Positions 1 to 56,790 of a stretch of DNA of 56,790 nt are shown one piece after another. The stretch spans positions 1 through 56,790 of the forward strand of contig JAENVV010000102.1 of assembly GCA_016650365.1 (NCBI GenBank), written 5' to 3'. Positions within the stretch are counted from its first letter, which is position 1, and each line of letters opens with the position of its first letter. The stretch comes from Acidimicrobiia bacterium (GTDB lineage Bacteria; Actinomycetota; Acidimicrobiia; Spongiisociales; JAENVV01). Under the pieces are notes generated by a model. The model was not told where the DNA came from and did not search any database. It worked only from the letters and a program-made list of their open reading frames with translations. A program made the position numbers and the translations under genes.

Positions 1-222
1 ACCAATCCGAACCAGGGCCACCAGCACGATCAGGACCAGCATGAGTGCCGTGCTGAGTTCAACCGAGGCCACGAACGAAAAGTCACAATTGCCGAGGCCA
101 CCGTCGCAAATCCCAAAACCGTTGCCGCCATTCGACAGGTTCACCAAAATGAACGTCGGGACGGCGGCCACGACGACGGCAGCAAACACGACTCCAAAGA
201 AAAGCAAACGAAGCAACAACAT
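1..222 (-). CDS. Membrane protein, 5' part only (runs off the left edge)
   Basis: The minus strand is open from an ATG at 222 to the window edge (74 codons, no stop). It begins MLLLRLLFFGVVFAAVVVAA, a hydrophobic segment that could be a signal anchor. A short polar stretch with two cysteines (GICDGGLGNC) follows, then a second hydrophobic segment near residues 58-73. This suggests a small polytopic membrane protein. I do not recognise the family. No clear Shine-Dalgarno sequence precedes the ATG. It is divergent from the membrane protein gene starting at 360. Confidence 0.5.
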   Translation of the reverse strand, partial: MLLLRLLFFGVVFAAVVVAAVPTFILVNLSNGGNGFGICDGGLGNCDFSFVASVELSTALMLVLIVLVALVRIG

Positions 223-341
223 GATCAGTGCTATGTAGGTTACTCGGTCAGGTTCGACGGCCGGTACAATATCCCGCCGTGCCCCGACAAGCCCTTGGAT
301 CTCCTCAAGACCCACCCCACGATGGGCGGAACCTGCGACCA

Positions 342-347
342 TATCCT
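342..347 (+). promoter_or_regulatory. Candidate -10 box of the GT-C-like gene
   Basis: TATCCT lies 12 nt before the ATG at 360. It would give a leader of only about 5 nt. No -35 box is visible. Confidence 0.3.
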
Positions 348-359
348 CCGAAAGAGCGC

Positions 360-1430
360 ATGCTCTGGGGGCTTCTAGGTGCTGGCATCGCGGTCTTTCT
401 TCTTATCACTCAAGCCAACGCCCTGGGATCGTACGCCTCGGTCCTACAAGTCGGCGAGGACAGCGAGCTAGCCAGCTACATTTCCACCCGCCTCCCCGAC
501 CTCAATCTAATGCCAGGGGTCGGCAACGACGGTTCGATCTATTTCGCCATCGGGTCCGATCTGAGAGGGTCGACAGTTCCGAGTCTGATACCGAGTCCCG
601 GTCTTCGATATCGGCGAATCGCCTACCCGCTCCTGGCTTCCTTCGGCGGACTCCTCGACGGTCGAGGCCTGCTGGTTGGAATGATCACGGTCGTGGTAGC
701 TTCCGCATCCTCGTCGTTGGCTTCGTTGATGGCCATGGCAGCCCGTTTCAATCTGCCACGATGGGTGGCCTTCGGGCTGATCGGAAACTTTGGCTGGGTC
801 CTCGGGATCCGACTTCTCACACCCGATCCGCTCGGTATCGCCCTCATGCTGGCTGGCATCGGCGCAGCTCTGGGCGACCGGCCAGCAAAGGCGACGCTAT
901 TCCTAGCCGGTGCCGCGCTAACCAAGGAGCCTTACTATGTCGCGGCCCTCGCGGTGGCCATGTGGCTCTGGACAAGTCGACGCCGGCGATGGGCTCTTGC
1001 GTCCGTGATCACTCCGCTGGCTCCGGTGGCGATCTGGACCGCCATCCTTCACGGACATATGGGCGGATTCAATACCGGTTCCCACCTAGATTGGCCGATC
1101 ATGGGCGTTGTCAAGGGCGCGGCGTTTTGGGCAGGGGCGCCAACCAAAGACCACGCTTACTCCGCTCTGGCGCTGGTGAGTCTGGGATTGGCGATCGGCG
1201 GAGGATTCGTGGCTAAGGCGGCGCTACTTCGCTGGCTCTCATGGGGATGGGCGGGAGTCGGATTGATTAGCTCCGACTGGATCTGGAAGTTTGGCAATGC
1301 GAGCTTGCGAGTGCTCGCTCCATGCCTTCTATTCGGACTCCTATGCGTAGCATCCCTAGATCATCGATCGAGCGAACAAAGAACCGAGTCGTTCGATCCC
1401 GCGTTCGATATCGGCCGGGCTGGCAACTGA
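360..1430 (+). CDS. Polytopic membrane protein, GT-C glycosyltransferase-like
   Basis: A 356-residue, mostly hydrophobic protein with about 8-9 predicted transmembrane segments. After the first membrane segment comes an extracytoplasmic stretch with the pattern NDGSIYFAIG and then RYRRIAYPLLA. That pair recurs in actinobacterial GT-C-type lipid-linked-sugar glycosyltransferases and related uncharacterised membrane proteins, so the function is an inference from motif resemblance. The reading frame is open upstream to 228. I chose the ATG at 360 because the upstream residues are rich in Arg/Pro and non-hydrophobic, while an AAAGAG motif lies just before this ATG. The 3' end overlaps the convergent aminotransferase gene by 75 nt. 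Confidence 0.6.
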   Translation: MLWGLLGAGIAVFLLITQANALGSYASVLQVGEDSELASYISTRLPDLNLMPGVGNDGSIYFAIGSDLRGSTVPSLIPSPGLRYRRIAYPLLASFGGLLDGRGLLVGMITVVVASASSSLASLMAMAARFNLPRWVAFGLIGNFGWVLGIRLLTPDPLGIALMLAGIGAALGDRPAKATLFLAGAALTKEPYYVAALAVAMWLWTSRRRRWALASVITPLAPVAIWTAILHGHMGGFNTGSHLDWPIMGVVKGAAFWAGAPTKDHAYSALALVSLGLAIGGGFVAKAALLRWLSWGWAGVGLISSDWIWKFGNASLRVLAPCLLFGLLCVASLDHRSSEQRTESFDPAFDIGRAGN

Positions 1431-2513
1431 GTAGGCCAGCCGCAGGGTGTTCCGGCCGGATCCGTCCGTGAAAAACTGCTCACCAGGCACATAGGCGACC
1501 CCCTCATCCACGGCCCGCCCAAGCAGGGCCGTGGCGTCGAGTCCTTCGGGCAACGTCACCCAGATGAACATGCCGCCGTCGGGGACGGTCCAGCTGGTTT
1601 CCTTCGGAAAATAGTTAGCCAACGCCAGCAGCATTCGGTCGCGCTGCTGTCGATAGTGAGCCCGTACCTGATCGACGTGGCGATCGAGGAAATCGTCGGT
1701 TAATGCTTCCGCGGCTATCGCCTGGGTGGTCGTGGAGGTATGCAGGTCCGCGGCTTGTTTGATCATGGTGAGCTTCTCGATCATCCCCTTGGGTCCGGAC
1801 AACCATCCCAATCGAAATCCAGGAACCAGAATCTTCGAAAAAGACCCTGCATATAAGACATGGCTCGAACTCATCGTGACCATCGGGGGAACGGGATCAC
1901 CTGAGAAGCGAAGCATCCCATACGGGTCATCCTCATAGACGAGCGCATCGAACCGTTCGGCGAGTTCCACGATCTGGCGCCTCCTGGTCTTCACCATGGT
2001 CTTGCCGGTCGGGTTGGAGAAATTCGGATTAAGGTAGATCACCCGGGCGCCATCAATCAGCGCCTGCTCTACAGCGACCGGATCGATGCCGGCTTCATCC
2101 GTCGGAATGGCCACATAGCGAGCCTGATAAACATCAAAAGCCCGCAAAGCCCCGAGGTATGTGGGAGCCTCGACCACGATCGAGTCACCCGGATTGATCA
2201 GCAACTTTCCAACCAGGTCGAGCCCCTGCTGGGATCCTGACACGATGAGCACGTTTGCAGGGTCAGGTAACTCCGGCGACCGGCCGGCCACCAGTTCGCG
2301 CAGCACCGTTTCACCTTCGGTAATCGAATATTGCAGGTTCGCCGGATTCGACAGAACCTGATCTGCCGCTTCACGGAGCCTTCCGACCGGGAACAGGTCC
2401 GGTGCAGGAAGTCCCCCCGCGAACGAGATGACGTGTGACTGTTGGGTGAGATGCAGAATCTCGCGAATGGTCGACGGTTTGACGTTCGCCACTCGATCCG
2501 CAAATCGAACCAT
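1356..2513 (-). CDS. PLP-dependent class I aminotransferase (LysN/AadAT-like)
   Basis: A 385-residue fold-type I aminotransferase. Family marks include FAGGLPAPDLFP near the N terminus, SGSQQGLDLVGK, the NPNFSNPTGKTM segment, the YEDDPYGMLRF aspartate/tyrosine segment and the PLP-lysine motif SFSKILVPGFRLGW. The order and spacing match 2-aminoadipate/aromatic/branched-chain aminotransferases such as LysN. There is no MocR-type DNA-binding domain at the N terminus. The amino-acid substrate cannot be set from sequence. The start ATG shares one base with the stop of the upstream 69-residue gene (TGATG), so the two are probably co-translated. Confidence 0.85.
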   Translation of the reverse strand: MVRFADRVANVKPSTIREILHLTQQSHVISFAGGLPAPDLFPVGRLREAADQVLSNPANLQYSITEGETVLRELVAGRSPELPDPANVLIVSGSQQGLDLVGKLLINPGDSIVVEAPTYLGALRAFDVYQARYVAIPTDEAGIDPVAVEQALIDGARVIYLNPNFSNPTGKTMVKTRRRQIVELAERFDALVYEDDPYGMLRFSGDPVPPMVTMSSSHVLYAGSFSKILVPGFRLGWLSGPKGMIEKLTMIKQAADLHTSTTTQAIAAEALTDDFLDRHVDQVRAHYRQQRDRMLLALANYFPKETSWTVPDGGMFIWVTLPEGLDATALLGRAVDEGVAYVPGEQFFTDGSGRNTLRLAYSVASPADIERGIERLGSLFARSMI

Positions 2514-2722
2514 CAGGCGAGCGGCACCCTCAACACCAAGTAACCATCCTCAAGTTCCCAACTGGCGTTGGCGACGAGTGAAAAGTCGATGAGGTCCGTT
2601 TCGGCCTGCTTGATGAAGCCCTTGCGAGCTTCGCCCTCAACCGGGGGCATCGGCCGGTCCCTGACCGCCTGAGCTCGTTCCGCAAAACGAGCCAGCATCT
2701 GATCTACGTCAAAATCTGCCAT
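2513..2722 (-). CDS. Small conserved actinobacterial protein (unknown function)
   Basis: A 69-residue soluble acidic protein starting MADFDVDQMLARFAERAQAV and ending in a beta-rich DGYLVLRVPLA. The frame is open to 2785. The ATG at 2722 is preferred because GGAAGGGAC lies just upstream, and the earlier codons would run through the divergent promoter region. The pattern (FAERAQAVRDRPMPPVEGEARKGF) resembles small proteins I associate with the GET3-like ATPase pair in other actinobacteria; that is recollection, not a search result. Its stop overlaps the aminotransferase start by one base. Confidence 0.7.
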   Translation of the reverse strand: MADFDVDQMLARFAERAQAVRDRPMPPVEGEARKGFIKQAETDLIDFSLVANASWELEDGYLVLRVPLA

Positions 2723-2764
2723 CAGTCCCTTCCCATCCTGTCTCGATTCTATTACCCCCAACGC

Positions 2765-2776
2765 TAGCCTGGCACC
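2765..2776 (+). promoter_or_regulatory. Leaderless-type -10 box of the BagA-like gene
   Basis: TAGCCT is followed by 6 nt and then the ATG at 2777. There is no Shine-Dalgarno sequence. The expected transcription start would be at or next to the A of the ATG. Confidence 0.45.
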
Positions 2777-3625
2777 ATGCATCAACAGCTACTCCTGGTG
2801 ACCGGCAAGGGCGGCGTTGGAAAGTCAGCCGTATCCGCTGCACTGGCCATCGAAGCCGCTCGCCGGGGACAGAAGGTTCTCGCGATCGGCATGGTCGAAA
2901 AGCGGGGCCTGGCAGCCCACCTCGGGGTCGAAAGTCTGAGCTACGAGGCTACTGAAGTCCGCCCCGGAGTCTTTGCCCTCGGTATCGAGCGACCCGCCGC
3001 CCTCGACGAGTACCTCCGCATCGTTTTGCGAGTCCCTAAGCTGTCCAGGATTGGCCCGGTTGCCCGGGCCTTTGACGCGCTGGCTTCGGCCGCTCCCGGC
3101 ATCCGGGAAACTGTCACCATGGGCAAGGTTCTCTTTGAGACCCGCACGAATAACTGGGACCTCGTAGTAGCGGATGCTCCGCCCTCGGGAGCCATTGGAT
3201 CCCATATTCGGGCCCCGAAGACCGTCGCCGAACTCGTCGGTGCCGGCAAGGTCCGCGAACAAACTCGATGGATGGAAGATTTGATGGGAGATAGAGCCAG
3301 GACCGGCCTCGTCATGGTCACGCTCGCCGAGGAATTGCCCACCGTCGAGACCGCAGAGACACTGAAATGGATCAGTGAGGAGGGGCTGATCGGCGTCGCA
3401 GAAGTGATTACCAATCGAATTCTCGAACCGCTCGGAGCCCGGATCCCCGCAGATTTGTCAACTCCGATCGGGGCGGCCGCTGCGCTACACGACGGAATCT
3501 TCCAGGAACAACAACGCTGGTTGGCCCAACTACCTGACCGGGGACGCGAATTACCGTATCTCTTTGGCGTCACCGGACCGGTCGAGGTGGCAGAACGAAT
3601 CGCCGACGAGTTGGAACAGCGATGA
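2777..3625 (+). CDS. bagA: GET3/ArsA-like ATPase, BagA-type subunit
   Basis: A 282-residue SIMIBI P-loop ATPase. The deviant Walker A GKGGVGKS lies at residues 10-17, and a switch-like segment VVADAPPSGAIGSH near residues 131-144. It pairs with the next gene (ATGA overlap), as in the mycobacterial Rv3679-Rv3680 pair. That pair is described as a two-subunit, Get3-like complex, BagA/BagB, linked to glycerol use. This copy is shorter than a usual ArsA half. No metal-binding cysteines typical of arsenite pumps and no ArsB gene are nearby, so arsenite export is unlikely. The client or cargo is unknown. The start has no SD but sits just after a -10-like box. Confidence 0.75.
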   Translation: MHQQLLLVTGKGGVGKSAVSAALAIEAARRGQKVLAIGMVEKRGLAAHLGVESLSYEATEVRPGVFALGIERPAALDEYLRIVLRVPKLSRIGPVARAFDALASAAPGIRETVTMGKVLFETRTNNWDLVVADAPPSGAIGSHIRAPKTVAELVGAGKVREQTRWMEDLMGDRARTGLVMVTLAEELPTVETAETLKWISEEGLIGVAEVITNRILEPLGARIPADLSTPIGAAAALHDGIFQEQQRWLAQLPDRGRELPYLFGVTGPVEVAERIADELEQR

Positions 3626-4647
3626 CGGGGCCGATTCTGGTGACCGGAGCGGGTGGCGTCGGCAAGACAACCGTGTCGGCGGCGCTCGGTGTGGCCGCCG
3701 CTCAGGCCGGGTACCAAACTCTGGTTCTCACCGTCGACCCGGCGAAACGACTGGCCACCGCTCTCGGACTCGACGAGTTGCACAACACCCCGACGGCCAA
3801 CAAGACGCTGCCAACCCTCTGGGCTGCCATGCTTGACTCGGAAGCAAGCTGGGATCAAATCGCCCGCAGCCATGCCCCGCCCGATGCCGCAGATCGCCTC
3901 GTGAATTCGGAGTTCTTCCACGCCATCACACGCCACTTCCCCGCCTCACAGTCGTACGCCGCTGCCGAGGCGATGGCTCAATACCTCGACGAGCGCCGAT
4001 GGGACGTGATCATCGTCGACACTCCTCCCGCTTCAGGGGGTATCGAGTTCTTCACCGCCCCGACTGAACTGACGAATCTGGTCGGTGGGCGCCTCTTCCG
4101 ATGGCTTACCGGCGGAGCGATACCCGGTCGACGCGAACTATTCAATGTTGCGGCACGTCCCGCGCTCAGAATTGTCGATATCGCGCTTGGCTCTGATTTG
4201 CTTGAACGAGTCGGTGCCTTCTTGTTCGATCTGCGGACTACGTATGACGGACTACGAACGCGATCCCAGGAAATCGAGAAGTATTTCCGCAAGTCAACGA
4301 CGATCGTCGTAACAACCTCCGATCCGGCACCGGTGACCGAAGCCGCTCGATTCTTCAAGGAACTACCCCTGGTCGCTCGCCCACCCGCCGCCGTGGTGTT
4401 CAACCGGACCCTGCCCACTGCGTGGGAGAAAGCCGAGATTCCTGCCGACACCACGCGACCGTTGGCGCGTAATCTGGCGCTCTGGGCGAGAGAAGCCCGG
4501 CGTCAAGAGACAGTGCGGGACGAGTTCGCCGCACGCTATCGGACCAAAATCGTGTCGATCGGGTGGAAACCGACCGCTCCGACCGATCTGGAGTCCCTCG
4601 CCGCCCTCATCGACGAAACCGGACTTCTGACCGACCTGATCGACTAG
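3622..4647 (+). CDS. bagB: GET3/ArsA-like ATPase, BagB-type subunit
   Basis: A 341-residue partner of the preceding ATPase. It has Walker A GAGGVGKTT (residues 9-17), the LTVDPAKRLATALGL segment after strand 2 and the switch-like IIVDTPPASGGIEFF. The start ATG overlaps the bagA-like stop as ATGA, which fits a 1:1 heteromeric complex. By family resemblance it matches the larger subunit of the mycobacterial BagA/BagB pair. It ends 6 nt before the convergent dnaE stop, with no obvious hairpin between them. A role in handling membrane or hydrophobic proteins is an inference from GET3. Confidence 0.75.
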   Translation: MTGPILVTGAGGVGKTTVSAALGVAAAQAGYQTLVLTVDPAKRLATALGLDELHNTPTANKTLPTLWAAMLDSEASWDQIARSHAPPDAADRLVNSEFFHAITRHFPASQSYAAAEAMAQYLDERRWDVIIVDTPPASGGIEFFTAPTELTNLVGGRLFRWLTGGAIPGRRELFNVAARPALRIVDIALGSDLLERVGAFLFDLRTTYDGLRTRSQEIEKYFRKSTTIVVTTSDPAPVTEAARFFKELPLVARPPAAVVFNRTLPTAWEKAEIPADTTRPLARNLALWAREARRQETVRDEFAARYRTKIVSIGWKPTAPTDLESLAALIDETGLLTDLID

Positions 4648-4653
4648 CCCTCC

Positions 4654-7600
4654 TCATATGACGGACTTCTGACCAAAAAGCTCTCGTATCTCGGCGTATA
4701 AGGCCGAGCGCGGCTCGACCCGGTGGTTGTCGTCAAGGCGCAGAACCTTGTGCCCATCGTTGGTCGTCATGTGCAAGACCACTGGCGCCTTACCGGGATG
4801 ATTAGTGAGAACTTCTTTCAGCTTTCGCACATTCTCGGCCGACAAAAGTTGGGCCGGAACCTCAAGCCGGACCGTCTCATCAACGGTGAGATCAACCTCC
4901 CGAAGGGTTCGGGCACGAATCTTCACGGAATCGCCCCGATGGTCGAGGGAGCCGGTCACGACCAGAATGGCGTCTTCCCTGACGAGGGGTCCGAACTCGG
5001 CCACGGTTCGAGGAAAGCACATCACCTCAACGGCGCCCTCCAAGTCTTCGAGGTCGAAGAACACCATCGGCTCGCCCTTGCGAGTCATCCTTCTGGTGAT
5101 CGGTCCAACCAGGCCCCCGATCGTCACGGTGGCGTTGTCGCCAAGATCCATGAGACCACTGATCGAAGCAGATGAAGCGGATCGGATCGCCGACTCGACG
5201 CCTCGCAACGGGTGATCGGAAATGTAAAGTCCCAACATCTCGCGCTCGAATCCCAGCTTGATCTTCTTGTCCCACTCGTCCGTTCCGATAAAGACGTCCG
5301 ATTCGATGGTGTCGCTCTCGGCAGCGGCAAACAGACTGAATTGGCCAACGTCCTCGTTTTTTCGTCGTTCCAGGGTGCTGGTGAGAATGTCGTCATAAAT
5401 GAGAAACAGGCTCTTGCGTCCGTGCCCAAGACTGTCAAACCCCCCCGCCTTTATCAGGGACTCAATCGTCCGTTTGTTGAGCGCGATTGGATCGACCCGG
5501 TTCACGAAGTCGGAGAAGTCAGCAAACGGGCCGCCCTCTTCTCGGGCCTCGACCATCTTCTCGACAACGCCTTCGCCAACATTTCGCACCGCCGACATCC
5601 CGAAGCGAATCTTGCCCTCCCGCGTGACGAAGTCGGTCTCCGAGACGTTGATATCAGGCACCAGCACGTCGATTCCCATGGCGCGACATTCATTCAAATA
5701 GATCGCAGTTCGATCTTTGTCCCGTTTGGTGGAAGTTAGGAGGGCCGCCATATATTCAGCCGGGTAGTGCGCCTTCAGGTAAGCCGTCTGATAGGCCACC
5801 AGGGCATAAGCCGCAGAGTGGGATTTGTTGAACCCATAACCCGCAAACGGCTCGATGGCATCCCAAAGGTCGGCACCAAGTTGCGGGTCGTGTCCCTGGG
5901 AGACGCATCCATCGACGAACTTTTGTTTTTCGTCGTCCATGACAGACTTGATCTTCTTGCCCATGGCCTTACGAAGCTTGTCAGCATCAGCCATGTCGTA
6001 GCCGGCGATCTCCTGCGCGACCTGCATGACCTGCTCCTGATACACGATGATCCCGTAGGTGTTGGCGAGAAACTTCTCGGTCGCAGGGTGTGGATACTCG
6101 ACCGGTTCCCGCCCGTTCTTGCGGTCGGCGTAGGCATAGTGCATCTTCATGCCCATTGGGCCTGGACGAAACAGCGCATTTACCGCAATGATGTGGTCGA
6201 ACGTGTCGGGCTCCAACGAACGGATCAGAGCCCGCATCGGAGTGCCCTCCAACTGGAATACACCAATCGTGTCGGCGGCTCTCAGCAGCTTGAAGGTCGC
6301 TTCATCATCGAGAGGAACGTGATCGATATCCGGTGCCTCGACTCCGGACTTGCGAATGAGTTCAAGGCATCGCTCGATCGTGGACAGGTTCCTCAAACCG
6401 AGGAAATCCATTTTCATAAGACCAAGAGCTTCGACGACTTGCCACTCGTACTGGGTGACGATTTCATTATCTTCACCCTTGCGCTGAACCGGCAATAGCT
6501 CTGACACAGGCTGCGGTGAGATAACCACCGCAGCGGCGTGGATGGAGTCCTGGCGGCGCAGGCCTTCCAGGCCTCGAGCCGTATCGACCACCCTGCGCAC
6601 GTCCGGATCGGATTCGTATGCAGTCCGCAGTTCGGAGGAGTTGTTGAACCACTCCTTTTGGTCATGGTCGGCATCAGCACCAGGGGGCTCAAGCACATTG
6701 TCCAGGGTTGCCTCGTTGCCGAGAATCGCCTGGGGCATCATCTTGGCGACTTTGTCGCCCACGGCGTACGGGAGTCCCAACACCCGTGCCGAGTCCCGAA
6801 TCGCTTGCCGGCCCTTGATGGTCGAAAACGTAATGATCTGCGCTACGTGATCGGAACCGTACTTCTCGGCGCTGTATTTGATCATCTGGCCCCGGTACCT
6901 CTCATCGAAGTCCATGTCGATATCCGGCATTTCCCTTCGACCCGGATTCAGGAAGCGTTCAAAGATGAGGCCATATTTCAGAGGATCGAGGTCAGTGATG
7001 CGGAGCGTGTATGAAACGATCGAGCCTGCCGCCGAGCCTCGCCCTGGGCCGGTCCGAATCCCCTGGTCCTTTGCATATTTGATGATGTCCCAAACGATGA
7101 GGAAGTAGGCAGGGAATCCCATGTCGCTGATGATCCGAAGCTCATGCTCGATTCGCTCGACCACTTCGTCCTCGAGGATCGCTCCGTAGCGCTCCTTGGC
7201 ACCCTCGTAGACGAGTTCGCGTAGATACGAGTCAACGTCATAGCCGTCAGGCACGGGGAACGAGGGCAGAAGGATGTTGCCGAAATCAAGGGTCACGTCG
7301 ACCCTATCGGCGATGTCAAGCGTGGTGTCGCAGGCACCCGGGTATAAATCTTCCGGGAACAACGCCCGCATTTCGCGGGCAGACTTCAGATAGAGACCCG
7401 TGCCTTCGAACCGGAAACGATTGGGATCATCGATCGTCGAGCCGGTCTGGATACAGAGCAACACATCGTGCGCTTCGGCATCAGCCGCCGCGATGTAATG
7501 CGCATCATTGGCCGCCAGCAGCGGTGCGCCGAGTCGTTTCGAAATCTCAACGAGGTCGGGAAGAATCCTCCGCTGTGCCTCAATACCATGATCGGCGATC

Positions 7601-8163
7601 TCAATGAAGAAATTGTCCTTCCCGAAGATGTCCTGGTAGCGGGAAGCTGCCGCCAACGCCCCATCGAAATCTCGCGAGCTGTTGCGGTTCCCTTCTTCCC
7701 GGGAGGCGTCAGGCGCCAGCCGAGCTGCCACCTCACCACCAAGACACCCGGATGTGGCGATGATGCCCTCGGCGTACTTGGAAAGCAGATCGAAGTCCAT
7801 CCGGGGTTTGTAGTAATACCCGTCAAGGTAGCTGGCAGAAACCATCTTCATCAGGTTCTGATAGCCAAGCTGGGTTTCGGCAAGCAATGTGGTGTGATAC
7901 CGCTGATTCTCGGCGCGACCTGGCCGATCGAATCGGCTGCCCGGTGTGATGTAGGCCTCGACCCCCAGAATCGGCTTTACGCCTTCGGCGGTCGCCGCCC
8001 GATAAAAGTCACCGACCCCGTACATTACCCCGTGGTCGGTGATGGCAATCGCCGGCTGATTGTCCTCGACCGAGACCCTGACCATATCTTTGACACGCGC
8101 CGCCCCATCGAGCATTGAGAACTCGGAATGAACGTGAAGATGAGCAAAACCGTCCCGGGCCAC
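4654..8163 (-). CDS. dnaE: DNA polymerase III alpha subunit
   Basis: A 1169-residue C-family replicative polymerase, the usual length for actinobacterial DnaE1. The PHP domain begins FAHLHVHSEFSMLDGAARV. The polymerase active site shows GPGRGSAAGS and PDIDMDFDERYRG (catalytic acidic residues). The beta-binding/helix-hairpin-helix region follows, and an OB-fold near the C terminus starts VTIGGLVGPITRR. It catalyses leading- and lagging-strand synthesis at the fork. The start is GTG at 8163, with GGAGG about 11 nt upstream. The rhomboid gene lies 45 nt upstream on the same strand. Confidence 0.97.
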   Translation of the reverse strand: MARDGFAHLHVHSEFSMLDGAARVKDMVRVSVEDNQPAIAITDHGVMYGVGDFYRAATAEGVKPILGVEAYITPGSRFDRPGRAENQRYHTTLLAETQLGYQNLMKMVSASYLDGYYYKPRMDFDLLSKYAEGIIATSGCLGGEVAARLAPDASREEGNRNSSRDFDGALAAASRYQDIFGKDNFFIEIADHGIEAQRRILPDLVEISKRLGAPLLAANDAHYIAAADAEAHDVLLCIQTGSTIDDPNRFRFEGTGLYLKSAREMRALFPEDLYPGACDTTLDIADRVDVTLDFGNILLPSFPVPDGYDVDSYLRELVYEGAKERYGAILEDEVVERIEHELRIISDMGFPAYFLIVWDIIKYAKDQGIRTGPGRGSAAGSIVSYTLRITDLDPLKYGLIFERFLNPGRREMPDIDMDFDERYRGQMIKYSAEKYGSDHVAQIITFSTIKGRQAIRDSARVLGLPYAVGDKVAKMMPQAILGNEATLDNVLEPPGADADHDQKEWFNNSSELRTAYESDPDVRRVVDTARGLEGLRRQDSIHAAAVVISPQPVSELLPVQRKGEDNEIVTQYEWQVVEALGLMKMDFLGLRNLSTIERCLELIRKSGVEAPDIDHVPLDDEATFKLLRAADTIGVFQLEGTPMRALIRSLEPDTFDHIIAVNALFRPGPMGMKMHYAYADRKNGREPVEYPHPATEKFLANTYGIIVYQEQVMQVAQEIAGYDMADADKLRKAMGKKIKSVMDDEKQKFVDGCVSQGHDPQLGADLWDAIEPFAGYGFNKSHSAAYALVAYQTAYLKAHYPAEYMAALLTSTKRDKDRTAIYLNECRAMGIDVLVPDINVSETDFVTREGKIRFGMSAVRNVGEGVVEKMVEAREEGGPFADFSDFVNRVDPIALNKRTIESLIKAGGFDSLGHGRKSLFLIYDDILTSTLERRKNEDVGQFSLFAAAESDTIESDVFIGTDEWDKKIKLGFEREMLGLYISDHPLRGVESAIRSASSASISGLMDLGDNATVTIGGLVGPITRRMTRKGEPMVFFDLEDLEGAVEVMCFPRTVAEFGPLVREDAILVVTGSLDHRGDSVKIRARTLREVDLTVDETVRLEVPAQLLSAENVRKLKEVLTNHPGKAPVVLHMTTNDGHKVLRLDDNHRVEPRSALYAEIRELFGQKSVI

Positions 8164-8208
8164 CCTAGATCGACCTCCGAAGGTGAATTACAGGCGTGTG
8201 GTTCGACG

Positions 8209-9024
8209 TTACCAGACTGACACCGCGATGCCGGCGAGTATCAGCACGGCCGGCGCCAGCGCGAAAATGGTCCGCTTGACCCGGTCGGTGATTCCAAATA
8301 GGTCCCAGCCGGCTGCAACGAGCAGACCCCCAATGAGCCCGCCGAAATGACCTTGCCAGGAAATGAACCCTCCCAGAGCGAAGGGAAGCACGATCCCGAT
8401 CCCGACCAACCACAGCACCAGCTGCCAGCCTTGACGTCCCTGCGCTGATCGACGAGATGGCCACCAGTGCCAGAACAAGTACCCGGCGATTCCGTAGATG
8501 GCTCCCGAGGCACCGATCTGCGCAAACCCCGACCCACCCAACAGGTAACCGCCGATACCGCCCATGACCGCCGAGAAAATATAGAGACCAAAAAACGGTC
8601 CCGCCCCGAGTCGGGCCTCAACCCGGGGGCCTAGGACGTACAACGCATAACCATTAAAACCGATATGCCAGAGGTCGAAGTGAATGAACGCAGACGTCAA
8701 CAGCGTCCACCATGTTCCATCAGCCGCAATGGAGGAATTGACCTGGACGAACCGGAAGACCAGGTCGGCGCCACCCGGCGTCAACTGCAGTAAGTACACC
8801 GCGATGTTGATGACCAGCAGAGCTTTCGTAACCGGCCCGAGGGCTGCCGCGCCGGTTCCGCGGCTGACTCTGGTGGTTCCAATCGCTTTGTGACAGTCAA
8901 GGCAACGTTGGCCCACGGCCGCATCCACGGAACAATCCGGACAGATCGGGTTGCCGCAGTTGGAGCAAGCTAACCCGGTTTCCCGGTCGGGGTGGCGATA
9001 ACAGTGTGAAAGGCCTTCAGTCAT
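8209..9024 (-). CDS. Rhomboid-family intramembrane serine protease with zinc-finger N terminus
   Basis: A 271-residue protein. Residues 8-44 hold a B-box-like zinc-binding module with repeated C-x2-C pairs (CSNCG, CPDC, CLDC). Six transmembrane segments then form a rhomboid core. The HxxxN motif is H120-N124 (LWHIGFNGYAL), the nucleophile S173 lies in GASGAIYG, and the base H226 in WQGHFGGL. All catalytic residues are present, so it should cleave transmembrane substrates. Substrates are unknown. A -10-like TAGGTT lies 9 nt before the ATG, suggesting a leaderless transcript. It is probably co-oriented and co-expressed with dnaE. Confidence 0.9.
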   Translation of the reverse strand: MTEGLSHCYRHPDRETGLACSNCGNPICPDCSVDAAVGQRCLDCHKAIGTTRVSRGTGAAALGPVTKALLVINIAVYLLQLTPGGADLVFRFVQVNSSIAADGTWWTLLTSAFIHFDLWHIGFNGYALYVLGPRVEARLGAGPFFGLYIFSAVMGGIGGYLLGGSGFAQIGASGAIYGIAGYLFWHWWPSRRSAQGRQGWQLVLWLVGIGIVLPFALGGFISWQGHFGGLIGGLLVAAGWDLFGITDRVKRTIFALAPAVLILAGIAVSVW

Positions 9025-9033
9025 TGCTGCATC

Positions 9034-9039
9034 AACCTA
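9034..9039 (-). promoter_or_regulatory. Leaderless-type -10 box of the rhomboid gene
   Basis: On the minus strand TAGGTT is followed by 9 nt and the ATG at 9024. No strong SD is present. Confidence 0.35.
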
Positions 9040-9078
9040 GCCGTTGACGAAACGTAGCCGACCGTGGACCGGACTCGG

Positions 9079-9091
9079 TAGCCTGTGTTCC
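9079..9091 (+). promoter_or_regulatory. Leaderless-type -10 box of pfkA
   Basis: TAGCCT (9079-9084) lies 7 nt before the ATG at 9092, with no SD. It is the same hexamer and nearly the same spacing as at the BagA-like gene. Confidence 0.45.
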
Positions 9092-10111
9092 ATGATTGGA
9101 ATCCTCACCGCCGGTGGCGACTGCCCCGGACTGAATGCGGTTATTCGCGGGGTGGTCTATCGAGCGCATCAAGCCGGACGGCCCTGCATTGGCATCCGGG
9201 ACGGCTGGAAAGGACTGATGGAGAACATCACCGTCGCGCTTGACCGCGATAGCGTCGATGACATCATGGGCTTGGGAGGGACCATTCTCGGGACCTCGCG
9301 AAAGGACCCCTACGTGCATGGCGATGGAATTGCGTCCATCATGCCAACGATCGAAGCCCACGGGATAGAGCAGGTCGTGGTGATCGGTGGCGAGGGCACG
9401 CTGGCATCGGCGCTCAAACTATTCAATGAAGGCCTCCCGGTCATCGGAGTACCCAAGACGATCGACAACGATATCGCCGCCACCGATGTCACGTTCGGTT
9501 TTCACACGGCCGTCCAAATCGCTACGGATGCGATTGACCGTCTGACAACGACGGCCGAGTCTCACAACCGTGTCATCCTCGTGGAGGTTATGGGCCGCCA
9601 TGCCGGGTGGATCGCCGCCTATGCCGGAATGGCATCCGGAGCCGATGCAGTCCTCGTACCTGAGGTCCCGTATGACCTCGACGAACTAGTCGATTTGCTG
9701 GCACGCCGCCATGAGCGGGGAAAGAACTACTCGATCGTCGTCGTCGCCGAAGGCGCCGCCCTACCCTCCGATCTCGACGCACCGACGCTCCAACGAGACG
9801 CCTATGGATTTGAGCGCCTCGGCGGCATATCGAACGTCCTGGCACCCGCAATCGAAGCGCGGTCGGGGTTCGAGACCCGGGTGACGGTACTCGGACACGT
9901 CCAACGGGGGGGCACGCCTACCGCCTACGACCGAATTCTGGCAACCCGATTCGGGGTCGCTGCCGCCGATCTGGCGATCACCAACCAAACCGGATTGATG
10001 GTGGCACTCCGGGGAGACGCCATCGTTCCGGTCTCTCTTGAAGAGGCGTGCTCCAGGGTCCGACTGCTCGATACCGAAATCTATCGGGTGGTCGAGACGT
10101 TCTTTGGCTAA
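9092..10111 (+). CDS. pfkA: ATP-type 6-phosphofructokinase (group III)
   Basis: A 339-residue phosphofructokinase starting MIGILTAGGDCPGLNAVIRG. The phosphoryl-donor motif is GGEGT at residues 99-103, with glycine at 102. PPi-dependent enzymes carry aspartate there, so ATP should be the donor. VPKTIDND (residues 120-127) has the lysine typical of actinobacterial group III enzymes, with catalytic D125. The MGRHAGW and HVQRGGTP sugar-phosphate motifs are also present. The frame is open to 9044, but homology begins at the ATG at 9092. It commits fructose 6-phosphate to glycolysis. Confidence 0.93.
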   Translation: MIGILTAGGDCPGLNAVIRGVVYRAHQAGRPCIGIRDGWKGLMENITVALDRDSVDDIMGLGGTILGTSRKDPYVHGDGIASIMPTIEAHGIEQVVVIGGEGTLASALKLFNEGLPVIGVPKTIDNDIAATDVTFGFHTAVQIATDAIDRLTTTAESHNRVILVEVMGRHAGWIAAYAGMASGADAVLVPEVPYDLDELVDLLARRHERGKNYSIVVVAEGAALPSDLDAPTLQRDAYGFERLGGISNVLAPAIEARSGFETRVTVLGHVQRGGTPTAYDRILATRFGVAAADLAITNQTGLMVALRGDAIVPVSLEEACSRVRLLDTEIYRVVETFFG

Positions 10112-10117
10112 CTCGAA

Positions 10118-11059
10118 CTACCCGTCCAACTCATCGAGGACTGCTTGCAGGTCCGGAGCCAATGGAGCGTCGATCTCCATGGTTTCGCCGGTGAATGGGT
10201 GTTCAAATACCAGTTGGTGAGCGTGCAAAAACATGCGCGGCATGCGGATCGGATCGGGTCCTGGCCGATACAGGCTGTCCCCTACGACCGAATGGTCAAT
10301 AGCCGCCATATGCACCCGGATTTGGTGGGTACGACCGGTCTCCAACTCAACCTCCAACAATGACAATTCGGGACTCAGCCATTCACGAATTCGCCGGTAA
10401 TGGGTCCTCGCGTACTTTCCATCAATGAGGACTGCCATCTTGGTAGCTGACCCCGGATCGCGAGCGATTGGTGCTTCGATCGTTCCTCGCTCGATGGGGA
10501 AAAGTCCGCTCACCAGGGTGGTGTAATGTCGATGCACGGATCGGGCCTTGATCTGGCGACTGAGTGCCACATGACTACGAGGCGTGAGCGCCACCATCAT
10601 TGCGCCGCTCGTATCCCGGTCCAACCGGTGGACAATCCCCCACCGGGGGTTCTCACCGACGCCGACAATGCCCGGATAGCGGGCCACCAATCCATTCACC
10701 AGCGTCCCTGAACGGTTACCGGCTCCGCGGTGAACCACCAGACCCGGCGGCTTGTTGATAACGGCCAGGTCGTCATCTTCGAACAGCACATCGAACACAA
10801 CATCGAAGTCCGCAGCAACCGTATCGTTGACCTGGTTCAGCGGTAGCCGGATCTGATCGCCGTCATTGACTTTGTCGGCGGGCCGGATCGGCTGACCATT
10901 CACCGTGACCAGGTTGTCGTCGATAAAGGCTCTGGCAATCGAGCGAGGCACCCCCGCCAAAGAAGCAATGACTTTGTCTACCCGCTGGCGATCCAGTGCG
11001 GCTGGAACCGCCATAACTCGAAAGTCATCCTCGGACAGGGCGGCCGGCTCAGTGTCCAT
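10118..11059 (-). CDS. rluD: RluD-type 23S rRNA pseudouridine synthase
   Basis: A 313-residue protein with an N-terminal S4 RNA-binding domain (RVDKVIASLAGVPRS...VNGQPI, about residues 26-75). A RluA/RluD catalytic domain follows. The signature HRLDRDTSG carries the catalytic D147, followed by KARSVHRHY and the GRTHQIRVH motif. It likely isomerises uridines in helix 69 of 23S rRNA. The start ATG overlaps the lspA stop by 11 nt, which supports a dksA-like/lspA/rluD transcription unit. It converges on pfkA with a 6-nt gap. Confidence 0.93.
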   Translation of the reverse strand: MDTEPAALSEDDFRVMAVPAALDRQRVDKVIASLAGVPRSIARAFIDDNLVTVNGQPIRPADKVNDGDQIRLPLNQVNDTVAADFDVVFDVLFEDDDLAVINKPPGLVVHRGAGNRSGTLVNGLVARYPGIVGVGENPRWGIVHRLDRDTSGAMMVALTPRSHVALSRQIKARSVHRHYTTLVSGLFPIERGTIEAPIARDPGSATKMAVLIDGKYARTHYRRIREWLSPELSLLEVELETGRTHQIRVHMAAIDHSVVGDSLYRPGPDPIRMPRMFLHAHQLVFEHPFTGETMEIDAPLAPDLQAVLDELDG

Positions 11060-11510
11060 CAGCTCGCCAGGCCATCCAGATCAGCAAAGCCGCCCCAACG
11101 GTTATGGATGAGTCGGCAATATTGAAATTTGGGAAGTTGGGAAGGCGTATCCAGTCGACGACAAACCCGGCAAGAAACCGATCGCTGTTGGTAATTCGAT
11201 CGACCAGATTCCCGGCCGCCCCGCCACCAACGAGGGCCAAACCAACAACCTCTGCGGTTCGGCTTGCCTGGGAGATCGCATACGAAACGATCCCGATCGC
11301 AACAACCGCCGCCATTCCAAGTACCATCCCGGCACCCGAACCGCGCAGTACCCCAAACGCCGCCCCGGTATTCTCCGCATACTCCCACGATAGGAAACCA
11401 GGAATCACCGTCATTGGGGAACCCTCCAGGTTGGTGCGAGCCCAGTATTTGGTCAACTGATCGGCCGCCACGACCGCCAACGCGATGAGCGCGGCCGTGC
11501 GTCCCCTCAC
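11049..11510 (-). CDS. lspA: Lipoprotein signal peptidase II
   Basis: A 153-residue, four-helix membrane aspartyl peptidase that removes signal peptides from prolipoproteins. Seen are the DQLTKYWA motif at the end of helix 1, NTGAAFGVL, the first catalytic aspartate in GNLVDRI and the second in FNIADSSITVG. I chose the GTG at 11510 because it overlaps the upstream stop as GTGA and gives a normal N terminus just before helix 1. An ATG at 11537 is an alternative that would add 9 residues. Confidence 0.9.
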   Translation of the reverse strand: MRGRTAALIALAVVAADQLTKYWARTNLEGSPMTVIPGFLSWEYAENTGAAFGVLRGSGAGMVLGMAAVVAIGIVSYAISQASRTAEVVGLALVGGGAAGNLVDRITNSDRFLAGFVVDWIRLPNFPNFNIADSSITVGAALLIWMAWRADGH

Positions 11511-11881
11511 GAGCGTTTCGAAGCGCAGCTCACGCATTCGGTGGCGTGAGGTAGAACCTCCAGCCGTTCGAGCGGAATCGAGACGCCGCAACCCTCACAT
11601 ATGCCGTACTTACCATCCCGCAGCCGAATCAGCGCGTACTGGGTCTTGGACAGCAGGTTCTGGAGGTTGCGATCAACCGAACGATCCTTCTCGTACTCGA
11701 AGGTCATCGATCCGCCCTCAGCCGTGGTCGGATCGGGCATACGCTCGGACGAAGTCTCGGAGATACGCGACTCCTCACGTTCCCGCACGTGCGTATCAAT
11801 GAGCGTCGACAGGCGCGCCTGTTCTGCTTCAAGCCTGGCTTGAAAGCGTTTGATTGTCTTGGGAGCCAATTCGCGGGTCAT
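11507..11881 (-). CDS. DksA/TraR-family C4 zinc-finger protein
   Basis: A 124-residue protein with a coiled-coil-like N-terminal half rich in Arg, Glu and Gln (residues 1-85). A C-terminal zinc finger, CEGCG...CVSCA, follows. The family either binds the RNA polymerase secondary channel, like DksA, or acts as a general stress protein. The acidic pair expected at the coiled-coil tip of true DksA (DxxDxA) is not seen, so the exact role is open. It lies upstream of lspA and overlaps it, and is divergent from ileS. Confidence 0.85.
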   Translation of the reverse strand: MTRELAPKTIKRFQARLEAEQARLSTLIDTHVREREESRISETSSERMPDPTTAEGGSMTFEYEKDRSVDRNLQNLLSKTQYALIRLRDGKYGICEGCGVSIPLERLEVLPHATECVSCASKRS

Positions 11882-12013
11882 AGGTACCTCCGAGCGTGAC
11901 CTGCAAAATTAGCACGAAGAACAGGCTATACGGTCATCTTGAACTGCGTTTTGACATCCGGACCGACGGGACCGCCTCCGGTTATTCCCGAACGACGCCA
12001 CCTCAAAGCCAGG

Positions 12014-12027
12014 TACCCTTATCCTCC
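12014..12027 (+). promoter_or_regulatory. Leaderless-type -10 box of ileS
   Basis: TACCCT (12014-12019) sits 8 nt before the ATG at 12028. No purine-rich SD lies between them. No T-box-like leader is visible in the 146 nt between the divergent genes. Confidence 0.4.
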
Positions 12028-15000
12028 ATGAATGAAGCAACCCCGTTTCGACGAATCGACAACCGACCTGATTTCCCCCATCTCGAACAGGAGATTCTGG
12101 AACTGTGGGACCGAACCGACGCATTTGTTCAGTCCGTCGAACTGAGGCCGCCGACCAATGAGTACACTTTTTACGACGGACCGCCGTTCCCGACCGGCAG
12201 CCCGCATTACGGTAATTTGCTGGCCGGGATCATCAAAGACATGGTGCCGCGCTATTGGACGATGCGCGGATACCGGGTCGAACGCCGCTTCGGGTGGGAT
12301 ACCCACGGGCTTCCCATCGAAATGGAAGTCGAGAAACGGATTGGTATCTCCGGACCACGAGCCATTGCCGAATATGGCGTCGACAAATACAACGAAGCCT
12401 GCCGGGCCGAGGTGCAAACCAATACCGAGAACTGGGAAAGAATCACCCGTCGTATAGGGCGATGGATCGATTTCGAGAACGATTACAAGACCATGGACCT
12501 CGACTTCATGGAGTCCGTATGGTGGGTATTCCGCCAACTCTGGGACAAGGGCTTGATCTACAAAGCCTCCAAGGTGTTGCCCTATTCGGTGGGAGCGACG
12601 ACGCCGCTCTCGAACTTCGAAGCCAACCTCGATTACCGCGACGTTGACGATCCGTCGATAACTGTTCGACTCGAAATCATCGAGGACCATGGCCCGGCCC
12701 TGGCCGGCGATTGGCTGCTTATCTGGACCACCACGCCGTGGACCCTGCCATCGAACCTGGCCGTGGCGGTTGCCGAGGACCTCGTATACGGTGCCGTCGT
12801 CGACCCCGATGGGCGCCGACAATGGATGGCGGTCGACCGGGTGGAATCGCTGTTCGGCGAAGCAGGCACAGTCTCAGAAACTGCCCGGGGTACCGAACTG
12901 CTCGGAGTCTCTTATCGACCCCCCTTTGACTACTTCGGTGAAGAGCGTGATCGGGGCGCATTCCGGGTGATCTCATCACCGGACGTGACCACCGAGGAAG
13001 GTACCGGCCTCGTGCACATGGCCCCGGCCTTCGGTGAGGCTGACTTCTTCGCCCTTCAGAACGCCGGACTCGATGTCCTCGTCGACCCCGTTGATGCGGA
13101 AGGGCGTTTCACCGAGGCGGTGCCCGAAGTGGCCGGCATGGATGTCAAGGAGGCTGATGCTGTTCTCATCCGGATGCTCAAGAGTGGCGGCCTGCTCGTC
13201 GACCAACGGACCATCAACCATTCTTACCCGTTTTGCTGGCGGACCGGCACACCCCTGATCTATAAGGCGATTCCGACGTGGTTCGTAGCCGTCGAGCAGA
13301 TCAAGGACCGAATGGTCGAGCTCAACAATACGATTCACTGGGTGCCCGATCACATCGGCTCGAAACGGTTCGGCAACTGGCTTGAGGGAGCGCGAGACTG
13401 GGCGATCAGTCGCAATCGATATTGGGGTAGTGCCATTCCGGTCTGGGAATGCGATACCGGTGACCACCTCGTTTGCGTCGGATCTGTCGAAGAACTCTTC
13501 GAACTTTCCGGCGTGCGACTCGACGATATCCACAAACACTTCGTGGACAACGTCGACTTCCCGTGCTCCGAGTGTGCGGGAACCATGCACCGAATTCCTG
13601 AAGTTCTGGATTGCTGGTTCGAATCTGGTTCGATGCCCTTCGCCCAGATCCATTACCCGTTTGAAAACGAGGAACGGTTTGCCAGTCGTTTCCCGGCCAA
13701 CTTCATTGCCGAAGGCATCGACCAGACCCGCGGATGGTTCTATACGCTCGTCGTGCTGTCGGTGGCACTGCAAGATGAGGTGCCTTTCAGGAACTGTGTT
13801 GTCAATGGCCACATCCTTGCCCAAGACGGTCGGAAAATGTCCAAGAGTCTCAAAAACTACGAGGATCCCGACGTCCTGCTCAATCAGTACGGTGCCGACG
13901 CATTGCGGACCTACCTTATCGACTCACCGGTGCTGCGAGGCGAGCCGATGCGTTTCACGGAATCGGGCCTCCGCGAGGTGATTCGATCGGTCATGATCCC
14001 GTTGTGGAATGCCTACTCGTTTTTTACTACCTATGCGGAGGCCGATGCCATCACGTTGGCTGACATAGAGCGGGCGCCTGATCCAGCCGATCGGCCCGAA
14101 ATTGACCGGTGGATTCTCTCGGCGCTCCAGACCCTGATCGCCAATGTCAACGAACAGATGGAGGGTTACTACCTTTACGCCGTCATCAAACCGACTCTGG
14201 CCTTCATCGATGATCTGACGAACTGGTACATCCGGCGGTCCCGGAGGCGGTTCTGGCGGGAGAAGAGCGAGGACGATGCCGACAAGCTTGCCGCCTTCGC
14301 CACACTGTATGAGGTTTTGACAACGTTTGCCAAGGTCCTGGCGCCCGTGCTGCCGTTTATCACCGAGCAGATGTATCAGGGCCTGGTGGCCGAACACCAA
14401 CCGGATGCTCCAGTCAGCGTTCATCACTGCGATTTCCCCATGGCCGATGAAAAGCTCAGAGATCCCCAGCTCGAGAGCGATATGGAATCGGTGAGAACCA
14501 CCGTGCGCCTCGGTCACAGTCTCCGGAAGCAGTCGAATATCCGGGTACGCCAACCGCTTCAGAGCGTGACGATCGTGACAAACGACGAGTGGGTAGCCGC
14601 CTCGGTATTGGGACACACCGAACTCATCGATGAAGAACTGAACGTCAAAGAAGTCCTGGCTTCCCACGACGAAGAAGCGCTCGTGTCATTTTCGGCCAAA
14701 GCCAACTTCAAGATTCTGGGGCCGAGGCTAGGAGCAAAGATGAAAGACCTGGCAGCTGCCGTCGCGGTCCTCGGTCACACAGAAATCCTCGATCTCCAGG
14801 CTGGATCGGCCATCGAGGTCGCCGGAGAAAAGATCACCGTTGCTGACGTCATCATCGAGCGAACCCCCCGGCCGGGCGTGGTCGTGGCGAGCGAAGGCAA
14901 TCTCTCGGTCGCCCTGGACACGGCCCTGACCGAGGGTCTTCGGTCAGAGGGCATGGCACGCGAGATGGTGTCGGTTGTTCAGAAAATGCGTCGGGAGCAA

Positions 15001-15201
15001 GACCTTGCGGTAACCGACCGAATCAACCTCACCTGGGAGACCGATGATCAGGAGCTCGCCAAAGCCTTCGAGGAATTCGCCGACATGATCAAATCAGAAA
15101 CGCTGGCGACGACCTTCACGTATCGCGAGCACCCTGGGGAACCAGCCAACATGACTGTGGATGGGCGACCCATCCACCTGCTCGTCAGCATCGACGCCTA
15201 G
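12028..15201 (+). CDS. ileS: Isoleucyl-tRNA synthetase, eukaryote-like type (IleRS2)
   Basis: A 1057-residue class Ia synthetase. The nucleotide-binding signature is HYGN at residues 60-63 and KMSKS is at 603-607. Between them lies the CP1 editing domain with the WTTTPWTLPSN motif. The length, the PHYG context and the long C-terminal region match the IleRS2 type found in many actinobacteria and associated with mupirocin tolerance. The frame is open to 11896, but homology starts at the ATG at 12028. Its stop shares CTAG with the convergent divIVA stop (4-nt overlap). Confidence 0.96.
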   Translation: MNEATPFRRIDNRPDFPHLEQEILELWDRTDAFVQSVELRPPTNEYTFYDGPPFPTGSPHYGNLLAGIIKDMVPRYWTMRGYRVERRFGWDTHGLPIEMEVEKRIGISGPRAIAEYGVDKYNEACRAEVQTNTENWERITRRIGRWIDFENDYKTMDLDFMESVWWVFRQLWDKGLIYKASKVLPYSVGATTPLSNFEANLDYRDVDDPSITVRLEIIEDHGPALAGDWLLIWTTTPWTLPSNLAVAVAEDLVYGAVVDPDGRRQWMAVDRVESLFGEAGTVSETARGTELLGVSYRPPFDYFGEERDRGAFRVISSPDVTTEEGTGLVHMAPAFGEADFFALQNAGLDVLVDPVDAEGRFTEAVPEVAGMDVKEADAVLIRMLKSGGLLVDQRTINHSYPFCWRTGTPLIYKAIPTWFVAVEQIKDRMVELNNTIHWVPDHIGSKRFGNWLEGARDWAISRNRYWGSAIPVWECDTGDHLVCVGSVEELFELSGVRLDDIHKHFVDNVDFPCSECAGTMHRIPEVLDCWFESGSMPFAQIHYPFENEERFASRFPANFIAEGIDQTRGWFYTLVVLSVALQDEVPFRNCVVNGHILAQDGRKMSKSLKNYEDPDVLLNQYGADALRTYLIDSPVLRGEPMRFTESGLREVIRSVMIPLWNAYSFFTTYAEADAITLADIERAPDPADRPEIDRWILSALQTLIANVNEQMEGYYLYAVIKPTLAFIDDLTNWYIRRSRRRFWREKSEDDADKLAAFATLYEVLTTFAKVLAPVLPFITEQMYQGLVAEHQPDAPVSVHHCDFPMADEKLRDPQLESDMESVRTTVRLGHSLRKQSNIRVRQPLQSVTIVTNDEWVAASVLGHTELIDEELNVKEVLASHDEEALVSFSAKANFKILGPRLGAKMKDLAAAVAVLGHTEILDLQAGSAIEVAGEKITVADVIIERTPRPGVVVASEGNLSVALDTALTEGLRSEGMAREMVSVVQKMRREQDLAVTDRINLTWETDDQELAKAFEEFADMIKSETLATTFTYREHPGEPANMTVDGRPIHLLVSIDA

Positions 15202-16211
15202 GACTCCCGCTCCCAGGGCCGCCGACGCGGCTCAGGAGTCGGTTCATGGGCGTCATCAACTGGCTCCTCGGCCGTCCACTCGGCCGGCGTATCAAGGTCC
15301 GACTCGTCGAGAGACCAGTCAGCATCGTCGTCCGTTATGGCAGCGGGGATCTCCCCTGTCGCAAAATCTGAATTGGATGCCGCCATCCCGCGGCCAGGCA
15401 GTGGCTCATTCGGAGAGGTCAGCCAACCACCCGACGAGGGAGCAAACGTCGACGGTTCTGCATCAGCCCGATGTGAACCGAACGTCGGCAACTCCTCGGT
15501 CGGGGTGCTTTCAGTGCGAACTTCGTCAACATCGATCGGCGCCGGTTCCTCCAGCTCCTCGAACACCTCAGGGTCCGGCACATCGGATTCAAGATCTTCA
15601 GGTTCGGACGCTTCGAACACCTCGAAACCCGAATCGGAACTCGCCTCACCACCCGCCGATGCGAATGGGGGGATATGGGCGGCGACCTCTTCGGCCGAAC
15701 TCAACTCGGCGACCCTCTCCGACAGCGAAGGCCGGGACGGAGATGGTTCCTGCATCGAGGCAAGATCCGTATCGAGGCTCTCGAGATCCGGCAGCACTCC
15801 TTTGGCGAAGGCCCGCATCCGGGCTTTCATGTCCGAAACGCTTGAGCGAAGGTCAGCCAATTCAATCCGCAACGCATCGCGCTCTCTTACCTGGTCGGCT
15901 GAGATCTCGACCGCCTGAGCGCTCGCTTCGGAGACCAAACGTTCGCCCTCAACACGAGCTTCGGCAACGATCTCATCAGCGGTACGCTGAGCGGCGACGA
16001 ACGCTCGACGCATGGCGACCTCTGTTTCGCGGTTCGCCTGAAGCTGCTCCTCGAGCACGGACACCCGCTCATCGGCGTCCCGTAGGCGCTGATCATATTC
16101 CTTCATGGATGAAACAACCTCGTCAAGGAACGCGTCGACCTCACCTTCGTCGTAGCCTCGCAAGGAAACTCGGAACGTTTGCTGCGTGATGTCAATCGGG
16201 TTTAGCGGCAT
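15198..16211 (-). CDS. divIVA: DivIVA/Wag31-family polar growth and division protein
   Basis: A 337-residue protein. The N terminus (ITQQTFRVSLRGYDEGEVDA) is the classic DivIVA membrane-binding motif. A coiled coil of about residues 30-150 rich in Glu, Arg and Ala follows. Residues 150-337 form a long, acidic, low-complexity Ser/Glu/Asp/Pro tail that is probably disordered. In actinobacteria DivIVA binds negatively curved membrane and organises cell-wall synthesis at poles and septa. The gene is last in the dcw transcription unit, with an SD (GGAGAA) upstream. A perfect hairpin lies between it and yggT. Confidence 0.9.
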   Translation of the reverse strand: MPLNPIDITQQTFRVSLRGYDEGEVDAFLDEVVSSMKEYDQRLRDADERVSVLEEQLQANRETEVAMRRAFVAAQRTADEIVAEARVEGERLVSEASAQAVEISADQVRERDALRIELADLRSSVSDMKARMRAFAKGVLPDLESLDTDLASMQEPSPSRPSLSERVAELSSAEEVAAHIPPFASAGGEASSDSGFEVFEASEPEDLESDVPDPEVFEELEEPAPIDVDEVRTESTPTEELPTFGSHRADAEPSTFAPSSGGWLTSPNEPLPGRGMAASNSDFATGEIPAAITDDDADWSLDESDLDTPAEWTAEEPVDDAHEPTPEPRRRPWERES

Positions 16212-16240
16212 GTGTCATTCTCCATGGTCAAGATCTTAGC

Positions 16241-16258
16241 CAGGGGTTCCAACCCCTG
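16241..16258 (-). repeat. Perfect 18-nt inverted repeat between yggT and divIVA
   Basis: CAGGGGTT and AACCCCTG flank a 2-nt centre, making an 8-bp stem (7 bp with a 4-nt loop in RNA). It lies 8 nt after the yggT stop on the mRNA. No T-tract follows, so it may be an mRNA-processing or attenuation hairpin, or an operator, rather than a full terminator. Confidence 0.5.
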
Positions 16259-16266
16259 CCGGTGGG

Positions 16267-16536
16267 TCAACATCCAATAACCGCCTGCAGAATATTCAGG
16301 GCGATGATGACGATGATCGGGCTCAAATCAAGCATCGCCGAGCCGACTCGAATGGGTTTGACGACCATCCTGATCCTGGCAAGTACCGGATCCACCAGGC
16401 GACTGAAAAGTCGCCATACGCGATTGGCTACATGGTCCGACGGCAACTGCCCGATCATGACGACATACGACAGGATAATCGAGACGATCATGATGCCGAT
16501 GTACGCCGTGGCGGCGTAACAAACGAATTGAATCAT
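16267..16536 (-). CDS. yggT: YggT-family membrane protein
   Basis: An 89-residue integral membrane protein with two hydrophobic helices around residues 2-30 and 63-89. It carries the family pattern ILSYVVMIGQLP...FSRLVDPVLARIR between them. YggT proteins are encoded next to sepF and divIVA in many Gram-positive bacteria and are implicated in septum or envelope functions and osmotic stress. The biochemical role is unknown. The start overlaps the sepF stop (TAATG). Confidence 0.9.
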   Translation of the reverse strand: MIQFVCYAATAYIGIMIVSIILSYVVMIGQLPSDHVANRVWRLFSRLVDPVLARIRMVVKPIRVGSAMLDLSPIIVIIALNILQAVIGC

Positions 16537-17108
16537 TAGATATCAGGATCGAGATCAAAGAGTCCGAGTGACGCAAGGCGACGCTTCTCGTCGCGGCCGA
16601 TCGAGACACGCGGTGGTGAAATGAGGATGACACCGTCGCTGATCTTTCGCATGGAGCCATCCAAGGAATACGTCAATCCCGTCGAGAAATCGATGATTCG
16701 ACGAACCATTTCGGGTTCCGTCGTTCGTAAATCCAACACCACAGGTTCTCGCTCCCGGATCCGGTCGGCAAGGATCTTCGCATCGTCAAAGTCGGAGACA
16801 ACCACAATTTGCGTTCTACCGTCTGGACTCGACATTGGCCGCACCGCAGCCAGGTCACCCCGGTCCGATGAGGATCGACGCGCCGACGGAGGCGGCTCTA
16901 CCCTTCGACCGATTACCTCACCTGGCGCCGTCATCGGAGCCTGGCGACCGGAACCACCGACCCGGCCACTCGGGCGCGAAACGGCCGAACGTTCGGGATG
17001 CGGGGCGGCTTCGACGTGACGCGGCCCGGCAACAACTTCCTCATCGGTCAACTGGTCCTCATCGACCAGGCCGAGCCACACCAAACCTTTTTGAAACACA
17101 GAAGCCAC
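16536..17108 (-). CDS. sepF: SepF, membrane anchor for FtsZ
   Basis: A 190-residue protein. Its N-terminal amphipathic segment (ASVFQKGLVWLGLVDED) would bind membrane. A variable Pro/Arg/Ser linker spans residues 25-95. The C-terminal SepF domain (TQIVVVSDFDDAKILADRIR to RKISDGVILISPP) binds the FtsZ tail. With ftsA absent, SepF is the expected sole FtsZ tether here. The start is GTG, with GGGGAGG 7 nt upstream. Confidence 0.93.
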   Translation of the reverse strand: MASVFQKGLVWLGLVDEDQLTDEEVVAGPRHVEAAPHPERSAVSRPSGRVGGSGRQAPMTAPGEVIGRRVEPPPSARRSSSDRGDLAAVRPMSSPDGRTQIVVVSDFDDAKILADRIREREPVVLDLRTTEPEMVRRIIDFSTGLTYSLDGSMRKISDGVILISPPRVSIGRDEKRRLASLGLFDLDPDI

Positions 17109-17125
17109 CGTGGACCTCCCCTCGT

Positions 17126-17779
17126 CTAACTCGTTCTATCGCCAAAGATAGCCGACCCGACGCGGATAATTGTCGCACCCGCCTCGATGGCCACTTCAAA
17201 ATCCTGTGACATACCCATCGATAGTTCCCTGACCGCCTTGTGGTTAAGTGAATCCCGAACATCTCGAAGCCGCTCGAACCAGGCTCGAGCCTCGTTCTGG
17301 TCGCTCGAAGGTGGCGGAATGGCCATGAGTCCCACGAGGGGGAGCCCCAGTTCTTCACATGCCTCCACGGCACCACGGACTGCCTCGACCTGAAAGCCAT
17401 GTTTGGTTGCCTCACCGCCCAGCTTGACCTGCAGGAGCGCCGGCGGTGCCTGACCGGGTCCCTTCATCCAGGCGGCCGCCAATTCGATTCGGTCAAGGCT
17501 ATGCAACATCGCCACGGCCGGCCTCACCTGCCGGATCTTGTTGCGCTGCAGCGGGCCGATGAAGTGCCATTCGACGTCTGGTCCGACGGCTCCATACTTG
17601 ACTGCCAGCTCCTGGGCTCGACTCTCGCCGAACACGCGTTGACCGGCCCGATAGGCTTCCTGAAGCTTCTCGATCGGTTGCCCCTTCGAAACGGCGACCA
17701 ACTGCACCGACTCACGTGGTCGACCCGCTCGTTCACAGGCGGCGACAATCCGCTTCTCTACCTCCTCAAGACCCCTCAT
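17126..17779 (-). CDS. yggS: YggS/PLPBP-family pyridoxal phosphate homeostasis protein
   Basis: A 217-residue alanine-racemase-fold PLP-binding protein. The cofactor lysine is in LVAVSKGQP, followed by FGESRAQEL, WHFIGPLQRNK and the C-terminal SMGMSQDFEVAIEAGATIIRVG motif. It buffers free PLP and is a standard neighbour of sepF. I chose the ATG at 17779 because it overlaps the pgeF stop as ATGA. A GTG 9 nt further upstream is an alternative. Confidence 0.93.
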   Translation of the reverse strand: MRGLEEVEKRIVAACERAGRPRESVQLVAVSKGQPIEKLQEAYRAGQRVFGESRAQELAVKYGAVGPDVEWHFIGPLQRNKIRQVRPAVAMLHSLDRIELAAAWMKGPGQAPPALLQVKLGGEATKHGFQVEAVRGAVEACEELGLPLVGLMAIPPPSSDQNEARAWFERLRDVRDSLNHKAVRELSMGMSQDFEVAIEAGATIIRVGSAIFGDRTS

Positions 17780-18417
17780 CCCAACCACCCCATGGCGACC
17801 ATCCGCTCGACGACGGCCCCATTACGGTATGAGAAGTACTTGTCGTCGCAACCGGTGCAGCCACCGAATTCCTCGAAAACCAACCCTGGAAGGCGGCGCT
17901 TTGACTCAGCCATCAGATCCACCGATACGGTACCCCAGGTGGTGAGTGCTCGCGAGTCGGGAAAGACGGCCGCAACCTCGGGGCCGACCTCGTAGCAACA
18001 CCGTCTCATTCCCGGTCCCGCCGTCACGCGATGTGGTGAGCTTCCCAGAGCACCCATAGCCTCAACGGTTGCTTCCAGGACCCCGGCATCAAGACCTCGC
18101 CAACCGGCGTGGGCGACCCCAATTACACCGGTACCTTCAAAAACCAAACCAAGACAGTCGGCCGTGAATATCGCTACCGGGAGGCCCGTCGTTCGAGTGA
18201 CCAGAGCATCGGCATCTCCGTGTATGCCGGGTTCGGTAGCCACGACCACTCGCCCGGCGTGCACCTGATTGACGGTCGCCCATTCGGTAGCGACCTGATG
18301 CTTCAGGCTGAATCGTCGTCGATCGCCTTGCCTCAGGTCGCCATCGCTGGCAACCGAGAATGCGTGGTGCGTGGCACTACCCCTGGACAAAACTCGGAAT
18401 CTCGAAATCACCGTCAT
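17776..18417 (-). CDS. pgeF: PgeF/YfiH purine nucleosidase-oxidase-like (laccase-domain) protein
   Basis: A 213-residue DUF152 protein. The three conserved metal ligands are present: His in VNQVHAG, Cys in TADCLGLVF and His in VAHAGWRGL. Members remove wrongly incorporated amino acids from peptidoglycan precursors (E. coli PgeF) or act on purine nucleosides, so a quality-control role beside mur genes is plausible. The frame is open to 18507. I prefer the ATG at 18417, which still overlaps the ftsZ 3' end by 41 nt; a TTG at 18390 is another option. Confidence 0.85.
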
Positions 18418-19429
18418 CAGATGGGCGTGGGCGACTGGCCGACGGAGTAAAACTCCCGGAGGCCAGCCCTCGCTGGCGCGAACCTTTGCCGTCGAACCCG
18501 GCAGCAATTACGGTCACCCGCATGTCTTGTCCGAGTGCGTCGTCGATAATGGCCCCGAAAATGATCTCAGCCTCGGTGTCGGACGACTCCGCCACGACGG
18601 TTGCCGCGGCGTTGACCTCGTGGAGTGTCATGGATGACGGGCCGGCGATCGAGAGCAGAACTCCGCGAGCACCGTCCATGGAGGTTTCGAGTAGCGGTGA
18701 GGCAATCGCCCTGGCCGCAGCCTGAATGGCCCGGTCGTCGCCGGTGGCCTGACCGATACCCATGACTGCCGTGCCGGCGTCCTGCATGATTGTCTTCACA
18801 TCGGCAAAGTCGACATTGATCAGTCCCGGAGTCGTGATGAGGTCGGTGATGCCCGCCACTCCTGAAGTTAGGATCTCATCGGCCATTCGGAAGGCTTCGA
18901 TGATCGGCATCTTCGGATCAGCCACCTCAAGCAACCGATTATTCGGGATGACGATCAGCGTATCGACTGCCTCGCGTAGGTTCTGAATTCCCTGTTCGGC
19001 CTGAAGGGAGCGACGACGACCTTCGAACCCGAAGGGACGGGTGACGACGCCTACCGTCAAGGCTCCAAGGCTGCGGGCGACATCGGCTACAACCGGGGCT
19101 CCTCCGGTACCCGTACCACCACCCTCACCGGCGGTGACGAAGACCATGTCGGCCCCTTTGATGACTTCTTCGAGTTCCTCGCGGTGGGCTTCGGCTGCTG
19201 CCCTTCCAACCTCCGGGTTGGCACCGGCGCCGAGGCCTCTGGTGATGTCACGTCCAAGGTCGAGCTTGACGTCGGCATCGGACATCAACAACGCTTGAGC
19301 ATCTGTATTGACGGCGATGAACTCAACGCCGCGAATGCCGGCTTCAATCATGCGATTGACGGCATTTACGCCACCGCCACCGACACCTACGACTTTGATT
19401 ACGGCAAGATAATTTTGAGGTGAACTCAT
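18377..19429 (-). CDS. ftsZ: Cell division protein FtsZ
   Basis: A 350-residue tubulin-like GTPase. It has the N-terminal nucleotide site [19 protein letters not shown], the tubulin signature GGGTGTG and the NVDFADV T7-loop region with the catalytic aspartate. A linker rich in Ser, Arg and Pro is followed by the C-terminal peptide [12 protein letters not shown], the SepF-binding tail. It polymerises into the Z ring. The ATG at 19429 is preferred (GGAGAC upstream; homology begins there) over the open frame to 19465. Confidence 0.97.
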
Positions 19430-19521
19430 GGTTTTGTCTCCGGGGAAAGCGGGGTTCAATCTCAACCTAACCCCTAATCTTTCAACCGTAAAGTGTATAG
19501 AGCTAACCCTCTAGTAGAGGT
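19430..19521 (-). promoter_or_regulatory. ftsQ-ftsZ intergenic region, possible ftsZ promoter
   Basis: This 92-nt gap is the second largest within the dcw cluster. On the minus strand it holds a TATACA hexamer and a TTTACG-N17-TAGGTT arrangement. A small palindrome, CCTCTA-G-TAGAGG, sits next to the ftsQ stop. The gap and AT content suggest a separate ftsZ promoter, but no box is strong. Confidence 0.3.
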
Positions 19522-20298
19522 TCAGGGTGCCGGGGAGGGGTTCGCTGAATCCGCCTCCGGGACCATCACGGTCGGGCGGGTCGGGGCAATCACGTTGATG
19601 AGCGACCCGGTCGGCTGCCCTTCGAGGATCACGGCTGCCAGAGACCTCGCCTTTTGATCCATTTCGATAGGCCCCCCCAGCCGGACGGTGAAGCCATCGA
19701 CATCGGCCCATAGTTCACCGTCGATCTGGCTCACCACCGCTGGCATGCCCTGCCAAGCGGCCAGGAACCGGATCGCGGCAAGGTCGAATACCTCGGTAAT
19801 CCGTTCCCCCACCTCCACCGGATCGGCAGACGCCAACACCCGTCCGCGAGTGGCAACGTCAACCTCACCAACAGCTGCGAGGACCATGCCGTCCACGGCG
19901 ACCACCACATCACCGGTTCGATGCTCAAGGACGGCTACCGGAACACGCTCGATCAACACCACTTCGATCGTGTTGGGAAAAACCTTCCTGACGGCCACAT
20001 CGGCCACGTAGGGGTTGGCGCGCAGAGCCACCTCGGCCGACCCCGTGCTGACCAGGAGAAGCGGTTCGCCGCTGGTAATCCCTACTTCGGCCAAAATGGA
20101 GTCGACGGGCGTGTTGAAAGCCCCGTCGACCGCGATCGCCTCGATCGATAAAGCAGGCGACTTTACAACCCACACGGCTGTCGCCAAAAGGGCAACGACC
20201 ATAAGGATCCAGACCACCCGACGAGCGCTGACCCGGGATCGGTTCACCTGCACCACGCGACGGCGCGCCTCGATGCGCGGGTCCACCGATTGGCTCAT
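19522..20298 (-). CDS. ftsQ: Divisome protein FtsQ (DivIB)
   Basis: A 258-residue bitopic protein. A basic cytoplasmic N terminus (about residues 1-27) precedes a transmembrane helix (VVWILMVVALLATAVWVV). An extracytoplasmic POTRA domain starts SIEAIAVDGAFNTPVDSIL, followed by the beta domain with PNTIEVVLIERVPVAVLE. FtsQ links FtsL/FtsB to the septal synthase. The start ATG overlaps the murB stop by 4 nt (ATGA). Confidence 0.92.
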   Translation of the reverse strand: MSQSVDPRIEARRRVVQVNRSRVSARRVVWILMVVALLATAVWVVKSPALSIEAIAVDGAFNTPVDSILAEVGITSGEPLLLVSTGSAEVALRANPYVADVAVRKVFPNTIEVVLIERVPVAVLEHRTGDVVVAVDGMVLAAVGEVDVATRGRVLASADPVEVGERITEVFDLAAIRFLAAWQGMPAVVSQIDGELWADVDGFTVRLGGPIEMDQKARSLAAVILEGQPTGSLINVIAPTRPTVMVPEADSANPSPAP

Positions 20299-21176
20299 TC
20301 CTCAAACCCCACAAACACCATCTCCGGGACCAACCAAACACCGGTCCGCTCATGAACCAATGACTGGATCAACGAAACCAGGCCGTGGATATCCCGGGCG
20401 GTCGCTCCGGTCTCTGCGACAAAAAAATTGGCGTGTTTCGTCGACACCGACACCTGGCCTACCCGGGTACCCTTTAGCCCGAGATCATCGATGATCCGGC
20501 CGGCCGCATCACCTTTCGGGTTCTTGAACACGCTGCCTGCATTGTGGGTGCCACCCGGTTGGTGGTCTCGTCGCCAGCGGGTGATCTCTCGCATGGCATC
20601 TTCGATCTCCTCGGGATCACCCGGTGACCCGGCAAACTGGCCCGCCAGCACGATCTCGTGCGAATTCAGGTTCGACGATCGGTATTGATAGTCAAAGGTG
20701 GCGGGTTCCCGCTCGGTGGCAACCCCGGTTCGCAGGTCGAACACCGTTGCTGACGTCAACGTGCTGGAGATGTCACTTCCGAAGCAGCCGGCGTTCATGC
20801 GGATGGCGCCTCCCACCGACCCGGGAACCCCGACCATCCAGGCGAATCCTCCGATCCCGGCTTTGGCAGCCGCCCTGGCAACCGCCGGTAACGGAACAGT
20901 CGATCCGGCCGAGACGTCATAACCCTTCAGGTCAATGCCCGAGAAAGCAGCTCCGAGTCGAATGACCAATCCAGGGAATCCCTCATCGGCCACGACGAGG
21001 TTCGAGCCCCTCCCAATCACGAGAACCGGCCCGTCGTAGGGACTCACGGCTTCGAGATCGTTTATCTGGTCAGCGTCAAGCAGCCAGCGCGCCGGACCGC
21101 CGACCTTGTAGGTGGTCAACGGTCCCAGGTCGACACCCTCACGCACCGTTCCTTTCAGCACCAGGTCAGTCAACAT
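20295..21176 (-). CDS. murB: UDP-N-acetylenolpyruvoylglucosamine reductase
   Basis: A 293-residue FAD enzyme that reduces UDP-GlcNAc-enolpyruvate to UDP-MurNAc. Seen are TTYKVGGPARWL, the FAD-binding GRGSNLVVAD, GVPGSVGGAIRMNAGCFG, the YRSS loop and GSVFKNPKGDAAGRIID with the proton-donor serine. The C terminus contains HANFFV and the catalytic glutamate near PEMVFVG. The ATG at 21176 gives an 11-nt overlap with murC; the open frame extends to 21212. Confidence 0.95.
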   Translation of the reverse strand: MLTDLVLKGTVREGVDLGPLTTYKVGGPARWLLDADQINDLEAVSPYDGPVLVIGRGSNLVVADEGFPGLVIRLGAAFSGIDLKGYDVSAGSTVPLPAVARAAAKAGIGGFAWMVGVPGSVGGAIRMNAGCFGSDISSTLTSATVFDLRTGVATEREPATFDYQYRSSNLNSHEIVLAGQFAGSPGDPEEIEDAMREITRWRRDHQPGGTHNAGSVFKNPKGDAAGRIIDDLGLKGTRVGQVSVSTKHANFFVAETGATARDIHGLVSLIQSLVHERTGVWLVPEMVFVGFEE

Positions 21177-22539
21177 CCCGATGACCCCCAGCCAGTAACA
21201 CGGCAAGCTCATCAGGAATGGTTGTAATGTCGCCGGCTCCCATGGTCAGAACCAGGTCACCGGGTTCCACCCGATCCGCCAGGTAGGCGGCCAGGTCGGC
21301 TCGATGGGCAACATATTCGACCGTGCCACCCATTGAAGCCATTGCAGCATCGGCCACCAGCCGCCCGGTTACCCCAGGCAACGGTGTTTCGCGGGCCGCA
21401 TACACGTCCGTAACGACCACCCGATCCGCTACAGACAGTGCCATCCCGAACTCTCGCGAAAACCGCGCGGTCCGTGAGTACAGATGCGGTTGGAACACTG
21501 CCCAAATGTTTTTCCATTCGCCCTGGCGGGCGGCGCGCAGATCGGCCGCCACCTCGGTGGGATGGTGGGCATAGCTGTCGATGATCGTAACGCCGGCAAC
21601 CGTTCCGCGATGCTCGAACCTTCGGTGAGTACCTTGAAAAACGTTCAACGCTTCGGCAGCTCGACCGACGTCGAACCCCATCTCACCAAGCACGGAAAGG
21701 ACACCCGCCGCATTGGAAACGTTGTGAAGACCGGGAACGGCGACAGACACCGTCCCCGCCCACGAGGTACTTTTGAGAGAGAAGCCAGTTCCGTGGCGGC
21801 CCTCAACGATATCGCTGATAACCCAGTCAGCCGACTCCGACAGGCCATACGTGGTGGCGCCGGTGCGTTCGGCCAACCGGCGTCCACCCGGGTCGTCGCG
21901 GTTGACCGTGACCGGGCCATCCGTATTGCGAACAACCTCTGCGAAGGCATCTTCCAAGCGGTACAAGGTCTCGTAGTAATCGAGGTGTTCCTCCTCGACA
22001 TTCGTCACGGTCAAGCCAGAGAGATGTAGCGATTGGAAGGTGCCAAAGGCTTCATCGGCCTCGATAACCAGCAATTCCCGGTTGCCAAGGTGGGCATTGG
22101 TATTCATATCGGTCAGCATCCCACCGACCAGAAATGAGGGATCAACCCCCAGGACTCGCAGACAGGCGATCATCATGGCGGTCGAGGTTGTCTTGCCATG
22201 GGTACCGGTGGCTCCAATCGTGTTCATCGACGATGTAACCGCGTCCAGCAACTGCGGCCGGCGCCACCGTTCGATGCCCAGATCACGAGCAGTCGTCCAT
22301 TCAAGATCGTGGTCCGGAACCGCCGACGAGGCAACTACAAGTTCGGCTGTTCCCATACGAACGGGGTCGGAGCCCTCCCAGACCTCGATCCCGGCATCAC
22401 TCAACGAATCGAAGGCGGGGCCTCGCCGAAGGTCGGATCCGGTCACCGAGTGCCCGAGCTGGGCCAGGAGCTTGGCGAGACCGCTCATACCGGCTCCGCC
22501 GACGCCGATAATGTGGACCGACCGGGCAATCTCAATCAT
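21166..22539 (-). CDS. murC: UDP-N-acetylmuramate--L-alanine ligase
   Basis: A 457-residue Mur ligase adding the first amino acid to UDP-MurNAc. The N-terminal Rossmann motif is SVHIIGVGGAGMSGLAKLLA. The ATP P-loop is GATGTHGKTTSTAM, followed by IEADEAFGTF, NVEEEHLDYY and the C-terminal IDSYAHHPTEVAADL. The ATG at 22539 overlaps murG by 8 nt. The 37 residues encoded upstream in frame lie inside murG and do not look like MurC. Confidence 0.96.
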   Translation of the reverse strand: MIEIARSVHIIGVGGAGMSGLAKLLAQLGHSVTGSDLRRGPAFDSLSDAGIEVWEGSDPVRMGTAELVVASSAVPDHDLEWTTARDLGIERWRRPQLLDAVTSSMNTIGATGTHGKTTSTAMMIACLRVLGVDPSFLVGGMLTDMNTNAHLGNRELLVIEADEAFGTFQSLHLSGLTVTNVEEEHLDYYETLYRLEDAFAEVVRNTDGPVTVNRDDPGGRRLAERTGATTYGLSESADWVISDIVEGRHGTGFSLKSTSWAGTVSVAVPGLHNVSNAAGVLSVLGEMGFDVGRAAEALNVFQGTHRRFEHRGTVAGVTIIDSYAHHPTEVAADLRAARQGEWKNIWAVFQPHLYSRTARFSREFGMALSVADRVVVTDVYAARETPLPGVTGRLVADAAMASMGGTVEYVAHRADLAAYLADRVEPGDLVLTMGAGDITTIPDELAVLLAGGHRDVD

Positions 22540-23611
22540 GGGCGGCCACCAACCGTTTGGCGATATCGTCAGCCGCATGCGGGCGTCCGAGCTCTTTTGA
22601 CCGCTCTGCCATTTCAGTAATCCGCTCGGTGTCACCGATGATTTCGACAATCCGCTCTGCTATATCATTGAGCTCGTCTTCACTCGCCACGATCGCCCCT
22701 CCCGCTTCTTCGACAAATCGAGCAGTGGCGAGTTGGTGCCCCTTGCTTCCGAAGTCCCCTGGCACCAGGATGGCGGGCGTCCCGGTGGCCGTTATCTCGG
22801 CAACCATGCCGCCTGCTCTCGCCAGTAGAAGATCGGATGCCGCGAAGAAAAAGCCCATAGATGGCTCGAATGGTACGACCTTCCACGGTATTTCGAAGGG
22901 ATTGGGCTGGGCCGACACGGTGTCACCGTGCAGGGTTCCCGTGAGATGAAGGATTTGAATGTCTGGACCGCTCCAGGCTCGTACTAGCGATTGTACGGCC
23001 TCATTGAGGACCCCGGCTCCGAGGCTGCCTCCCACCACGCCAAGGACAGGTGTATCGGAGTTGAGCCCGTAGCGTTCGAGCGCCAGGGGTCGCAGCCGGG
23101 TGCGGTCGAATTCAACGAACTCGGATCGGAGCGGATTACCGGTGTATACCCCGTTGGGAAGTCCCTCGGTGATTGGGAAAGAAGTGAAAGCGTCAACCGC
23201 CCACCGGCTCATTAGCCGATTTGCCAGGCCGGCGTGGGCGTTCTGCTCTTGGACGAAGAAGGGAACCGATGCCCGGCGCGCCGCCCAGCCGGCCGGAACC
23301 GTTACATAGCCTCCTGTCGCGATCACCACCTTGACCGATCGCTGACGAAGCTCTTCGGCGATCGTCGTCGCAGCTCGGTGTACGAGGACCGGAATTCCCA
23401 GGTTGGCAGAACTAAAGGATCGTTTGAGCCCTCGAAGCTCGACCTGCACGAAGTCGTAGCCCGCGTCAGGCACGGCCTTGGCCTCGAACCGTGCGCCACC
23501 GAAGAAGACGATCTCTTCCCGTCCGACACCGGTGCGCTCCAGCGCTTCGGCTATCGCCAGTCCTGGAAAGACATGGCCACCCGTCCCTGCCGCTGCGATG
23601 CCATAACTCAT
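22532..23611 (-). CDS. murG: Lipid II synthase MurG
   Basis: A 359-residue GT-B glycosyltransferase adding GlcNAc to lipid I. It has the N-terminal loop AGTGGHVFPGLAIAEAL, the membrane-facing segment QEQNAHAGLANRLM and VVGGSLGAGVLNEAV. The UDP-GlcNAc region is LARAGGMVAEITATGTPAILVP then GHQLATARFVEEAGGA. The usual asparagine of the HQxxNA signature is threonine here. The start overlaps the ftsW stop (ATGA). Confidence 0.94.
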   Translation of the reverse strand: MSYGIAAAGTGGHVFPGLAIAEALERTGVGREEIVFFGGARFEAKAVPDAGYDFVQVELRGLKRSFSSANLGIPVLVHRAATTIAEELRQRSVKVVIATGGYVTVPAGWAARRASVPFFVQEQNAHAGLANRLMSRWAVDAFTSFPITEGLPNGVYTGNPLRSEFVEFDRTRLRPLALERYGLNSDTPVLGVVGGSLGAGVLNEAVQSLVRAWSGPDIQILHLTGTLHGDTVSAQPNPFEIPWKVVPFEPSMGFFFAASDLLLARAGGMVAEITATGTPAILVPGDFGSKGHQLATARFVEEAGGAIVASEDELNDIAERIVEIIGDTERITEMAERSKELGRPHAADDIAKRLVAAHD

Positions 23612-24783
23612 CGTTTGGCGTGCATCCCGCCAGCCCGACCTTGACCGGCAATATTGATGAGAACGCCGGCACTTGCCATGGCCATCACGATGGCGGTGCC
23701 ACCGTATGAGACGAACGGAAGAGCGATTCCAGAAATCGGGAGGGCACCAACCACCCCGCCGATATTGACAACGGCCTGAGCACAGATCCAGGCGGTGATG
23801 CCGATCGCCAGCAGGCGGCCGAAGCTATCGCGGGCCCGGAGGGCGGTCACGGCTCCCAACAGGGTGAGACACGCCAGCATCCCGAGCACAAAAATTGCCC
23901 CTGCAAAACCCATCTCCTCTCCAATGATGGCAAAGATGAAATCCGTGTGGGCATTGGGAAGGTACAACCACCGCGCCCGGCTTTGCCCGAGTCCGATCCC
24001 GAACACTCCTCCCGTTCCGAGTGCGTTCAGGCTCTGATTGAGCTGCCACCCTGACCCGAGGACATCGGGATCGGCCGCAAGAAAGGACGTAACCCTCTCA
24101 AGGCGATACGGCTGGCTCACCGCAAGAAGAGTGGCTCCGGCCACGCCGATGGCCCCGGTGAAGGTGACGAAACGCAGCGGCGTGACAGAGGCGACGATGA
24201 TCGCCATGCCGGCAACCGAGACCACAAGGGCCGTACCAAAATCTGGTTCAAAGACCAGCAAGGTACCAGTGAGCCCGATCGTCACCGCCACCGGCACGAT
24301 GAAGTGGCCGAACTCACCGAGGAGCTTCCGCTTCTTTGTGAAGACCGAAGCAAGCATGACCGGCAGACCGAATTTGGACAGCTCAGAGGGCTGGAAGCCG
24401 ATCGGTCCTATTTCGATCCATCGCGTGGCGCCCCCCACTTTCTGACCGAGAAACAGCACTGCTATCAGGCCGGCGACCGATACCAGATAGATCCACGGGG
24501 CGAACCTGGCGTACCACTGGTATGGCGTCTTGGCAGCAGTCACCATGACAACTATTCCAATCGCCACCCATCCTGCCTGACGCTTGAAGAAGTAGATCCG
24601 CTCAAGGTCGGTGTCGAGGGCTATCACCGACGATGCAGATAGGGTCGCGCCGAGGCCAATGACTACCAACAACCCGACGATGACCACGATGAAGACGGAA
24701 ACCCGATGGTTGGCGAGGGTGGCGTCGGCTCGCTTTCGGGCCGATTGGCGGACCTTGGCAATGGACGTTACGGCTGCAGTCAT
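23608..24783 (-). CDS. ftsW: SEDS peptidoglycan polymerase FtsW
   Basis: A 391-residue integral membrane protein of about 10 helices. Family marks are KYPVW-equivalent loops, GIGLGQSRARWLYLPNAHTDF with the catalytic-region aspartate, IFAIIGEEMGF and the C-terminal PFVSYGGTAIV. It polymerises lipid II at the septum with its cognate class B PBP, here encoded in the same cluster (ftsI). The start overlaps the murD stop (ATGA). Confidence 0.94.
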   Translation of the reverse strand: MTAAVTSIAKVRQSARKRADATLANHRVSVFIVVIVGLLVVIGLGATLSASSVIALDTDLERIYFFKRQAGWVAIGIVVMVTAAKTPYQWYARFAPWIYLVSVAGLIAVLFLGQKVGGATRWIEIGPIGFQPSELSKFGLPVMLASVFTKKRKLLGEFGHFIVPVAVTIGLTGTLLVFEPDFGTALVVSVAGMAIIVASVTPLRFVTFTGAIGVAGATLLAVSQPYRLERVTSFLAADPDVLGSGWQLNQSLNALGTGGVFGIGLGQSRARWLYLPNAHTDFIFAIIGEEMGFAGAIFVLGMLACLTLLGAVTALRARDSFGRLLAIGITAWICAQAVVNIGGVVGALPISGIALPFVSYGGTAIVMAMASAGVLINIAGQGRAGGMHAKR

Positions 24784-26075
24784 GCGGCTTCTCCCTGAAA
24801 CGATTTGACGGCGGCCTCGAAGGCCTCTCCACGGGCTTCATATGAGGTGAACATGTCGAAACTTGCACAGCCGGGTGCCAAAAGCACCGTGTCGCCTGGC
24901 TCAGCGACCGCCGCGGCCGCCGCTACGGCCTCGTCGAGAGAGCCGACGAGGACCCCATCGCCCGTCCAGTGGGAAAGCAACTGAGGAGCTGCCTCTCCCA
25001 GAGCGATGAGGTATTTGATAGACGGCACTTGCGTCATCGGCGCCAGATCCAGCCCTTTGTTTCGGCCGCCGGCTATCAGGATGACCGATTGATACGCTTC
25101 GCATGCGGCCACCGCGGCGTGCGGATTGGTCGCTTTCGAGTCATTGATCCAGGACACCTCGTTCCATACCCCGATCCGGGTCCGACGATGATGACCCGGT
25201 TGGAAGGTCATCAGTACGTCTCGAACCGCCTCTGGCAATGCGCCGAGATTCTCGGCGGCTACGGCGGCAGCCGTCATGTCAAGGAGATAGGCAACGTCTT
25301 TTACCCGGAGTGCCGTGAGCGGGATCGAACTTCCGATGGTTGTGAGCACGCCATCGCGAACCCCGTATCCACCCGCGGGAGCGCTTTTGCCACTGATAGG
25401 GATAACCCGTCCCTTCGCCCCGGCTGCCAGTTGCGTCGCTCCAGCATCATCGACGTCGAATATGAGCACATCCTCTGCCCCGGCGTTCTCAAAGATCCGG
25501 GCCTTGGCGGAGGCGTACGCTTCGTACGATCCGTGCCAGTCGAGATGATCGTCGGCGACGTTGAGTAACACTGCGACTGCTGGCCGGAAGGTGTCTATGA
25601 ATCGAAGTTGGAAACTGGAGACTTCGATCACGACGCGATCCCAATCCTGGTCGGCGACATCGGACAAGCCGAGCCCAATGTTGCCGGCAGCTACCACGTT
25701 GAGTCCGGACGCCGCCAGGATCTCGGCGGTGAGCGCGGTAACGGTGGTCTTCCCATTCGTTCCCGTAACCGCCGCGTACGGGGCCCGCAGTACCCGCGAT
25801 GCCCACTCGATTTCACTGATGATGGGTACCCCTGCCGAAAGCGTTTCGACAATCGGATCCGACGATTCCGCCAGCCCGGGAGACGTCACAACCACATCGA
25901 CTCCGTCGAGCATTGAGGCCGCCCAGGAATCGGAGACGACTCTGAATCCGTCGGCGCGCAGCAGTTGAGCGTTTTCGCCATCTGTCTCAAAGATTTCAAC
26001 GTCATACCCCAGGCGTCGGCCCAGACCGGCGGCGGATCGTCCGGAGACTCCCCCACCCAGGATCAACAATCTCAT
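24780..26075 (-). CDS. murD: UDP-N-acetylmuramoylalanine--D-glutamate ligase
   Basis: A 431-residue Mur ligase adding D-Glu. It starts MRLLILGGGVSGRSAAGLGR. The P-loop is VTGTNGKTTVTALTAEI, followed by NVADDHLDWHGSYEAYASAK, the C-terminal INDSKATNPHAAVAA and LIAGGRNKGLDL. The frame stays open for about 195 codons upstream, inside mraY. The ATG at 26075 is right because it overlaps the mraY stop (ATGA) and matches where family homology begins. Confidence 0.95.
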   Translation of the reverse strand: MRLLILGGGVSGRSAAGLGRRLGYDVEIFETDGENAQLLRADGFRVVSDSWAASMLDGVDVVVTSPGLAESSDPIVETLSAGVPIISEIEWASRVLRAPYAAVTGTNGKTTVTALTAEILAASGLNVVAAGNIGLGLSDVADQDWDRVVIEVSSFQLRFIDTFRPAVAVLLNVADDHLDWHGSYEAYASAKARIFENAGAEDVLIFDVDDAGATQLAAGAKGRVIPISGKSAPAGGYGVRDGVLTTIGSSIPLTALRVKDVAYLLDMTAAAVAAENLGALPEAVRDVLMTFQPGHHRRTRIGVWNEVSWINDSKATNPHAAVAACEAYQSVILIAGGRNKGLDLAPMTQVPSIKYLIALGEAAPQLLSHWTGDGVLVGSLDEAVAAAAAVAEPGDTVLLAPGCASFDMFTSYEARGEAFEAAVKSFQGEAA

Positions 26076-27139
26076 GGGATACCACCTGAAGTCACAAAGT
26101 CGCCATAGAAGATGCCAAGACCGGCCGCTACGCATAGGGCCCCGATAATCCAGAATCGGATGATGATCGTCGTTTCCGGCCATCCGAGCATCTCGAAGTG
26201 ATGGTGGATCGGCGCCATTCGAAAGATCCGTTTTCCGGTGCTCTTGAAGGACGCGACCTGCAAAATGACACTCAGCGTTTCCATGACGAACAGGCCGCCG
26301 AGGATCGGTAACAGAAGGTGCGTGTTCGTTAGGAGAGCCAGAGCTGCCATGGCTCCACCGAGGGATTGTGAACCAACGTCGCCCATGAAGATCCTCGCCG
26401 GAGCCGCGTTCCACCACAAGAACCCGAGAGTCGCTCCTGACAATGCGGCCGCAAAACGGGCCAGATCGAGCGCCGAGAGGTCTTGCGCGATGAAACGTCC
26501 ATAGAACTCGGGATTTCGAAAGATCCAGAACGACATCACCATATAGGCACCGAATACCAGGGCACTGGAGCCTGATGCGAGCCCGTCGAGGCCGTCCGTG
26601 ATGTTGACGGCGTTGGCTGTGGCAGTGAGCATAAACAGTGCCCAGAGGACAAACGCCCACACCGGAATGGACCAGTCGAGCGAGCGCGTAAACGAAATCT
26701 CCAACGAGAAATCCGTACGGGTGAGTACAAACACGAAAATGGCCGCAATCGCCAACTGCCCGGCAAACTTGCCAGAGGACGAGAGCCCCAGGTTCCGTTC
26801 CTTCGATACCTTCTGGAAGTCGTCCAGAAATCCGATGATGCCCATCCCGAGGAAGGCCAGCATCACAAGACCACCTCCCACGGTGAACCCACCAAACTCA
26901 AGGCCGCCTCCGGCACTCCCCGGAGCGAGCGACCAATGAGACCCGACATAGCCCACCACAACGGCCGCGATGATCACGAGCCCACCCATGGTCGGTGTCC
27001 CGTGTTTGTGGCTATGGCCCTCTACTTCTTCCTGAATGAACTGACCAATGTTCCGGGCACGCAGGATCCGGATCGCCGGACTGGTGGCAAACAGAGCCAC
27101 GAAGAACCCGAGAGCTGCCGCCACAAACATGGTGATCAT
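26072..27139 (-). CDS. mraY: Phospho-N-acetylmuramoyl-pentapeptide transferase
   Basis: A 355-residue, roughly 10-helix membrane enzyme forming lipid I from UDP-MurNAc-pentapeptide and undecaprenyl phosphate. Seen are KHGTPTMGG, the acidic motif FLDDFQKVSKERNLGLS, NAVNITDGLDGLASG and the cytoplasmic MAPIHHHFEMLGWPET. It directly follows murE with an ATGA overlap. In most dcw clusters murF lies between them. Confidence 0.95.
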   Translation of the reverse strand: MITMFVAAALGFFVALFATSPAIRILRARNIGQFIQEEVEGHSHKHGTPTMGGLVIIAAVVVGYVGSHWSLAPGSAGGGLEFGGFTVGGGLVMLAFLGMGIIGFLDDFQKVSKERNLGLSSSGKFAGQLAIAAIFVFVLTRTDFSLEISFTRSLDWSIPVWAFVLWALFMLTATANAVNITDGLDGLASGSSALVFGAYMVMSFWIFRNPEFYGRFIAQDLSALDLARFAAALSGATLGFLWWNAAPARIFMGDVGSQSLGGAMAALALLTNTHLLLPILGGLFVMETLSVILQVASFKSTGKRIFRMAPIHHHFEMLGWPETTIIIRFWIIGALCVAAGLGIFYGDFVTSGGIP

Positions 27140-28593
27140 CGGGCAACTCCCATCGCTTCTCGAGCGACCGCACGATCATCAAATGGGTAGATCACGCCCC
27201 CAATGTCTTGCCCCTGCTCGTGACCTTTACCGAGGATCATGACAAGATCGCCGGGGCGAGCCTGTCCGACCGCGGCCAAGATGGCTCGACGCCGATCGGG
27301 CTCAACTGTGACACGGGAGGTTTCATCAATGCCTGCCATCACCTGAGCAATGATGTCATCCGGACGCTCCGAGCGCGGGTTGTCCGATGTGACGAAAACC
27401 CAGTCCGCTGCTGCGGCGGCCGCACCCATGTGGGGCCGCTTGCCCTGATCGCGATCTCCTCCAGCACCAACGACGACGATCAACCGCCCGGCCGTCATTG
27501 CTCGACCCGCCGCGACCGCGTTTTCGACACCGTCGGGGGTATGGGCGTAGTCGACCACAACATCGAGACCGGATTCAGATTGGACATGCTCAAACCTGCC
27601 CGGAACGGGTAACAAGGCGGACAAGCCGCTGACGATGACGTCGAGGGAAATCCCCAGCTGACGGGCGCACCCGGCCGCCACCAGCGCGTTGTCGATATTG
27701 AACCGGCCGGCGATCGGAAGCCGGACCGGGAGGCTCCCGGAGTCAAGGTTGAGAGTGAAGGTCGAGTGATCAACGTGCAAGGTGACTCCCGTGGCTGTCA
27801 CCTCGCCCCCCTCTCCGACGGGAACGACAGTCGTGGAATCCGGGAGGCGTTCAATGAGACGCCTCCCCCAGGGATTGTCGGCCTGGATAACCGCCACGGG
27901 CACGCTATCGAACAGTGTTGCTTTCGCCGCGAAGTAGTCCTCCATCGTTTGATGGAAATCAAGATGATCTTGTGACAGGTTGGTGAACGCTCCGATGGCG
28001 AATTCAGTTCCTGCCACCCGGCCGAGACTCAGCGCATGGGATGACACCTCCATGACAACGACGTCCACACCGGCGAGCGCCATCTCTGCAAATAGTCTTT
28101 GGAGATCGGTAGCCTCGGGAGTGGTCCTCTCAAGCGGGATCTTTATGGCTTCGTGGGTTGGCCCTCCGATTACTCTCGCTCCGATGGTCCCGATGAGTCC
28201 CGTTCTTTGCCCGGCCGCGGTGGTGATGGCCTCGATCATGTGGGTAACGGTCGTCTTGCCGTTCGTACCCGTGACGCCGACCAATCTGAAGTTTCTGGAC
28301 GGGTGCCCCCAAACGGCTGCCGAGAGCCGGCCCAGGACAGCCCTCGTAGATGGCACCTGGAGCTGAGGAATACCGGATTCGACACGGTGGTCGACACAGA
28401 CCGCCGCGGCTCCTCTGGAGATGGCCTGGGGTATGAAGTCATGGCCATCCGCGGCAGACCCACGGATGGCGATGTAGAGGCTGCCGGGCTTGACAGTTCT
28501 GCTGTCGTGAGTCGCATCGACGATGACCGGGTTGCCGGTCCCGATGACCTTGGAGCCCTCCACAGCCGCTGCCAGTTCGTCGAGCCTAAGCAT
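27136..28593 (-). CDS. murE: UDP-MurNAc-tripeptide synthetase (meso-DAP-adding)
   Basis: A 485-residue Mur ligase. The P-loop is VTGTNGKTTVTHMIEA. The MurE marks TTPEATDLQ and MEVSSHALSLGRV follow, then FTNLSQDHLDFH. The C-terminal motif DNPR (in SDNPRSERPDDI) is the determinant for meso-diaminopimelate rather than lysine. It therefore predicts a DAP-type peptidoglycan. The start ATG overlaps the ftsI stop by 8 nt. Confidence 0.95.
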   Translation of the reverse strand: MLRLDELAAAVEGSKVIGTGNPVIVDATHDSRTVKPGSLYIAIRGSAADGHDFIPQAISRGAAAVCVDHRVESGIPQLQVPSTRAVLGRLSAAVWGHPSRNFRLVGVTGTNGKTTVTHMIEAITTAAGQRTGLIGTIGARVIGGPTHEAIKIPLERTTPEATDLQRLFAEMALAGVDVVVMEVSSHALSLGRVAGTEFAIGAFTNLSQDHLDFHQTMEDYFAAKATLFDSVPVAVIQADNPWGRRLIERLPDSTTVVPVGEGGEVTATGVTLHVDHSTFTLNLDSGSLPVRLPIAGRFNIDNALVAAGCARQLGISLDVIVSGLSALLPVPGRFEHVQSESGLDVVVDYAHTPDGVENAVAAGRAMTAGRLIVVVGAGGDRDQGKRPHMGAAAAAADWVFVTSDNPRSERPDDIIAQVMAGIDETSRVTVEPDRRRAILAAVGQARPGDLVMILGKGHEQGQDIGGVIYPFDDRAVAREAMGVAR

Positions 28594-30337
28594 CGGGTTC
28601 CACCCCGAGATGATGGAGGGCCTTTTCCATGACCTGCCCGAAGGCCGGCGCGGCCGCCGCCCCGCCCGTGTATCCGTTGATGGGACGGTCGACCACGACT
28701 GCGATGACCAGGCGCGGGTCGCTCATGGGAGCCATCCCGATAAAGCTGGCAATATGATCCTCGCTGTATCCACCACCAGGCAGGTACTTCAATGTCGTGC
28801 CGGTCTTGCCTCCAACGGTGTAATCGTCGATGGCGGCGCCTTTACCCGTCCCGTTATCGACCACATTCTGGAGCATGGATCTCATGATGAAGGCGGTATC
28901 TGGCGAGACGATCTCACGGCTCTCGGGGGCAAAGGCCAGCGGGTCACCGTCACCGTGATCGATATATCTGACGACGTGAGGCTGAATCCAGGTGCCGTTG
29001 TTGGCGATCGTGGCGTAGACCGAGGCCATTTGAAGAGGGGTTACCGACACCGAATACCCGATGGCCGCCGATGCCGTACATGACCCGCACTCCGGGTCCA
29101 CATTGGCGACCCCCGTGGCCTCCCCGGCGAAATCGACCCCGGTCGGCTGGCCGTACCCAAAAGCATGCAGATACTTGCGCAGGGCAGCATCTCCCAGCTT
29201 CTGGCCGATCATGATTGTTCCGACATTGGAAGATCGGGTCACAATATCGGCGACGGTCAACCGGAGTGGCTCATGGAAATTACCGAAGTCCTTGATCTCT
29301 CGACCTGCGACCGTGATCGCATACGGAACGACCATCTCGGTATCGAAGGCAACGGCCTTTTCTTCGATGGCGGCGGCCACAGTGACGAGTTTCTGCGTAG
29401 AGCCCGGCTCATACAGGTTTCTGACCGTTGAATTTGACCAGGTCGATTCATCGTAGGAGTTGAAGTCGCCTGGATCGAATGAAGGCAGAACCGCCATCGC
29501 CAAAATCTCTCCGGTTTTTGGATCGAGCACCACCATGGAACACCCAAGCGCGTCAGTTCGTTCGATCGTCTCAAGACAAGCCTGTTCGGCCATGAACTGA
29601 ATGGACATGTCCATGGAGGTAAGAAGATCCGCACCGGGAATCGGCGGAACGCTTTGTTGAAACCCCTGTGGGATTGGACGCCCAAATGGGTCTCTCTCGT
29701 CGATGAGATAGCCGGCCACCCCCAACAGCTCTTCGTCGTACGAGTACTCAAGCCCCTCGATGCCAGTCCCGTCTATCCCGACGAACCCGACAGCCTGGGC
29801 GCCAAGTGGTCCGTTCGGGTAAACCCTTTTCGGCTCGGGTTCGAAGTAGATACCCGCCAGATCAAGAGAACGCAGGCCGTCGACCTGCTCAGCTTCCAAC
29901 TGACGCTTCACAAACACAAATGACTTGTCACTGGCAAGTTTTTCCGCCAGGGCGTCTTCGTCAATACCAAGTGAACCCGCCACCAGGTGGGCGGTCAACG
30001 TTGGATTCTCGACCACCTGTGGATTCGCCCACACGGTGACGCCTTGGATCGTCAGGGCCATCTGGTGCCCGCTGCGGTCGAAAATGGTTCCCCGATAGGG
30101 AGCAAACTCATGAGTCGTGAGTCGCTGATCCAACGCCTGCTCTGAGAACTCGGCGGCTTGGACGACCTGGATTTGAAACAGCTTGAAACCAATCAAAGAC
30201 CAGGTAACGACGATCACCAGTGCGATCGTGATGATCCGGCCGTCGGCCCGACGCAAGGATGACCGTTTCTTGGATCGTTTCTGGGGTACCCGCCTCGTAT
30301 CGGTGCGGCTCTTGCCGGTACGGGTCTTCCCGCCCAT
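28586..30337 (-). CDS. ftsI: Septal transpeptidase FtsI (class B PBP)
   Basis: A 583-residue penicillin-binding protein. A very basic cytoplasmic N terminus and one transmembrane helix (IITIALVIVVTWSLIGF) come first. A PBP dimerisation domain follows (YRGTIFDRSGHQMAL). The transpeptidase domain has S313-x-x-K316 in YEPGSTQKLV, S369-S-N371 and K511-T-G. There is no PASTA domain. It cross-links septal peptidoglycan with FtsW. I chose the ATG at 30337; an in-frame extension to 30409 exists but lacks homology. Confidence 0.94.
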   Translation of the reverse strand: MGGKTRTGKSRTDTRRVPQKRSKKRSSLRRADGRIITIALVIVVTWSLIGFKLFQIQVVQAAEFSEQALDQRLTTHEFAPYRGTIFDRSGHQMALTIQGVTVWANPQVVENPTLTAHLVAGSLGIDEDALAEKLASDKSFVFVKRQLEAEQVDGLRSLDLAGIYFEPEPKRVYPNGPLGAQAVGFVGIDGTGIEGLEYSYDEELLGVAGYLIDERDPFGRPIPQGFQQSVPPIPGADLLTSMDMSIQFMAEQACLETIERTDALGCSMVVLDPKTGEILAMAVLPSFDPGDFNSYDESTWSNSTVRNLYEPGSTQKLVTVAAAIEEKAVAFDTEMVVPYAITVAGREIKDFGNFHEPLRLTVADIVTRSSNVGTIMIGQKLGDAALRKYLHAFGYGQPTGVDFAGEATGVANVDPECGSCTASAAIGYSVSVTPLQMASVYATIANNGTWIQPHVVRYIDHGDGDPLAFAPESREIVSPDTAFIMRSMLQNVVDNGTGKGAAIDDYTVGGKTGTTLKYLPGGGYSEDHIASFIGMAPMSDPRLVIAVVVDRPINGYTGGAAAAPAFGQVMEKALHHLGVEPDA

Positions 30338-30339
30338 GA

Positions 30340-30540
30340 TCAGCTCAGTCGGCGAAGTGTGTCCAAGGAGGGCGGGGGCGGAGCGCACCGTTCCTGACCT
30401 TCGATACACCCGCCGCCAGCATTAGCAGGGGTTTCGAGGAGGAGTTCCTTGTGACGAAGGGAAGCCGTCACCGGCTTTATGAAAACGCCAGCGGACTTGT
30501 GGAACAAGGACGCAGACTCGGGTACCAGGGACGCCCTCAC
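30340..30540 (-). CDS. Possible 66-residue orphan gene between ftsL and ftsI
   Basis: A GTG at 30540 overlaps the ftsL stop as GTGA. The stop TGA at 30342-30340 is 2 nt before the ftsI ATG, so the ORF exactly fills the gap. Third codon positions are roughly 70% G/C, in line with neighbours. The product has no transmembrane segment or recognisable domain. It is basic at the N terminus and has a Pro run near the C terminus. It could be a real coupled gene, or a chance frame through a structured RNA spacer. Confidence 0.35.
   Translation of the reverse strand: MRASLVPESASLFHKSAGVFIKPVTASLRHKELLLETPANAGGGCIEGQERCAPPPPSLDTLRRLS
30445..30477 (-). other. Tandem hairpins with complementary loops in the ftsL-ftsI spacer
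   Basis: On the mRNA strand the first hairpin is AAGCCG-GTGA-CGGCTT (30477-30462). It has a perfect 6-bp stem and a GNRA-type tetraloop. A weaker stem built on CCTT/AAGG follows, with a CGTCAC loop. The loops GTGA and TCAC are complementary and could kiss. Confidence 0.35.
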
Positions 30541-30926
30541 GGCGAAGCCGTCACAAGAGGATCGGACAGCGGGGCGTCTGCGGAGCGCACCACCACCCCG
30601 GGAGCCGATATCGTTCGCATGTCCGTCGGCAAGACCATACCCAGGTCGTTGGCAGCCGGAACAATTCGTGAAGGTGAACTGAGACGAGCCACTTCAAGAG
30701 TCAGCTCCAACCTCTGCTGCTCGGCCGTAGCAATTTGAGTTTCGAGTTCTTGGAGTTCAAACGCACTTCCGTCCAAAGCAGTCTGGGAGTAAATGAGGCC
30801 GAAGAAGACCAGGGCCACGACCAGGGTATAGACAATCCATGCCGCCACCCTGGGACGCACGGTTGCCCGTGAGGAGATCAAGCGAACCGGCTCAGCCGAC
30901 GGGCGGGGCAGGACCCGGGCGGTCAC
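30537..30926 (-). CDS. ftsL: Divisome protein FtsL
   Basis: A 129-residue bitopic protein. A short basic N terminus precedes a transmembrane helix (AAWIVYTLVVALVFFGLIYS). A short coiled coil follows (ELQELETQIATAEQQRLELTLEVARL), then LSSPSRIVPAANDLGMVLP, the FtsL-type C-terminal motif. The GTG at 30926 overlaps the rsmH stop as GTGA. The open frame to 31154 lies inside rsmH and is rejected. FtsL bridges FtsQ and FtsW/FtsI. Confidence 0.85.
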   Translation of the reverse strand: MTARVLPRPSAEPVRLISSRATVRPRVAAWIVYTLVVALVFFGLIYSQTALDGSAFELQELETQIATAEQQRLELTLEVARLSSPSRIVPAANDLGMVLPTDMRTISAPGVVVRSADAPLSDPLVTASP

Positions 30927-31849
30927 GCAGCCACCTTCTGCGCACAACGAAGCTTGGCGCTCCTGGCCCGAGGATTGGACGCAACTTCTGCTTCCTCCGG
31001 ACCAATTGCCTTGCGGGTAACGATGATCAGTTCCGGAACCGTGTTGCATGCACAGACCGGAAGACCAGGCGGGCACACGCACGTTTGGGCGGCCGCCGCA
31101 AACCGCTGCTTCACAATGCGGTCTTCGAGCGAATGATAGGAAATGACCACACACCGCCCGTTGGGTGCGAGGCGTTCGATGGCGGCGTCGAGGCCACGCT
31201 CAAGTTCGCCCAACTCGTCGTTTACGGCGATCCTGAGCGCTTGAAATGTGCGCCGAGCAGGGTGCCCACCGGTTTTTCGGGTGGCGGCGGGAATTGCCTC
31301 GCGCACGATCGACGCCAGCGAGGCGGTCTCGATGATTGGTCTTGCCTTGCAGATCGCTCGGGCGATCCGGACGGAGAAGCGTTCCTCCCCGTACTCGCGA
31401 ATGACCCGGGCCAGGTCGGCCTCTGACCATTCATTCACAATCTCGTCAGCCGTTAGCGGCCCATCGCCCATCCGCATGTCCAGCGGCCCGGGGTGACGGT
31501 AGGAGAAACCGCGAGTTGGTTCGTCGAGTTGGTGACTTGAGACGCCGAGGTCGAAAAGCACCCCATCGATGAATTCGATTCCCTCGGCGTCGAGTATTTG
31601 GGCGAGGTTTCCAAACGAGCCGCGCACAAACGAGAAGTGCTCGTTATCGGCCAGGTCGGCTGTATTTGGACCGGCGTCCGGATCTTGATCGAGCCCGATG
31701 ACATCGAGGCCGCCCCGGTTCAGCAAACGGCGAGTGTGACCGCCACCACCGAAGGTGGCATCGAGGATCACACCGCTTTTGATGTCGCTGAACATGTTCA
31801 TGACTTCCTCTGCCATCACAGGCTCGTGGTAGGGGTTGGGCTGATGCAT
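30923..31849 (-). CDS. rsmH: 16S rRNA (cytosine(1402)-N(4))-methyltransferase
   Basis: A 308-residue SAM-dependent methyltransferase. Homology starts at YHEPVMAEEVMNMF. The SAM motif is ILDATFGGGGHTRRLL, followed by FDLGVSSHQLDEPTRGFSYR and the C-terminal YHSLEDRIVKQRF. It methylates C1402 in the 16S rRNA decoding centre. The ATG at 31849 is preceded within 1 nt by a G-rich SD (GGGGGGCTGGC) that is the 3' arm of a perfect 13-bp inverted repeat. Confidence 0.95.
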   Translation of the reverse strand: MHQPNPYHEPVMAEEVMNMFSDIKSGVILDATFGGGGHTRRLLNRGGLDVIGLDQDPDAGPNTADLADNEHFSFVRGSFGNLAQILDAEGIEFIDGVLFDLGVSSHQLDEPTRGFSYRHPGPLDMRMGDGPLTADEIVNEWSEADLARVIREYGEERFSVRIARAICKARPIIETASLASIVREAIPAATRKTGGHPARRTFQALRIAVNDELGELERGLDAAIERLAPNGRCVVISYHSLEDRIVKQRFAAAAQTCVCPPGLPVCACNTVPELIIVTRKAIGPEEAEVASNPRARSAKLRCAQKVAA

Positions 31850-31850
31850 T

Positions 31851-31928
31851 GCCAGCCCCCCGGGCGCTGGCACCAAACGGAAGCGGGCGGAGTAAGGGGC
31901 CTTCCAATCTGGTAACCGGGGGGCTGGC
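31851..31928 (-). promoter_or_regulatory. RNA helix sequestering the rsmH ribosome-binding site
   Basis: GCCAGCCCCCCGG at 31851-31863 is the exact reverse complement of 31916-31928, with a 52-nt loop. In the mRNA the 3' arm contains the G6 SD and ends 1 nt before the rsmH ATG. The loop can add an inner stem (GGAAG/CTTCC and ACCA/TGGT). This predicts translational control of rsmH between mraZ and rsmH. It may relate to the mraW RNA motif reported upstream of this gene in some actinobacteria; I cannot confirm that match. Confidence 0.65.
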
Positions 31929-31949
31929 GATGAACCAGCCGATATTGTC

Positions 31950-32381
31950 CTAGATGCCGTGTTCTGAGAGAGCCTCCTCGATGTCCGCGTAGAAATCGTC
32001 TGCCGCTTCCGACATCGACTCCCACGTGGTCGTATCCCAAATCTCTATGCGGTCGGACATCCCGATGATCGTGACGTCCTTATCAAGGTGGGCATAGTCC
32101 TGAAGCTTTGCGGTGATAGCCACCCGGCGTTGCTTGTCAGGGACCTGGCTGTCTGCGGAGGCAAAGAACGAACGAGCGTAGGAGCGAGCTCGTGCGTTGG
32201 TGCGAGGCAATTCCCTCACCCGTGCCTCCTCTTCCGCCCACTGGTCGAGCGGGAAGACGAAAAGGCAGCGTTCCTGCCCTTTGGTGATGACGCAGCCATC
32301 GGAGAAGTGATCGCGGAACTTGGCGGGCAGCACGAGGCGGCCTTTGGGGTCCAGTGTGTGTTGGTATTCACCGACGAGCAC
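31950..32381 (-). CDS. mraZ: Transcriptional regulator MraZ
   Basis: A 143-residue protein with two SpoVT/AbrB-like MraZ repeats: VGEYQHTLDPKGRLVLPAKF at the N terminus, then VPDKQRRVAITAKLQDYAHL. MraZ binds repeats upstream of its own gene and controls the dcw operon. I place the start at GTG 32381 because the family begins with this xLxGEYxHTLD motif and AGGA lies upstream. The open frame to 32441 runs into the leader. Confidence 0.92.
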   Translation of the reverse strand: MLVGEYQHTLDPKGRLVLPAKFRDHFSDGCVITKGQERCLFVFPLDQWAEEEARVRELPRTNARARSYARSFFASADSQVPDKQRRVAITAKLQDYAHLDKDVTIIGMSDRIEIWDTTTWESMSEAADDFYADIEEALSEHGI

Positions 32382-32417
32382 TTGTCTTGGTTCCTGTCGT
32401 TCATGAGCGGGGTCCTT

Positions 32418-32454
32418 CCACTGCGCCCCACTTTGCACCACTTCGACCCATTTG
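32418..32454 (-). promoter_or_regulatory. MraZ operator: four 10-bp-spaced repeats
   Basis: On the minus strand the repeats read AAATGG, AAGTGG, AAGTGG and CAGTGG. On the plus strand they are CCACTG, CCACTT, CCACTT and CCATTT at 32418, 32428, 32438 and 32448. The period is exactly 10 bp. MraZ proteins bind TGGG/AAGTGG-type direct repeats of this spacing, so this is very probably the autoregulatory site of the cluster. Confidence 0.75.
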
Positions 32455-32458
32455 TCAA
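32430..32458 (-). promoter_or_regulatory. mraZ (dcw) promoter
   Basis: On the minus strand TTGACA (32458-32453) and CAAAGT (32435-32430) are 17 nt apart. The MraZ repeats overlap the spacer and the -10 box, as expected for repression. The predicted leader is about 40 nt. Confidence 0.55.
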
Positions 32459-32762
32459 CTCACTTGAACCATTTTTCCCCTTTTTTGTCAAATTTCCCCT
32501 CAGATGGCGCGAAAGACGCATCTGATCGGAACTCCCCTCCACCTCAACTCCGCCGTTCGGACGATCTGTCAAGAGTCAATTCGACTGACCTGGACCGCCC
32601 GAAGGTCAAGTTGTCCGATGCCAGGCACCAAATATCACGCATGTAATTACACGCTTTGTATTCATAACACCCGAAGAAACCTCTTAAGAGACACTGAATA
32701 CCGCCCGAAAACTTTGACAACAACAGGAAACCTTTTGTCACGCAACGTAGGAGATGCCGACA
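32459..32762. other. Divergent intergenic region between mraZ and the secreted protein gene
   Basis: About 300 nt, richer in A/T than its surroundings. On the minus strand another TTGACA lies at 32491-32486 and further TTGAC-like boxes lie near 32574 and 32609. An inverted repeat TGACCT (32586-32591) / AGGTCA (32603-32608) and a perfect palindrome CTCTTAAGAG (32681-32690) are present. A TTGACA lies at 32714-32719 on the plus strand. Open frames here are short and do not look coding. Confidence 0.4.
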
Positions 32763-34154
32763 ATGGTTAGGAAGCTCGTATTGCTCGCTGTGGCCTTGTC
32801 CACAGTGCTGGCGGCGATACCGGTGTTGGCGGCCACCCGTCCCACCGGCATCGCAACAGCCAGTTATCAAGACTCCCGATCGGAGTCATCATCAAGCGTC
32901 GTCGGCCTTCCGGGTGTCCTCGGCGCGCAAAGTGTTTCAGCCGTTTCGGGACAGCTAGCTCCGGGACAGCGATACTCGGGGGACGGATTTGCCCTCGAGG
33001 TCCAGAACATCGACATCTCGACATCCCTGGTTCGTGAGGGTTATCTCGAAATACGGATCGGGGTTGCCTATCAGAACAATGGTTTGAGCCCGATCCCCTA
33101 TTCGGCTACGGCCTTTGCCGGCGAATACGGCTACCCGGAGCTACAGATGATCGACGATGAAGGCGTTGTCTACCCGTTGGACCGCACTATCGCCGACCAT
33201 GCCGTAGCCGGGTCTGATCTACCATCGATCCCGGTAGGTATTCCCGCTCACTGGACCGTGGGATATCAGGTACCTGAGACCCAGGCTTCTGATCTGGCGA
33301 TCGAGTTGGTCCAGGACGGATCAGTCGTTGCCACCTGGGACCTTGATGCCGATTCGGTTTCTCTCCAGGGATGGGCGGCACCCGAAGGAGCCACCATCGT
33401 TGGCGTTGCCGAAGACATCGCCTGGTCCGACGGACTCGTGGTCGACTTTCATACAACCTACGGGGACGCCTGCGGCGATCCGTACTCAGTCGTGAGCGCC
33501 GGCAACGCCAAGGTGATTGGAACCGTCACCTCGAGCGCTGTCACCGATACGTTATTCCCGAATGTTCTGTACCCCACTATTCCGTTCTACGCGATCTGGA
33601 AAGATGGAAGCTCCGCCCACTATCAGAACATCCTGGATGCCGATTATCTCTATCTTGACCTCGCCGACGTGATCACTGGCGATGCATCCAAGTTCCAGCC
33701 GGGTATCGAAACCAACAACACGATACTTGATGCGACCGTGAACAACCTCGAGTCGAGCGAAAAGGTGATCATGCCCCCCGGCAGCGAACACATCTTTGAC
33801 CTTGAATTCGGACTCCCCCGCGATAGCCGGCTCGTCGACCCACAAGCCAACCCGGTGGCGATGTACACCATCACCCCGGATGGCACCACATACTGGGTCG
33901 ACCTCTCGGGTGCCGCGGACCTCGACGCCGAGTTCCTATTTGGCGACAGCTTCGACTTCAACAAGATCGGCAGTGCTCAACGACAGCTGCTCGAAGATCT
34001 CACAGAAGCGTTCGCCTGCACCGAATCGGTACCGGTCCGATATCTCGGAACCCTCGACGGTCTGGCCGACTATCGAGTGGTAACCGGCATCAAATTCCCG
34101 GCTGAGGCAACGTTGGACGTGACCGGCACAGACGCCACCACCACGCTCCCCTAA
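32763..34154 (+). CDS. Secreted protein of unknown function, DUF4352-like region
   Basis: A 463-residue protein with a Sec signal peptide (MVRKLVLLAVALSTVLAAIP, cleavage likely after VLAA). The mature part is acidic. It includes a segment around residues 80-150 (YLEIRIGVAYQNNGLSPI...DDEGVVYPLD) that resembles the Ig-like DUF4352 fold; this is a pattern-based guess. The remainder is beta-rich with two to three cysteines. The ATG at 32763 has TAGGAG 9 nt upstream. The ATG at 32754 would place the SD against the start codon and is rejected. It is divergent from mraZ. Confidence 0.7.
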   Translation: MVRKLVLLAVALSTVLAAIPVLAATRPTGIATASYQDSRSESSSSVVGLPGVLGAQSVSAVSGQLAPGQRYSGDGFALEVQNIDISTSLVREGYLEIRIGVAYQNNGLSPIPYSATAFAGEYGYPELQMIDDEGVVYPLDRTIADHAVAGSDLPSIPVGIPAHWTVGYQVPETQASDLAIELVQDGSVVATWDLDADSVSLQGWAAPEGATIVGVAEDIAWSDGLVVDFHTTYGDACGDPYSVVSAGNAKVIGTVTSSAVTDTLFPNVLYPTIPFYAIWKDGSSAHYQNILDADYLYLDLADVITGDASKFQPGIETNNTILDATVNNLESSEKVIMPPGSEHIFDLEFGLPRDSRLVDPQANPVAMYTITPDGTTYWVDLSGAADLDAEFLFGDSFDFNKIGSAQRQLLEDLTEAFACTESVPVRYLGTLDGLADYRVVTGIKFPAEATLDVTGTDATTTLP

Positions 34155-34161
34155 CCTCCAC

Positions 34162-34200
34162 CGCCGAGACGTCCTGGCGGCCTTTCAGGCCGACTCGGCG
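34162..34200. terminator. Two-part hairpin between convergent genes
   Basis: The outer stem is CGCCGAG (34162-34168) with CTCGGCG (34194-34200). The inner stem is GGCCT-TTC-AGGCC (34179-34191). It follows the stop at 34154 and overlaps the 3' end of the HNH gene. It has no long T-tract. A bidirectional terminator or 3'-end stabiliser is likely. Confidence 0.45.
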
Positions 34201-34688
34201 AGCAAATACGAGCTCCAGAGCGGGTCCATGCGTGGGCCCGCTCTGGCATATACCCACCCGTAGGTGTGTGGAGCAGATGGTCTCTTGGTGAGGAGAAATC
34301 CGGTTTCCTCGAGGAATCGGGATCCCTTGCGCAAGTTGCATCGCCGACAGGCGGCTACCACGTTCTCCCAGACGTGTTGTCCGCCTCGCGATCGCGGAAC
34401 GACGTGATCGATCGATTCAGCCGGGCCGTCACAGTATTGGCAGCGATGCCCATCTCGTGCGAAAACGGCGTTGCGGGTCAGTGGCACGGTTCGACCGTAT
34501 GGGACGCGCACAAACTTGTTCAACCGGATAACCGAAGGGACCGCCAGCTGAACCCGTTCCGCCCGCCAGATCAGGTCGGTCGCCTCGAGCATCTGGGCCT
34601 TGTCGTTGAGGACCAGCACGGCGGCGCGTCGCGTGCTCACCACCGAAAGTGGCTCGTAGGAAGCGTTCAACACCAGCACACGCGCCAC
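34185..34688 (-). CDS. HNH endonuclease
   Basis: A 167-residue protein starting with a conserved VLVLNASYEPLSVVSTRRA segment. The HNH module is CQYC-x3-ESIDHVVPRSRGG...WENVVAACRRCN, which has two Cys pairs for zinc plus the His-Asn-His residues. This stand-alone actinobacterial HNH type is common and its role (DNA repair or nicking) is undefined. The GTG at 34688 has a GGGGG SD. An extended -10 (TGG-TATATT) lies 25 nt upstream. Confidence 0.85.
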   Translation of the reverse strand: MARVLVLNASYEPLSVVSTRRAAVLVLNDKAQMLEATDLIWRAERVQLAVPSVIRLNKFVRVPYGRTVPLTRNAVFARDGHRCQYCDGPAESIDHVVPRSRGGQHVWENVVAACRRCNLRKGSRFLEETGFLLTKRPSAPHTYGWVYARAGPRMDPLWSSYLLAESA

Positions 34689-34713
34689 GGTGGACCCCCA
34701 TGAGAGTTCTCGA

Positions 34714-34721
34714 AATATACC
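34714..34721 (-). promoter_or_regulatory. Extended -10 promoter of the HNH gene
   Basis: On the minus strand TGG is followed directly by TATATT (34719-34714). This implies a leader of about 19 nt that includes the GGGGG SD. No good -35 is seen. Confidence 0.45.
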
Positions 34722-34759
34722 ATCGGAACCGCGATCGGCCAGACGATTGTCGAAGGTCC

Positions 34760-34797
34760 TTGACATTGACCCTCAACGACCCAACAATTGCGCCACG
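34760..34797 (+). promoter_or_regulatory. Promoter of the resolvase-like gene
   Basis: TTGACA (34760-34765), a 17-nt spacer and AACAAT (34783-34788) are followed by 9 nt and the ATG. No SD is present, so the transcript is probably leaderless. Confidence 0.5.
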
Positions 34798-35325
34798 ATG
34801 CACGTAGTTGGATATGTTCGCGAACGACCCGGATCAGATTCAACCGATACGGCCTTCATGCAAGCTGAACGAGTGCGCCTCTGGGTGGCTCGAAACGGTT
34901 ACGACCTCATCTCCATCTGCCAGGACGGGGCTCAATCCGGCGAGCGGGAGGGCTTCGGTGCGGTGCTCGGGATCATCTCGTCGGGACAGGCAGAACTGGT
35001 CGTCGTGCCGACGCTTGAAGCGCTCTCACCAGACAAGGTAACTCAGGAGGTGATGCTCTTTGAGCTGAGAGCCACCGGAATCTCGGTTGCTTCCACCGAA
35101 GAAGGCGACCTTATGGCGCTTTCGGTGCCTCCCGGCGACCCGGCGAGAATGTTCATCCGCGATGTCCTTGAGAAAGCGGCGGCGTTCCGACAAGGCAGGA
35201 CCGCTACAGTCTCTGACGTGTCAGTGTTGGGGGAAGCGTCATCGAGCCCTCAACCAGACGTCATAATCGAGTTTGTCGATTCGCTGCCAACCACCGAACC
35301 GGATCCGGATCGGGCCTTGGCCTAA
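34798..35325 (+). CDS. Resolvase-like (serine recombinase N-terminal fold) protein, apparently non-catalytic
   Basis: A 175-residue protein. Residues 1-115 follow the serine-recombinase N-domain pattern: VGYVRER, then QAERVRLWVARNGYDLIS, DGAQSGEREGFGAVLGII, ELVVVPTLEAL and FELRATGISVAST. The catalytic serine motif (RVSxxxQ) is missing. The arginine-bearing LDRLxR motif is replaced by PTLEALSPDK. No zinc-ribbon or HTH DNA-binding domain follows. It is therefore unlikely to recombine DNA and may act as a structural or regulatory protein. The ATG at 34798 follows a good promoter. Confidence 0.6.
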   Translation: MHVVGYVRERPGSDSTDTAFMQAERVRLWVARNGYDLISICQDGAQSGEREGFGAVLGIISSGQAELVVVPTLEALSPDKVTQEVMLFELRATGISVASTEEGDLMALSVPPGDPARMFIRDVLEKAAAFRQGRTATVSDVSVLGEASSSPQPDVIIEFVDSLPTTEPDPDRALA

Positions 35326-35370
35326 CCCGGAGCCGGCCGGCACCGTCACGCGCCCAACTCCGCACGAGGT

Positions 35371-36108
35371 TCAGAAGGATGGCAAATACCGAAGAGCTGC
35401 CATCGCGGCGAACCCGAACGCATGAAACTCAGTACCGCGCACAAGGGCCGAACCGACCCCGAGTTGGCCGGCCGACTCCAAAACAACCGTGATCATGGCC
35501 TTTTCCGACGCCGATCCTTGATCGACCGATCGGCGATCGACCGAGACGATGGTTGGCCGGATACCGGACCGCCCCGACGCTTCATTGAGTGCGTCGAGAA
35601 TCGCCTCCCGGATCGATACCGGGTCAGGGTTGGAACGACGAACTGAACGCCGATGCGGCCCAACCCTTACTGCGACGTCGCAATAGGTAGGACCCTCGGA
35701 AACCGCCACAGCAAGGTCGACAGGATCGGATTCGGGATTCTGACCTTGCAGGCCGGTTCGCTTCGTTTGGTTGACCGGTGGTCTGGCGGAGACAGACTGA
35801 GGGGCCGGTTCCATCTCGTCCGGTTCAGGACCAGAGTTTATCGTAATCGCGTCCACTTCTGACTGATCTTCTGCCGGTTGGTCGGTGACCATCGGGACGA
35901 TGGGAGAGAGAGATCCTCGATCGCCCTCATCGACAACCACGGTCAGTCCGCGGCTCGTAAAGAGTTCCTTGATGGCCCTGGCGACGAGGGACCGATCGGC
36001 GTCAGCTGCCAACACGACCCGGACTCCGGTGGGACCATTCTCAGAAAGTCTGACATGCGCCTGCTCAATTCCGGACAAACCGAGTAGTGACTCTTCGAGC
36101 GGTTTCAT
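35371..36108 (-). CDS. Conserved-looking two-domain protein of unknown function
   Basis: A 245-residue soluble protein. An N-terminal alpha/beta domain (residues 1-60) includes GIEQAHVRLSENGPTGVRVV. A disordered acidic/Pro linker of about residues 65-125 follows. The C-terminal alpha/beta domain (residues 130-245) ends VRGTEFHAFGFAAMAALRYL. The two ends look like related beta-alpha-beta units, which is a visual impression only. I do not recognise a family. Its start overlaps the stop of the upstream 72-residue gene (ATGA). Confidence 0.6.
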   Translation of the reverse strand: MKPLEESLLGLSGIEQAHVRLSENGPTGVRVVLAADADRSLVARAIKELFTSRGLTVVVDEGDRGSLSPIVPMVTDQPAEDQSEVDAITINSGPEPDEMEPAPQSVSARPPVNQTKRTGLQGQNPESDPVDLAVAVSEGPTYCDVAVRVGPHRRSVRRSNPDPVSIREAILDALNEASGRSGIRPTIVSVDRRSVDQGSASEKAMITVVLESAGQLGVGSALVRGTEFHAFGFAAMAALRYLPSF

Positions 36109-36323
36109 CCGCTCAGCTTCCGTTGCCGACCGCGCCAGGCAAGAAAGTCGACGACATCACGGGCGGGAATCGGAGTATGCGAATTCCCATAGACAGTGGC
36201 GGTCCGCCACGACAGGTACTCGTTCGAGAAGGCGCCCGAGCTCGCCCGCATACTCATCATCGCTCGCAAACCCTCCCACCATACAGATGGGTGCCGAAGC
36301 ACCGCCACCGCCATCCTAAACAT
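36105..36323 (-). CDS. Small conserved actinobacterial protein, upstream partner of the 245-residue gene
   Basis: A 72-residue protein with the layout hydrophobic start, LRHPSVWWEGLRAMM, EYLSWRTATVYG, PARDVVDFLAWRGRQRK. This resembles a small family I recall in other actinobacteria (W-rich start, FRxxTxYG, DVVxYLxW end). Function is unknown. AGGAAGG lies 6-7 nt before the ATG at 36323. It overlaps the next gene by 4 nt. Confidence 0.65.
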   Translation of the reverse strand: MFRMAVAVLRHPSVWWEGLRAMMSMRASSGAFSNEYLSWRTATVYGNSHTPIPARDVVDFLAWRGRQRKLSG

Positions 36324-36422
36324 CTGGAACCTTCCTGCGCCCGCCGACGATGATAACCCCTAGGAGCCTTACAAATTACTGTCTGATAGTCTGACGGTCC
36401 GTGAGAAAAGGGAGCAAAACCG

Positions 36423-37403
36423 GTGCAGGTCGGGATACCAGAACCGCAGGAGTTGGCGAAGTTTGCCGATCGACACAAGGCGATCGCGACAAACGTGGCA
36501 CGGGTGATTCAGGGCAAACGTGAAGTAATCGACCTACTCATCGCCTGCCTGCTCGCCGAAGGCCACGTACTTATCGAAGATGTCCCCGGCGTTGGCAAGA
36601 CTCAACTCGCGAAATCTCTGGCTCGATCCATCGAGAGCACCTTTCAGCGGATCCAATTCACGCCCGATCTGCTTCCTTCCGATATCACGGGGGTCAGCGT
36701 CTGGAATCGGCAGATCAGCGAGTTCGAATTCAAGGGCGGCGCGATTTTCGCCAATGTCGTGGTTGGTGACGAAATCAACCGGGCATCACCAAAAACCCAA
36801 TCGGCCCTCCTCGAAGCAATGGAGGAACGCCAGGTCACCGTCGACGGCACGACCAGACCACTTCCCCCACCGTTCATCGTCATCGCCACCCAGAACCCGC
36901 TCGAACATGAGGGAACCTATCCGCTCCCCGAGGCCCAACTCGACCGATTCATGATGAAATTGGTCATCGGATATCCAGAGCGCTCGGACTCCGTTCAAAT
37001 CCTGGACCGACATGGCATGAGCTCACAGTTCGACGAAATCAAGCCTGTCGTGACGGGAGAAGACATCAACGAGATGATCCAGGTTGCCCGTCGCATTCAT
37101 GTCGCCGATTCAGTACGCGAATACATCGTCGACCTAGTCGAAGGCACCCGCCGAAACGCCGAAATCCTGTTGGGCGCCTCCCCCCGTTCGGCGCTGTTCA
37201 TTCAACGCGTGTCACGGGCCAGAGCAGCCATAGACGGGCGCGAGTACGTGACTCCCGATGACGTGAAATTGGTGGCCGCTCCGGTCTTGGCCCATCGAAT
37301 GATTCTTCGTCCGGAGGCCCACATGCGAGGCACGACCATGGAATCGGTCATCGCTGGTGTTATCTCGCATCTGCGAGTTCCTGGCATGAGCAAGCCGACC
37401 TGA
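36423..37403 (+). CDS. MoxR-type AAA+ ATPase
   Basis: A 326-residue chaperone-like ATPase. It has Walker A EDVPGVGKTQLAKSLARS, Walker B VVVGDEINRASPKTQSALLE, a sensor-1 region TQNPLEHEGTYPLPEAQLDRF and a helical lid with ASPRSALFIQRVSRA. MoxR proteins act with VWA or DUF58 partners in maturation of envelope or enzyme complexes. The next gene encodes such a partner. The start is GTG with GGGAG 9 nt upstream. Its stop overlaps the next start (TGATG). Confidence 0.93.
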   Translation: MQVGIPEPQELAKFADRHKAIATNVARVIQGKREVIDLLIACLLAEGHVLIEDVPGVGKTQLAKSLARSIESTFQRIQFTPDLLPSDITGVSVWNRQISEFEFKGGAIFANVVVGDEINRASPKTQSALLEAMEERQVTVDGTTRPLPPPFIVIATQNPLEHEGTYPLPEAQLDRFMMKLVIGYPERSDSVQILDRHGMSSQFDEIKPVVTGEDINEMIQVARRIHVADSVREYIVDLVEGTRRNAEILLGASPRSALFIQRVSRARAAIDGREYVTPDDVKLVAAPVLAHRMILRPEAHMRGTTMESVIAGVISHLRVPGMSKPT

Positions 37404-38575
37404 TGCTGACGGACCGGGGCTGGGGTGCCGCAGGCGCTGGACTCGCTCTGGTGGCCCTGTGGGCCGCTCTCGGGGAACTCGAGCTACTGGTGACTGCGGT
37501 GCTTCTCTTTGTTGGCATCGGATTTGGTCTGGTGTATGTGCGATTGTCCCAACCCCGCGTTTCGATCGTTCGCCAGATCAATCCTTCGCTCGTATACGAA
37601 GGCGACCAGGCCATCGTTCAGGCAACTATCACAAACAACGGTCGATTCCGGGTCATCAATCCGACGGTAGAGGATGAAGTGGGTGGGCTGGGCGCCGCAC
37701 GCTTCCATGCGTCGGCCATCAAAGCCGACGAGTCCGTCGTAGCCAATTACCAGATCGTGTGCCGCCCAAGAGGCATCTACACGGTCGGACCGGCAGTTTT
37801 GGTTCTGCAGGATCCGTTCCGGTTCGCCAGGCGTCGGTCGATCGTAGGATCGTCTGACCGCCTCGTGGTCTACCCCGAAGTGGAACGGTTGACCGGCTTT
37901 CCGATCGTACGGGGCAGGGATCCCGCGGTGCACGCCTCCCGACCCGAGTTCTCCCATCGTGGCGGCGAGGACTTCTTCACCATCCGCGAGTACCGCACCG
38001 GCGATGACCTACGCCGGGTGCATTGGCCAACATCGGCCAAACGTGATCAGCTGATGATCCGCCAGTTGGAAACGCCGTGGCAGTCCCAGGCGCTTGTGAT
38101 GCTCGACGTTCGCGCCAGCGCCTACTCGTCGCCTGCCGCCTTTGAAAAAGCCGTGAAGGGGGCGGCGTCCGTAACAAGCCATCTGTTCAGTTCTGGCTTC
38201 GAGACTTCCGTATGGACCGGAGCCGTCGCTCTCAGTCCTGGAGAGCCTTACGCAAAAGTCATGGAAACGTTGGCCGTCGTGCGACCCTCAACCACCTTCG
38301 ACATAGTCGCGGCGGCCACCCGGCTCCAGAAATCGGGCCGGGGCGGGGCGCTCATCATCGTCACGGGGCGCCCTGACGATGACCTCATCGCAGCTCATCG
38401 GCTGCTCAGCCGTGATTATCCATCGACGATCGCCCTCACCGTCTCGGCCGGTGCCGAGGCCGTCTCATTCCAACAACTCGGCGCGGTAACGCTGAACGTC
38501 GAGCCCGACCAGTCCTGGGCTGCCGCCTGGCTCACTGCAACGAATCCATCATGGTCTACCGTTTCAGCCGGCTGA
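37403..38575 (+). CDS. DUF58-domain membrane protein
   Basis: A 390-residue protein. Two N-terminal transmembrane helices (about residues 8-45) are followed by a beta-sandwich-like region. The DUF58 signature comes next (GEDFFTIREYRTGDDLRRVHW followed by SAKRDQLMIRQLE). A VWA-like C-terminal domain begins ALVMLDVRAS. It sits between moxR and the transglutaminase gene in a coupled operon, the standard MoxR-DUF58-TgpA arrangement. It overlaps the next gene by 25 nt. Confidence 0.88.
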   Translation: MLTDRGWGAAGAGLALVALWAALGELELLVTAVLLFVGIGFGLVYVRLSQPRVSIVRQINPSLVYEGDQAIVQATITNNGRFRVINPTVEDEVGGLGAARFHASAIKADESVVANYQIVCRPRGIYTVGPAVLVLQDPFRFARRRSIVGSSDRLVVYPEVERLTGFPIVRGRDPAVHASRPEFSHRGGEDFFTIREYRTGDDLRRVHWPTSAKRDQLMIRQLETPWQSQALVMLDVRASAYSSPAAFEKAVKGAASVTSHLFSSGFETSVWTGAVALSPGEPYAKVMETLAVVRPSTTFDIVAAATRLQKSGRGGALIIVTGRPDDDLIAAHRLLSRDYPSTIALTVSAGAEAVSFQQLGAVTLNVEPDQSWAAAWLTATNPSWSTVSAG

Positions 38576-40890
38576 TCCTTCTGCTGTCGGTGGCCTTTGC
38601 CGTCCTGCGGCTCGGCAGCCTGCTCAGGCCGGCCGAATCTGGTCCACCTTGGCAGCTCGTACTCGGCGCAGCCTTCTTGATGGGCTCGGCCATCACCTGG
38701 CTCGTGGTGAACGCCCGGCTTACCTCGATGTCCTACTTCACCGCCAATTTGCTCGGCTATGTGCTCGCCTCGCTCCGCATCATGGCTCCGTCCACGCTCA
38801 TGTTCGGAATTCTCCCCACCGGAGCCACCCGGGAAGTTTTGATAGACGAACTGGATTTCGCCATCGAGCTCATCCGATTTGGTTCAACCCCGGTTCTCCC
38901 GGTCCGCGGCCTCATCGCGGTGATTGCCCTGGCGTTCTGGATCTTCGGGGCGTTGGGCACGTGGGGCCTCGCATCCCGGCGGCCCGCCTGGGCACTTCTG
39001 CCGCCCCTCATGCTCAGTCTCCAGCTCGCCACGATCGACCGGCTCCCCAGTCGTACGAGCTTGATGATGGCTTTCGCCTTGTTGGTCGCTTTGAGTCTCC
39101 TGGCGATCGCGGTCGATGAGCGCCGGCAAGGGACCGGCCGTCTCCGCGACCGACAAGGCGGCGCCCGGCCTCGTACCGGACTTTCGGTTTCGGTCGTGAC
39201 CGTGGTGGCGATAGTGGCCGCTGCCGTCATCGGCAGCACCACATTGGCCGGACTCGTACCTGCTTCCGGGCTGCTCGAGTGGCGCTCCCGCTCCGGCCTC
39301 GGCGGCGGTATCTACGGCGGAGTGTCGTACAACCTATTTGTGTCGATAACCCAATCCGACCTCCTCTCGCTGAGTGCTGAACCAGTGTTTGTCGCCCGGG
39401 TAGCCGGTCCGGTCGATCCCGGGTCGCTCTATTGGAAGCTCATCAGTCTTGAGAAGTTCGACGGGACGAACTGGTATCCGGGCGACCAAGGGTTCACCCG
39501 ACCTGCCGGTTCGCTTGGATACGGAAGCGAGGATCACAAGTATCAGGGCAATACCGTCTCCATGGCACAAGTGATACAAATCCTCCAACTCAAGGCGAAC
39601 TATCTGCCGGCGCTGGCCGGCGTATCCGCCATGGAGTCCGACAACCGTCTCCTCGACGAATCGTTCTCAGTACGCGAAGACGGCTCGCTTCGGTTCGACG
39701 CACGGACGTTTTCAGGACTGACGTACTCGGTCGAGTCCCAGGTGCCGAACGACTCGATCGCGGCCCTCGCCACCCTGCCGGACGGACGCTTGTCTCCCCT
39801 TTTCGAGGCTGCCGGCGAAGCCGGACTCTTCCAGGCCATCGCCGTTCCGACGACGGAGCGATTCCGCCCGCCGGATCTTGGCGACTACACCGATCTGCCG
39901 GCCGATATCGACCCTCGCATTGCGGCCCTGGCCAAAGAACTCACGGCGACAGCCACCACACCGTTCGAACGAGCGGTAATGCTGGAGGCCTTCTTCCGGG
40001 ACCCGGTCCAGTTCTCATACTCGGTCGACATCGAGGCCGGCCACTCGGCCACCACCCTGGCCGATTGGCTATTTGAGAGCAGCAGCCCAAATTTCCGGAT
40101 CGGCTATTGCGAGCAGTTCGCCACGAGCATGGCCGTTATGGCTCGAGAGCTCGGCATTCCATCGAGGGTCTCCCTCGGCTTCACACCTGGCGAGGTTGAC
40201 GAGGATGGTCTGGTCATCGTCCGTCAACGCAACGCACACGCCTGGGTCGAGTTGTGGATGGACGGCCATGGTTGGGTGGAGTTCGATCCCACGCCGCGAT
40301 CGGACGGCATCAACCCGGCGACGAATCTTGGGTTCGATCCTCGTACGGTGACACTACCGGCCATCGACCCGGCCGACCCGAACCTCGCCCCAGGCCAGAC
40401 ACCCCAGGACATCCAGGATCTGCTGGACCGGATCAATGACAATCCGGATGCCAGCCCCATCGTTCCCCTCCCGACGACACGGGGACCGCTGTCGATCCCG
40501 AATGCCGTATGGTGGGTGTTCGGAGCCATCCTGGCAATGTCGCTCATCCCGGCATCGAAAACGCTCCGCCGGAGGGGCCGCAGAAAGCAGGCTCTTTCGG
40601 GCGACATCCGGGCGGCCTGGTCGGACATCTTCGACCGACTCGTCGATCTCAAACATCCGGTTTCAGGGCATCTCACTCCGGCCGAACTAGCCCGAAATAC
40701 CGAACCATCCCTGGTTCCACTCGCCATGGCTTACGGCGCTGTCACCTATGGCCCAGACCGACCCACCGGGCTGTCAGAGCGTCAAAGAAACATCTCGCTT
40801 TTCACGCACGCCGACAGCTGGATCAAAGCCAAACACACCAGAAGTGAACGCCTGCGCGGCTTATGGAATATCCGGTCGGCGAGAAGCTAA
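38551..40890 (+). CDS. TgpA-like membrane transglutaminase
   Basis: A 779-residue protein. About six N-terminal transmembrane segments (residues 5-240) precede a large extracytoplasmic domain with a transglutaminase-like core. The full catalytic triad is visible: C520 in IGYCEQFATSMAVMAREL, H563 in NAHAWVELW and D579 in WVEFDPTPR. One more transmembrane helix (near residue 650) and a cytoplasmic DUF4129-like tail follow. It likely modifies or cleaves envelope proteins with the MoxR/DUF58 partners. Its stop overlaps the convergent merR-like stop (CTAA). Confidence 0.9.
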   Translation: MVYRFSRLILLLSVAFAVLRLGSLLRPAESGPPWQLVLGAAFLMGSAITWLVVNARLTSMSYFTANLLGYVLASLRIMAPSTLMFGILPTGATREVLIDELDFAIELIRFGSTPVLPVRGLIAVIALAFWIFGALGTWGLASRRPAWALLPPLMLSLQLATIDRLPSRTSLMMAFALLVALSLLAIAVDERRQGTGRLRDRQGGARPRTGLSVSVVTVVAIVAAAVIGSTTLAGLVPASGLLEWRSRSGLGGGIYGGVSYNLFVSITQSDLLSLSAEPVFVARVAGPVDPGSLYWKLISLEKFDGTNWYPGDQGFTRPAGSLGYGSEDHKYQGNTVSMAQVIQILQLKANYLPALAGVSAMESDNRLLDESFSVREDGSLRFDARTFSGLTYSVESQVPNDSIAALATLPDGRLSPLFEAAGEAGLFQAIAVPTTERFRPPDLGDYTDLPADIDPRIAALAKELTATATTPFERAVMLEAFFRDPVQFSYSVDIEAGHSATTLADWLFESSSPNFRIGYCEQFATSMAVMARELGIPSRVSLGFTPGEVDEDGLVIVRQRNAHAWVELWMDGHGWVEFDPTPRSDGINPATNLGFDPRTVTLPAIDPADPNLAPGQTPQDIQDLLDRINDNPDASPIVPLPTTRGPLSIPNAVWWVFGAILAMSLIPASKTLRRRGRRKQALSGDIRAAWSDIFDRLVDLKHPVSGHLTPAELARNTEPSLVPLAMAYGAVTYGPDRPTGLSERQRNISLFTHADSWIKAKHTRSERLRGLWNIRSARS

Positions 40891-41369
40891 CCGGAGGCGG
40901 CATCTTCTCCGCCTAAGCGGAGAATGTCCAGGAATCGTTCACGGTCGAGCTCAAAACGAGTCACATCATCTTCGACTGACCGGGCAATCTCATCGATCGC
41001 CACGAAGAAGGCCAGCTGACCCGACTTCAGCGCGTCAAGGAGTTGATCGTCGTTTTCCACCACCCGGAATATCGAAACACCATCAGTGACAAGCTTCACA
41101 TCGGCAAGATGCGTTTCCATGTCGGCATTTCGACGCAAATAGTCCCAGGCACGCCGGACGCGCTGGACGGACATGCCGTTGTCAAGCAGGCTCCGTACCA
41201 CCCGAAGAGCGACGAGATCACGAAACGAATACAGACGACGAACACCGGGACGACCACCGGTCGATTGAATCGATGGTCGGACCAGATCGACGCGGTCCCA
41301 ATACCGAAGCTGATGTAAAGAACAGTTCGTCAGTTTTGACGACTGCTGCGCCGAGTAACCCTCTTCCAA
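40887..41369 (-). CDS. MerR-family transcriptional regulator
   Basis: A 160-residue protein. The N-terminal winged-helix HTH reads GYSAQQSSKLTNCSLHQLRYWDR, with the wing around RRLYSFRDLVALRVVRSLL. The C-terminal half (VSIFRVVENDDQLLDALKSG) is an unassigned effector or dimer region without metal-binding cysteines. The start appears to be TTG at 41369, since no ATG or GTG lies in frame before an upstream stop and GGAG precedes it. The target is unknown. Confidence 0.8.
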   Translation of the reverse strand: MEEGYSAQQSSKLTNCSLHQLRYWDRVDLVRPSIQSTGGRPGVRRLYSFRDLVALRVVRSLLDNGMSVQRVRRAWDYLRRNADMETHLADVKLVTDGVSIFRVVENDDQLLDALKSGQLAFFVAIDEIARSVEDDVTRFELDRERFLDILRLGGEDAASG

Positions 41370-41519
41370 GACATCTCCAAAACCAGTGGCGGCGATGTAG
41401 TAGGTGCCGCGTCTTGCCTCCGTGAAGCCGATGAGTCATCCTCACGCGGCCCCGAAGCGATACCCTAGCGCAACTTATCAGGGTGTGATTCCGTGAGAAC
41501 AGGTTCGTTTAGGAAACGA

Positions 41520-41828
41520 TCAATCTTCGGCGCGGGCATCGGTTGAGTGGCGACGATCGACGACTTTGGGCCGCCTCCCTTGCACGATGGCAAACACCGA
41601 ACCAACCATGACGATGAACCCAATCGATGCCACGATCGTGTCCTTTGGAAACATATAAACCAGAAACACCAGGCCGATAACGGCCAGAACACCAGCAATC
41701 CGCAACCGCCCAACGCTCATCGGCACCCGCGCGATATTGCGGACTGCGTCCGCCAAATCCGGGTTCTCGTCGTAGAACTGGCGTTCTATCTCGTCGAGGA
41801 TCCGCTGCTCGCGATCATCAAGGCCCAT
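41520..41828 (-). CDS. DUF3040 membrane protein
   Basis: A 102-residue protein. The N-terminal helix GLDDREQRILDEIERQFYDENPDLA is the DUF3040 signature. Two transmembrane helices (about residues 43-60 and 65-83) and a basic tail follow. This small family is restricted to actinobacteria; the function is unknown. The 150 nt between it and the merR-like gene hold nothing I can identify. Confidence 0.85.
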   Translation of the reverse strand: MGLDDREQRILDEIERQFYDENPDLADAVRNIARVPMSVGRLRIAGVLAVIGLVFLVYMFPKDTIVASIGFIVMVGSVFAIVQGRRPKVVDRRHSTDARAED

Positions 41829-41866
41829 TGGTGCATACTCCGAAAACGTCGTGAGGCCAGTATACG

Positions 41867-43066
41867 TCAGCCCGCGGCTATATCGGAGGTAGGGTTTTCT
41901 TTTTTCTGATGAACGACGGCAGGGACGACCGCGTCGTGGCCGAACCGGTCCCGGATTTCGCCGACCGCCTCGGCCAGGTCATCCCAGCTGGCCGGTCGGT
42001 CCGTGGCGAGTTGATGGACAGCCTGGGAGGTCGGAACCAGGGCCGATCCGCCAACTCCGATCAGCCGGACCCTTCGCCCCTGAATACCCGCTCGATCAAG
42101 TAACTGAACCGCCGCATTCATGAGATCCTGGCCGACTGCCGTCGGAGACGGCAGCGTCAACGATCGGCTGATCGTTTCGAAGCTATCGAAGCGAATCTTG
42201 ATCGACACCGTCTTGGCCTCCATGTGAGCTTGCCGGAGACGCGTGGAGAGACGATCGGCGTGTCGCTTTACCTCGTTTCGAATCTCCTCGTCAGATTGAA
42301 GATCTTCGTCGTACGTTTGTTCATTCGAGATCGACTTGGCCTCACCATGCGGTTCGACGACCCGATCGTCGATACCCATTGACAACCGGTAGAGAGAGCT
42401 CCCTGCGGACCTCCCGAACGTCCGTTGCAGGGTCCTGTCACCCACCCCGGCAAGGTCACCGATGGTTTGCACACCTAATCGCTCAAGCCCCGCATACGTG
42501 GCTTCCCCGACCCCCCACATGGCTCGAACATCAAACGCGTGGAGCACTGCCAGTTGGCGTTCCGCCTCCATGACAAATATCCCATCTGGTTTCGCTTTGC
42601 CACTGGCCAGCTTGGCAAGGAATTTGTTCGAAGCGATGCCGCACGAAGCAGGAATTCCAACCTCGTGCCTGATCCGCTTGCGAAGGTGAACCGCCACGGA
42701 TCGACTGTGCGGGTAGAGCAAGGTGAGGCCCGACACGTCGAGAAAGGCCTCATCGATGCTGAGCCGCTCGACAACCGGTACCTCCTCTTCTACAAGTGAA
42801 AAGACCTGTCGTGATACCTCGCCATAACGACCGTGATCTGATGGGATGAGTACCAACTTTGGGCACAGGCGTTTGGCTCGAACGGTTGGCATCGCCGAGT
42901 GAACTCCGAATGCTCTGGCCTCGTACGAGGCTGCCGCGATTACGCCGCGATTACCTCCGCCTCCGACCGCCACCGGTTTTCCCTTCAGCGTCGGATCGAA
43001 CAGCCGCTCGCATTCCACAAAGAACGCGTCCATATCGATGTGAATGATTGGCTCGGCGAACCGCAT
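41867..43066 (-). CDS. dinB: DNA polymerase IV (Y-family)
   Basis: A 399-residue translesion polymerase. The catalytic acidic residues are in HIDMDAFFVECE and LSIDEAFLDVSG. The thumb HhH region (YAGLERLGVQTIGDLAGV) and the little-finger domain follow. It bypasses lesions without proofreading. The start ATG at 43066 is preceded by TAGGCT and 6 nt, so the transcript looks leaderless. No LexA-type box (GAAC-N4-GTTC) was seen upstream. Confidence 0.94.
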   Translation of the reverse strand: MRFAEPIIHIDMDAFFVECERLFDPTLKGKPVAVGGGGNRGVIAAASYEARAFGVHSAMPTVRAKRLCPKLVLIPSDHGRYGEVSRQVFSLVEEEVPVVERLSIDEAFLDVSGLTLLYPHSRSVAVHLRKRIRHEVGIPASCGIASNKFLAKLASGKAKPDGIFVMEAERQLAVLHAFDVRAMWGVGEATYAGLERLGVQTIGDLAGVGDRTLQRTFGRSAGSSLYRLSMGIDDRVVEPHGEAKSISNEQTYDEDLQSDEEIRNEVKRHADRLSTRLRQAHMEAKTVSIKIRFDSFETISRSLTLPSPTAVGQDLMNAAVQLLDRAGIQGRRVRLIGVGGSALVPTSQAVHQLATDRPASWDDLAEAVGEIRDRFGHDAVVPAVVHQKKENPTSDIAAG

Positions 43067-43078
43067 GTCCCCAGCCTA
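43067..43078 (-). promoter_or_regulatory. Leaderless-type -10 box of dinB
   Basis: On the minus strand TAGGCT (43078-43073), then 6 nt, then the ATG at 43066. Confidence 0.45.
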
Positions 43079-43139
43079 CCGCTCCGATCTCCCTCCGATC
43101 GGCCGGGGTTTGGTCCACCGCCCAACGGTTGGAGACTTC

Positions 43140-43153
43140 TACACTCGACCTCC
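43140..43153 (+). promoter_or_regulatory. Leaderless-type -10 box of the histidine phosphatase gene
   Basis: TACACT (43140-43145) lies 8 nt before the ATG at 43154. There is no SD. Confidence 0.45.
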
Positions 43154-43804
43154 ATGGCCAATCTCATCCATCTCGTTCGACATGCAGAAGTTCACAATCC
43201 TCAACACCTCGTCTATGGCCGGCTCCCCCAATTCGGGCTGTCTGAAAGGGGGCAACGACAGGCTATCGAAGCCGCCCGTTACCTGGCCGGTCAACCCATC
43301 GTGGCCGTGTGGTCATCTCCACTGGAACGGGCACTACTAACCGCCAGCACCATCAGCGCCCGACACGGCCTGCCTGTACGAGTTGAGGAGAACCTGACCG
43401 AATGGGCTCTGAGCGACCTCTGGGCGGGCATCGTATGGGAAGACCTTCCAGAGCGGAGACCGGGCGAACTGGAGGCCTATCTGGCGCACCCATGGGACCT
43501 ACCGTTTTCCCCCGAGTCACTCCAGGAACTCGGAGACCGTATGACCTCTGTCATCAGGGCCATAAACGAACGACATGCCGAGGGTGACGTCGTCATCGTC
43601 TCCCACCAGGACCCGGTTCAGGTTGCCCGGTTGGTTCTCACCGGAACCCCGCTCTCCGCACAACACACCGACAAGCCAAAACACGCCACGGTCCACACCT
43701 TCCAGCCATCGTCGGACTGGAAAGAGGCCGCCCGCTACGACCCTGAAGATCAAGAAGCATTCCCCCCAACTGAGTCCGTCGATCCCACTGAGGGGCTCGC
43801 CTAG
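43154..43804 (+). CDS. Histidine phosphatase (phosphoglycerate mutase-like)
   Basis: A 216-residue branch-1 histidine phosphatase. It has IHLVRHAEVHNP with the phosphorylated-histidine RHxE variant (glutamate in place of the usual glycine), LSERGQRQAIEAARYL, SSPLERALLTA and the second histidine in VVIVSHQDPV. The substrate cannot be assigned; relatives act on phosphoglycerate, sugar phosphates or cobalamin intermediates. The frame is open to 42899 inside dinB, but homology begins at the ATG at 43154. A low-complexity acidic tail follows residue 195. Confidence 0.88.
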   Translation: MANLIHLVRHAEVHNPQHLVYGRLPQFGLSERGQRQAIEAARYLAGQPIVAVWSSPLERALLTASTISARHGLPVRVEENLTEWALSDLWAGIVWEDLPERRPGELEAYLAHPWDLPFSPESLQELGDRMTSVIRAINERHAEGDVVIVSHQDPVQVARLVLTGTPLSAQHTDKPKHATVHTFQPSSDWKEAARYDPEDQEAFPPTESVDPTEGLA

Positions 43805-43815
43805 ACGGAGGTCGA

Positions 43816-43895
43816 TCCCCCCAACCAGCAAAGCGAGTGACCGGGGGGAAGGGACCCATCGCCGAAACTCGATGGGAAGGAGGCTCGCTCCCCCC
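43816..43895. terminator. Hairpin cluster between convergent genes
   Basis: There is a perfect hairpin CCCATCG-N8-CGATGGG at 43855-43876. It is flanked by one GGGGGGA (43843-43849) that can pair with TCCCCCC on either side (43816-43822 or 43889-43895). A further AGCGAG/CTCGCT pair lies at 43832/43884. The position between two gene ends suggests bidirectional termination. No T-tract is seen. Confidence 0.4.
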
Positions 43896-43941
43896 ACCAA
43901 GCACGTAACCTGCCTCACACCGCCCCCAGCTGACAGGCTCC

Positions 43942-44463
43942 CTAACCCAGCCCTTGCAGGAACTCGCGATCCGTGTCAAAGGCGAGAGGTGGTAGTGCGT
44001 CGAGGTGGAAGTAGTCGGCTTCTTCGGCGTCGTCACCGGCAAGCAAAGCTCCGCCGGTAACCAACCCGGCGAACCAGATGCCAATGGTGAGTTTGTTGGG
44101 GTCGTGAAAGTTGGAGGCAACATGCAGGACATCGCCGATCTCAGCAATCAATCCGGTCTCTTCCAACAGCTCTCGTCGAGCAGCTTGCCTGACATCTTCG
44201 CCGTAGTCGACAAACCCGGCCGGAACAGACCAATACCCGGCTCTGGTCGCTCCCTTGGCCCGCTTGACCATGAGAATGCGACCGACCGTGTCGATGATCA
44301 CGACGGCCGCTCCGACCCCTGGGTTTCGAAAGTGAACGAAAGAACACGATGGACACGACGCTCTCGGCTTGCCACCTTTGACGGCCACCCCAAGTTCGCT
44401 TCCACACCACGGACAGAACGTGTACGCACCTGGCCATTGGTGGGAGTGTGTCATAACTGGCAT
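43942..44463 (-). CDS. NUDIX hydrolase with zinc-ribbon N terminus
   Basis: A 173-residue protein. A zinc ribbon (CPWCGSEL...CPSC, residues 17-41) precedes a NUDIX domain. Its complete Nudix box is GFVDYGEDVRQAARRELLEE followed by TGL. The layout resembles NudC/NADH pyrophosphatase-like or ADP-ribose hydrolases. The NudC SQPWPFPxS motif is absent, so the substrate is open. The start could be the ATG at 44463 (weak AGG upstream) or 44454; the frame opens at 44490. Confidence 0.88.
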   Translation of the reverse strand: MPVMTHSHQWPGAYTFCPWCGSELGVAVKGGKPRASCPSCSFVHFRNPGVGAAVVIIDTVGRILMVKRAKGATRAGYWSVPAGFVDYGEDVRQAARRELLEETGLIAEIGDVLHVASNFHDPNKLTIGIWFAGLVTGGALLAGDDAEEADYFHLDALPPLAFDTDREFLQGLG

Positions 44464-44504
44464 GGTACCGACCTGAGGTTCGAGACACACCCGGAGCAGC
44501 CATA

Positions 44505-45260
44505 ATGGAGCCTATGCGACGCGGCACCGATACCCCTCCCACTCTGACCGGCGGTCTGCAAATGGTCGCGGCGATCACCACCGCCGTCGGGGCGGCTTTC
44601 TCCTCGGGCGCCACGGATCGGCAACTATTGGTCGGCCTCGGTCTCCTTCTCATCACCACAGTCGGCTTGGTCGGCCTCTTTCTCGCCCGCGGCAAGTGGG
44701 CCCGTCGATTCCTTTGGGCGCCACTTGCCGTCGAATCAGCCATGTTCGTCGTATTCGATACGGGATGGATCCCGCTGGCCTTCACTGCCCTGGCCGGCGT
44801 GGCGCTCGGTCTGCCGTCACTCGATGGCTGGGTTCGTCAACTCCGCAAGGCAGTTGCCCCTCCCAACGCCGCCGTACTTCTTCCGCTGACTCTCTTGGGT
44901 TCTTCTGCGGTCATCGGATTGCTCCGCGAACCAGGTCTTTGGGATTGGGCATTTTGCACGACAACTGTCGTGGTCGCCTGGTCATACGGCCGCGCTCACC
45001 TCGCCACCTTGTGGAGCCTCAGGATGATCTACCCGGTCCTGGGCCTTCTTGTGGCCTTCAGTGTCCCTGGGTGGCCCTCGCTGGCCATCGCTGCGTTCGT
45101 GACCGTCTGCTCGGCGCTCGCTTGGTCTCCAGGGGCCCTGCGGGCGGTACGCCCACTCGAGGCCCGGCGCGTTGATGCCCGGCCGGTGTTCGCCGAAATG
45201 ACCCCCCCAGGCCTCATGGAAGAGATCGGTCGAGACCGTCACGGAAGGAAACATCCATGA
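44505..45260 (+). CDS. Polytopic membrane protein of unknown function
   Basis: A 251-residue protein with six to seven hydrophobic segments between residues 15 and 205 and a basic C-terminal cytoplasmic tail. No motif is recognised. GGAGC lies before the ATG at 44505; a second ATG at 44514 is possible. The stop overlaps the next small membrane protein start (ATGA), so the two are probably made together. Confidence 0.65.
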   Translation: MEPMRRGTDTPPTLTGGLQMVAAITTAVGAAFSSGATDRQLLVGLGLLLITTVGLVGLFLARGKWARRFLWAPLAVESAMFVVFDTGWIPLAFTALAGVALGLPSLDGWVRQLRKAVAPPNAAVLLPLTLLGSSAVIGLLREPGLWDWAFCTTTVVVAWSYGRAHLATLWSLRMIYPVLGLLVAFSVPGWPSLAIAAFVTVCSALAWSPGALRAVRPLEARRVDARPVFAEMTPPGLMEEIGRDRHGRKHP

Positions 45261-45535
45261 GGCGCTATCCGAATCCCTGGTTCGCCATACCAACGTTGGT
45301 CGGCACGCTCATCGGGGCGGGCCTCGGTTGGTCGGTAACGAGCGCCACCTGTGGGCCGGAATCCTGCCCCGGCTGGGCAACCGTGGCGGCGGTTGTATCA
45401 GGGATCATCGCCATGGTGGGCGTCGGGACCGTGATGGTGCTCGCGATGCGGTCAGCCGAGGAATTCCGAAACGCCACGGCCGACCGCCGCCCGGAGTCAG
45501 GCCCTGGTTGCGAAGTCCCAGAAGATCCGGTCTAA
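45257..45535 (+). CDS. Small two-helix membrane protein
   Basis: A 92-residue protein with hydrophobic helices at about residues 8-28 and 41-64. They are separated by a short loop with two cysteines (CGPESC). A charged C-terminal tail follows. There is no family assignment. It is coupled to the preceding gene by an ATGA overlap and ends within the fabF stop (4-nt convergent overlap). Confidence 0.6.
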   Translation: MRRYPNPWFAIPTLVGTLIGAGLGWSVTSATCGPESCPGWATVAAVVSGIIAMVGVGTVMVLAMRSAEEFRNATADRRPESGPGCEVPEDPV

Positions 45536-46773
45536 CGACCGAGGACCAGCGCCACGTTGTGGCCTCCGAACCCGAACGAGTTCGACATCGATACGCTCAC
45601 GTCAGCTTTCCTCGGCTGGTTGGGTACGTAGTCCAGGTCACACTCTGGATCGGGGGTTTCAAGGTTGATCGTGGGAGGCAGAATACCGTTGCGCATTGCC
45701 AAAAGCGTCAGTACGGCCTCGGCAGCACCGGCTCCGCCCAGCAAATGGCCGGTCATCGATTTGGTCGACGAAACGGCCAGGTCGTAGGCGTGATCGCCAA
45801 ATGCCAGCTTGATCGCAGCGGTTTCCGTCGCGTCGTTGGCGGCCGTCGAGGTTCCGTGTGCATTGATGTATCCGATGGCCTCAGGCGGCAAATCTGCATC
45901 TCGCAGCGCGGCGGTCATTGCGGCGGCCGCTCCGGTCCCGCCTGGCCGGGGCAAGGTCATGTGGTAGCCGTCTGACGACATTCCGTAACCGAGGATCTCC
46001 CCATAGATCGTCGCGCCGCGCTCCCCGGCTGCTTCGTAATCCTCCAGGACAAGCGCAGCTGCACCCTCGGCCAGTATGAAGCCATCGCGATCGGAATCGA
46101 AAGGCCGAGAGGCGCGCTCCGGTTCATCATTGCGAGTCGAAAGCGCTCTCGACTGATTGAAAGATCCCATTGCGAATTCATTGACGGCCGCTTCGGATCC
46201 GACCGCAACCATCACATCGGCTGCTCCCCGACGGATAATTTCAGCCGCGTCCCCGATGGCATTGGCTGACGCCGCACAGGCGGTCACGGTACACATCGAC
46301 GGACCGAGCAGGTTATGGGCCATCGACACCACGCCGGCGCCCATGTTGGAAATCAGCTTGGGAATCGTATACGGATTGATGCGGCCGGGACCCCGCTCAC
46401 GCAATACGTCGAGGCCCTCGATAAACGAGTCCATCCCACCGATCCCCACCCCGAGAACCACTCCGGCACGGCTCGCGGCCGGATCACCTTCTTCAAATGC
46501 AATCCCGGCGTCGGCCATCGCTTGATCGGCCGCGACCCGGGAAAACTGTGCAAATCGGTCGAGTAGTTTGGCCTCGCGTGACCCGAAGTACTCGGCGGCA
46601 TCGAACCCTTTCACCTCGCCGGCAATCTGTGTGGCAAGCCGATCAGGATCGAAACGGGTAATCCGGGCTACCCCCGACCGACCCTCCATGATTGCCGTCC
46701 AGGTCGAGGCAACATCATGCCCGAGCGGGTTGATGGTGCCAAGACCCGTTACCGCTACGCGCCGCCGGGACAT
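45532..46773 (-). CDS. fabF: Beta-ketoacyl-ACP synthase II
   Basis: A 413-residue thiolase-fold condensing enzyme. It starts SRRRVAVTGLGTINPLGHDV. The active-site cysteine is in VTACAASANAIGDA. The two histidines are in NAHGTSTAANDATET and KSMTGHLLGGAGA, giving the Cys-His-His triad of elongating KAS enzymes. The C terminus has SNSFGFGGHN. It elongates acyl-ACP with malonyl-ACP. It is last in the fab operon, 6 nt after acpP. Confidence 0.96.
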   Translation of the reverse strand: MSRRRVAVTGLGTINPLGHDVASTWTAIMEGRSGVARITRFDPDRLATQIAGEVKGFDAAEYFGSREAKLLDRFAQFSRVAADQAMADAGIAFEEGDPAASRAGVVLGVGIGGMDSFIEGLDVLRERGPGRINPYTIPKLISNMGAGVVSMAHNLLGPSMCTVTACAASANAIGDAAEIIRRGAADVMVAVGSEAAVNEFAMGSFNQSRALSTRNDEPERASRPFDSDRDGFILAEGAAALVLEDYEAAGERGATIYGEILGYGMSSDGYHMTLPRPGGTGAAAAMTAALRDADLPPEAIGYINAHGTSTAANDATETAAIKLAFGDHAYDLAVSSTKSMTGHLLGGAGAAEAVLTLLAMRNGILPPTINLETPDPECDLDYVPNQPRKADVSVSMSNSFGFGGHNVALVLGR

Positions 46774-46779
46774 AGGAAG

Positions 46780-47025
46780 CTACGAAGCGAGTTTGGCGAT
46801 GACGATGTCAACCGCCTGCCCGACGGTGGCGATGTCCTCGGCCTCTTCGTCGGGAATCGACACGCCGAACTCATCCTCCAGGGCCATGAGCAGCTCAACC
46901 ACGCCAAGGGAGTCGACTTCGAGATCTTCTTCGAAACGAGCCGCATTATTCAGCTTGGCCTCATCGAGGCCTAGCTCGGACACAAGCAACCCGTTCATTC
47001 GTTTTTCGATTTCTGCACGATCCAT
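46780..47025 (-). CDS. acpP: Acyl carrier protein
   Basis: An 81-residue acidic four-helix protein. The phosphopantetheine serine is S39 in EVDSLGVVELLMALEDEFGV. It carries growing acyl chains for the surrounding fab enzymes. A strong SD (GGAGGAGG) lies upstream of the ATG. Confidence 0.95.
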   Translation of the reverse strand: MDRAEIEKRMNGLLVSELGLDEAKLNNAARFEEDLEVDSLGVVELLMALEDEFGVSIPDEEAEDIATVGQAVDIVIAKLAS

Positions 47026-47060
47026 GTTCGGATCCTCCTCCGTAGGTGTATTTCTATGTC

Positions 47061-47804
47061 TCAGAGAGCTATTCCGCCATCAACCACGAGTACGTGACCA
47101 GTAATATAGGCGGCCTCCGGAGAGGCAAGATAGCCGACTGCGCTGGCAACTTCTTGCGTTGTTCCCAATCGGCCAACCGCAATGCTGTCGGTCACGGCCG
47201 ATTTCGCCCCTTCTCCAAGGGCATCTGTCATGTCGGTTTCGATGAATCCCGGGGCAACGACATTCACGGTGATATTGCGTGATCCGACTTCTTTGGAGAC
47301 CGATTTGGAGAATCCAATGATGCCCGCCTTCGATGCGGCGTAGTTCGCCTGACCCGGATTGCCTGCGATACCAGATACCGAGGACACCGAAATGACGCGA
47401 CCCCAACGCGCCCGGACCATGCCCTTCATGGCGCGGCGCGTACACAGATAGACAGAGGACAAATTCGTAACCAGGACGTCTGACCAATCAGCTTCGCTCA
47501 TTCGCATCAGGAGACCGTCGCGGGTGATTCCTGCATTGTTCACAAGCACCTCTACGGGCCCGAAGGCAGATTCGACGGTCGTGAACATGGCCTCGACGGC
47601 CAACGCATCACCGACGTCAGCCCCGACCGCGATGGCCGTTCCTCCGGTCGCGACGATGGCAGCCACCACTTCTTCGGCTGCGTCAGCCCGCGTGCTGTAG
47701 TTGACGGCGACCCGATGCCCGTCGGCCGCCAATCGCTCACAGATGGCCCGACCAATGCCCCGGGATCCGCCGGTGACGAGAGCGACTCGTCCCGGCTCGC
47801 TCAT
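47061..47804 (-). CDS. fabG: 3-oxoacyl-ACP reductase
   Basis: A 247-residue short-chain dehydrogenase. The NADPH site is [17 protein letters not shown] and [14 protein letters not shown] follows. The catalytic serine lies in [14 protein letters not shown] and the YxxxK pair in YAASKAG. Position between fabH and acpP marks it as the fatty acid reductase. The start overlaps the fabH stop by 4 nt. Confidence 0.95.
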
Positions 47805-48910
47805 GGGTTGCCGGCTCCGTCGCCAGGAACATCATTACGCCCGAAGTAGTCGAGGTTCGGTTGAATCAGGTCGATGCCGGTGAGATCACTCGAAGGGAAC
47901 TCCACCTGATAATCCTCGATTGGGGTAATCCGATCGCCCCACTGAAACGTAGCGGCCGCCCACGTCAATCCAGCCCCGAACGCGGCAAAAACCAGCTTGG
48001 CACCCGGCTGAATTCGCCCTTCTTCGAGGGCTTCCGCCAGGGCGATCGGGATCGTCGCCCCTGACGTGTTGCCGTAGGAGGCAATGTTCACAAACACTTT
48101 CGACTCGTCGAGTCCCAGGCGACGAGTCGCCGCATCAATGATCCGTACGTTGGCCTGATGCGGGATCATGAGATCGACATCGTCGGCTTCCCAACCGGCC
48201 TCTGCCAGAACTCGTTCCGACGAATCGGCCATCATGGTGACTGCTCGCCTGAACACTTCGGAGCCGCCCATTTGAATCGCCCGGTTCGAGGTAACCGGTT
48301 CATCGGTATAGCCACTGATTCCGCTTTGCGGAGCCCATAACAATTCTTCGGTCCCAACCTCAAGACCCATCTCAGAAGAGATGAGACCGATGGGTTCATC
48401 CTGCTCGACCGCCTCGAGCAAGACTGCGCCGGCTCCGTCGCCAAACAGGACAGCCGTCGTGCGATCGCGAAAGTTCACATATTTGTGCAACTTTTCCGAT
48501 CCAATAACCAGAGCGCACTTGCTGGTGCCACCCTTGATCATGTTCGTGGCCACGATCAGCGAGTACAAAAAGCCACTGCAGGCCGCGTTGAGGTCGAAAG
48601 CAGCCGCGTTCGTAGCGCCCAGTTTGGTTTGCGCCCAGGCGGCGGCCGACGGCAACAACGTGTCGGGCGAACAGGTTGCCAGCACGATCAAGTCAACATC
48701 TTCGGGCGTCTTACCGGCCGCCGCGATGGCTTGGCGACCGGCGAGCGCCGCCATGTCAGAAGTTTCGACTTCGGCAATCCGACGTTCTTTGATGCCGGTT
48801 CTTGTCGAAATCCACTCATCCGACGTGTCCATGATCGTCTCAAGATCGGCGTTCGACAGGATCGCAGGAGGAATCGCCTTCCCCCACCCGGTGATGGTCG
48901 CGTATCGCAC
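47801..48910 (-). CDS. fabH: Beta-ketoacyl-ACP synthase III
   Basis: A 369-residue initiating condensing enzyme. The nucleophile is C111 in [13 protein letters not shown]. The histidine is in [13 protein letters not shown] and the asparagine in [12 protein letters not shown]. It carries about 40 residues beyond the usual C terminus (after TFQWGDR). The GTG at 48910 has GGAGGAG 8 nt upstream. It starts fatty acids from an acyl-CoA and malonyl-ACP; acyl-CoA preference cannot be judged. Confidence 0.94.
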
Positions 48911-48944
48911 TGGCTACTCCTCCAAGAAACTTGTTGGGTGGACT

Positions 48945-49871
48945 CTAGAGCGCAAGTCGGTCAACCGCAGCCTCAAGCGACGCCGGGTCATTCACAATAA
49001 GCACTTCTGCGCTTGGCGCCGACCGTTTGGCCATACCGGCCGTCACGTCCCCTGGTCCCACATGTACAAAGACGTCGACCCCCGCCTCGGCCATGTTCGC
49101 CAAAGACTCCTCAAAGCGGACTGGCGACGTTAGCTGTTCAACCAGAGTGTCCCCCACCGGCCCGACCAAGGGTGCGGCAGTCACATTTCCGTATACGTCG
49201 AATCGAGCCGTCCCAAACGCTACGTCCGCAACGGCGGCGGCCAACTCCCGGGCAGCGGGAGCCATGAAAGGCGTATGGAAGGCTCCTGCCACGTTGAGCT
49301 TGACCGCCCTTCTGACCCCGAGATAGCGAGCGTTGTCGACCACCCAGTCAATATCGGGTTCGCCACCAGCCACCACCACTTGACCGGGAGCGTTGAGGTT
49401 GGCAACCCACAGACGACCCCCGGATTCCCGCCGTTCAGCAGCGATCGCTTCGGCAACGTCCGGGGCAGCCCCCAACAGGGCAGCCATCGCTGACGGCTCC
49501 CGGTCGGCGGCGGCAGCCATCGCCTGGCCCCGCTTGGCAACCAGTCGCAGACCGTCATCAAAACTCAGAACCCCGGCTGCCGTCAGTGCGGTGTATTCGC
49601 CGAGCGAGTGACCAGCCGCGGCGATCGGGGGGATACGCACTCGTTTTGAAAAAGCCTCCCATTGAGCGAAGGCGAGGGCGTAGAGAGCCGGCTGAGCATG
49701 CTCCGTCCGGGTGAGTGCGTCTTCGGGGCCATCGAGACACATCTGCTTGAGAGACCAACCAAGAAGCTCGTCTGCTCGATCAACGAGAAGACGAGGATCC
49801 GCTTCGAACAGGTGACTCCCCATACCGACGTATTGGGCACCCTGACCTGGAAAGAGCAATGCGTAATTCAT
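48945..49871 (-). CDS. fabD: Malonyl-CoA:ACP transacylase
   Basis: A 308-residue enzyme. It starts NYALLFPGQGAQYVGMGSHL. The catalytic serine is in AAGHSLGEYTALTAAG, and the second histidine in GAFHTPFMAPAA. It charges ACP with malonate. It is the first gene of the fab operon, with GAAGAAGGTG upstream of the ATG. It is divergent from the glucan phosphorylase. Confidence 0.95.
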   Translation of the reverse strand: MNYALLFPGQGAQYVGMGSHLFEADPRLLVDRADELLGWSLKQMCLDGPEDALTRTEHAQPALYALAFAQWEAFSKRVRIPPIAAAGHSLGEYTALTAAGVLSFDDGLRLVAKRGQAMAAAADREPSAMAALLGAAPDVAEAIAAERRESGGRLWVANLNAPGQVVVAGGEPDIDWVVDNARYLGVRRAVKLNVAGAFHTPFMAPAARELAAAVADVAFGTARFDVYGNVTAAPLVGPVGDTLVEQLTSPVRFEESLANMAEAGVDVFVHVGPGDVTAGMAKRSAPSAEVLIVNDPASLEAAVDRLAL

Positions 49872-49892
49872 GGAACACCTTCTTCGACTCGG

Positions 49893-49909
49893 CCAGGTTT
49901 GACCAGGTT
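49893..49909 (-). repeat. Direct repeat in the fabD leader
   Basis: CCAGGTT occurs twice with an exact 10-bp period (49893-49899 and 49903-49909), 22-38 nt upstream of the fabD ATG. This could be an operator half-site pair for the fab operon. Confidence 0.3.
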
Positions 49910-49963
49910 ACTCAGTGGACCCGCAGTCGGTCGGGAGGGTTCGTCTTGTCTCGAACAGGTGTT

Positions 49964-49969
49964 TACACT
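49964..49969 (+). promoter_or_regulatory. Candidate -10 box of the glucan phosphorylase gene
   Basis: TACACT would start transcription near 49976 and leave a leader of about 23 nt carrying the AAGGT SD. Confidence 0.35.
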
Positions 49970-49998
49970 CCCCTCTCCCCATCAAGGTATTACCCATC

Positions 49999-52122
49999 GT
50001 GTCCATTCAGATCCCGACGCTCGCTACCACCGAACTACCTATTCCCGAGCGATTCGGTCGTCTATACGATCTCGCCTACAACCTCTGGTGGAGTTGGGAT
50101 GAGCCCGGAGCCGACCTTTGGCGAGCGGTTGATACACAACTCTGGGATCGGTACAGGAATCCGGTCGAAATGCTCGGAGCGGTCGACCGTGCGACCTGGC
50201 AACGTCTGGCCGAATCGGAATCCTTTGCCGATCAGTATGCAAACACCGTTCGACGTTTTGACGCGTACATGTCAGCCAAGGACACCTGGTACAAGCGAAA
50301 TCACGGGACCGGCGATACCTCGGTTGCCTATCTTTGCGCAGAGTTCGGCATTCATTCGTCGTTGCCGATGTACTCGGGTGGCCTTGGTGTCCTCGCCGGT
50401 GACCACACGAAATCTGCCTCAGACCTCGGTGTGCCATTCGTCGGCGTCGGACTCCTGTACCGGCGCGGGTATTTCCGCCAGCAGATCGGTGCGATTGGTA
50501 GTCAGCAGAACCTGAACCCCATCCTCGACATAGCCCGCCTGGCCGTCCGACCGGTGGCCTCGCCGACCGGCGGACATCTCAAGGTCTCCCTCGACTTTCC
50601 AGGGCGGGTCGTCAAAGCCGCCGTATGGGTTCTGTCCGTGGGGCGGGTCTCGCTGCTCCTCCTCGATACCGACATCATGGAGAACGATCCGTCGGATCGG
50701 CCGATTACCTCAATGCTCTATGTACGGGGCCGCGAAGCGCGGTTCTGTCAGGAATACGTTCTCGGCGTCGGCGCCGTACGAGCCCTCCAAGCTTTGGGCA
50801 TTGAACCTGCTGTCTGGCACGTCAACGAGGGCCACGCCGCCATGAGTCTCCTTGAGCGTATCCGTGAACATGTGGCCGGTGGCATGAAGATTGACGAGGC
50901 AGAGCGGGCGGTCCGTTCCAGCACGTTCTTCACGCTCCATACACCTGTCCCGGCCGGAAACGAACGCTTCGATTTTGGCCTGGCCGAAAAGTATCTCGGG
51001 CATTGGCCCAACTCGGTCGGCGCAGATCTCGATCACCTCCGACACCTGGCCAGCTCTCGCAAGGGCGACTCCACCATGTTCGACCTTGGCGCTCTGGCAA
51101 TCGGACTGGCGAGTTCGGTCAACGGCGTGTCGGAACGACACGGAGAGATCGTCGACCGTGATTGGTCCCACTTGTTGACCACACCGGGATACGGCATCAC
51201 CAACGGAGTTCATCCGCCCACCTGGCTAAGCAGACCTCTCAAGCGTCTGATCCGGGAAACGGTCGGGGCGGATTGGTCGACCAGCCTCATCGAAGACCCC
51301 AAGACGGCCGATATCATCCGCGACTTGCCTGACCAGGAGGTCTGGGACGCCCACCAGAACCGCAAGGATGTGCTCTCCACCTTCGCCCAGGGACGAATCC
51401 GGAGCCAGCTCGCCCGACACGGCGGCTCCCCCGACGAGCTCCGCTCGGTCGACCGGATGATGCCTTCTGACCGGTTGACCATCGGCTTTGCTCGACGGTT
51501 CGCTACATACAAGCGGGCCACCCTCCTCTTCCATAACGTGCCATGGCTCCAGGCGATACTCACAAACCCGGACCGACCGGTCCAGCTGGTGTTCGCCGGG
51601 AAGGCTCACCCGGCCGACCAGGAGGGTCAGGCCCTCATCAAACACATCCATGAGTTGTCTCACTCACCCGAACTCAAAGGCCATGTGTACCTGCTCGAGG
51701 ACTACGACATTCGGATGGCCAGGTTCCTCGTTCAGGGGGTCGACGTCTGGCTGAACAACCCTCGCCCTCCTGAGGAGGCCTCGGGCACGTCAGGGATGAA
51801 AGCGGCCATGAACGGCGTCCTCAATCTGTCAGTTCTTGACGGCTGGTGGATCGAAGGATTCAACGGAAAGAACGGCTGGGCGTTTGGACACGAGACAGAC
51901 ATTGGCGACCACGGCAAACAGGACGCCGAGGATGCGATCGCTCTTTACCAGCTACTTCAGGAACAGATCGTACCGTTGTTCTATGACCGCGACGACAGTG
52001 GCATTCCACTTGGCTGGGTGCAACTCATGAAGGAAGCTATGGCCTCAAGTGCCGGCGACTTCTCGTCACTTCGCATGGTCGCCGATTACGTATCAAAGGC
52101 GTACGTTCCGCTCGGTCTCTGA
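49999..52122 (+). CDS. glgP: Alpha-glucan phosphorylase (short GlgP type)
   Basis: A 707-residue protein. The N-terminal DUF3417 region ([20 protein letters not shown]) is typical of the roughly 700-830-residue GlgP group rather than the E. coli MalP type. The glycosyltransferase 35 domain follows. [14 protein letters not shown] and the PLP-lysine region [20 protein letters not shown] are present. It releases glucose 1-phosphate from storage glucans. The GTG at 49999 is preferred (AAGGT SD; homology starts there) over the open frame to 49915. It overlaps the convergent alaC gene by 30 nt. Confidence 0.92.
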
Positions 52123-53286
52123 CGCCATCATCTCACGAATCGAGCGGACCGCCTGGCCGATCCGATGTTCGTTTTCCACGAGGGCAAATCGGACGAAGCC
52201 TTCTCCATGCGTGCCAAACCCCACCCCGGGCGAAACCGCCACATTGGCGTTTTCGAGCAGATGAACCGTGAAGTCGAGCGATCCCATGTGCGAATAGGCC
52301 GGCGGGATCGGGGCCCAAACGAACATCGTGCCCTTGGGTTTCTCGATCACCCAACCAGCCCGATTGAGGCCATCAATGAGAATGTTGAGCCGTTTCTCGT
52401 AGATGGCATTGACCTCGAGGACGTGATCGTCACCCTCATTCAGGGCGATGATGGACGCAATCTGAATCGGCTGGAACGTGCCATAGTCAAGGTATGACTT
52501 GAGTTTGGCCAACGCACCGACCATTTCCCGATTCCCGAGAACGAAACCGACCCGCCAGCCGGCCATTGAGTGGCTCTTGGTAAGCGTGTACAGCTCGACT
52601 CCCACGTCCTTGGCGCCGGGCGCCTGCAAAAGAGATGGCGGCCGATATCCGTCAAACGCGATATCTGCATATGCAAAATCATGAACCAGGAAGACGTCAT
52701 GTTCCTTGGCGAAATCGACCAACCTCTCGAAAAAATCGAGATTCACACATACCGTGGTGGGGTTGTGAGGAAATGACGTGATGATGACTCTTGGCCGCGG
52801 CCAGCTGTCCAGGAACGCCGCTGCCAAGGCGTCGAAGTACTCGTCTCCGGCTGACACCGGGACCCTGCGGACCTCAGCCCCAGCCAACAACGGCGCATAC
52901 ATATGAATGGGATAGGACGGTTCGGGTACGAGCGCTACATCGCCCTTCTGGACGAGCGTCCACATGAGGTGCGACAGCCCTTCTTTGGCGCCGATCGTGC
53001 TGATGACTTCGGTTTCCGGATCGAGAGTGACGCCGAACCGACGCTGATAGCGATCGGCGGCCGCCTTTCTCAGGTTGGGTATTCCGCGTGATTGCGAATA
53101 CCGATGGTTCTTACCGACCTGGGCGGCTTCGCACAACTTGTCGACGACGATGTCCTGGGTAGGAATATCCGGATTACCAAATCCCAGATCGACGACGTCT
53201 CGACCAGCCCGACGGGCCTCAGCTTTCAGCTGATTGATCTGGGCGAAAACATAAGGCGGTAGGTTTCCTATGCGACGGAACTCCAA
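52093..53286 (-). CDS. alaC: AlaC-type glutamate-pyruvate aminotransferase
   Basis: A 397-residue class I aminotransferase. It matches E. coli AlaC through long stretches, for example [41 protein letters not shown], the PLP lysine in [14 protein letters not shown] and [13 protein letters not shown]. It likely makes alanine from pyruvate and glutamate. The start is TTG at 53286, supported by an AGGAG SD 7 nt upstream. Confidence 0.92.
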
Positions 53287-53323
53287 CAGATTCTCCTCGT
53301 GACAGGACCCAGCTTAACGGGTC

Positions 53324-53743
53324 CTAGCTGGCGAAACGGTCCAGGATCTTGCGAAGCCTCGACGGCATGAGGTTGGTACCAAGGCCGACCAGGTTCTCGA
53401 TCAAGGCCAAGACATCCTGGCTTCCATCCCAGTGTTCGGTTATGACGTCGCGGCCCGCCGTCTTGATGAGGTGATTGAGCGAGTAGGCGATGAGGAGTAG
53501 GTCGTCGGTCTGCCCGATCACCGGGATATCCGGGATGAGATCAAGCGGAGTCACCAGATAGGCGAGCGTGCCGACCATCAGCACCTTCGAACGAACCGGA
53601 ACCCGGGGATCACGAACCAAACGCACCAGAAGCTTGGCGAGGTTCGGAAGCGCCAGTGCCCCTTCGAGCAGGATCGGCCCATAGCGCCGAAGCACGGTCC
53701 CATCAGGGGCTAACACGTCGTCAGGTCGTAGAGGTTCTGCCAT
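53324..53743 (-). CDS. YkvA (DUF1232) family protein
   Basis: A 139-residue protein. The DUF1232 core is VLMVGTLAYLVTPLDLIPDIPVIG followed by DDLLLIAYSLNHLI. This is a short membrane-associated hairpin found in many bacteria, with no firmly known function. TATCCT lies 8 nt upstream of the ATG, suggesting a leaderless transcript. It sits 19 nt downstream of the ROK kinase gene. Confidence 0.85.
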   Translation of the reverse strand: MAEPLRPDDVLAPDGTVLRRYGPILLEGALALPNLAKLLVRLVRDPRVPVRSKVLMVGTLAYLVTPLDLIPDIPVIGQTDDLLLIAYSLNHLIKTAGRDVITEHWDGSQDVLALIENLVGLGTNLMPSRLRKILDRFAS

Positions 53744-53757
53744 ACGACGACAGGATA
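53744..53757 (-). promoter_or_regulatory. Leaderless-type -10 box of the ykvA-like gene
   Basis: On the minus strand TATCCT (53757-53752), then 8 nt, then the ATG at 53743. Confidence 0.45.
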
Positions 53758-53762
53758 CCGCT

Positions 53763-54704
53763 TTATGGGTTGCTTACGAGCCAATGCCCTGCCAAGCCTG
53801 CCCCAACTGCACCGCCGGCCGCCCCCAGGTGACGCTTTACGATGGTCGGCGTCGGTCGGTGACCGGCACCCTCCAGCGCTGCCAGAAAGGCGATCCTGGC
53901 CGGGCCGAGCACGAGATCGTCGGCCTCGGCGACCGCACCGCCGATCACAAACAACTGGGGATCAAGGACGGCGGCCAGGGAAGCCAAACCTCGTCCCAGC
54001 CAGTCGCCCACCAGGCGGTACGCTTCGACAGCCGCCCGATCACCGGACAAGGCCGGTCCCAGCAGATGCCGGCCGACGGCCCGATCGCCGCCGGCCAACT
54101 GAGCCACGGCGCCCTCGGGCTCGTCTTCAACGATCCGACGGGCGAGTTCATCGAGCCGTCGACCTGAAACGAGGGTTTCCCAGCAGCCCCGGTTCCCACA
54201 AGTGCACACCAGGCCGCCCGGATCGACAACCATGTGGCCGAATTCCCCGGCAAAGGCGTTACCGCGATACACCTCACCGTTGGTAATGATCCCACCGCCG
54301 ATGCCGGTTCCCAGGGTTAGCACGACGACATGGTCAAATCCTGCCGCGACGCCGACCGTTACTTCGGCGAGTGCCCAACAGTTGGCATCGTTGTCCACCG
54401 CGACCGGGAGGCCAAAGCGATCCTCGGCAAGATCCCCGAAGGCGAGGTTCTCACCGGGAACGTTGGGTCCCCACGCCAATCGGCCGCTCCGGCTATCGAC
54501 GAGGCCCGCCACTCCAAGGCCAATCGCGACGGTTGAAGGCGTAATGAGGGAGTCGACGATCTCAAACGGTTCGATGAGCATGGCCGCGGCATTTGTCGGG
54601 CGGGGTCGGATGACGAGGTCTGAGATCATTCCATCCGGGGTAACTCGACCCGCGACCATCTTGGTACCGCCCAGATCAACCCCGATCGCGACTGGACCGC
54701 TCAA
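53763..54704 (-). CDS. ROK-family sugar kinase (probable glucokinase)
   Basis: A 313-residue ROK protein. The phosphate-binding loop is IGVDLGGTKMVAGRV. The catalytic aspartate is in VDNDANCWALAE and LTLGTGIGGGII follows. The ROK zinc motif CTCGNRGCWETLVSG is complete. No HTH domain is present, so it is a kinase rather than a repressor. Glucose is the likely substrate by family and by the nearby glucan phosphorylase. The start is TTG, overlapping the upstream stop as TTGA. Confidence 0.9.
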   Translation of the reverse strand: MSGPVAIGVDLGGTKMVAGRVTPDGMISDLVIRPRPTNAAAMLIEPFEIVDSLITPSTVAIGLGVAGLVDSRSGRLAWGPNVPGENLAFGDLAEDRFGLPVAVDNDANCWALAEVTVGVAAGFDHVVVLTLGTGIGGGIITNGEVYRGNAFAGEFGHMVVDPGGLVCTCGNRGCWETLVSGRRLDELARRIVEDEPEGAVAQLAGGDRAVGRHLLGPALSGDRAAVEAYRLVGDWLGRGLASLAAVLDPQLFVIGGAVAEADDLVLGPARIAFLAALEGAGHRPTPTIVKRHLGAAGGAVGAGLAGHWLVSNP

Positions 54705-55879
54705 CCGGTGGTCTCTTCTAAGGAGAACCGTACTTTGAGTTCAACACCAGACAACTTCGCTCCGGTCACGATCCGTCGCTTCAGCGAATCCGGGAGGATA
54801 AATGCCCGGCGGTACGGGCCGACGGTTACGTACAGCTCGTCTCCATGCCGTATGACATCGAGCTCGCCCTCATCTGCGTACCCGACGGTCAACGTCATGA
54901 TGACGTCACTCCCTTCCTCGGTGACGACGAACGGTGGCCTCGCTTCATAGCTGGCAATCGGATCATGATCCCCGAACAACTCACCGCCCAGAATTCTGAG
55001 CCGGTCGAGCCCGACCATCTCTTCGTCAAACAGGCGTAGCCGGAGCCGGCTCGTATCGGGGAATGATTCGTCAATCGACACGAGGTGGCGGGCCTGGACC
55101 CGCTGCCATTCCTTGAAGTACGGGTCATCGATGCTGTCGGGGAGTACCCGGTTCACGATGACTGCGTCAACCGCGTATCCGAAGAGACTGAGGTAGCTGT
55201 AGGTTCGCCTTGCCTCATTGACGACCATCTTCTCGGGGTTGATGACGATCCGGGCAGTCGTGATCGAGCTGTCAGCGAGCAAACGTTTGACGGCCTCGAT
55301 GTTCGCAAAGATGTTGTCAGCTGCTGCAAACACCGCCTCTGAGGGCATCGGAAGCTTCGTGACCCGCTCAAGCACTGGTCGGGCCGCCCGCATGATCTTG
55401 CGTTCGGTCGGCATCACCCGTTCGAAATACCACGACAGAACCTCGGGGAGGCTGAGCAGTCGCAGCGTCTCGGCCGTTGGTGCGCAGTCGACCACGATCA
55501 CGTCATATTTGCCGGACCGAACATGGTCATTGACCTCAAGGAGAGCAAACAGCTCATCCATGCCAGGAAACACCAGAAACTCTTCGGCTTCGATCCCGGT
55601 TACCCCACCCCAATTGAATACGGCCTTCAGTTGGTCGTCTATCTGACCCCAGTGTTTGGCGAGTTGCCGCTGACCGTCAATTTGCTGACCGTCGAGGTTG
55701 GGGACCACCTCGCTCGGCGTGTCCCCGAGTGGAAGATCGAACGCGTCAGCCAGACTGTGAGCCGGGTCGGTCGATGTCACGAGCGTCCGATACCCGGCAT
55801 CGGCCGACGCCAACGCGGTCGCGGCTGAAACGGTTGTTTTCCCTACGCCACCTTTGCCGGTGACGAGCAGGACCCTCAT
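54701..55879 (-). CDS. ArsA/GET3-type ATPase with HSP20-like C-terminal domain
   Basis: A 392-residue protein. Walker A is GKGGVGKTTVSAATAL at residues 8-23. TSTDPAHSLADAF and the switch VIVDCAPTAETLRLL follow. The last 80 residues (PPFVVTEEGSDVIMTLTVGY to ELKVRFSLEE) form the ArsA-HSP20-like beta domain. Related genes lie beside an SRPBCC gene in mycobacteria (Rv2184c-Rv2185c), as here. The client is unknown. The start overlaps the SRPBCC stop (ATGA). Confidence 0.88.
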   Translation of the reverse strand: MRVLLVTGKGGVGKTTVSAATALASADAGYRTLVTSTDPAHSLADAFDLPLGDTPSEVVPNLDGQQIDGQRQLAKHWGQIDDQLKAVFNWGGVTGIEAEEFLVFPGMDELFALLEVNDHVRSGKYDVIVVDCAPTAETLRLLSLPEVLSWYFERVMPTERKIMRAARPVLERVTKLPMPSEAVFAAADNIFANIEAVKRLLADSSITTARIVINPEKMVVNEARRTYSYLSLFGYAVDAVIVNRVLPDSIDDPYFKEWQRVQARHLVSIDESFPDTSRLRLRLFDEEMVGLDRLRILGGELFGDHDPIASYEARPPFVVTEEGSDVIMTLTVGYADEGELDVIRHGDELYVTVGPYRRAFILPDSLKRRIVTGAKLSGVELKVRFSLEETTG

Positions 55880-56322
55880 TCGCGCGCCAGTGACTCAGCG
55901 CGGCGTTTGAGCCCCCGCAAGGCAGTTGAGACGAGCGTCTTTTCGGCTTGTTTCCGCAAAAACCCCGGGATCACGAGGGTGGTCTCGACCTGAAGGGCGT
56001 AGACGACAGATGTGCCCCCGTCATCGGTCTCAGAGAATTCGTATGAGCCTTCCATCGCCTCTATGTCCGGCCCGGGAACGGCGGTCCATGACATGAGATG
56101 AGGCGCTTCATGCTCGTAAACCAGCTCATAGCTGATCTCCTTGAGCATGGCGTCGACTCGAAACTGAGCCCGGCGCGGCGACCCATCGGCATCCGTTTCA
56201 AGCACCTCGACACCTTTGACACTGTTCGCCCAGTCGGGATAGAGCGCCAGGTTTGCGGCGACTTCGTACACCAACTCTATGGGGGCACTGATTTCGATGT
56301 TCTGGACGGTCCCGTCGGACAT
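55876..56322 (-). CDS. SRPBCC (START/polyketide-cyclase-like) lipid-binding fold protein
   Basis: A 148-residue protein in the SRPBCC fold: NIEISAPIELVYEVAANLALYPDW at the N terminus, LMSWTAVPG in the middle, GTSVVYALQVETTLVIPGFL and a long C-terminal helix. It probably binds a hydrophobic ligand. Its coupling to the ArsA-type ATPase suggests that the two work together. This pairing is conserved in mycobacteria. Confidence 0.85.
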   Translation of the reverse strand: MSDGTVQNIEISAPIELVYEVAANLALYPDWANSVKGVEVLETDADGSPRRAQFRVDAMLKEISYELVYEHEAPHLMSWTAVPGPDIEAMEGSYEFSETDDGGTSVVYALQVETTLVIPGFLRKQAEKTLVSTALRGLKRRAESLARE

Positions 56323-56394
56323 GTTGGTACCTCTGACTTGCGTTCCGTAGAGGCTAGCGGAGCACCGGGCTACCTGGACCGGGGTTCATCCGGG

Positions 56395-56790
56395 TTAGAA
56401 GCGGTCGGGAAGTTCGAACGGACGCCCGGTAGCCCGAAAGTAGCCCACATTCTGACAGTGTGTCGACCCGATCTTCCAGCGGGCGGCCTGGGGTTGATGG
56501 ACGTCACCGAACAGGTGGTATTCGGGCTGAGTTGCCTTGACGTAGTCGAGTAGTGCCTGACTGGCCCGCTCCCGGTGCCCGGTGATGACGTCGACCCGGA
56601 GGGGGTCAATGGCCGGCGGAATGTGGGAGCAGAGAATATCCACGTAGCCGAAACTGCTCAACATCGATTCAACGTCAGATTCTGAGACCGAGATTGAGCC
56701 CTCCAGCGGAGCCGCATGGGCACCACCGACGAAGCCGATGCGATAGCCGGCGAACTCCACGACTTCTCCATGAGCGAAGGACATCTCGGT
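56395..56790 (-). CDS. Metallophosphoesterase, C-terminal part (runs off the right edge)
   Basis: 131 codons plus a stop, open to the window edge. The nearest ATG at 56784 is unlikely to be the true start because the calcineurin-like N-terminal metal motifs (GDxHG, GDxxD) are missing. Visible are VGGAHAAPLEG, a mid-domain ILCSHIPPA and the C-terminal metal motif LFGDVHQPQAARW (GDVH in place of GHTH), followed by NVGYFR. Confidence 0.75.
   Translation of the reverse strand, partial: TEMSFAHGEVVEFAGYRIGFVGGAHAAPLEGSISVSESDVESMLSSFGYVDILCSHIPPAIDPLRVDVITGHRERASQALLDYVKATQPEYHLFGDVHQPQAARWKIGSTHCQNVGYFRATGRPFELPDRF

Follow-up and report, generated by a model that had tools for sequence, protein, structure and literature searches.

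A covarying RNA element between mraZ and rsmH in Acidimicrobiia, probably a regulatory leader

The window (the whole stretch of 56,790 nucleotides that was analysed) carries mraZ, rsmH and ftsL, all on the minus strand. The rsmH (mraW) gene at 30923–31849 encodes a 16S rRNA C1402 N4-methyltransferase of 308 aa (NCBIfam TIGR00006, E 1.6e-95), and the next gene after it is ftsL, with an NCBIfam score slightly below the curated cut-off. The mraZ ORF occupies 31950–32441 (TIGR00242, E 1.8e-36); its start codon is uncertain. Upstream of mraZ, a run of TGG-type repeats (AATGGGTCGAAGTGGTGCAAAGTGGGG) at ~10-nt spacing is found on the minus strand at 32410–32480, and these repeats resemble the MraZ operator described in other bacteria.

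In the gap between mraZ and rsmH, positions 31851–31863 (GCCAGCCCCCCGG) are the exact reverse complement of 31916–31928, as claimed in the first-pass annotation of this DNA. Read on the mRNA, the 3' arm (CCGGGGGGCUGGC) carries the Shine-Dalgarno sequence (SD) and ends at 31851, a single A (31850) separating it from the rsmH AUG at 31849–31847; this placement, claimed earlier, was also confirmed. The 13-bp helix proposed there is real but too short as stated, the full inverted repeat having arms of 25 nt that are 88% complementary, with the 5' arm at 31916–31940 and the 3' arm at 31839–31863, so that the AUG and codons 2–4 of rsmH are also inside. The SD-like GGGGGG (31856–31861) is entirely paired in the stem, with 6 nt from its last G to the AUG. 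Among the 27 close inverted repeats of the window the rsmH-leader repeat is the second longest, and the longest is only 71% complementary. The folding energy of the mRNA segment is -59.9 kcal/mol compared with -41.4 +/- 4.0 for shuffles (z -4.7, 0/200). From the inverted repeat and the models, the whole element was placed at 31839–31940 (31841–31939 by the boundaries of covariance model R1), its 5' arm beginning 9 nt after the mraZ stop.

The 52-nt loop between the 13-nt arms had been expected to pair further, and both the single-sequence fold and the covariation agreed with this. A middle helix joins ACCAGAU (31907–31913) to GUUUGGU (31872–31878), its first pair covarying from A-U to G-C (22 versus 21 sequences), and in the alignment consensus an apical hairpin pairs GGAAG (31901–31905) with CUUCC (31879–31883). 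This hairpin displays the near-invariant loop core CUCCGCCC (31885–31892), which is predicted to be mostly unpaired (mean P(unpaired) ~0.85). No intrinsic terminator or attenuator (a GC stem followed by a U run) was detected at the leader. A dispersed palindromic (REP-like) repeat was considered and rejected, the helix not being dispersed in the window's own genome and the element occurring in one copy per genome.

The corresponding gap of relatives was located through RsmH in 59 genomes, the window's own included. Within the order, where RsmH gave full-length matches of 48–96% identity to the query, all 56 genomes whose upstream sequence could be read, again counting the window's own, had the element between mraZ and rsmH. 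In three members of the genus the gap core was identical base for base despite RsmH identities of 80–96%. Model R1 matched 179 of 296 genomes of the class, and among other Acidimicrobiia sampled outside the order the element was found in about half or more. In a sample of 397 genomes from the phylum, R1 matched 13 and the class model R2 matched 23, all of them within Acidimicrobiia; no element was found in the ~360 genomes of other actinobacterial classes. R1 confirmed three of 117 loci gathered with a loose contig sequence pattern, labelled Actinomycetes or Acidimicrobiia. Among the matches listed, each genome had a single place in the sense orientation, second places being the antisense of the same near-palindrome, and where checked the sense copy sits between mraZ and rsmH. 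This neighbourhood was further supported by loci from the R1 search, mostly outside the training set of the model, of which 28 of 30 had an rsmH-like frame directly behind the element by script; one of the two that the script missed (G012) was placed before rsmH by other evidence.

The leader is missing in several families of the class (G126, G170, G249, G180, G228, G089 and others; L259, L261, L264–L266, L277), and in most class families without it mraZ abuts or overlaps rsmH. The element is therefore dispensable in some lineages. In most members outside the order a further conserved hairpin, GGGGAGA(C/A)AUCCC, separates the apical hairpin from the 3' arm (L108–L113, L258–L295); it is absent from the window's order and from f56. 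In G039:C43 and G044:C53, both from one genus of f7, RsmH matched as two segments separated by a gap near residue 129, which suggests an insertion at this position, and no MraZ-like frame was found directly upstream of the element at these loci (L058, L059).

Covariation was assessed in two alignments, one (A1) of 47 distinct sequences of the order, collected partly via the pattern CCGCCC, and one (A3) of 47 sequences mostly from other families of the class, gathered from model matches. A motif-independent check relied on upstream regions chosen by RsmH position alone. The A1 consensus comprised the outer stem, the middle helix and the apical hairpin. Double-sided changes occurred in 20 of 33 pairs of A1, with 118 compensatory cells compared with 40.9 +/- 7.0 after shuffling, and in 26 of 28 pairs of the A3 outer stem, with 266 compared with 82.8 +/- 7.5, the shuffle test being inflated by the kinship of the sequences. 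Sliding the register preserves kinship and gave an unambiguous result: 91.4% of cells were paired in the order and 91.3% in the class outer stem, falling to 33–50% and 32–45%, respectively, after sliding. Compensatory changes in the arms of relatives were thus found where the earlier annotation had called for them, and drift without covariation was not seen. G-U combinations exceeded A-C by about 3:1 (115:41 in the order and 96:28 in the class), indicating that it is the mRNA strand that folds and is under selection. As judged by this comparison, the leader helix is a real RNA structure whose arms co-vary in relatives.

The first-pass annotation further held that the helix buries the ribosome-binding site of rsmH. 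This stood for the whole order, where the stem contains the AUG (a few members have GUG instead) and, apart from one gap, the two outer pairs of this codon are standard in 46 or more of 47 sequences. It is not a shared property of the element, however, since about half of the relatives outside the order start rsmH beyond the stem: SD and start codon were both in the stem in ~19 of 45 sampled members outside the order (13 by script and 6 by reading), whereas in the remainder the codon at that site is missing, unclear or in another frame, the rsmH start lying tens of nt downstream. Burial alone therefore does not explain the conservation of the element, and direct SD occlusion cannot be the mechanism shared by its members; on the aligned sequences, SD burial appears as a common, not a general, use of the element. 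At five loci (L110, L111, L262, L263, L108) the stem AUG is kept despite not sharing the RsmH frame, and may represent a short upstream reading frame or merely paired sequence.

The loop consensus CUCC(G/A)CCC is the main invariant or near-invariant block class-wide. Of 44 upstream regions of the class from outside the order, some R1-positive and some R1-negative, 30 contained CUCCGCCC exactly and two a one-base variant, and in most of the others mraZ runs straight into rsmH; the same sequence was found in none of 35 upstream regions from genomes of other classes. The loop stays GC-rich even in the ~1 Mb AT-rich f56 genomes, each of which has the exact 14-mer a single time, at the element. Its invariance is not absolute, two out-of-sample members reading CUCCACCC, and the next base varies. 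The idea that the C-rich loop pairs with the G-rich SD arm was rejected by inspection, since the arm takes several forms (GGGGGG, GAGGGG, GAGAGA, GGAGGA) and the loop is kept. Since stem and hairpin persist with the start outside in about half of the relatives and the loop is still near-invariant, the loop must have a function of its own, and the RBS helix alone does not account for the element.

The leader is probably a regulatory RNA. On balance, we consider it likely that it is an orphan cis-regulatory leader gating rsmH and the downstream division and cell-wall genes, with a recognition loop and, in the order, a stem over the RBS. Such a cis-acting leader in the mraZ-rsmH mRNA would consist of a 20–30 bp outer stem, a middle and apical hairpin and the displayed loop. 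In the order, the closed stem holds both the SD and the AUG, so initiation on rsmH should be blocked while it is closed, and through coupling the closed stem would lower ftsL and later division and cell-wall genes independently of mraZ, in line with the gating of rsmH apart from mraZ suggested at first pass. The near-invariant loop would serve as the binding site of a putative trans-acting factor, which would either stabilise the stem or open it. The comparison of sequences establishes the structure, its strand, its gene neighbourhood, the burial of SD and AUG in the order and the conservation of the loop, while we infer the translational repression, the switching, the loop-bound factor and the effects on ftsL and later genes; the stem could also act as a fixed throttle rather than as a switch.

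Four other functional accounts were weighed; the first two hold the greatest interest and can be tested directly. The first is autoregulation of RsmH by substrate mimicry, in which RsmH would bind a loop imitating 16S rRNA positions 1396–1405 and the stem would stay closed when the enzyme exceeds free 30S. The loop ACUCCGCCCG and E. coli 16S 1396–1405 (ACACCGCCCG) agree at 9 of 10 positions, C1402 being in register; this is the best match of the loop across E. coli 16S and 23S rRNA, and wherever checked the element immediately precedes the gene of the C1402 enzyme. Composition-preserving shuffles match equally well in 2.6% of cases (P=0.026), which is modest for a post hoc idea; with such weak statistics, the likeness of the loop to 16S around C1402 is a lead, not a result. 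The position of A1398 is U in nearly all members, the G1405-equivalent base is A, U or C in some families, and CUCCACCC alters the G1401-equivalent base. RsmH has also been reported to be active on 30S subunits and not on protein-free rRNA (PMC5053481), and METTL15, its human homologue, shows no sequence specificity when binding RNA in vitro (PMC10828496). Mimicry by the loop is hence doubtful, and a leader that uses a loop resembling the methylated site to sense RsmH, or the methylation state of 16S C1402, seems similarly improbable. If true, an rRNA methyltransferase or its product would control its own mRNA, tying the division and cell-wall operon to ribosome maturation. The rRNA numbering was taken from E. 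coli since the own-genome match for ACACCGCCCGTC proved not to be 16S and was rejected. A second rRNA mimic noticed by eye, GGUGCCAG versus the 16S 530 region, was also discarded: its first bases belong to a covarying stem (GGU/GGC) and the segment is missing in many members.

Alternatively, the buried start could make rsmH translation dependent on m4C1402 ribosomes, giving feedback without any leader-bound factor. This would be consistent with the AUG and SD lying in a comparable stem across the whole order and with a 2026 preprint in which Bacillus subtilis mRNAs with start-codon-occluding stem-loops require MraW-modified ribosomes (PMC13317604). In the same preprint, however, strengthening the stem abolished translation altogether (PMC13317604), and the leader stem here is long and GC-rich; the near-invariant loop and the relatives starting outside the stem would also be left unexplained. 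We regard such a methylation read-out as quite unlikely.

The chances of a ligand-free leader, either a fixed throttle or a coupling device with a stem that restrains rsmH and that ribosomes completing mraZ would partly open, appear comparably low. In the window the mraZ stop is close to the stem, and in the whole order the SD is covered, but across the class the distance from the mraZ stop to the core ranges from ~43 to ~190 nt, and neither a conserved loop nor an apical hairpin would be needed for a simple throttle. Processing by RNase III or another nuclease, which would cut the 20–30 bp stem, separate the mraZ from the rsmH mRNA and set their relative stability, is very unlikely: it would fit a long covarying duplex kept between the same two genes even where the start codon is uncovered, but it does not require a near-invariant single-stranded loop, and in the order cleavage of the stem could part the rsmH start from its SD. 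A chance palindrome, dispersed repeat or DNA-binding site with no RNA role can be practically dismissed, since G-rich and C-rich arms are frequent in such genomes but both-side compensation in nearly every pair, the excess of G-U over A-C and the single copy per genome argue against it.

It has long been puzzling why an rRNA methyltransferase gene heads the division and cell-wall cluster. Here a well-supported RNA element that has no entry in Rfam 15 occupies precisely the mraZ-rsmH gap in much of Acidimicrobiia, placed to control rsmH and the genes that follow. With a consensus and a near-invariant loop in hand, pull-down, probing and ligand tests are straightforward. Our search, which covered part of the literature and, among motif collections, Rfam, found no published description of the element.

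In SD-sequestering riboswitches and ribosomal-protein autoregulatory leaders, a conserved recognition part is joined to a stem that closes over the SD and AUG. The favoured reading of the rsmH leader as a gating RNA gives it this same combination, but SD closure is not kept in every relative and the rsmH leader is known from one predicted fold.

The first-pass annotation had raised possible identity with the known mraW motif (RF01746), a structured RNA described upstream of mraW/rsmH in actinobacteria (Weinberg et al. 2010; PMC2864571). This was not borne out, searches being empty in both directions. RF01746 gave no match in the window at the gathering cut-off (50 bits), none at E=10 in 31700–32150 and none at E=1 in 11 class members, and no match was listed in genomes of the window's class, whereas genomes of other classes do match; reciprocally, R1 found nothing in nine RF01746 loci at E up to 10. 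No other Rfam family reached its cut-off, and the sole match at E=8, SNORD35, was rejected as chance. Both elements are actinobacterial structured RNAs of ~100 nt upstream of mraW/rsmH, but they differ in sequence and layout. RF01746 occupies the mraZ-rsmH gap in mycobacteria, corynebacteria and others, and was found only outside the window's class. In several of its loci that were read (L060–L067), tens of nt separate the motif from the SD-like sequence and start codon downstream; from these sequences RF01746 therefore appears not to act by burying them. Taken together, the two elements indicate that the mraZ-rsmH gap either gained structured RNA at least twice or holds RNAs that diverged beyond recognition.

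The msiK motif (RF01747), for which feedback by the encoded protein was proposed, is likewise a long hairpin with the RBS in its basal 3' side, but it concerns another gene and sequence and has an 11-nt bulge, whereas the rsmH leader has a conserved apical loop (PMC2864571). An extended dcw leader with the sRNA UpsM has been reported in Rhodobacter sphaeroides (PMC5089854), also a leader RNA of the division/cell-wall cluster; it belongs to another phylum and reportedly precedes the entire cluster, whereas the rsmH element lies inside the operon, in the mraZ-rsmH gap. The B. subtilis cmpA mRNA shares a start-codon stem and a connection to MraW/RsmH (PMC13317604), but the cmpA stem is short, lying between the RBS and codon 6, whereas the element described here has a 20–30 bp stem and a near-invariant loop and is part of the rsmH mRNA itself.
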